NCBI GenBank assembly: GCA_018263495.1
Contig: JAANXC010000081.1
Span: 1-34,593 of the forward strand
Direction: 5' to 3'
Source of the DNA: Nitrososphaerota archaeon
GTDB lineage: Archaea > Thermoproteota > Nitrososphaeria > Nitrososphaerales > Nitrosopumilaceae
DNA length: 34,593 nucleotides
The stretch's first letter is position 1; every line of letters begins with the position of its first letter. The position numbers were made by a program, and so were the translations under genes. Of this stretch, positions 1 through 34,593 are shown piece by piece. The notes below the pieces were generated by a model, which saw only the letters and a list, made by a program, of their open reading frames with translations, made no database searches and had not been told where the DNA came from.

Positions 1-258
1 CTGGTTTACAATCATTTCGTTTAATCCTGAATCAGTGTTTAGATCTTCTGCAAGTTTTCCTCCTTCCCATGTCACACCAACTACTTTTTTTGAACCAAAG
101 TGACCTGTGGTTTTAAGTCTGGTTCGTGCAACACGACGTAGACGCCAAGATTCCAATTCTTTGCCTGGTGATAACTTCTCATCACGGTTTTGCTGTACAA
201 CAAAATGTGCTTGGAACCTATCCTGAGCGCCCCATGGAAGTGGATTTGGATCTTGCAT
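1..258 (-). CDS. Conserved hypothetical protein, C-terminus truncated by the window edge
   Basis: Open minus frame starting at ATG 258: MQDPNPLPWGAQDRFQAHFVVQQNRDEKLSPGKELESWRLRRVARTRLKTTGHFGSKKVVGVTWEGGKLAEDLNTDSGLNEMIVNQ, open to position 1. Abuts the next minus-strand gene. Missing from the ORF track because it is truncated. Confidence 0.7.
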   Translation of the reverse strand, partial: MQDPNPLPWGAQDRFQAHFVVQQNRDEKLSPGKELESWRLRRVARTRLKTTGHFGSKKVVGVTWEGGKLAEDLNTDSGLNEMIVNQ

Positions 259-259
259 T

Positions 260-496
260 TTATCCCTTCTGTATTATTTGTACTGCATCAATGTTTGAGT
301 CAGAAATTTTCAACGAACCCTTGTTGGTAACCATTCTAGTAGTTTGAGAGAAAAACCTGCTATAGTAATCTCCCTTCTCAACTTCTCCCTCTCCTATCTC
401 ATTAGGAGTTGCACTAACACCAATCTCATTTAAAATATCAGAAAATTTTTCAGGCCAATTTTTTAATATAATAGTTTCAGGTTCAGAATCTTCCAT
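260..496 (-). CDS. Small hypothetical protein (78 aa)
   Basis: ATG-started ORF whose stop lies 1 nt before the ATG of the downstream minus-strand gene (operon-like spacing). Confidence 0.6.
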   Translation of the reverse strand: MEDSEPETIILKNWPEKFSDILNEIGVSATPNEIGEGEVEKGDYYSRFFSQTTRMVTNKGSLKISDSNIDAVQIIQKG

Positions 497-586
497 GTCG
501 TATCTGATTTTAGCGCATAATTTAACATTTCTTGTTGCCTCGGATTAGCAACCAAATAAATACATGAAGAACTAATTTTTGATCTC

Positions 587-2215
587 ATGCTAAAGTTTCA
601 AAATAAAACTGTACTAGTTACCGGAAGTGGTACAGGAATTGGGCAAGCAATTACGAAGAAATTTGTGGAAAATGGTGCAAGTGCCATAATCCTAGGAAGA
701 AGAAAGGAACCATTAGAAGAAACGGCAAAAATGCTAGAGGAAATTATCAAAGAAAAGCAAAGTAATGCCACCATCAAAATTTTTGATGGTGTAGACGTCA
801 GCGACGAAAAAGCTGTCACTGGAATGTTTGATGCATTAAAAAGTGAAAATGTCAACCTGGATGTTGTTGTAAACAATGCTGGAGTTTCTGGTCCTGTAAC
901 ATGTTTTGCGCATGCACCACTGGATGACTTTAGAAGTACGGTGGACATTCATCTGACTGGAACTTTTTGGACTTCGGTTCAAGCATTAAAAGTCATGAAA
1001 GAAGGAGCAAAAATTATTACAATTTCAACATTTTTTGCGGAAGAAAGACCGTTAGAACAAAGACCATACAGATTCAGAGGTCCATATACCGCATCACAAG
1101 GCGCAAAAAACAGACTCGTAGAAGCAATGTCATGGGAGCTTCTAGAAAAGGGGGTTAGTTCCAATCGACATAACCCTGGTCCGGTCCATTCAGACAGAAT
1201 TTACAAAACAGTTTATCCAAAGGCTGCATCAGAATTTCTACGTGTAAGCGGTTTTGAAGACCTATCACCAAGTGAAGTTGAAGCCGCAAATAATGAAATT
1301 GTAGGATTATTAGGAGAAGATGATGAAACAATAAAGGCTGGAATAAAAGCAGCTGCAGAAAAATTAGGCAAACCGGAAACTACACTTACTAATTTACTGG
1401 ATAAAGTAAAAAGCATCGCAGAAAAAATTCAAAAGAACACCTCAACAATGATTCCAGATCAGCAATTTTTATCGCAAGAACAGGTTGCCACAACGGTTCT
1501 AACACTTGCGGATGACGCACAGGCAAAAATTCTCAATGGAAAAATAATCCCTGGTGACAGAGTTTTCTATCCGGTCAAGTCACACATTAGATCATCTGTT
1601 CCTAAATCTGAGAAAAATAACTTGGATGGAAAACATGTTTACATTGTAAGTGCTGATGGTGATGATCAAAGAGTAAGTAGTATTACATCAATGATAGAAG
1701 ATAAAGGTGGGCAAGTTGCATTAGAACGCACTGATAATATTGATTTATTTATTCATATCACTGGTAATGTTCCAAATTTTTCCAAACTAACTGAGTTATC
1801 CAGAGATGAATGGGATAAACTAGTTAACCAATTCATTAATACCCCCGCCACGATAACACAAAGTGCCATTGATACTTTCGTTCCTGGTGGCTCTGATGAT
1901 CCAAGAAAATTCAAAGATGCAAAAGGTAGAATTGTTATAATTGGTCCCAACCTTCCAGCTGGTAAAAAAATTAGTGGGCATGAAAGGGCAAAGGTTGAGG
2001 TTTTCAGGGGTGCAATGAGACCATTTGCAACTACTGTCAATCAAGAATTAAGTGATGTACTAAAATCAAACGTTAGAGCATTCTTAATTTTGCCTGGAAC
2101 TGTTGATGGAAAAGAATCTAGTGATGAGAATATTGTGAATGCAATTAATTACTTGATGTCTGACGAATCACAGTCAAGTTCTGAAGTAATTTTTTGTCCA
2201 GACGAGACAAGATAG
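587..2215 (+). CDS. Two-domain SDR-family protein resembling the C-terminal half of bacterial malonyl-CoA reductase
   Basis: N-terminal Rossmann motif VTGSGTGIG, NNAG motif, ITIST serine and YTASQ active-site region; a long helical linker, then a second degenerate Rossmann-like domain (GKHVYIVSADGDDQRV...). Confidence 0.8.
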   Translation: MLKFQNKTVLVTGSGTGIGQAITKKFVENGASAIILGRRKEPLEETAKMLEEIIKEKQSNATIKIFDGVDVSDEKAVTGMFDALKSENVNLDVVVNNAGVSGPVTCFAHAPLDDFRSTVDIHLTGTFWTSVQALKVMKEGAKIITISTFFAEERPLEQRPYRFRGPYTASQGAKNRLVEAMSWELLEKGVSSNRHNPGPVHSDRIYKTVYPKAASEFLRVSGFEDLSPSEVEAANNEIVGLLGEDDETIKAGIKAAAEKLGKPETTLTNLLDKVKSIAEKIQKNTSTMIPDQQFLSQEQVATTVLTLADDAQAKILNGKIIPGDRVFYPVKSHIRSSVPKSEKNNLDGKHVYIVSADGDDQRVSSITSMIEDKGGQVALERTDNIDLFIHITGNVPNFSKLTELSRDEWDKLVNQFINTPATITQSAIDTFVPGGSDDPRKFKDAKGRIVIIGPNLPAGKKISGHERAKVEVFRGAMRPFATTVNQELSDVLKSNVRAFLILPGTVDGKESSDENIVNAINYLMSDESQSSSEVIFCPDETR

Positions 2216-2217
2216 TA

Positions 2218-2976
2218 TTAGAAAATACCCGCAGTCGAATCTATAATCAGCTTAATTGCTGCTGCAACTAGCACGATGATCACTATAATCTTTAATTTGT
2301 TTTCTTTTATCTCAAGGGACAATCTAGCACCTAAAATTCCCCCAGCAAATGCACCGATCGACAACAACAATGCTTGATAATAATCAGGATGTCCTAACAT
2401 GGAATGAACAATCAATCCAGAAAAAGATGCGAACATCAAGATAAACTGCGAAGTAGGCGCTGCACGCTTCATTGAGATTCCAAGCGCAACTACCATCAAC
2501 GGTACGAAGATTAGACCGCCTCCAATACCAAATAGACTTGATATTATTCCCGCAAAGAAGCTAGCACCCGCTGAAAAAACAAGCAAAAGACGAGATACGT
2601 CTATAGGTTTTTCCTCAATTTTTCTTTTAAGAAATATGTATGATGCTGAAGAAATAAGAACCAGTGCAAACAAAATTTTGAAAATATCTGGAGATATCTC
2701 AGAAGATACAAATGCCCCAAGTATGGTACCGGGAACAGCCATCAAGCCAAGTTTCCAACCAAGTGAAAGTTCTATCCGTTTTTGTTTAGCATACATAGTT
2801 GTTGATGCCACAGAATTACTAAATACAGCAAACAGGCTATTACTTACTGCCAGTGTGGGAGAAAATCCCATGAATGTCAATACTGGTACAATAATTATCC
2901 CACCACCCAGACCTATTATTGATCCCAATATTCCCGCAACAAACCCAAGCGGAATTAACCAAAGTTGTTCAAACAT
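2218..2976 (-). CDS. TauE/SafE-family sulfite exporter-like membrane permease
   Basis: 252 aa, two GLGGGxxxVP/GIGGGLIFVP repeats with multiple TM helices, typical of TauE/SafE. Confidence 0.85.
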   Translation of the reverse strand: MFEQLWLIPLGFVAGILGSIIGLGGGIIIVPVLTFMGFSPTLAVSNSLFAVFSNSVASTTMYAKQKRIELSLGWKLGLMAVPGTILGAFVSSEISPDIFKILFALVLISSASYIFLKRKIEEKPIDVSRLLLVFSAGASFFAGIISSLFGIGGGLIFVPLMVVALGISMKRAAPTSQFILMFASFSGLIVHSMLGHPDYYQALLLSIGAFAGGILGARLSLEIKENKLKIIVIIVLVAAAIKLIIDSTAGIF

Positions 2977-2977
2977 A

Positions 2978-3475
2978 TTATATCGATATTATTTCCAGTT
3001 TAGAATTTTCCGTTATGTTAAACTTATCAACAAAACCCGCAGTTACTTCTAATACATACTTAGCATTATCACCTGATACACCATTTTCTCTACATGCAAC
3101 AACTTCTATAGTCGTCTCGCATAATGGAACATTTTTCTCAATTGCAACAACATTTGCATTTTCATCAAACCAAATTATATCTATATTAAATTGCATACCC
3201 AACATCCACATGGAACGTGTTCCGGATCCATCAAAAACAAATAGCATTCCCTCATTATACGGAAGTTTTTCAGGGGTCCATGATAATCCTCTTGTCCTTA
3301 ATTCCTTTGTATCTGCAATTTGTACCTCTAAGATTTTATCATCAAGTTTTATTGTGCCACGAGGGAATTCAACAGATTCTAGTTTAACATCAGTAGGAAT
3401 GGTAAGCATACCTGCTACTCCAATAATAACTGCAGCCGCTATAATAGGAATTAAAACTCCAGTTCTTGTTGGCAT
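2978..3475 (-). CDS. DUF192 family protein with N-terminal membrane anchor
   Basis: N-terminal hydrophobic helix; 'ELRTRGLSWTPEKLPYNEGMLFVFDGSGTRSMWMLGMQFNIDIIWFDENANVV' is the DUF192 signature. Ends 1 nt before the TauE/SafE start. Confidence 0.85.
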   Translation of the reverse strand: MPTRTGVLIPIIAAAVIIGVAGMLTIPTDVKLESVEFPRGTIKLDDKILEVQIADTKELRTRGLSWTPEKLPYNEGMLFVFDGSGTRSMWMLGMQFNIDIIWFDENANVVAIEKNVPLCETTIEVVACRENGVSGDNAKYVLEVTAGFVDKFNITENSKLEIISI

Positions 3476-3517
3476 AAATTAAGATGATAATAATACGCTT
3501 AAAAACTAAAAGAAATG

Positions 3518-3922
3518 TCACATCATAGAGTTTTTAAAATCATGAATGGTAGAAAACGATTCTTTGGTATGATTGTCAATATCTGTTATCTTTGCACCGT
3601 TGTAAACTTTCTCAAGGTATTTACCAGCTAATATCATTGGTCCACCAACAGCACATGTAACACCTGTTGGTTCAGGAATCCAAAACATAATGAATCCAAT
3701 TTTTTGAATCTTTTTACCTGGTGCTGGTGCTTTAGTTAGGGCTCTTAAAGAACGCGTCGTATTTTTGTCATCCAATTTAGTAAGATCTGAATACAATTCG
3801 TTACGTCTTTTGGCTGATTCTTTCATTATTTTCAATTTCTCGATATGCTTTTGTAAAGAATCCTGCATATTTGATAATGAAACAAAATTAGATAAATACG
3901 AATGTAAAGTTCTGTCAATCAT
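3518..3922 (-). CDS. Hypothetical protein (134 aa)
   Basis: ATG-started ORF with a coiled-coil-like N-terminus and one hydrophobic segment; no family recognised. Confidence 0.55.
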   Translation of the reverse strand: MIDRTLHSYLSNFVSLSNMQDSLQKHIEKLKIMKESAKRRNELYSDLTKLDDKNTTRSLRALTKAPAPGKKIQKIGFIMFWIPEPTGVTCAVGGPMILAGKYLEKVYNGAKITDIDNHTKESFSTIHDFKNSMM

Positions 3923-4015
3923 AGGTCAAAAAACTATTACACACATGATTGCATATAGAATTTTGTTAATTAATGAAAGACACTAAATTATACTAGAATA
4001 ATTTAGTTATCTGGG

Positions 4016-4486
4016 TTGGAAAAAAATAGTAAGAGATTAGAATCTATCAAAGCTGCACATAGAATTAAAAAAGTAACAAGTACAACAAGAGAGGAAGATT
4101 ATCTGGAAGTAATTGCGGAATTAGTAGAATTAAAGGGATATGCAACTACGTTAGATATTTCCAGATTTATGAATGTCAGTCCGCCTAGTGTTACTAAGAT
4201 GCTTCAAAAACTAGATGAAAAAAAATATCTTGAATATGAAAAATATCACGGTATTAATTTAACTAATATGGGCAAACAGGTTGCGGACACAATCCGCCGG
4301 AAACATAGTATATTATTAGAATTTTTTGAAATTTTGAATGTTGGTCAAGGAATTGCCAATCAAGATACGGAAGGTTTAGAACATCATTTAAACCCCAAAA
4401 CAATTCGACAATTAAGAAAATACATTACATTTTTAAAATCAAATCCGAAAATCATAAAGCAGTTTCATGAATTTTCGCGTAAATGA
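4016..4486 (+). CDS. DtxR/MntR-family metal-dependent transcriptional regulator
   Basis: TTG start; REEDYLEVIAELVELKGYATTLDISRFMNVSPPSVTKMLQKLDEKKYLEYEKYHGINLT is the DtxR/MntR winged HTH, followed by a dimerization-type region and no SH3 domain. Confidence 0.85.
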   Translation: MEKNSKRLESIKAAHRIKKVTSTTREEDYLEVIAELVELKGYATTLDISRFMNVSPPSVTKMLQKLDEKKYLEYEKYHGINLTNMGKQVADTIRRKHSILLEFFEILNVGQGIANQDTEGLEHHLNPKTIRQLRKYITFLKSNPKIIKQFHEFSRK

Positions 4487-4555
4487 TAGTTTTGAGTACA
4501 TTATACAAAGTATCAATAGCGAATTTTAATTAGACGGAGAAAATATGGTGATTTA

Positions 4556-5221
4556 TTGACGTTCATAACAGATCTCGATGATTTGATCAGACATCGCCAT
4601 GGAGATGTAAAAAAATTAAGAGAAATTAGAGATACAATTAGACATGATAATTTCATTACTACTGAAGACAAAAATTATGTTGAATCATTAATTACAATAC
4701 ACCTAAAAAACCAACCACTTGACAGGTCATTATCACGCAAGCAACCAGATACCAAAATTAAATTACAGCCAAAACCTACTCTCAGTAGTCCAGATTTAAA
4801 AAATAATTTCACATTTAGTTTTTCATCTAATAAAAAACTAGGTATTCTTGGTGGAGTAGCTGCTGCAATAGCTATAATTGTAATTATGGGATTCACAGCA
4901 ATTAATACGCCAATTGATTCTACTGTAAGTTCAACAACAAATAACCCATTATTGGTGAATATTGATCAAACTACATACCAAAGAGCTGACATAATTTCCA
5001 TCTCAGGTGATACAAACTCCTATACTAAATCAGTTGAATTATCAATAGAAAACACTAATGGTGTAAAAATATGGAAGGAAATCATCAATCCCAAAAATGA
5101 TGGACAGTTTTCAACGCTCATTATAGCTGGTGGTGGTGGATGGGAAAATAATGGTGTTTACACATTAAAAGCAGTACAGGATGATTTAGCAAGCGCAATT
5201 GAGTTTAGAATTACTGCATAA
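4556..5221 (+). CDS. Single-TM membrane-anchored protein with extracytoplasmic beta-rich domain
   Basis: TTG start; one hydrophobic helix (LGILGGVAAAIAIIVIMGFTAI) followed by a beta-rich domain (VNIDQTTYQRADIISISGDTNSYTKSVELSI). Confidence 0.65.
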   Translation: MTFITDLDDLIRHRHGDVKKLREIRDTIRHDNFITTEDKNYVESLITIHLKNQPLDRSLSRKQPDTKIKLQPKPTLSSPDLKNNFTFSFSSNKKLGILGGVAAAIAIIVIMGFTAINTPIDSTVSSTTNNPLLVNIDQTTYQRADIISISGDTNSYTKSVELSIENTNGVKIWKEIINPKNDGQFSTLIIAGGGGWENNGVYTLKAVQDDLASAIEFRITA

Positions 5222-5224
5222 AAA

Positions 5225-5455
5225 TTAGTTCGCCAGATCTTCATCATTCCATCTTAATCTGTACTTTCCAACAGAACGCATGTATTCTATCTTACCGCCC
5301 TTTTTGAATACTAGTTTATTTTCCTTGTGTGATGTATCACGAATCTCCAAAACCACATTGTCAACAATAGTCTCAAAAATAGTTGGGTTATTTGATACCA
5401 ATTTCCAAGATTCAGAAGAAAAATCTAGATAATGAAGTGTATGAACAAGTCCCAT
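5225..5455 (-). CDS. Small hypothetical protein (76 aa)
   Basis: ATG-started ORF between convergent and divergent neighbours; compact composition. Confidence 0.55.
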   Translation of the reverse strand: MGLVHTLHYLDFSSESWKLVSNNPTIFETIVDNVVLEIRDTSHKENKLVFKKGGKIEYMRSVGKYRLRWNDEDLAN

Positions 5456-5541
5456 GATTTATGAATTCAATTCCATACCTAAAGGCTTTTGTTCAATTTA
5501 GTTTTGCAAAACTAATCAATTAGATGTAAAGATTACAATCT

Positions 5542-6111
5542 ATGAAAGCAACTTTATCCCTTAAAATAATTCAAGAAAAAGTCAAAACTTGCAAAAAGTG
5601 TGATTTGTGTGATACAAGAAAAAATGCAGTTCCTGGAAGAGGAAATCAAAATGCAGATATTATTTTTATCGGTGAGGCACCTGGAAAAAATGAAGATCTA
5701 TATGGTGAGCCATTTATCGGTACTGCAGGAAAAAAACTTGATGATGCATTAAAAAATGCTGGGTTGACAAGAAATAATGTATATATCACAAATATTGTAA
5801 AATGTAGGCCGCCTAAAAACAGAATTCCAAATGATGTTGAAAAATCAATGTGTAACGAATATTTGAAAGATGAAATTGCAATTATTAATCCTAAAATAAT
5901 TTGCCTTCTTGGAAACACGCCATTTTATTCAATTTTGGGCGGTAAGGAAATTTCAAAGAACCATGGAAAATTCATTTCTAAAGATAATCGTATGTATTTT
6001 GTCACATTTCATCCTGCCGCAACAATTTACAACCAAAAACTTGTAAATGTTTTCAAAAATGATATTAAAAAACTAGTGAATGAATTGCAAAAAATAAAAC
6101 ATGTAGATTGA
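5542..6111 (+). CDS. Uracil-DNA glycosylase, family 4 (Fe-S type)
   Basis: CKKCDLC...VPGRGNQNADIIFIGEAPGKNEDLYGEPFIGTAGKKLDDAL...NIVKCRPPKNR...TFHPAA: UDG4 motifs and four-Cys cluster. Confidence 0.92.
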   Translation: MKATLSLKIIQEKVKTCKKCDLCDTRKNAVPGRGNQNADIIFIGEAPGKNEDLYGEPFIGTAGKKLDDALKNAGLTRNNVYITNIVKCRPPKNRIPNDVEKSMCNEYLKDEIAIINPKIICLLGNTPFYSILGGKEISKNHGKFISKDNRMYFVTFHPAATIYNQKLVNVFKNDIKKLVNELQKIKHVD

Positions 6112-6112
6112 A

Positions 6113-6670
6113 ATGAAAGTTTTACCAAGAAAGTTTTACATGAATGATACCAAACAAGTCGCAAAAGATCTTTTAGGAAAAACTTTAGTAAGAAAAATTA
6201 GAAACCAAGTACTATCTGGAGTCATAATAGAAACTGAAGCATACAAAGGGAAAAATGATCCGGCTAGTCATGCATCAAGAAAAAAAACTGAACGAAATAA
6301 AATTATGTTTGGTGAAGTGGGACGCGCATATGTTTATTTCACATATGGTATGCATTATTGTTTTAATGTGGTTGCAAAAAAAGAAGAAGATGAATCTGGC
6401 GCTGTTCTAATACGAGCAATTCAACCACAACAAGGAATTAAACACATGGTAAAAAATAGAAAAACTGACGTTATTTCTAATTTGACAAATGGACCTGGAA
6501 AACTAACTCAAGCAATGCAAATTACTTTAAAACAATACGACCTGGACCTAACAAAAAATTCAGCATTGTTTATTATTGACAGTAAAAAGCCAACAAAAAT
6601 CATGACAAAGCCTAGAGTAGGAATAAAGACTGGCATTGACAAACTATGGAATTTCAGTTATAAGATCTAA
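6113..6670 (+). CDS. mpg: DNA-3-methyladenine glycosylase (AAG/MPG family)
   Basis: LPRKFYMNDTKQVAKDLLGKTLVRK...GVIIETEAYKGKNDPASHA...MFGEVGRAYVYFTYGMHYCFNVV...NGPGKLTQAM: AAG family motifs. Starts 1 nt after the UDG stop. Confidence 0.92.
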   Translation: MKVLPRKFYMNDTKQVAKDLLGKTLVRKIRNQVLSGVIIETEAYKGKNDPASHASRKKTERNKIMFGEVGRAYVYFTYGMHYCFNVVAKKEEDESGAVLIRAIQPQQGIKHMVKNRKTDVISNLTNGPGKLTQAMQITLKQYDLDLTKNSALFIIDSKKPTKIMTKPRVGIKTGIDKLWNFSYKI

Positions 6671-7329
6671 TTTTGATTATTGTTATCATCATCTTCTAGT
6701 GTCCATGGAGCAATTCTGCCAAGTATTTTTTCCCAGTTTAATCGTAAAAGAAGAATTACGACGACTGTCATCGCAACACCCAACCCTATAATACCAATAT
6801 AAACAGGCAATGGATCATCAATTTCCTGAAGTACTGGTTCCAAAAGTGACAAACCCATGTAATGTGAAATTAGTACAATTACGTAATACAAAACAAATTT
6901 TCCCAATAACGTAGCAACGAAAAACCTTTTTGGATCATATTTCGCTAGTCCTAATGGAATGTAAACTAAATCATCAGGAATAGGAGTTGCAGCAGCAACA
7001 AAAGCTGCTGAACCACCATATCGCTTTACTAATTTTTGAAATGGCAGCATTCGTTTTTTAGTTTTTTCAGAAATAATTTTTCTTCCACCATAACTAGCGT
7101 AAAATATTATCTGCTTAGCTACCGTGGACGTCAAAGCTGCAATTACAACTAAAACATGAATGTCAAATTGTTCTCCCACCGCCATTGTAGCTACCAAAAC
7201 AAATGAAGGGATTGGTACAAACGGTATAAGTGAACCAAAGAAACTGACAATAGTTAAACCAAGATAACCAACTTCGGGAGTAAAAGGAAACAATTCCCAA
7301 AGATCCACATGTCGATCAATATTTTGCAT
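6667..7329 (-). CDS. DedA/VTT (SNARE-associated) family membrane protein
   Basis: 220 aa multi-TM protein with 'FVAAATPIPDDLVYIPLGLAKYDPKRFFVATLLGKFVLYY', a DedA/VTT-like pattern. Tail overlaps the convergent glycosylase by 4 nt. Confidence 0.8.
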   Translation of the reverse strand: MQNIDRHVDLWELFPFTPEVGYLGLTIVSFFGSLIPFVPIPSFVLVATMAVGEQFDIHVLVVIAALTSTVAKQIIFYASYGGRKIISEKTKKRMLPFQKLVKRYGGSAAFVAAATPIPDDLVYIPLGLAKYDPKRFFVATLLGKFVLYYVIVLISHYMGLSLLEPVLQEIDDPLPVYIGIIGLGVAMTVVVILLLRLNWEKILGRIAPWTLEDDDNNNQN

Positions 7330-7409
7330 TATTTAACTCTAAAAAAATAATTACTAGTCAGCAATTGCGATCAAAATATGTTTTTTTATGATCGTTCCGT
7401 ATTTTAACC

Positions 7410-7499
7410 ATGTATTCTACATGCTCACAGTGTGGTAGACTGGTAACAAGACCAGAAACAAAATATTGTTCTGATGAATGTGAGGAAAAATCTAAGTAA
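7410..7499 (+). CDS. 29-aa zinc-ribbon-like microprotein
   Basis: ATG 7410 to TAA 7499: MYSTCSQCGRLVTRPETKYCSDECEEKSK, a CxxC-(16)-CxxxC zinc-binding pattern. Below the ORF track length cutoff. Confidence 0.65.
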   Translation: MYSTCSQCGRLVTRPETKYCSDECEEKSK

Positions 7500-7522
7500 T
7501 GAAAGATTACAATTGTAATGTC

Positions 7523-8458
7523 TTACTCATAAAGCCAACATAAAACATAACCACTATCTGTCTTTATTTTTGGTGGATCAGTTTTGCACTTATCCATTGC
7601 TTCAGGGCACCTATCAAAAAATCTACATCCTGGTTTCGTGGCGGATAAATCAGGTGGGCTACCAGGAATGAATTTTAGTTTTTTTTGTTTGCGTAAGGTT
7701 GGAATTGAATTTAATAATCCTTGCGTGTACGGATGTTTAGGATTACGATATATTTCTGCAGATGTGCCAAACTCAACCATTTTTCCACCATACATTACGC
7801 CAATTTTTTCTGCCACCTCAGATAATATTGCAAGATCATGTGAAATTAACATGAGAGACATGCCATTCTTTTTCAGGTTCTTTAGTAAATTGACGATTTG
7901 TGCTTGTATAAGTACATCTAGCGCAGTTGTAGGCTCATCAGCTATAACAAATTTTGGTTTTAACAACAATGCCATAGCAATAACAATTCTTTGTTTCATT
8001 CCACCACTAAGTTCATGCGGATATTTTTTCAAAACATTATAATCCAAATTCACAGCACTAATAGCATCACGTGTAATTTTATCCGCGTTACCACCAAAAC
8101 CATGTTGTTTTAGCAGTTCATCAAATTGTTGTTTGATTGTAAAAACTGGATCCAATGAATTCATGGCACCCTGAAAGATCATTGAAATTTCTTTCCAACG
8201 TATACTTCCATCAAATTTGGAATCAAGCATATCAAGTATAGATTTACCACCGAACGTAATTTTTCCTGAAACTATGTTTCCTCCCTGAAGCATTCTGATG
8301 ATCGTTAAACCCAAAGTGCTCTTTCCACAAGCACTCTCACCGGCTATTCCAATTGATTCACCATCTTCCAATTGAAATTCAACATTTTCTAATGCATGTA
8401 TATTACCATGTGAGGTTTTGTAGTCAACTGATAGATCAGAAATTTCTATCTTTGGCAT
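7523..8458 (-). CDS. Dipeptide/oligopeptide-type ABC transporter ATP-binding protein (DppD/OppD-like)
   Basis: Walker A GESACGKST, signature LSGGMKQRI, Walker B KFVIADEPTTALDV, and the OppD/DppD C-terminal motif PHPYTQGLLNSIP...FFDRCPEAMDKC. Confidence 0.9.
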   Translation of the reverse strand: MPKIEISDLSVDYKTSHGNIHALENVEFQLEDGESIGIAGESACGKSTLGLTIIRMLQGGNIVSGKITFGGKSILDMLDSKFDGSIRWKEISMIFQGAMNSLDPVFTIKQQFDELLKQHGFGGNADKITRDAISAVNLDYNVLKKYPHELSGGMKQRIVIAMALLLKPKFVIADEPTTALDVLIQAQIVNLLKNLKKNGMSLMLISHDLAILSEVAEKIGVMYGGKMVEFGTSAEIYRNPKHPYTQGLLNSIPTLRKQKKLKFIPGSPPDLSATKPGCRFFDRCPEAMDKCKTDPPKIKTDSGYVLCWLYE

Positions 8459-8526
8459 AATTATTACATCACATACTTCATTTTATTTTTTCAAGAAAGG
8501 ATATATTCAATGGATCACCATTTAAG

Positions 8527-9822
8527 ATGATTTACATGAATCTTGATCGGACCCACCATGTTGAGGACATCAATGCTGGTATGAAAGGTCAGGAAGTTGT
8601 TCTTGGAGGCTGGGTAGAAGATTTAAGAAAAATGGGCAAAATGACATTTCTTACATTACGCGATGTCACAGGTATTATTCAAATCATACTCACGGATGAT
8701 GTAATAAAATCAATCGAAGATATCACCAGACAAAGCGTTGTTAGAATAACTGGTAAAATACAGGATACAAAGGCTAGAGATTTTGAATGTGAAATTAAGG
8801 CTGATGGAATTGATGTGTTAACAAAGGCTGTTCATCCTCTGCCTATTGATCCTATTGGTAGGCTTGAAAGCCATATTGACAACAGACTTAACTCTAGGGC
8901 ATTGGATATGCGTAACCAAAAAACAGCGTCAATCTTCAAAGTTAGGCATCACGTTTTAGCATCATTAAGAAAAACATTATCAGAAAAGAAATTCATGGAG
9001 ATTACTACGCCAAAAATTATTGGTAGTGCAAGTGAAGGAGGCGCAAATTTGTTCTCATTGGATTATTTTGGAAAACAAGCATATCTGGCACAAAGCCCGC
9101 AGCTCTATAAGGAACAGATGACAATTGGTCTAGAAAGAGTATTTGAAATAGCATCATTTTATCGAGCAGAAAAATCACATACTGGCAGACACTTAAGCGA
9201 GTTTACTAGCGTTGACATCGAAGCCGCATTTATGGATTACACTGATGTGATGAATGTTTTAGAAGATTTAGTTCTTAATACTTTCAAGTATGTTTCCGAA
9301 AACTGTAAAAAGGAACAAGAAATTTTAGGGAACGAAATCACTATACCTAATAGCCCGTTTAAAAAAATTACATACTCGAAAGCTTTAGAAGAGCTGAATG
9401 GAAAAGATGTTAAACTAGAATTTGGTGACGACCTTTTAGATTCACACTTGAGAATAATAGGAGAAAACCACCCAAGTTTTTATTTCATAACAGACTGGCC
9501 AATCAAGCTTAAGCCATTTTACATAATGGAAAAGGAAGACACTCCTGAACTTTCAGAGTCATTTGATTTACAATTTGGTTATCTTGAATTGTCATCTGGT
9601 GGAACTAGACTGTATAACCCAGAGAAGATTAAAGCAAGATTAAGTGAGCAAGATCTTGACCCTTCAAAATTTTCGGAACACCTACAGGCGTTTGATTGGG
9701 GTATGCCACCACATGCAGGTTGGGGATTAGGATTAGAAAGACTACTAACGGTAATTCTAGGAATAGATAATGTAAGAGAAGTTATTTTGTATCCAAGAGA
9801 CCCAGAAAGATTAAAGCCTTGA
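8527..9822 (+). CDS. aspS: Aspartyl-tRNA(Asx) synthetase, archaeal type
   Basis: OB-fold anticodon-binding N-terminus; class II motifs (FMEITTPKIIGSASEGGANLF, YRAEKSHTGRHLSEFTSVDIE, GWGLGLERLLTVILGIDNVREVILYPRDPERLKP). Confidence 0.95.
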   Translation: MIYMNLDRTHHVEDINAGMKGQEVVLGGWVEDLRKMGKMTFLTLRDVTGIIQIILTDDVIKSIEDITRQSVVRITGKIQDTKARDFECEIKADGIDVLTKAVHPLPIDPIGRLESHIDNRLNSRALDMRNQKTASIFKVRHHVLASLRKTLSEKKFMEITTPKIIGSASEGGANLFSLDYFGKQAYLAQSPQLYKEQMTIGLERVFEIASFYRAEKSHTGRHLSEFTSVDIEAAFMDYTDVMNVLEDLVLNTFKYVSENCKKEQEILGNEITIPNSPFKKITYSKALEELNGKDVKLEFGDDLLDSHLRIIGENHPSFYFITDWPIKLKPFYIMEKEDTPELSESFDLQFGYLELSSGGTRLYNPEKIKARLSEQDLDPSKFSEHLQAFDWGMPPHAGWGLGLERLLTVILGIDNVREVILYPRDPERLKP

Positions 9823-10830
9823 GATAATTTCTTTAGTAAACTCCATCGTGGTTTTATCCCCGCCTGTATCTTTTGTTTTAATATTATTTTTTACTACATC
9901 GTATACAACATCCTCTAATTTTTGTCCAACATCAATGCATTTCTGATCATTGTGCTTATTCCCAAGCCAATCTAGCATCATTTTGATTGAAAGAATGAAT
10001 GATGTAGGATTTGCAACCTGTTTTCCCGCAATATCAAATGCCGCTCCATGTACTGGTTCAAACAAGCCAAAATTATCACCTATATTTGCAGCAGGAGCCA
10101 TACCTAAACCACCTACCACTTGAGCTGATTCATCAGAAAGTATATCTCCAAACAAATTGGTTGTAACAATCACATCAAATAGTTGTGGTTGGCGAATTAA
10201 ATTCATCGAACATGCATCAACATACATCTCTTCAAATTTAATATCAGGAAAATCATTGGCAACTTTTGAACATGTACGAGAAAATAATCCATCAGTTTTT
10301 TTCATCACATTTGATTTATGAACACATGTAACTTTCTTCATTTTCCTTTGACTTGCAATTGTAAAAGCATGATTTGCAATTCTTTTTGATGCCTTTTCAG
10401 AAATAATTCTCATTGCCACAGCTACATCACCAATATCAAATTCTTCACCAGTGTACAAATCCTCCGTATTTTCTCTGACAATTACTAAATCCACATCATC
10501 GCGTAATGATGGCATGTTTGGATATGACTTTGCAGGTCTAATGTTTGCATAAAGATCTAACATGCGTCTCAAGTACACGATTACGTCTTTTGCACTTTCA
10601 CCTACTGGTGCCTTTAAGCATGCATCAGAGTTTTTTATTGTTTCAAAGGCTTCAGCGGGCAATGCTTCACCAGTATTTTTTAAAACAGTATCACCTGCTT
10701 CAAGTTTTTTTATTTCAAATTTAACGCCCATATTATCGTTAATTGCTTGTAAAATACTGAAAGCTGATTCAGATATCTCTGGACCTATTCCATCACCTGT
10801 AACTAGTGAAATTTCGTATTTCTGGCTCAT
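9811..10830 (-). CDS. leuB: Isocitrate/isopropylmalate dehydrogenase family protein, probably 3-isopropylmalate dehydrogenase
   Basis: VTGDGIGPEI, IVRENTEDLYTG, HKSNVMKKTDGLF, TTNLFGDILSDE; adjacent to leuA. Overlaps the convergent aspS end by 12 nt. Confidence 0.85.
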   Translation of the reverse strand: MSQKYEISLVTGDGIGPEISESAFSILQAINDNMGVKFEIKKLEAGDTVLKNTGEALPAEAFETIKNSDACLKAPVGESAKDVIVYLRRMLDLYANIRPAKSYPNMPSLRDDVDLVIVRENTEDLYTGEEFDIGDVAVAMRIISEKASKRIANHAFTIASQRKMKKVTCVHKSNVMKKTDGLFSRTCSKVANDFPDIKFEEMYVDACSMNLIRQPQLFDVIVTTNLFGDILSDESAQVVGGLGMAPAANIGDNFGLFEPVHGAAFDIAGKQVANPTSFILSIKMMLDWLGNKHNDQKCIDVGQKLEDVVYDVVKNNIKTKDTGGDKTTMEFTKEIISRL

Positions 10831-10846
10831 TTTTCTATACCAATAA

Positions 10847-12358
10847 TTACGCCTTTTTTTGCTTAACTAATTTTTTTAGCATAATCCTGTTCATTCCATC
10901 AATAACAGCCTGCACACTAGTTATGACAATATCTTCACCAATGGATTTTGAAGAAACCATGTTTTGCATAGCATCTTCGAGTTTAACCGTTACCTCACAT
11001 AATGCACTAGAACCGCCAGAGATAGACGCTAAATTATAATCCTTAATTCTTATTTCTGAAATTGTATCCGTGATTTTCTGAATTGCATTAAGTGACGCAT
11101 CTACCGGTCCCACGCCATAATCTGTTGCCGTATGTTCATTGCCGTCAATGTTTAATTTTATAAACGCATATGGCATATTACCAATTCCAGTGGAAACTGA
11201 AAAACCTGTTAATTGCACTAAACGTTTTAGTTTAGAGTCACCCATTACTTCATTGGCAATTGACAATAACTCAACATCAGTAACATGTTTTCCTTGATCC
11301 CCAATTGATTTCACTTTTGTAAGAATTTGTTTTAACTGATCCTTATCGGGTTGTACTCCATACTCTTCAAGCATAGAATTAATTCCATGAGCGCCAGCAT
11401 GTTTACCCACCTGAAGCCATCTGTTACGCCCTACAATTTCAGGGCTGATTGGCTCATAGGTAAGCGGATTGCTCAAAACTCCATGAGTATGTATACCTGA
11501 TTCATGACCAAATGCATTTTCACCTATGATTGCCTTGTTAGGTTGAACTGGCATTCCAGCTAATTTTGAAACATATTTTGATGTCTCATAAAGAAGTTCA
11601 GTTTTGATGTTAGTCTCCCAAGATTGATCAAATCTCAAGCATTGTAATGCCATCACAAGTTCTTCGAGAGATGCATTACCCGCGCGTTCACCAATACCGT
11701 TTATTGTTACATGTGCACACTGTGCGCCAGCTTGTATTCCGGATATGGCATTAGCTACCGCAAGTCCAAAATCATTATGGCAATGCATGCTAATTGGTAA
11801 TTTAGTTGCCTCAATAGCATCCCTTGTGATTTCAGCGATATATTGTGGCGTTGAATACCCAACAGTATCAGGTATATCTATTCTATCAGCTCCAGCTTTT
11901 GTAACTGCTGTAAATATTTTTTTTAAGAAATCACGATCTGTGCGTGTTGCATCCTCAGCTGAGAATTCAACCTGTAAACCTCGTGATTTTGCATATTCAA
12001 CTGATTCTACAGCCTTTTCAAGCGCCTGATCTTGTGAAAGATGTAATTTATGCTGAAGATGAATATCTGAAGTTGCAATAAACGTGTGAACGTACTTTAA
12101 ACCACAGTCAATTACTGCATCAATATCTCGTTGATTTGTTCTAGCAAGACCACATAACTCAGCAGATAGATTTGCCTGTGTGATCATTTTAATGGCATTT
12201 TGTTCTCCTTCTGAGATAACAGGGAATCCTGTCTCTATAGCATCAACACCCAACTCATCTAATTTTTTTGCAATGCTTAACTTGTTTTCAGGTGATAAAG
12301 CAACGCCAGGTGACTGTTCTCCGTCCCTCAATGTTGTATCAAAAATTCTGACTTTCAT
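10847..12358 (-). CDS. leuA: 2-isopropylmalate synthase
   Basis: IFDTTLRDGEQSPGVALSPENKLSIAKKLDELGVDAIETGFP, HCHNDFGLAVANA, NGIGERAGN, plus a C-terminal LeuA allosteric domain. Confidence 0.93.
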   Translation of the reverse strand: MKVRIFDTTLRDGEQSPGVALSPENKLSIAKKLDELGVDAIETGFPVISEGEQNAIKMITQANLSAELCGLARTNQRDIDAVIDCGLKYVHTFIATSDIHLQHKLHLSQDQALEKAVESVEYAKSRGLQVEFSAEDATRTDRDFLKKIFTAVTKAGADRIDIPDTVGYSTPQYIAEITRDAIEATKLPISMHCHNDFGLAVANAISGIQAGAQCAHVTINGIGERAGNASLEELVMALQCLRFDQSWETNIKTELLYETSKYVSKLAGMPVQPNKAIIGENAFGHESGIHTHGVLSNPLTYEPISPEIVGRNRWLQVGKHAGAHGINSMLEEYGVQPDKDQLKQILTKVKSIGDQGKHVTDVELLSIANEVMGDSKLKRLVQLTGFSVSTGIGNMPYAFIKLNIDGNEHTATDYGVGPVDASLNAIQKITDTISEIRIKDYNLASISGGSSALCEVTVKLEDAMQNMVSSKSIGEDIVITSVQAVIDGMNRIMLKKLVKQKKA

Positions 12359-12368
12359 TTCATATCAT

Positions 12369-12845
12369 CTATAATGCAGTTACCCCAGTCCTAGCAGAAT
12401 CTAAAATACCAAATGGTTTTACTGATTCCTCAAACTCTTTAATTTTATCAGGTGTAGATGTTAACTCAGCTATCAATGAACCCTCCTGGCCATTGTGAAT
12501 TTTTGCACCGTACGTATCTGCTAACTTGTTAATCTCTGTATTATCTGACTCTCCATTTGATTTGATCTTAAACAATACCAATTCCTTATACACACTCTCT
12601 TTCTCATCTAGTCTTTTGACCTCTATTGTATCAATCATTTTATCAAGTTGTTTAACAATTTGCGCAATTTGTTTTTCAGTGCCAACAGTTGTTATTGTCA
12701 TCTTTGAAAATTCAGGGTTTTCCATTACACCTACTGATATGCTATCTATGTTGAAATTCCTAGCTCGGAACAAGTGAGTGACCTTGAATAATATTCCCGG
12801 TTTATTTTCAACACGGATTGATAATATTGCCCACATAACACTCAC
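12369..12845 (-). CDS. ilvN: Acetolactate synthase small (regulatory) subunit
   Basis: ACT domain ILSIRVENKPGILFKVTHLFRARNFNIDSISVG and IlvN C-terminus; stop of ilvB overlaps its start. Confidence 0.93.
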   Translation of the reverse strand: MSVMWAILSIRVENKPGILFKVTHLFRARNFNIDSISVGVMENPEFSKMTITTVGTEKQIAQIVKQLDKMIDTIEVKRLDEKESVYKELVLFKIKSNGESDNTEINKLADTYGAKIHNGQEGSLIAELTSTPDKIKEFEESVKPFGILDSARTGVTAL

Positions 12846-14548
12846 TACGATGGTAAGATCATATCCTTTAATGAAGTCCCAGGTGCAACAAATGGTAAAA
12901 CATCCTCTTCTGGATCTATTGGTATGTCAATTACTGTAGCTACGTCACTGTTAAGACCAGCTTTAACCGCTTTGCCTAACTCATCAAGTGATTGAGCCCT
13001 TATACCTTGTGCGCCATATGATTCCGCTAATTTAACGTAATCCGGACAGTTTTTTAGATCAATGCCAATCATTCTTTTTTCATAGAAAGTTCGCTGCCAT
13101 TGCGCAACCATTCCTAATGAAAAATTGTTGATCAAGAATACTATAACTGGAATATCCTCTAATACAGAAGTTGCAAGTGAGTTTTCTGTCATGTTGAAAC
13201 TTCCATCGCCAGCAATATCTAGTACTGGTACATCGGGTCGTGCAACTTTTGCACCTATAGCTGCAGGGAAACCCCATCCCATTGTACCAAGACCAGTAGA
13301 ACTAAAGAATGTACCAGGATGTATTGCATCGAAAAATAATGACGCCCACATTTGGTGTTGACCTACTTCAGTCGTAACTATTGATTCCTTAGGAAGTACT
13401 TCTCTCAATTTCCTTAAAATCTTGGCTGCCGACATTTCACCTGGATGTAATTTTAGATTTTCACGCCAATAATCTTTAACCTCATTAACATGTTCTAACC
13501 ACTTATTTCCATCAGATTTTTTCAATACCTTTTTCGCAAGAAGTTTAAGCATAACTCTTAGCGAGGCCTTAACATCACCAACAACTGCTACTTGTGTTGT
13601 CTGATTCTTTCCAATTTCTGCAGGATCTACATCCATATGGATAATTTTCAAATTCCTTTCAAACTCTTCAAATGTTCCAACAGAACGGTCAGAAAATCTC
13701 GTACCAATTGCTAAAACACAATCTACTTCAGTCATAATCTTATTAGCTTCAGCATGACCATGCATTCCAATTGGACCTAATGAAAGTGGATGATTCTCTG
13801 GGAAAGAGCCTTTACCCTTGAATGTTGTAACAACTGGGATCATTAACATTTCAGCAACGGATTGAAGTTCTGCGAATGCAGAAGAAATTATTGTTCCACC
13901 TCCAGCTAAAATTATTGGTTTTTCTGTGGAAAGAAGTAAATCTATAGATCTTTCAATATTTACCATATCAACGTCAGTCCATGGATGATAGCCAGGCATT
14001 CTTACTTCATCAGGAAAAGTAACTTTCGCTTCATTTTGCTGAACATCTTTTGGTATATCAAGTAATACAGGACCAGGTCTACCAGTTTCTGCAACGTAAA
14101 ACCCTTTTTTTACAACTTCAGGAATTTCTTCAACTGTTCTTGGTTGGAATGCATATTTTACAGATGGATTTGACATTCCAATTATGTCACTCTCTTGGAA
14201 CGCATCACGACCAATCATGTTAACTGGAACCTGTCCAGTGACTGCTACCATTGGTGCAGAATCTGCTTGTGCTGTTGCAATTCCAGTTAACAAATTTGTT
14301 GCACCAGGACCCGATGTCGCAAAGCAAACACCTGGTTTTCTGCTAACTCTACCAAAACCATCGGCCATATGCGCAGCTGATTGTTCATGTCTGACTAGTA
14401 TATGACGTATGTCGCTTTTGAAAAGCTCATCATACATTGGTAAGTTCGCACCTCCCGGTAACCCGAAGACTTCCTTAACGCCTTCCTTTTCCAACGCTTT
14501 CATAAGCGCTTTTCCACCATTCATAATTTCCATTTTATCGCTCATCAT
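12845..14548 (-). CDS. ilvB: Acetolactate synthase large subunit (TPP-dependent)
   Basis: GLPGGANLPMYDEL, RHEQSAAHMADGFGR, GPGATNLLTGIATA, TPP motif GDGSFNMTENSLATSV...NN. Confidence 0.95.
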   Translation of the reverse strand: MMSDKMEIMNGGKALMKALEKEGVKEVFGLPGGANLPMYDELFKSDIRHILVRHEQSAAHMADGFGRVSRKPGVCFATSGPGATNLLTGIATAQADSAPMVAVTGQVPVNMIGRDAFQESDIIGMSNPSVKYAFQPRTVEEIPEVVKKGFYVAETGRPGPVLLDIPKDVQQNEAKVTFPDEVRMPGYHPWTDVDMVNIERSIDLLLSTEKPIILAGGGTIISSAFAELQSVAEMLMIPVVTTFKGKGSFPENHPLSLGPIGMHGHAEANKIMTEVDCVLAIGTRFSDRSVGTFEEFERNLKIIHMDVDPAEIGKNQTTQVAVVGDVKASLRVMLKLLAKKVLKKSDGNKWLEHVNEVKDYWRENLKLHPGEMSAAKILRKLREVLPKESIVTTEVGQHQMWASLFFDAIHPGTFFSSTGLGTMGWGFPAAIGAKVARPDVPVLDIAGDGSFNMTENSLATSVLEDIPVIVFLINNFSLGMVAQWQRTFYEKRMIGIDLKNCPDYVKLAESYGAQGIRAQSLDELGKAVKAGLNSDVATVIDIPIDPEEDVLPFVAPGTSLKDMILPS

Positions 14549-14766
14549 CTACACCATAATTTTAATCGTGTTAAAAACTGGCTGTGGATTTACAGCAGGT
14601 CAACTAGCAACAGAATACCTACAATGCTAGTTTTACTGATTTGATTCATACAGCAACGTATGCAAATCATGTTGAATTAATTAATGTTTCCTGAACACAT
14701 GACCAGAACGAATTGTTTGAATTTCTATTAACACTTAAACTGACCAATTAGTAAGAAAACCTGATT

Positions 14767-15171
14767 TTGGTAGATCAAGAAGAAATTGTTAAGGTAATTC
14801 AAACTTTTTTTGAAACTGGTAAAACAAAGAATTTTTCAGTGTTAGGCGATATTCAAATTAATTCACCAGAATTTTCTAGTTTTAGTGACGTCCCACCATA
14901 TGGTTTAAAGGGTTACGCTGAATCGATAGCACTTGAGGAATTAAGATTCTCAAGCATTTCTGATTATGATTATGAAATAAAAAATGTTAAAATCAGTATT
15001 TTTGGAAGTACAGGAATTGTCACATTTGTATTGAACCAAAAAGGCATGCTGGTAGACAATAAGGCTTTCACTGGTCAGCATATTACAATTAATGGTAGGG
15101 CAACATTTGTTTTAATTAAAAAAGACACTTGGAAAATTTTGCATTACCATCTTGATAAAATTTCCAATTAA
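14767..15171 (+). CDS. SnoaL/NTF2-like fold protein
   Basis: TTG start; 134 aa with the alpha+beta NTF2-like pattern (VTFVLNQKG...TINGRATFVLIKKDTWKILHYHLDKI). Confidence 0.65.
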   Translation: MVDQEEIVKVIQTFFETGKTKNFSVLGDIQINSPEFSSFSDVPPYGLKGYAESIALEELRFSSISDYDYEIKNVKISIFGSTGIVTFVLNQKGMLVDNKAFTGQHITINGRATFVLIKKDTWKILHYHLDKISN

Positions 15172-15182
15172 TTTTTTGCATA

Positions 15183-15998
15183 CTATTTTTCTGATTTAGG
15201 TAATTTTGGTTTAGGCTGGCAAAACTTTTTGTATAGTTCATCGGCTTCGTCAACATTTGCATTTCCATGTATAATTGAACGAACTGCACGTATCATGGGT
15301 ACAGGATTTTTAGATTGCCAAATATTTCGTCCCATATCAACTCCTACTGCACCATGCTCGATTGAGTTGTATGATAATTCAAGAGCGTCACGCTCTGCGA
15401 TTTTTTTACCCCCAGCCACAATTATTGGTACAGGACAAGATTCTGTTACTTTATCAAAATCTTCACAATAGTATGTCTTGACAATATGTGCGCCTTGTTC
15501 AGCAGCAATTCTGCATGCTAAAGATAGATAACGTGCATCCTTTTGCCCAATTTCTTTTCCCACGGCTGTAACAGCAAGAACCGGAATACCATACTCCTCT
15601 GCTTCATTAACTAATCTGCCTAGGTTAACAATCGTTTGTTGTTCATACTTTGAGCCGACAAAAATTGACATAGCCAATGCAGATGCATTCAATCTAATAG
15701 CATCTTTAATACTTACAGTGATTTGTTCATTCGATAAATCCTCTCCAATGATGCTAGAACCACCAGAAACTCTCAATACAATTGGCACAGAAGATTTTGG
15801 ATCAACAGATGTTCTTTGTACACCTCGAGTAAGCATTATTGAGTCACAGTATTTGAGTATGGGCGCAATTGTTTTTTTAGGAATCTCTAATTTTTCAGTA
15901 GGGCCTAGAAAATATCCATGATCAACAGCAAGCATTAACGCGCGATTATCATTTGGTTTAATGATACTAGATATTCGATTTTGTAATCCCCAATCCAT
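15183..15998 (-). CDS. LsrF/class I aldolase-family (DeoC/FbaB superfamily) protein
   Basis: DWGLQNRISSII...MLAVDHGYFLGPTEKLE...MLTRGVQR...GAHIVKTYYCE...CPVPIIVAGGKK...GAVGVDMGRNIWQS matches my recollection of LsrF, including the catalytic Lys region. Confidence 0.85.
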   Translation of the reverse strand: MDWGLQNRISSIIKPNDNRALMLAVDHGYFLGPTEKLEIPKKTIAPILKYCDSIMLTRGVQRTSVDPKSSVPIVLRVSGGSSIIGEDLSNEQITVSIKDAIRLNASALAMSIFVGSKYEQQTIVNLGRLVNEAEEYGIPVLAVTAVGKEIGQKDARYLSLACRIAAEQGAHIVKTYYCEDFDKVTESCPVPIIVAGGKKIAERDALELSYNSIEHGAVGVDMGRNIWQSKNPVPMIRAVRSIIHGNANVDEADELYKKFCQPKPKLPKSEK

Positions 15999-16043
15999 TT
16001 TACTTCGATTTCACAAAAAACAATTTGCCTTCTTAAGCCTTTC

Positions 16044-17075
16044 TCAATTACTAATGATTATTTTCATAGCATTATCACCTGATTTGGCATGCACGAATGC
16101 CTGTTGGCACTCATCTAAATTATATCTGTGCGTAATTAGCTGTGACACGTTAATTTCTTTATTGTTTATTAGATCAACCGCATGTCTAGTATCATCGTCA
16201 GATGCTGCATAAGAATTAACAATTGTAATACCCTTTGAGTATATTTCACTCATATCAAGTTCAACATTTGCGCCCTTACTTGGTACACCAAACATAACAA
16301 TTGTACCACCCCTTCTGACGAAACTAACAGCATCCTTTAATGCATCCAAGCTGCTGGTAGATACGATAACAACATCAACCCCTTGATTCGCAGTTTCAGA
16401 TTTTATTTGCTCTAAAGCATTAGTCTTACCAGGATGGATTGTTGTAGTCTCAATTTTTTTTGCAAAATTCAATCTAAATTCATTCAAATCCAAACAAAAT
16501 ATTTTTCCAAAACCATGATATTTTGCAAGCAATGCATGCATAATTCCAGTAGGGCCAACACCAAGTATAGCAACACTATCATTTTTTTTATGTGAAAATT
16601 TATTCCAGGCTCTAATACAACACGCAAGTGGTTCAATCATTGCAGCCTCTTCAAATGACATACTGGCAGGAATTTTTATTACACCACCATGCTTTACATT
16701 CCATTCCGGGACAATATACTCATCTGCAAGTCCACAAGGTTCAAGATTTGATTTGTAATATCTTTCACACATTGTTTCATTTCCATGACTACATTCATGA
16801 CAATCATCTGAATAACATGCAACGTGATGATGTGTAAACACACGATCACCAACACTGAAATTTGAAATTTCTGAACCAACTTGCGTTATTATTCCTGCTG
16901 GCTCATGTCCAAGTCTCATTGATGGTTGTCCATATTTTCCAAATACTTTTTCAACATCAGAGCCACAAATTCCACAAGCATGCATTTGAACAAGTATGTC
17001 ACCCGGACCAAGAGATTGTTTTTCTATGTTTTTAATTTCTATACTTGAATTGCCTTTCACTACTGCAGCCTTCAT
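16044..17075 (-). CDS. Zinc-dependent medium-chain alcohol dehydrogenase (sorbitol/threonine dehydrogenase-like)
   Basis: CGICGSDVEKVFG, GHEPAGIITQVGSEISNFSVGDRV, structural-Zn-like Cys cluster CYSDDCHECSHGNETMC, GVGPTGIMHALLAK. Confidence 0.9.
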   Translation of the reverse strand: MKAAVVKGNSSIEIKNIEKQSLGPGDILVQMHACGICGSDVEKVFGKYGQPSMRLGHEPAGIITQVGSEISNFSVGDRVFTHHHVACYSDDCHECSHGNETMCERYYKSNLEPCGLADEYIVPEWNVKHGGVIKIPASMSFEEAAMIEPLACCIRAWNKFSHKKNDSVAILGVGPTGIMHALLAKYHGFGKIFCLDLNEFRLNFAKKIETTTIHPGKTNALEQIKSETANQGVDVVIVSTSSLDALKDAVSFVRRGGTIVMFGVPSKGANVELDMSEIYSKGITIVNSYAASDDDTRHAVDLINNKEINVSQLITHRYNLDECQQAFVHAKSGDNAMKIIISN

Positions 17076-17172
17076 TGGAATATTTCATCAATAATTCTAT
17101 GTAAAGTATGGCATTTGCATGCTAGAAAATCTATCTAGTTAGATTCAAAAGATAGTAAGTTATCATATCAAT

Positions 17173-17280
17173 ATGGCGGAACCATCATTCTGGCCTTATG
17201 GTTTAGGAATTGCTGCGGTCATAGCATTAGCTGTTATCATTCCACTTCTTCGCAAAAGGAGAAAAACTGGATCTAATTAA
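17173..17280 (+). CDS. 35-aa single-TM microprotein
   Basis: ATG 17173 to TAA 17280: MAEPSFWPYGLGIAAVIALAVIIPLLRKRRKTGSN; one TM helix followed by a basic tail. Below the ORF track cutoff. Confidence 0.55.
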   Translation: MAEPSFWPYGLGIAAVIALAVIIPLLRKRRKTGSN

Positions 17281-17282
17281 CA

Positions 17283-17393
17283 ATGTTTGATACAAATGGT
17301 GATCCTATTGGTATGGTATTGCTAGCAGCATGTCTAGTTGGTGTAATAGCATCTGTGGTAGGAATACGAATGTACATACTTTTCAAGAAATAG
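17283..17393 (+). CDS. 36-aa single-TM microprotein
   Basis: ATG 17283 to TAG 17393: MFDTNGDPIGMVLLAACLVGVIASVVGIRMYILFKK; starts 2 nt after the preceding microprotein stop. Confidence 0.55.
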   Translation: MFDTNGDPIGMVLLAACLVGVIASVVGIRMYILFKK

Positions 17394-17452
17394 GCTATTA
17401 CCAAAACCCGCAAACAACTTTAAGGAATTACAAATCAAGCAAAATGTAGAAA

Positions 17453-18013
17453 ATGGCGGGAATTGGCACATTTATCATGCTTGGAGTAGTCGTAGGTTCA
17501 ATTTGTATTTCATTGTCTTTGTTTTTGGATGAACGACTGGTTGATATAACTGAGGAATCGGGCGACTCGGTGACAGTAAACAATGTGGAATTTAATATAA
17601 GCCATATTGGAAACTATGAAAGCTTAGAAAAAACGAAAGAGTATAAGGAATTAGAAAAAACACAGGCGATAAAGGGACTGGCAACAAGCGAAATAGCAGA
17701 AGGGGTTTATTTTCAAATTCAAATTACCGCACATAACATTGGTACTGAAACTGTAAGGTTTACCGGTGGACAGTTTTACCTATTTGACATTAACCAAGAA
17801 AAATATGATGCGGTTTTTATTGGATATGCTGGTTCGGACATAATAGAGGAATTATCAAGGGTAGATCTTTTACCGGGCAGTTCTGTTACTGTTACAACAC
17901 AATTTGATATTCCGTATGATGAAGAAATGAAATACACTGTTGGAATTCTTCCAGATAGATTTGGTCTTCAAGAGTCTGAAGAAAGAGGTTTTGTTTGTAT
18001 AAAAAACTGTTAA
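17453..18013 (+). CDS. Membrane-anchored DUF4352-like protein
   Basis: N-terminal TM; beta-sandwich region YFQIQITAHNIGTETVRFTGGQFYLFDINQEKYDA...LLPGSSVTVTTQFDIP, a DUF4352/telokin-like pattern. Confidence 0.7.
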   Translation: MAGIGTFIMLGVVVGSICISLSLFLDERLVDITEESGDSVTVNNVEFNISHIGNYESLEKTKEYKELEKTQAIKGLATSEIAEGVYFQIQITAHNIGTETVRFTGGQFYLFDINQEKYDAVFIGYAGSDIIEELSRVDLLPGSSVTVTTQFDIPYDEEMKYTVGILPDRFGLQESEERGFVCIKNC

Positions 18014-18034
18014 TGAAATAACTTTTCTATGGCG

Positions 18035-18322
18035 TTATAATTCAGAAAGCAACCCACCGATAAAAGATTCATACTCATCATCTGAAAACGTAATTACTTC
18101 TACCTGATTCTTAGACTTAGCCAACGGAAAGAAGTCTAAATGGTAGCATTCATTGTTAAAATAATATCCAGGGCATGAACAAAAATCCAAATCTGGATCA
18201 AACCAATATTCTTTATCCATTCCCACAACTGTCCAAATCTTCCTATTACTTGGTTCAAAAAGATGCAGTTTGACACGTTTTTCAGATAGGAGTGAATCTA
18301 TTTTTTTAAATTGTAAATCCAT
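18035..18322 (-). CDS. SWIM zinc finger protein
   Basis: 95 aa with FCSCPGYYFNNECYHLDFFPLAK, a CxC-xn-CxH SWIM motif. Confidence 0.8.
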   Translation of the reverse strand: MDLQFKKIDSLLSEKRVKLHLFEPSNRKIWTVVGMDKEYWFDPDLDFCSCPGYYFNNECYHLDFFPLAKSKNQVEVITFSDDEYESFIGGLLSEL

Positions 18323-18356
18323 AAGAATTTAATTAAATCGGATAATTATATTTTTA

Positions 18357-19103
18357 ATGGTTCAAACTAAAATTATTCCCAAATATCCTGCACTCATGAT
18401 TGAAGGAACTAAAAAAAGTTTAGTTATTACGGACTTACATTTAGGTTTTGAAAGTAATCTGTCGTTAAACAATATATTCTTAGGAAAAAACAGAACTGTT
18501 GCTGAAATTACTAAAGAAATTGAAAAGATCATAAAGAAAACAAAACCGGATTCATTAGTTCTATTAGGTGATATAAAATCTGGAATTAAATCTATAACAA
18601 AAACAGAATGGGAAACTGTACCTATTTTTTTTGAAAGTATTACTAAATTAATTGACACAATTCTGGTTCCAGGAAATCATGATGCAAATATAGAGAAACT
18701 GATCCCAAATGGAATAACACTTGCTAGTTCAAAGGGAATTATTATTGATGATATTCTTTTAACCCATGGGCATACAAAGCCGTCAGAAAATTTTTCGCAA
18801 GTAAATACAATTGTGATGGGTCATGTTCACCCTGTTTTTTTCCAAAAAGAGTCACTGATTAATGGTGAACGAGTATGGGTATCAATCAAGTGTAAGAAGC
18901 AGAGGATATTTCATTCAAAATCAGGAGAATTAGAAGTAATAATTTTACCATCATTTAACAAATACTTTTACACAACACAAAAAAAATTCTATAAAAAATC
19001 AATTTCGCCTATAATTGAGAAAATGGATGTGATAAAAGCAAAAATTGTGACACTTAATGGTACAATAATTGGTGATAAGCAGTTACTATCTTCTGTGATT
19101 TAG
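18357..19103 (+). CDS. Calcineurin-like metallophosphoesterase
   Basis: LVITDLHLGFE (DxH), VLLGDIK (GD), VPGNHDAN (GNHD), LTHGHT and MGHVHP motifs. Confidence 0.9.
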   Translation: MVQTKIIPKYPALMIEGTKKSLVITDLHLGFESNLSLNNIFLGKNRTVAEITKEIEKIIKKTKPDSLVLLGDIKSGIKSITKTEWETVPIFFESITKLIDTILVPGNHDANIEKLIPNGITLASSKGIIIDDILLTHGHTKPSENFSQVNTIVMGHVHPVFFQKESLINGERVWVSIKCKKQRIFHSKSGELEVIILPSFNKYFYTTQKKFYKKSISPIIEKMDVIKAKIVTLNGTIIGDKQLLSSVI

Positions 19104-22100
19104 GGTATGTCCTTGTATGATTCTAATGGTTTTTTCGATGTTTCGTTTTTTTGTAACCACTCCAATGTTTTAACAAATGATTCCGCTAATTCAATAGTTG
19201 AAAGAACGGGAATGCCTAATTCCAGCGACTTTCTTCGTATTTGATATTCATCATAAAGCATACCAACATATTTTTCTAGAGTTGATGTACTTGGAATATT
19301 TACAATAAAATCAATTTTTTTCTCATGCAATAAATCAGAAATGTTCGGTTTCCTTTCTGGCTCGCTAATTTTATGAACAACAGTAACATCTCCAAGTTTC
19401 TCTGCAAAGAATTCTGCTGTTGTTTCAGTGGCAAGAATTTTGAAGCCCAGACTTTTTAACAGTGCAGATGTATGAAGTAATTTTTCCCGGTTTTCTACAC
19501 CGCCTATTGTAACCAATGCTGATCCAGTTTTTGGGAGATTATAACCCACTGATGTCAATCCCTTTGATAATGCATCGTAGAAACTATTTCCAAAACATGC
19601 TGCCTCACCTGTTGACTGCATTTCAACACCCAATACAATATCTGCTCCTTCAAGCTGCATGAAAGAAAATTGTGGAACCTTTATTCCATGCATACCAGTA
19701 TTCGCCCACATACCCTGAGGTATATTGGAAATCTTTTTTCCTAGTATTGCTTGTGCTGCTAGACTAATTATATTCACTTTAACAAACTTAGAAACAAATG
19801 GCATGGAACGAGATGCACGTATATTTAGTTCTATAACATATGCTTGCTCATTTTTAACTAAAAATTGTAAATTAAATGGTCCTCTAACATTGAATTCTTT
19901 AGCAATCCTTGTTGTCGAGTCAGTAATATTTTCAATAATCTTATTGCTTAGCCTCCAAGGTGGTATACACATCATTGCGTCACCAGAATGAACACCAGCA
20001 CTATCTATGTGTTCAACTATCGCACCAATTACCACATTTTCTCCATCACAAACACCATCAACATCAACTTCTAACGCATCAAGCATGAATTTTGTAATTA
20101 CAACCGGATGATCAGGTGATACTACTGTGGCATCGTTAACAAATTTTTTCAGTTCAGCCTGTGACCATACCACCTTCATTGCTGCGCCACTGAGCACGTA
20201 TGATGGTCTTACCAATACAGGATAACCAACCTCCAATGCAAAGTTCTTTGCATCAGTAATATTCGTAAATGCTTGCCAAGATGGTTGCCCTATATGGAGT
20301 GTATCTAAAACTTGGCTAAACTTTGAACGGTTTTCAGCTCTATCCACATTTTCAGCACTTGTCCCAATAAGTGTAATTCCATTGTCAACTAATTTGGGAG
20401 TTAGATTGTTTGCTGTTTGACCACCTACAGATGTAACAATACCATTCGGCTGCTCAAATTCTGATATATCTAAAATTCGTTCAAGTGTAAGTTCTTCAAA
20501 GTAAAGTCTACTGCATATATCATAATCGGTTGATACGGTTTCAGGATTACAGTTTACTACCACCACATTTTTTTCACCGCCATCCTGAAGACCCCAAACC
20601 ATATTCACAGTTCCCCAATCAAATTCTACACTACTACCTATTCGGTAAGGACCAGCACCAAGAACAATGATCCCACTATCCTTTTTTGTAACTGAGATAT
20701 CATTTTCTGTCCCGCCATAGGTAAGATAAAGATAGTTAGTTTGAGCTGGCCACTCCGCTGCTAATGTATCAATCTGTTTAACTATAGGTATAACATCAAG
20801 ATCTTTTCTAATTTTTCTTACTTCTAATCCATCTTTCTTAACAGCTCTACCAATCTGGTTATCAGAGAATCCAAATTTTTTTGCGTCTGATAAAAGTTTA
20901 TGATCCAGTGTTGATGATTTTAATCTTCTTTCTACTTCAACAATATTATTAATTTTGTTTAAGAACCATGGATCAATGGCTGATAATTGATAAATTTTTT
21001 CAATTGATATGCCCTTATGAAGTGCAGCCACAACGTAATACAATATATTATCATCAGGTGTTTGGAGATGTTCCTCAATTTGCTCATCATTTAATGATTC
21101 ATCATTTTGGCGATTTAAGACAAGCCCATCCTTTCCGATGTCAAGCATTCTAATTGATTTCTGTAATACCTCTTCGAATTTTCTGCCTATTGCCATTACT
21201 TCACCCACAGATTTCATAGTAGGTCCCAGATTCCTATTTGCAAGTTCAAATTTTGTAAAATCCCATCTTGGATGTTTACACACTATGTAATCTAAGGCCG
21301 GTTCAAAACACGCAGTGGTCTTTTTTGTGATAGTGTTAACTAATTCTGGTAATGAGTAACCAAGTCCTATCTTTGCAGACATGTATGCCAATGGATACCC
21401 AGTAGCCTTGCTTGCCAGGGCAGAAGAACGTGAAAGCCTAGGATTAATCTCAATTGCAGCATATGTATCGGAAGCTTGGTCTAATGCAAATTGAATATTA
21501 CATTCTCCTACAATTCCAACATGCTTTGTTGCTCGTAATGCTGCAGATCTTAACATATGATATTCGTGGTTATCTATTGTCTGAGATGGTGCAACAACTA
21601 TGTTATCACCAGTATGAACCCTCATTGAAAGTACATTTTCCATATTACAAACTATTACATTATTTTTTGAATAATCTTGCATGACTTCATATTCTATTTG
21701 TTTCCAATCACCAACATATTCTTCAATTAGTATTTGCCCAACAAGACTTGCTGCAAGACCTCTACCAGCAATTTCATGTAATTCAATCTCATTAAATGCA
21801 ACCCCACCACCCTTTCCTCCAAGTGTATATGCAACCCTAACGATTACAGGATAGCCTAAATCTTTTGCAACTTTTTTTGCTTCGTCAAATGTGTGAACTG
21901 TTTTACTTTTTAAAACAGGTACATTGCATTTAACCATCGAATCTTTGAACCTCTGCCTATCTTCTGTTGCCATAATTCCTGGAACCTGTGTTCCCAAAAC
22001 TGATATACCATATTTTTTCAATATTCCAGCTTCATCAACTTTCACACCACAATTTAGTGCAGTCTGACCTCCATAGCTTAACATGATACCATCTGGTCTT

Positions 22101-22144
22101 TCTTTTTCAATAATTGATTCCACATATTCTGGAGTGATTGGCAA
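19100..22144 (-). CDS. carB: Carbamoyl-phosphate synthase large subunit (N-terminal part lies upstream and is interrupted)
   Basis: Two ATP-grasp halves (RPDGIMLSYGGQTALNCGVKV..., GIIVLGAGPYRIGSSVEFDWGTVNMV...) and a C-terminal MGS-like domain. The track ORF begins at a TTG inside the true N-terminus. Confidence 0.95.
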   Translation of the reverse strand: MPITPEYVESIIEKERPDGIMLSYGGQTALNCGVKVDEAGILKKYGISVLGTQVPGIMATEDRQRFKDSMVKCNVPVLKSKTVHTFDEAKKVAKDLGYPVIVRVAYTLGGKGGGVAFNEIELHEIAGRGLAASLVGQILIEEYVGDWKQIEYEVMQDYSKNNVIVCNMENVLSMRVHTGDNIVVAPSQTIDNHEYHMLRSAALRATKHVGIVGECNIQFALDQASDTYAAIEINPRLSRSSALASKATGYPLAYMSAKIGLGYSLPELVNTITKKTTACFEPALDYIVCKHPRWDFTKFELANRNLGPTMKSVGEVMAIGRKFEEVLQKSIRMLDIGKDGLVLNRQNDESLNDEQIEEHLQTPDDNILYYVVAALHKGISIEKIYQLSAIDPWFLNKINNIVEVERRLKSSTLDHKLLSDAKKFGFSDNQIGRAVKKDGLEVRKIRKDLDVIPIVKQIDTLAAEWPAQTNYLYLTYGGTENDISVTKKDSGIIVLGAGPYRIGSSVEFDWGTVNMVWGLQDGGEKNVVVVNCNPETVSTDYDICSRLYFEELTLERILDISEFEQPNGIVTSVGGQTANNLTPKLVDNGITLIGTSAENVDRAENRSKFSQVLDTLHIGQPSWQAFTNITDAKNFALEVGYPVLVRPSYVLSGAAMKVVWSQAELKKFVNDATVVSPDHPVVITKFMLDALEVDVDGVCDGENVVIGAIVEHIDSAGVHSGDAMMCIPPWRLSNKIIENITDSTTRIAKEFNVRGPFNLQFLVKNEQAYVIELNIRASRSMPFVSKFVKVNIISLAAQAILGKKISNIPQGMWANTGMHGIKVPQFSFMQLEGADIVLGVEMQSTGEAACFGNSFYDALSKGLTSVGYNLPKTGSALVTIGGVENREKLLHTSALLKSLGFKILATETTAEFFAEKLGDVTVVHKISEPERKPNISDLLHEKKIDFIVNIPSTSTLEKYVGMLYDEYQIRRKSLELGIPVLSTIELAESFVKTLEWLQKNETSKKPLESYKDIP

Positions 22145-22345
22145 AAGGTATACTTGATCAGCGAACCTAGTATCGGTTTGAATTGTTGCAATATTTGGAT
22201 TGATTAGAATACTCTTGAGTCCATCCTCGTGGATTGCTTTGAGGCATTGGCTTCCGGAGTAGTCGAATTGACGGTCGATTTATCGACTTTCGCCCGCTTC
22301 TCCGATTTTAATAGCCCCACTACCTAGAACAAGAATTTTTTCTAA
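22145..22345 (-). pseudogene. carB: N-terminal segment of carB, interrupted by a 21-nt insertion with an in-frame stop
   Basis: Minus-frame translation: [66 protein letters not shown], continuous with LPITPEYVESII of the track ORF. Confidence 0.85.
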
Positions 22346-22349
22346 CCTC

Positions 22350-23528
22350 TCATGTTTTACCAGCTTTTCCCTCCTCCATGATATTCTTCAGCTCATCAAA
22401 AACGAATTTACAATCATAAGGTCCTGGTGATGCCTCCGGATGAAATTGAACTGCAATGCATTTTTTATTTTTATGTTTAACACCTTCTACAGTTTTATCG
22501 TCAACATTAGAAAACCATAAATCAAATTCAGTATTATTCAACGAATCCGGGTTTATACAATAACCGTGGTTTTGGCTAGTAACATAAACTTGATTATTAT
22601 CTAGATTTACACAGGGTTTGTTTTGTCCTCTATGTCCATACTTTAGTTTGTATGTTTGAGCACCACCTGCTGCTGCCAAAATTTGTGCGCCAAGACAAAT
22701 TCCTAATGTTGGAATATTTTTTTGGATTAATGATTTAGCGGTAGAAATAGTCTCTTGGCAATTCTCAGGGTCACCTGGACCATTACTTATCACAACACCT
22801 TTTGGTTTATGTTTTAGAATTTCTTCAATGCTTGTATCCCACGGAACTTTCACAGTATTATATCCGATATCATGAATATTTCGTATTATGGCATTCTTTG
22901 TGCCAGTGTCAATGAGAATAATGTTTTCTGATTCATTACCAAATTTCTCTATTTTTTTAGTTGATACTGAATCCATGAATTTTTCATTATTGTAATTCGG
23001 TGCAGATTTTAACTTATTTTTAAGATCATTTTCATCTATTTCACTATCAGAAACAGCTAGGGCGCTCATCATAACTCCTGATTCCCTTAGTTTTTTAGTT
23101 AATTCTCGAGTGTCAATGCCTGAAATTCCTTGAATTTTTTCCTTGTATAGCCACTCATCAAGTGTCATAGTAAGATTCCAATGACTTGCAGTTAGAGATA
23201 GTTCATGAACCACTAAGCCACGAGCCTGAATTTTATCTGATTCAAAAAACTTGGGTAATCCATTCATTTCGAGCGTAGGATCAGGAACTCCATAATTTCC
23301 TACCAATGGGTAAGTTAGTGTGACAATTTGACCAGAATAGGAGGGATCTGTGAGTGTTTCAGTATACCCAACCATTCCTGTATTAAATACGATTTCGCCA
23401 AAAGTTAATCCAGAGTAACCAAATCCCATTCCATCAAAAACAGAGCCATCACTTAAGATCAGTTTTCCAAACTTGTTTGCGTGTTTGGATTCTTTTATGG
23501 CTATTGTAACCCTCGAAAAGTGATCCAC
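22350..23528 (-). CDS. carA: Carbamoyl-phosphate synthase small subunit (glutamine amidotransferase)
   Basis: GYSGLTFGEIVFNTGMVGYTETLTDPSYSGQIVTLTYPLVGNYG, VVISNGPGDPENC, TLGICLGAQILAAA, AVQFHPEASPGP. Confidence 0.95.
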   Translation of the reverse strand: MDHFSRVTIAIKESKHANKFGKLILSDGSVFDGMGFGYSGLTFGEIVFNTGMVGYTETLTDPSYSGQIVTLTYPLVGNYGVPDPTLEMNGLPKFFESDKIQARGLVVHELSLTASHWNLTMTLDEWLYKEKIQGISGIDTRELTKKLRESGVMMSALAVSDSEIDENDLKNKLKSAPNYNNEKFMDSVSTKKIEKFGNESENIILIDTGTKNAIIRNIHDIGYNTVKVPWDTSIEEILKHKPKGVVISNGPGDPENCQETISTAKSLIQKNIPTLGICLGAQILAAAGGAQTYKLKYGHRGQNKPCVNLDNNQVYVTSQNHGYCINPDSLNNTEFDLWFSNVDDKTVEGVKHKNKKCIAVQFHPEASPGPYDCKFVFDELKNIMEEGKAGKT

Positions 23529-23586
23529 AAAAGGAATTTAAGTTTTTGTAAAAATGATCGTTATGAAATTTTGGTGAATGTTATGA

Positions 23587-24783
23587 TTATAATGCTTTGA
23601 ATTGTTCGCTCCATTTGTAATATGCCCTTATCATATCCATGGAAACGCTAGGTTTTCTTCTTACTATAGTCTCTCTAAAATCCTTCATTGTTATATCACG
23701 CGGTTTGGATGGATTTTCACCCTCTACTGGTTCTTTGTATGTAGTTGTGCTAAACATCTCATTCACAACTTTAAGCTGAACAGCTTGACAAATATCCTTG
23801 ATATCACTTGCGCTATATCCATCAAAAATTGATGCCAAGGTATGAGAACGTACCCTACCATCTAGTTGTAGTTTGTTTGTGTAAAGTTGGAAAAGTTTTT
23901 CTCTGGCTTCAAGTGTTGGTAATGAAACGTATATCCTTTTTTGGAACCTACGCAAAAATGGATGATCAAGACTCCAGGGTTTATTGGTTGCGCCAATTAC
24001 GTATAACTGCATATCCTTTCCCTTACCGTTAATTCCATCTATTTCTGTCAGAAATTGATTTCTGCTTCTTACCTCACCACCAATCTCATTTGTACGTTCA
24101 CCTAAAAGTGAGTCAAGTTCATCAATGAATAAAATTACAGGTTTACCTTCTCTCTCGGCATAGTTACGAGCCATTTTAAATAATTTTGAGACATTTTTTT
24201 CTGCCTCACCAAGCCATTTGCTCATCATGGATGAACCGTCTACATTGATGAAATAACCATCAAGTTCATTGGCAGTTGCAGCAGCAAGAATTGTTTTACC
24301 ACAACCAGGTGGACCATATAATAAAATTCCTCTTGGCCAACCTAGTGGAAATAAATCTGATCTTTTAGATGGATAAACTATTGATTCACGTAATGCATTT
24401 TTAGCATCATCTACACCAACTACATCATCCCATCTAACATCTGGTTTTTCTTTCATTAGCATGTCTTCGAAACTATTTTTAGTATTATTTGCAAGAGTTG
24501 CTCTCTGCTCCTCTGGTGATGCTGCAGAATCAACTACTGGTTCAACGTCAGTTAATGATGTGCTCTGTAGTGACTTTATTCTGTCTTGGTATGATTTCAT
24601 ACGTTCTGTATAGATTTTGTTTAGTTGACTATCCGGATAAAGGCGCATTAATTTGAGCAATGTTTCTGTCGCCTTTTGATAATTAGTTATTGCCATCCCA
24701 CGTGCCCCTTGCGCATCATATTTTATTGCACCAGTAGCATATTGGCTGGCAGACTTTTCTAGTTCTTGTGGAGCCATATTCAT
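23587..24783 (-). CDS. cdvC: Vps4-like AAA ATPase with N-terminal MIT domain (CdvC, ESCRT-based cell division)
   Basis: MIT-like N-terminus (SASQYATGAIKYDAQGARGMAITNYQKATETLLKLMRLYPDSQ), Walker A GPPGCGKT, Walker B ILFIDELDSLLGERT, AAA SRH region, Vps4-type C-terminus. Confidence 0.92.
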   Translation of the reverse strand: MNMAPQELEKSASQYATGAIKYDAQGARGMAITNYQKATETLLKLMRLYPDSQLNKIYTERMKSYQDRIKSLQSTSLTDVEPVVDSAASPEEQRATLANNTKNSFEDMLMKEKPDVRWDDVVGVDDAKNALRESIVYPSKRSDLFPLGWPRGILLYGPPGCGKTILAAATANELDGYFINVDGSSMMSKWLGEAEKNVSKLFKMARNYAEREGKPVILFIDELDSLLGERTNEIGGEVRSRNQFLTEIDGINGKGKDMQLYVIGATNKPWSLDHPFLRRFQKRIYVSLPTLEAREKLFQLYTNKLQLDGRVRSHTLASIFDGYSASDIKDICQAVQLKVVNEMFSTTTYKEPVEGENPSKPRDITMKDFRETIVRRKPSVSMDMIRAYYKWSEQFKAL

Positions 24784-24959
24784 CTAAATTACCAGATATC
24801 TAGTTTAGATTTAGTAAGGTACTCTCGATTGTAAATATCTGTGTGAAATCTGGTGAAATTATTTACACTATTCTCTGTTTTTGCCTGAAATTCAATAAAA
24901 CTGAAGGAAAAATCACGAACTAAATGATTCTGGAAGGTGTATGATAAACCGTTTGTTTG

Positions 24960-26009
24960 CTAACTACTACCAAGACGCGAATTCATTTCGCGCACAAATT
25001 TTTTGATTTTATCTTTTGGGATAACAGCTCCACATGCTTTGTCATGCCCACCCCCAGAACCACCTAATTCAGAAGAAACGGCAGATACTAATTTTCCTAG
25101 ATGAGTTTTACATGTTGGTGAACCGCGTACTGACACTGCGTATATTCCCTTATCAACACGTTCTTTGTAGGTGATGGCAACATCTTTTCCTGAAAACCCA
25201 AGGACAAAGTTAGCAGCGCCACTTGCACCTGAATCAAGAACTTCCATATGACCTAGGTTTTTTGAAATTTTCATTGATGCTTTTACTTTTGATATAATTT
25301 CAGCAAGTTTTCCAACTTGAATTTGTGCAAATTCATATGTGTTTGGAATATCATGTGGAAATTTTGATTCTGATAATTCATCAACTAAATAATGAAGATA
25401 ATCAACGTCTTGTTTACGTTGATGTCCTACTATATTGTACGTTAAGACAGTAGCGCTTATCAAGGCAAATTGTCTATCATAGATTTGCAAAAGTTTTGAA
25501 GCTATTGGTCTATCTTCCATATAATCAGTGATTGCACCACATGCTGCAATAAATGCAGAATGATCTGGTAATTTTTTCTTAAATGCATTATAAACAAGGA
25601 CTGATGTACATTCAGATGTATCGTGAATTAGTTTCACTTTAACTTTTTTAAGTTTAGCAATAATTTTTGAATCTAAATGATGATGATCTACATAGGTTAT
25701 AGAAATTTTCTTTTTTCTTAATTCCGTAAGCAGTTCAACAAAGTAATCAGTATTTTGTTTGTTTAATCCAAGATCACATATGAATAATGTTTTTAATTTT
25801 TCATCGTTTCGTAAAGTCTCCAATACATCTGTCATTCCAGGATAATCCACAAGTATTGTATCACCACCAAAAGCTTGTTTAATTAATGCAGCAGAAGAAA
25901 TACCATCTGCATCTTCCATATGTGAAATACAAAGAGTTTTAGTTCTTTTTGATTTTAGAGTTTTTGATGAGGTTTTTCGCACGCTTGATTTTTTAGATTT
26001 AGTTGACAT
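24960..26009 (-). CDS. DHH-family phosphoesterase/exonuclease (RecJ-like)
   Basis: CISHMEDADGISSAALI, FICDLGLN, ITYVDHHHLDS (DHH), and DHHA1-type GGSGGGHDKACGAVIP. Lys/Arg-rich N-terminus. Confidence 0.88.
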   Translation of the reverse strand: MSTKSKKSSVRKTSSKTLKSKRTKTLCISHMEDADGISSAALIKQAFGGDTILVDYPGMTDVLETLRNDEKLKTLFICDLGLNKQNTDYFVELLTELRKKKISITYVDHHHLDSKIIAKLKKVKVKLIHDTSECTSVLVYNAFKKKLPDHSAFIAACGAITDYMEDRPIASKLLQIYDRQFALISATVLTYNIVGHQRKQDVDYLHYLVDELSESKFPHDIPNTYEFAQIQVGKLAEIISKVKASMKISKNLGHMEVLDSGASGAANFVLGFSGKDVAITYKERVDKGIYAVSVRGSPTCKTHLGKLVSAVSSELGGSGGGHDKACGAVIPKDKIKKFVREMNSRLGSS

Positions 26010-26054
26010 ATGATCGAACCGCTAGACCCACATTTAAATTTAGAATTACAAGTG

Positions 26055-26252
26055 TTATTTTGAAAAGAGTTTGTTGGTTGTAATATCTTGCTTTTGTGAG
26101 ATTTGAGCTGGAACATTACATATATCATAAAACCAAACTCCATCAAGCTGTGTACTAATGTCGGTTTGTTGTAATTTGGCTAATTCTTCTGGAGATGCAT
26201 TTAGAATACGCTCATCCATTAATTGTAATAATTTACGCTCTTCTTGAGACAT
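26055..26252 (-). CDS. Small hypothetical protein (65 aa)
   Basis: ATG-started compact ORF MSQEERKLLQLMDERILNASPEELAKLQQTDIS...; upstream of and co-directional with the DHH gene. Confidence 0.5.
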   Translation of the reverse strand: MSQEERKLLQLMDERILNASPEELAKLQQTDISTQLDGVWFYDICNVPAQISQKQDITTNKLFSK

Positions 26253-26370
26253 AGTAATTTGGTTAAAAATAATCTTATAATTACAAAAGTTGTTGGATTA
26301 GACAAAATACTGAATTTTCAAAACGTAATTCAAGTCGAAAATTTAAAAGTGCTATTTTCTCAAAGGTGAT

Positions 26371-27540
26371 ATGGATACAAAAAACATAGGTTTAAGAAAT
26401 ATTGAGGTTGCAGACACAAAAATCTCATACATTGATGGGCAAAAAGGAAAGCTGATTTATCGTGGATATGATATTTTAGATCTTACAAAGAATTCCAATT
26501 TTGAGGAAACATGTTTTCTTCTACTGCATGATGAATTACCAACTAAGAATGAATACAATGATTTCAAAACTGAATTAGTTGATGCGAGAGTTATTCCTAA
26601 ACAAATGCAAATTAACATGGGTAATTGGAGAAAGGATGCCGACCCTATGGATGTTCTGCAAGCATTTGTTGCTGCGTTTGGAGGTTACTATGATGAAGAA
26701 TTTTCAACCAAGGAGGCAAGTTATAGTAGAGCTATAAATCTGATAGCTAAAGTTCCTACAATTGTATCTAGTTGGCATAGAATCCGTAACGGTAAAAAAA
26801 TCATAGACCCTGATTCTGATTTAAGCCACGCTGCCAATTTTTTGTTCATGCTGAATGATGAGAAACCGGATCCTGAACTAGAAAGAATCTTTGATATTTG
26901 TTTGATTTTACATGCAGATCATACTCTGAATGCTTCAACGTTTGCAGCAAGGGAAGTTGCATCCACACGTGCACACATGTATTCTGCTGCTAGCGCAGCA
27001 GTTGGTGCATTAAGTGGTGAATTACATGGAGGAGCAAATTATGAAGTGATGAGAATGCTTCTAGATATAAAAACTGAAGAAAACGTTGAATCTTACATTA
27101 AAGAAAAATTTACAAATAATGAAAGGATTATGGGAATGGGACATGCAGTATACAAAACTGTTGATCCTAGATCTCAAGTACTGAAGGAGCTATCCAAAAG
27201 ACTATCAGAAAAAACTGGTAAGCCATGGTATGATATAACAAGTAAGGTTGAGCGTGTAACTGCTGAGTTGATGAAAAAAGATAAAGGCGTAGAAATTTTT
27301 CCTAACGTGGATCTTTATAGTGCATCAGTTTATTACATGCTAGGTATTCCGATGGATCTTAATACACCGATATTCGCTATATCGAGAGCTGCCGGTTGGG
27401 CTGCACATATTATTGAAGAAAAATTTGCAGAAGCAGCACCAAAAGCTATGTTATACAGACCAAAGGCTAACTATGTTGGAAAATATGCTGGACCACAAGG
27501 TTCCAAATATATTCCAATAGAAAAAAGAACTAAAAAATAA
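26371..27540 (+). CDS. gltA: Citrate synthase
   Basis: KLIYRGYDILDLTKNSNFEETCFLLLHDELP, LHADHTLNASTFAARE, GALSGELHGGANYEVMRML, GMGHAVYKTVDPRSQVLK. Confidence 0.95.
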   Translation: MDTKNIGLRNIEVADTKISYIDGQKGKLIYRGYDILDLTKNSNFEETCFLLLHDELPTKNEYNDFKTELVDARVIPKQMQINMGNWRKDADPMDVLQAFVAAFGGYYDEEFSTKEASYSRAINLIAKVPTIVSSWHRIRNGKKIIDPDSDLSHAANFLFMLNDEKPDPELERIFDICLILHADHTLNASTFAAREVASTRAHMYSAASAAVGALSGELHGGANYEVMRMLLDIKTEENVESYIKEKFTNNERIMGMGHAVYKTVDPRSQVLKELSKRLSEKTGKPWYDITSKVERVTAELMKKDKGVEIFPNVDLYSASVYYMLGIPMDLNTPIFAISRAAGWAAHIIEEKFAEAAPKAMLYRPKANYVGKYAGPQGSKYIPIEKRTKK

Positions 27541-27548
27541 AGCGTAAG

Positions 27549-27755
27549 TTAATTTCTAGAGTCAAGCCATTCTTTTGCTTTAGAATTAACATCATGTTTG
27601 TACAATACTTGATAAACCATATCATAAAATGACAATCCCTTTTTTTGTGCTTCACCATCAAGCCACTTTAAGCCATCTGATAATTCAGGATCATGTTCCG
27701 AAAATTCTACTAGTTCGTCCACCATTTTTGTGAAAAAGGTTTGAGACTCTGACAT
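27549..27755 (-). CDS. Small hypothetical protein (68 aa)
   Basis: ATG-started compact acidic ORF MSESQTFFTKMVDELVEFSEHDPELSDGLKWLDGEAQKKGLSF... Confidence 0.5.
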   Translation of the reverse strand: MSESQTFFTKMVDELVEFSEHDPELSDGLKWLDGEAQKKGLSFYDMVYQVLYKHDVNSKAKEWLDSRN

Positions 27756-27832
27756 TATACACTAGTTTAAATGTTGATCATTAAGCGACAAACGAGAAAT
27801 ATATAGACAAAAAACGCCCTTTTGATTGACAT

Positions 27833-28276
27833 ATGGAGCATGAACTATTTTTTGACGGTAATTTGAAAGAGTACTCATGGTCAATAAAAACTGGAAAGGA
27901 AATAATAAACCAAATTAGAGAACATCCTGCAGCGTATCTTTCAGGTGGAAAATTAGATATTAAAAACAAAGGGGAATCAAGATTTGTTGCACTTCATGTG
28001 GGAATTTATTGGGGTCTTGGTGTTTTCATCATAAAAGATTTTGACAAGATACATGTGATGTGTGATTCAAAAGAAATGTATGAAATTTTAATACAGCAGA
28101 ATAAAACACTAAACCAAATAATCGATGACAAAATTCACTTTATTAATCAATTAGTGGATCATAGAAATCTAAAATTGGAATACCATTTGATAGAGCCAAC
28201 AAAAAATATATCTACGGAACATCTTTCTAGTAAGAATAAAACGTCTGCTTCTAGAGACTCTAGTGGTTTTGTTTAA
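27833..28276 (+). CDS. Hypothetical protein (147 aa)
   Basis: ATG-started ORF with upstream AT-rich promoter-like sequence; no family recognised. Confidence 0.55.
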   Translation: MEHELFFDGNLKEYSWSIKTGKEIINQIREHPAAYLSGGKLDIKNKGESRFVALHVGIYWGLGVFIIKDFDKIHVMCDSKEMYEILIQQNKTLNQIIDDKIHFINQLVDHRNLKLEYHLIEPTKNISTEHLSSKNKTSASRDSSGFV

Positions 28277-28348
28277 TGATTTAATAAAACGAAGAAAATT
28301 GATTGTGAATCAGCTAAATGTAATTAAGATAAAACTCAATCTTGAAAC

Positions 28349-28375
28349 AAATAAGGATTTTTAAATAAGGATTTT
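28349..28375 (+). repeat. Tandem 14/13-bp repeat overlapping a candidate TATA/BRE promoter element
   Basis: aaataaggattttt|aaataaggatttt directly upstream of the ATG at 28388; contains TATA-like tttttaaataa. Confidence 0.4.
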
Positions 28376-28387
28376 CCAAAATGTATT

Positions 28388-28594
28388 ATGACTGATATCA
28401 ATGACGTTATGCCAAAAATTCCGTCTATGAAATGGGGTGCATTGATGAATCGAGCACCGACAAGCGGTAAAGTTAAGGAATTAAATAGAATTTTTCCACA
28501 TAATGGAAAATGGCATACAGTCTTTGAAGAAAAAGATCATACATACATTGATGACAAGCTTGTTTGGAAAAAAGACAAAAAAGCTTGGACATAA
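28388..28594 (+). CDS. Small hypothetical protein (68 aa)
   Basis: ATG-started ORF, Lys/Trp-rich (NGKWHTVFEEKDHTYIDDKLVWKKDKKAWT). Confidence 0.5.
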   Translation: MTDINDVMPKIPSMKWGALMNRAPTSGKVKELNRIFPHNGKWHTVFEEKDHTYIDDKLVWKKDKKAWT

Positions 28595-28595
28595 G

Positions 28596-29879
28596 CTAAT
28601 ATTTTATGATCAATCCTATATCCATTAAATTAGTATGAGTTGATCCTGTCTTTATCAACCCACCATACTTTTTAAAAAATGAATAGGAATCATTGTTCTC
28701 CAAGTAGGAAGAAATTTTTTGTAGGTTAGATGAATTATTATCACTTAAAGCTCCAGCACATGTTGTGTTTCCATCAATACCATCCGTTGAAATTGAAGAA
28801 ACTAACACACGATGATCAGAACCATGAATTAATTTTAAGATCTGTAGAACAAGTTCTTGGTTGCGACCTCCTTTCCCATTTCCCTTTACTTGTACTGTCG
28901 GTTCACCACCAAATATTATACATGAATTCTTCTTCTCTGATATCATTCGTACAATTTTTTTTGCTGATACACTGACATCATGCTTGATTGGTGAATAAAC
29001 CTTGGTAGTAAACCCAAGTCGCCTGGATTTTAAAACCATAACGTCCAAACAGTCATGATTAGTTGCTATGATTTTATTCTTGATCGTTAATCTGTTCGGT
29101 TTCATTGTCTTTGTATTCAGACCACGTTTTAGGTGTCTAATTACTTTTTTTGGAAGTTTTTTTCCCAGGGAATATTTAGTTATTATCTTTATTGCGTCAG
29201 AAAATGTTGTATTATCATTATACGTACATCCTGATGAAATGACCGATAAATCGTTACTGACAACATCTGACATTACCAATGCACATCCATCACAATTCAT
29301 GTTTTGAACAAGCTTGCCACCCTTGATCATTGACAGATGTTTTCTAACACAGTTAAATTCATCAATTGTTGCACCACATTGCAATAATAATTTGGTCACG
29401 GATTTTTTTTCACTCAAAGTTATGTTATCTGGAAGAGCCAACAAAGAGGAACCTCCGCCGGACACCAAAAATAGCACAAAATCCCTCTTAGAACAATTGT
29501 TAACTAATTCTCGCACCGCTTTTCCTGCTCTTACACTTTCTTTATCAGGTAATGGATGTCCAGAATAAAAAATCTTGAATTTTTTACTAACTATTGAAGA
29601 TTTAGTGTGTTTTGGAGCTACAATTATTCCCTGTGAAATACTAATTTTCTTTGATACATATTCTGCCATAGAATCTGAGGCCTTTCCATATGCAACCACA
29701 AAAATTTTCCCATAGTTCGATAAAAATATACGATTTTTTTCCAGTCGAATGTGATTTTTACCCACAAATGATTTTAGGAAATTTTTTGGCTCTGCGGCGG
29801 TTAACCCCGCTTCTAATATCTGTAATGCTTTTTTCTTCACTTTTGTATTTGCTAATGAATTAAAATTCCTAATCATCAT
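28596..29879 (-). CDS. Glycerate 2-kinase (DUF4147/MOFRL family)
   Basis: VVAYGKASDSMAEYV, YSGHPLPDKESVRAGKAVRELV, FLVSGGGSSLLALP, IFGGEPTVQVKGNGKGGRNQELVL, SISTDGIDGNTTCAGAL. Confidence 0.9.
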   Translation of the reverse strand: MMIRNFNSLANTKVKKKALQILEAGLTAAEPKNFLKSFVGKNHIRLEKNRIFLSNYGKIFVVAYGKASDSMAEYVSKKISISQGIIVAPKHTKSSIVSKKFKIFYSGHPLPDKESVRAGKAVRELVNNCSKRDFVLFLVSGGGSSLLALPDNITLSEKKSVTKLLLQCGATIDEFNCVRKHLSMIKGGKLVQNMNCDGCALVMSDVVSNDLSVISSGCTYNDNTTFSDAIKIITKYSLGKKLPKKVIRHLKRGLNTKTMKPNRLTIKNKIIATNHDCLDVMVLKSRRLGFTTKVYSPIKHDVSVSAKKIVRMISEKKNSCIIFGGEPTVQVKGNGKGGRNQELVLQILKLIHGSDHRVLVSSISTDGIDGNTTCAGALSDNNSSNLQKISSYLENNDSYSFFKKYGGLIKTGSTHTNLMDIGLIIKY

Positions 29880-29958
29880 TTTATAATTTTATTTTAAATA
29901 AATAAACCAAGTCTTCAATGATTGGAAGGTATAATAATAATCAAAATCTCAATAAATC

Positions 29959-30906
29959 ATGCATACAGTAAGAATACCAAAAATAATTCAATTTGGTGAA
30001 AATGCACTTTCTGAAGCGGAGTATCCAAAAAATGCATTAGTTGTAACAACTGCTCCACCTGAAATATCTGGCAGGTGGTTAGACAAAATGGGCATACAAG
30101 ACTATATGTTGTATGATAAAGTTAAACCAGAACCATCCATTGAAGATGTAAATGTTGTTGTATCTGAATACAAAGGAAAAAACCCATCAGTGCTAATTGG
30201 TCTTGGTGGCGGAAGTTCTATGGATGTTGTAAAATATGCATCAGAAGAATTTGGTCTAGAAAAAATTTTAATCCCTACAACTTTTGGTACCGGAGCTGAG
30301 ATGACAACTTATTGTGTTTTAAAATTTGATGGTAAGAAAAAACTTCTTGGTCCTGAAAAAAGATTCCTTGCAGATCGTGCTATCATTGATTCATATTTTA
30401 TGGATGGCACACCGGAACAAATACTCAAAAACTCTGTATGTGATGCTTGTGCACAAGCAACAGAAGGATATGACAGTAAAATGGGAAATGAACTTACAAG
30501 AACATTATGTAAACAAGCGTTTGACGTATTATATGATGCAATTATGAATGACAAGCCTGAAAATTATCCATATGGTTCCATGCTTTCGGGTATGGGTTTT
30601 GGAAATTGTTCTACAACGCTAGGACATGCATTATCATATGTATTTTCTAATGAGGGTATTGCTCATGGGTACTCTTTATCTTCATGCACTACCATAGCAC
30701 ACAAACACAACAAATCAATTTTCTATGAAAAATTCAAAGAAGTTATTGAAAAAATTGGTTTTGATAAAATGAAGTTAAAGGCTCCTGTCGATGAAGCAGC
30801 TGACATTGTAATGACTGACAAGGGTCATCTTGATCCAAACCCAATTCCAATTTCGAAAGAAGATGTCATCAAATGTCTTAATGACATTAATGATGGCAAT
30901 CTTTGA
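29959..30906 (+). CDS. Iron-containing-type alcohol dehydrogenase; candidate malonic semialdehyde reductase of the 3HP/4HB cycle
   Basis: GLGGGSSMDVVKYASEE, PTTFGTGAEMT, DACAQATEGY, GMGFGNCSTTLGHALS...GIAHG. Location near cdvC fits my memory of N. maritimus Nmar_1110 (MSAR) and Nmar_1088 (CdvC). Confidence 0.8.
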   Translation: MHTVRIPKIIQFGENALSEAEYPKNALVVTTAPPEISGRWLDKMGIQDYMLYDKVKPEPSIEDVNVVVSEYKGKNPSVLIGLGGGSSMDVVKYASEEFGLEKILIPTTFGTGAEMTTYCVLKFDGKKKLLGPEKRFLADRAIIDSYFMDGTPEQILKNSVCDACAQATEGYDSKMGNELTRTLCKQAFDVLYDAIMNDKPENYPYGSMLSGMGFGNCSTTLGHALSYVFSNEGIAHGYSLSSCTTIAHKHNKSIFYEKFKEVIEKIGFDKMKLKAPVDEAADIVMTDKGHLDPNPIPISKEDVIKCLNDINDGNL

Positions 30907-31003
30907 ATATCATATTTAATTTTCGCATAAAATTAGGTGTGACTTATCTTTGTGAAACTTATTAAGATTGAAATTCAAGAGTTTCTACTAGGTGTAATAT
31001 CAA

Positions 31004-32089
31004 ATGATAAAATTTGGAATTCAAAATGGGCTAAATGTTGCTAGAGCAGGTTATTCTGAAGATCAAATTCTAACTGCATGTATGTTAGCTGACCGTACTG
31101 GCTATGACTCTATTTTCTACATGGACCACACAAATGTTCCACAATGGAAAAATGCAATTGTACTTGACCCATGGGTCATGTTATCATCAATTGCAGCTGT
31201 TACAAATCATGTTGAATTAGGAACTTGCGTTACTGATGCAATTAGAAGACACCCATCAAATATTGCATTAGCAGCAATCACATTGGACAGAGTTTCAAAA
31301 GGGAGAGCAATTTTAGGAATTGGTGCGGGTGAAGCTCAAAACCTAAAAGAATTTTGCATACCATTTGAGAAACCTGTTTCTAAATGGGAAGAACAAATCC
31401 AAGTAATCAAAAAATTGTATGGTTCAACTCCAGATAACACTGTAGATTATGAAGGTAAGTATTACAAATTAGAATCTGCGTGCCTTCAAGCTCCACCGAT
31501 AAGAAAACCGCATCCACCAACATACATGGCGTCCGGTGGAAAGAGAACATTGCAACTAACGGGAAAATATGGTGATGGTTGGTTACCAATTGGATATACA
31601 CCAGAATTATTTGAGGATCATAAAAAGCAAATAGAAACATCAATGAATGAAAACAACAGGACCCAGGAAGAAAAAGATAATTTTCAAATGGCATTAGATA
31701 TTGATGTTTACTTTTCTGACGACGCCGAAGAATCTTGGGCTAAGATGAAGGAGGCTGTAAAAGTTAGTCTGTTTAAGCCTGAAATACTTAGAGTGCATGG
31801 ACTTAAAGAAATTGAAGGATTTGATTTTAGGAAATACTTTACGGAATATTCTATGTCTAACCAAGATTGGATTGTAAAAATGCGTGAGGCTGCGACAAAA
31901 ATTCCAGATGCTATTGCAAGATCATCAACCGGTGTTGGTACACCTGATGATATAATTCCAATATTTGAGAGGTTTCTTAAGGCAGGTGTAAATCATTTTG
32001 TAATCAGGTTCTGGGGTAAAAACTACTTTGGTTCTATTGATAAATTTGCCACTCATGTGATTCCTTATTTTAAGGAACAGAATAAGTAA
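31004..32089 (+). CDS. LLM-class flavin/F420-dependent oxidoreductase (Mer-like)
   Basis: GYDSIFYMDHTNVPQW, VELGTCVTDAIRRHPSNIALAAITLDRVSKGRAILGIGAGEAQN, bacterial-luciferase-like TIM barrel. Confidence 0.88.
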   Translation: MIKFGIQNGLNVARAGYSEDQILTACMLADRTGYDSIFYMDHTNVPQWKNAIVLDPWVMLSSIAAVTNHVELGTCVTDAIRRHPSNIALAAITLDRVSKGRAILGIGAGEAQNLKEFCIPFEKPVSKWEEQIQVIKKLYGSTPDNTVDYEGKYYKLESACLQAPPIRKPHPPTYMASGGKRTLQLTGKYGDGWLPIGYTPELFEDHKKQIETSMNENNRTQEEKDNFQMALDIDVYFSDDAEESWAKMKEAVKVSLFKPEILRVHGLKEIEGFDFRKYFTEYSMSNQDWIVKMREAATKIPDAIARSSTGVGTPDDIIPIFERFLKAGVNHFVIRFWGKNYFGSIDKFATHVIPYFKEQNK

Positions 32090-32121
32090 AACATAATTCA
32101 GTTACTTGGATTAAAAATAAC

Positions 32122-32772
32122 ATGGAGGACTTTTTGATACGACGAGACCATCGAAAGTTACAAATAAAATCAAAAGAAAAAATTATTGAATTTCTAAGCT
32201 CTCAGCAAACTGGTAGGGTGGCAAGTATTGATGAGAATGGATTCCCACAAATTATTCCAATGAATTTTGTATTCATTAATGATATAATTTACATGCATTC
32301 TCACATAAGAGGTGAAAAACTTGATAACATTAAGCGTAATCAAAAAGTAGGATTTGAAGTAGATAAAAGTCTAGAATTTCTACCATCGTATTTTTCAGAT
32401 CCTACTGATGCATCTCTTGCCGATACATTGTACATAAGCGTCGTAATAAAAGGAAATGGTAGTATTGTTTCAGATAAGAAAGAAAAAACTATTGCGCTAA
32501 ATGGTCTGATGAAAAAATACCAACCTGAGGGTGGATATGAACCAATCAAACCTGACATGGATGTTCTAAAGGGAGTTGAGGTTATCAAAATTGTCCCAGA
32601 ATCATTAACAGGAAAATACAAAATTGGCCAGAACATGGACATGAAATCACGTGTTGAACTTGCGAAACTGATCTTAGAAAGAAATTCCCCTACTGCAAAA
32701 GAAACGTTGAATATTATGGGATTCAGGATAGTAGATAATGAACTAAAGTTAATCGATGATACCCCATGGTAA
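32122..32772 (+). CDS. Pyridoxamine 5'-phosphate oxidase/F420-binding split-barrel family protein
   Basis: FLSSQQTGRVASIDENGFPQIIPMNFVFINDIIYMHSHIRGEKLDNIKRNQKVGFEVDK is the split-barrel FMN/F420 fold pattern. Confidence 0.85.
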   Translation: MEDFLIRRDHRKLQIKSKEKIIEFLSSQQTGRVASIDENGFPQIIPMNFVFINDIIYMHSHIRGEKLDNIKRNQKVGFEVDKSLEFLPSYFSDPTDASLADTLYISVVIKGNGSIVSDKKEKTIALNGLMKKYQPEGGYEPIKPDMDVLKGVEVIKIVPESLTGKYKIGQNMDMKSRVELAKLILERNSPTAKETLNIMGFRIVDNELKLIDDTPW

Positions 32773-32807
32773 TCTATAGCTTTATTTTATGAACAGAATT
32801 AAACAAT

Positions 32808-33431
32808 GTGTTGCTTAAACTCGCAATTTTAATCTCCGGGAGAGGGAGCAACATGAAGTCTATACTTAATGCGGTACAAAAACAAAATATTCCAATTAAA
32901 CCTGCAATAGTTATTTCGAACAAACAGTCGGCAAACGGATTAAAGATTGCAAGGAAACTTGGAGTACAAACTGAAATTGTCGAAAGTAAGGGATTTCAAG
33001 GAACAAGATGGGAATACGACCAAAAAATAATACATGTACTGAGTAAATACGATATTACGCCAAAAAATTCTCTGATTTGTCTTGCGGGGTTCATGAGAAT
33101 ACTAAGCCCAGAATTTATTAAAAAATTTAAAAATCGAATACTAAATATTCATCCTTCCATTTTGCCTGCATTTCCAGGACTAGATGCACAAAGACAAGCG
33201 ATTGAATCAGGTGTAAGTCATTCAGGTTGCACTGTTCATTTTGTGGATGAGGGTGTAGATACTGGACCGATTCTTGTTCAGGAAATGGTAAAAATCAAAA
33301 ATGACGATACTGAGGAAACCTTGTCAAAGAGAATATTAGCAAAAGAACACAAAGCTTACCCTGAAGCTGTAAGACTCATAGCAGAAAAGAAAATCAGTGT
33401 GGTTGGAAGAAAGGTAAAAATTCTTTCCTAG
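32808..33431 (+). CDS. purN: Phosphoribosylglycinamide formyltransferase
   Basis: LAILISGRGSNMKSIL, LAGFMRILSPEFI, NIHPSILPAFPGLDAQRQAIESGVSHSGCTVHFVDEGVDTGPIL. True start may be the TTG at 32811. Confidence 0.93.
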   Translation: MLLKLAILISGRGSNMKSILNAVQKQNIPIKPAIVISNKQSANGLKIARKLGVQTEIVESKGFQGTRWEYDQKIIHVLSKYDITPKNSLICLAGFMRILSPEFIKKFKNRILNIHPSILPAFPGLDAQRQAIESGVSHSGCTVHFVDEGVDTGPILVQEMVKIKNDDTEETLSKRILAKEHKAYPEAVRLIAEKKISVVGRKVKILS

Positions 33432-33748
33432 GAATCAGAACCACCAAAAAAATATAGAACAGAAAGATTTTTTGTGTTACCATAAAAGCGGTGGGGAACA
33501 TCTTTTGCTACAAAATAGATCTCTTCCTTTTTGATACGATGAGACTTGTCATTAATTTGTAAAAATCCATTTCCGTCTAGAATGTAGTAAATTTCATCAG
33601 AATCATGCGGTTCTTGTGTGTCGTTTTCACCAGGTTTTAAAAATATGACACCAACTGCCAAGGATTTCTTATTGATGAAAGTATGAAAATACGAGTTATT
33701 TTTTTTTAATTTATTCAAATATTCAATCGTGTCGAATTTTATTTTCAA
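33428..33748 (-). CDS. Cupin-domain protein
   Basis: Cupin motifs PGENDTQEPHDSDEIYYILDGNG...VAKDVPHRFYG. I favour the TTG at 33748 over the track start at 33805 because the extra N-terminus looks non-coding. Tail overlaps the convergent purN by 4 nt. Confidence 0.8.
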   Translation of the reverse strand: MKIKFDTIEYLNKLKKNNSYFHTFINKKSLAVGVIFLKPGENDTQEPHDSDEIYYILDGNGFLQINDKSHRIKKEEIYFVAKDVPHRFYGNTKNLSVLYFFGGSDS

Positions 33749-33847
33749 TAAAAAAATAAACTTTTTGAACCCTTTAAGGATTAACACTAATTCTAAATAT
33801 TGCAAAACTCATTGCTTATTTAGGGGATAATTACAATATTTTTTGAA

Positions 33848-34593
33848 ATGGCAAAGTGGGCTGATTATCTAATTTCTCAAGTATTATATGATCAAAATCA
33901 CATCATCACTAAAGTAAAACAACATCGTGATATTGGAAATAAAATAAGCGGTGGAGAAATTGTAGACCGTGATGCCCTTGCTAATAATTTAGGACATGGT
34001 GTCAAATACATGACAGTTTATGGTGACCTTGGCAAGATTAGGATGGGGAAAAATGTTAGATACTTTAGAGCATATGAGGATCATTACATTAGAATTGATG
34101 ACAATAAAGTTATGACAGATAATTTAGGCGAATTACCTGGTCTTGTTGAATCCCAACAAGAAGAACAACCTGTATTGGCTGAAGCAAAACCAAAACCAGC
34201 TGTTGAAACAAAGCCATTATCTGAACTCAGTTCTGCGTTCTTCTCTGAACAAGTTGAGCAGGAACCAGAACCAGCTGCTGTGGAGACAGAGGTAACACCG
34301 GAACCAGCTGCTGTGGAGACCGAAGTTACACCGGAACCAGCTGCTGTGGAGACCGAGGTAACACCTGAACCAGCTGCTGTGGAGACCGAAGTTACACCTG
34401 AACCAGCTGCTGTGGAGACAGAAGTTGCGCCGAAAGCAGCTAAAAAGAAGGTTATGAAAACTAAATCGCCAACTAAGAAGAAATCAGCTAAGAAACCTAC
34501 TAAGAAGAAATCAGCTAAGAAACCTACTAAGAAGAAATCAGCTAAGAAACCTACTAAGAAGAAATCAGCTAAGAAACCTACTAAGAAGAAATC
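33848..34593 (+). CDS. DUF3892-like protein with acidic Pro/Glu repeat and Lys-rich histone-H1-like tail, truncated by the window edge
   Basis: ATG 33848 opens a frame to the window end: MAKWADYLISQVLYDQNHIITKVKQ...DNLGELPGL, then (EPAAVETEVTP)n, then (PTKKKSAKK)n. Not in the ORF track because there is no stop. Confidence 0.8.
   Translation, partial: MAKWADYLISQVLYDQNHIITKVKQHRDIGNKISGGEIVDRDALANNLGHGVKYMTVYGDLGKIRMGKNVRYFRAYEDHYIRIDDNKVMTDNLGELPGLVESQQEEQPVLAEAKPKPAVETKPLSELSSAFFSEQVEQEPEPAAVETEVTPEPAAVETEVTPEPAAVETEVTPEPAAVETEVTPEPAAVETEVAPKAAKKKVMKTKSPTKKKSAKKPTKKKSAKKPTKKKSAKKPTKKKSAKKPTKKK
34268..34432 (+). repeat. Coding minisatellite: 5 x 33 bp units (EPAAVETEVTP)
   Basis: Five consecutive 33-nt units starting gaaccagctgctgtggagac, with mostly synonymous differences. 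Confidence 0.9.
34469..34593 (+). repeat. Coding minisatellite: 27 bp units (PTKKKSAKK), running off the window
   Basis: ccaactaagaagaaatcagctaagaaa then cctactaagaagaaatcagctaagaaa repeated; four complete units and a partial fifth. Confidence 0.9.

Follow-up and report, generated by a model that had tools for sequence, protein, structure and literature searches.

Which enzyme reduces malonyl-CoA in the 3HP/4HB cycle of ammonia-oxidizing archaea (AOA) is the question raised by a two-domain SDR gene near the start of the contig analyzed here, a stretch of 34,593 nucleotides from a member of the Nitrosopumilaceae that we refer to as the window. For N. maritimus SCM1, the malonyl-CoA, acryloyl-CoA, succinyl-CoA and succinic semialdehyde reductases were listed in 2018 as unidentified, with the activities measured (PMC6038301), and in 2020 the AOA malonyl-CoA reductase gene was listed in the same way (PMC6964070); the malonyl-CoA reductase activity of N. 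maritimus extracts has no gene assigned to it in either paper. The thaumarchaeal enzymes of this segment of the cycle have been described as non-homologous to the crenarchaeal (Sulfolobales) ones (PMC7845616, published in 2021). The premise from which the preliminary description of this locus started, that the assignment is unsettled, therefore agrees with these papers, and we found no published assignment of the SDR gene in the open-access papers that we searched.

The candidate gene occupies positions 587-2215 of the forward strand as an uninterrupted reading frame that begins with ATG and encodes 542 amino acids; read on the opposite strand, the same interval contains many in-frame stops. 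A PF00106 match (E=5.7e-36) covers residues 7-203, the N-terminal SDR domain, in which the hallmarks TGSGTGIG, NNAG and ISTFF are present and YxxxQ stands where a classical SDR has YxxxK. No Pfam model scored above the cut-off for the helical insert and the second Rossmann-like domain. An AlphaFold model of the protein, built from 27 orthologues, was confident (mean pLDDT 86.5, pTM 0.87) and contained linker helices at residues 203-221, 228-241, 246-260 and 264-287, followed by a second Rossmann-like domain at residues ∼348-542, so that the architecture first read from the motifs, a two-domain SDR with a helical linker, was borne out. The insert (1199-1462, forward strand, 88 aa) matches the extra domain (ED) found in the C-terminal half of bifunctional malonyl-CoA reductase (MCR-C; MCR-N for the N-terminal half) but is shorter, and the second, degenerate Rossmann/SDR domain (1628-2212, forward strand) is equivalent to SDR4 of MCR-C and shortened in the window species. 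Because the 27 aligned orthologues are 47-86% identical to the window protein, we dismissed a chance ORF and treated the set as conserved orthologues. Most orthologues have 575-603 aa, which makes 542 aa short for the family. In the window species and the relatives nearest to it (L004-L010), the second domain changes fast and has lost ∼50 aa compared with other members of the genus, which retain it at full length.

When the model of the window protein was compared with the PDB using Foldseek, ranks 1-25 were all MCR chains (E 6.6e-24 to 7.5e-17), with 8j2b at rank 1 (TMq 0.73) and C-half chains in each of the first nine places. The best non-MCR entry had an E of 1.5e-14 and a TMq of only 0.40 because the match spans one domain only. 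An independent model, made for a distant orthologue of Nitrosocaldaceae type (593 aa, pLDDT 88.1), likewise returned 25 MCR chains first, from E 2.5e-25 (rank 1, 6k8s) to 7.8e-17, and next an ordinary SDR at E 3.1e-13 with a TMq of ∼0.4. TMq to the MCR chains, most of them C halves, was 0.67-0.74 across both models. Thus, the structural kinship suspected from short sequence patterns was recovered with both models, the best matches being MCR halves that have the linker and the second domain. The patterns themselves, which the preliminary description gave for the C half, proved correct against the Chloroflexus C-half sequence used here, a letter-for-letter match to residues 572-1219 of PDB 8hjw.

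At the sequence level, identity to MCR is just ∼16-20%; hhalign against the Chloroflexus C half (CaMCR-C) gave E=2.6e-20 over 450 columns that cover the insert and part of SDR4, and a MAFFT alignment with MCR spans the proteins end to end. Sequence search by itself would not be decisive evidence for MCR. MCR chains top such a search because the scores of two domains sum, and with the SDR domain alone the best single MCR SDR domain scored 85 bits vs 92 for a generic SDR. Among plasmids, no MCR-C relative was found at E<=1e-40, and viral contigs gave ordinary SDRs only (23-27% identity), so nothing pointed to an auxiliary copy carried by viruses.

To map the active site, we used the residues of the Roseiflexus enzyme (RfxMCR) described with its structure (PMC10470521) and counted conservation over 130 distinct archaeal sequences, wherever these cover the position. 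The cofactor motif TGSGTGIG (residues 12-19; 620-643, forward strand, as are the features that follow) precedes R38/R39, of which R38 aligns with the NADP-binding Arg616 of RfxMCR. Thr148 (1028-1030) aligns with the catalytic Ser731 of MCR-C and Thr165 of MCR-N. The segment Y161xxR164xxY167xxxQ171 (1067-1099) contains the YxxRxxY motif that SDR1 and SDR3 of MCR have in common; Gln171 occupies the position of the catalytic Lys. The PGPVHSDRIYKTVYPKAASEFLR region (1178-1243) holds two arginines of interest: R204 (1196-1198) aligns with the CoA-site Arg785 of RfxMCR (Arg773 of CaMCR), and R219 (1241-1243) falls about one residue off Arg799 of the RfxMCR ED. Y161, R164, Y167, T148, R38, D70, R204 and R219 are invariant in the archaeal set, and YxxRxxY occurs in 130 of 130 sequences. 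Equally uniform (130/130) is the replacement of the catalytic Ser-Tyr-Lys by Thr-Tyr-Gln, with Gln171 at the position of Lys753. Because a K753A substitution abolishes RfxMCR activity (PMC10470521), this change is the most serious objection to an MCR function. The invariance of the site argues for one that is changed but working rather than decayed. The archaeal protein has the fold, the extra helical domain (in shorter form), the YxxRxxY motif, the CoA-site Arg and the ED Arg (the latter about one residue off) of Chloroflexus-type MCR, and is a single half of 542-603 aa and not the bifunctional fusion of ∼1220 aa. Since the defining catalytic Lys is absent, we claim for it the function of a Chloroflexus-type MCR but not membership of that family.

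The distribution of the gene follows that of ammonia oxidation. Across 400 genomes of Nitrososphaeria, matches at E<1e-39 were confined to four families (f1, f2, f3 and f5), and the best match outside them (4e-20) was as expected for an ordinary SDR. Among 70 selected genomes, amoA was present in exactly these four families (25 genomes), and 24 of the 25 amoA-bearing genomes carry the SDR gene, the exception (G263) being a MAG of 330 contigs; no genome of the families without amoA carries it. Neither amoA nor the SDR gene is present in two fragmented f1 MAGs (G145 and G149), which keep other cycle genes. The 4-hydroxybutyryl-CoA dehydratase-type domain PF11794 is more widespread, occurring also in several families without the SDR gene. 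In a broader sample of 151 genomes across Thermoproteota, matches at E<=1e-25 occurred in 25 genomes, every one of them an f1 AOA, and no non-AOA genome in the sample reached that threshold. Essentially every well-assembled AOA genome in our samples thus carries the gene, and the hypothesis passed this check, which the preliminary description had proposed; an AOA-limited distribution fits any AOA-core gene.

A half-MCR build combined with AOA-wide, AOA-only occurrence makes this gene a strong and testable candidate for a CO2-fixation enzyme. Our preferred reading, which we hold to be probable by a modest measure, is that it encodes a half-MCR-like CoA-thioester reductase that stands alone, depends on NADPH, serves as the malonyl-CoA reductase of the AOA 3HP/4HB cycle and possibly also carries out the succinyl-CoA step. 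The identification of the missing thaumarchaeal MCR in the preliminary description thus stood in part: the MCR-half fold and the AOA-wide gene speak for it, and the Gln at the catalytic Lys position in all 130 sequences and the nearly equal similarity to the N half weaken it. The substrate, the reaction and the roles of individual residues that we predict are as follows. NADPH would be bound by the N-terminal SDR domain through GxxxGxG and R38/R39, R204 and its neighbors would keep CoA in place between the SDR domain and the insert, and the substrate carboxylate would be gripped by Y161, R164 and R219. T148 and Y167 would polarize the thioester carbonyl, where the hydride would attack, and CoA would then depart to leave malonic semialdehyde. 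In lineages that have an iron-dependent alcohol dehydrogenase (Fe-ADH) of the Nmar_1110 type, that enzyme would convert malonic semialdehyde to 3-hydroxypropionate. The second Rossmann domain would act as a structural lid.

Could the protein act only on another CoA ester of the cycle, malonyl-CoA being the substrate of a different enzyme? Succinyl-CoA would then be the likelier ester and acryloyl-CoA the less likely one. The succinyl-CoA and acryloyl-CoA reductases of N. maritimus also have no gene assigned (PMC6038301), and the insert is unlike that of MCR-C in length. We nevertheless consider such a restriction unlikely, given that malonyl-CoA is the substrate of the closest solved relatives and that acryloyl-CoA would call for reduction of a C=C bond, unexpected for the active site of this SDR protein.

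We regard as equally unlikely the explanation that the MCR of AOA, like that of Sulfolobales, comes from the aspartate-semialdehyde dehydrogenase (ASD) family, of which AOA have a single homologue, and that the SDR protein has an unrelated AOA-specific role. The malonyl-CoA/succinyl-CoA reductase of Sulfolobales is a member of the ASD family that has the pathway step in common with the proposed enzyme and a fold unrelated to SDR. An ASD-family gene is present in every AOA genome tested, and the loss of the catalytic Lys from the SDR protein also favors this explanation. However, for ALTERNATIVES in AOA genomes, we found exactly two PF02774 proteins per genome tested, one ASD-like and one shorter and LysY/ArgC-like, and most non-ammonia-oxidizing relatives also have two; the equal count leaves no spare ASD paralogue for the MCR role. 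The description of the Sulfolobales and thaumarchaeal enzymes of this segment as non-homologous (PMC7845616) weighs against it as well. A separate candidate, an ALDH-type enzyme as the universal AOA solution, was ruled out by the absence of ALDH-superfamily proteins from the single-contig AOA genome G103.

A closer contest is that between the two halves of MCR. The N half (semialdehyde to 3HP; PDB 8hi6, 8aew and 6k8v) is nearly as close as the C half by hhalign (E 7.2e-19) and Foldseek (3.1e-23 vs 6.6e-24), and it shares with the archaeal protein the two-SDR fold, YxxRxxY, the SDRI motif and, in the triad, a Thr where the C half has Ser. In addition, f2 and f5 AOA (e.g., G067, G137 and G112) have the SDR gene and no Nmar_1110-type gene detected at E<=1e-60, so that another semialdehyde reductase, or the SDR protein itself, must act there. 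These observations would suit a protein that acts like the N half, as a malonic/succinic semialdehyde reductase/3-hydroxypropionate dehydrogenase, or that performs both steps. We think this improbable, because the N half has no large helical insert (40 aa after the PGP motif vs 82-108 aa in the orthologues, 88 aa in the window protein and 147 aa in MCR-C) and has an ordinary Ser/Thr-to-Tyr spacing of 13, compared with 19 in all aligned archaeal sequences and 18 in MCR-C. The N half further differs from the archaeal protein in having the catalytic Lys. Profile scores also prefer the C half (85 vs 73 bits), and f1 and f3 AOA already carry an Nmar_1110 orthologue. Insert and spacing both favor the C half. 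Tandem SDR and degenerate SDR domains, a helical insert that follows the PGP motif and precedes the return strand, the YxxRxxY motif, the CoA-site Arg, the NADP-site Arg and Asp and an S/T-Tyr spacing of 18-19 are all common to the archaeal protein and the C halves of the Chloroflexus, Roseiflexus and Porphyrobacter enzymes (PDB 8j2b, 8a30, 8hi5 and 6k8s). The archaeal protein differs from these in standing alone, in its shorter insert and low identity, in the Lys-to-Gln and Ser-to-Thr changes and in that Arg1164 of RfxMCR SDR4 is not kept in place. In a tree of SDR domains, AOA, MCR-N and MCR-C formed three long unresolved stems, with AOA joining neither half. Given this separation and the mixed likeness, we treat the archaeal proteins as a third half-MCR lineage, functionally nearer the C half.

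The Gln in all sequences could also point to a double-SDR protein that is regulatory or has lost catalysis altogether. We rate this as highly improbable, since the other active-site residues are invariant in 130 sequences, as are the CoA-site Arg and the cofactor loop, and such constancy would be unexpected without catalysis.

A malonyl-CoA reductase of the kind that we prefer would mean that one unusual scaffold, the double SDR, had been recruited for malonyl-CoA reduction in bacteria and archaea alike. Because a single gene combines a fitting fold with a fitting distribution, the malonyl-CoA reductase question becomes testable by one expression experiment, and the gene supplies a marker for the AOA variant of the cycle. 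A bolder and less probable reading is that malonyl-CoA and succinyl-CoA are both substrates of this third, stand-alone lineage of double-SDR acyl-CoA reductases, with Gln for the catalytic Lys; a dual reductase would close two gaps in the AOA 3HP/4HB cycle. The lineage may be similar to a one-half protein from which the bifunctional bacterial MCR arose.

To place the gene in N. maritimus SCM1 (genome G044), we used the primer with which Nmar_1028 was cloned (PMC8287830), whose sequence occurs without mismatch at 904421; the SDR orthologue lies at 917089-918852, 12-16 ORFs beyond, and is therefore about Nmar_1040-1044. In the AOA loci compared, no cycle genes adjoin the SDR gene and there is no conserved operon. 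The neighbors are housekeeping genes only (DNA ligase, PhoU-like, tRNA endonuclease, TauE and SRP54), so an operon argument is unavailable. The window does contain an Fe-ADH (29959-30906, forward strand; PF00465) that is 83% identical to the SCM1 gene at 1014832-1015773, which lies 72-88 ORFs after Nmar_1028 (varying with the ORF cut-off) and is consistent with being Nmar_1110. Nmar_1110 is said to have been characterized as a malonic semialdehyde reductase by Otte et al. in 2015, a study that PMC12794621 cites. The proposal that this Fe-ADH is the candidate next enzyme of the cycle thus held, whereas its distance of 28 kb from the SDR gene, also offered as evidence, means little because the two genes are ∼98 kb apart in N. 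maritimus, and we rejected that argument. In genome G103, the Nmar_1110-type gene (contig 1, 1020001-1020942) is read with one in-frame TGA.

Three further observations concern the window and its relatives. In many Nitrosopumilaceae, a conserved gene of ∼150 aa, missing in the window, starts a few bases after the SDR gene (L079, 9776-10225; L182, near 18859-19308; SCM1, 918858-919308); it may encode a MaoC-like hotdog protein (weak match to 1q6w, E=1.6e-4). Within the SDR gene of the window, positions 1157-1171 form a 15-bp microinversion: where two close relatives (L004 and L006) carry one orientation, the window has its exact reverse complement, AGTTCCAATCGACAT. The inversion is flanked by inverted GGGTT/AACCC and turns the conserved SIGTN ahead of PGPVHSD into SNRHN; it could reflect either a genuine template switch or an error of assembly. 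Finally, the window encodes a zinc-type MDR alcohol dehydrogenase at 16044-17075 (PF08240/PF00107). The acryloyl-CoA reductase of Sulfolobales belongs to the MDR superfamily, and by analogy this gene is a possible lead to the acryloyl-CoA reductase of AOA.
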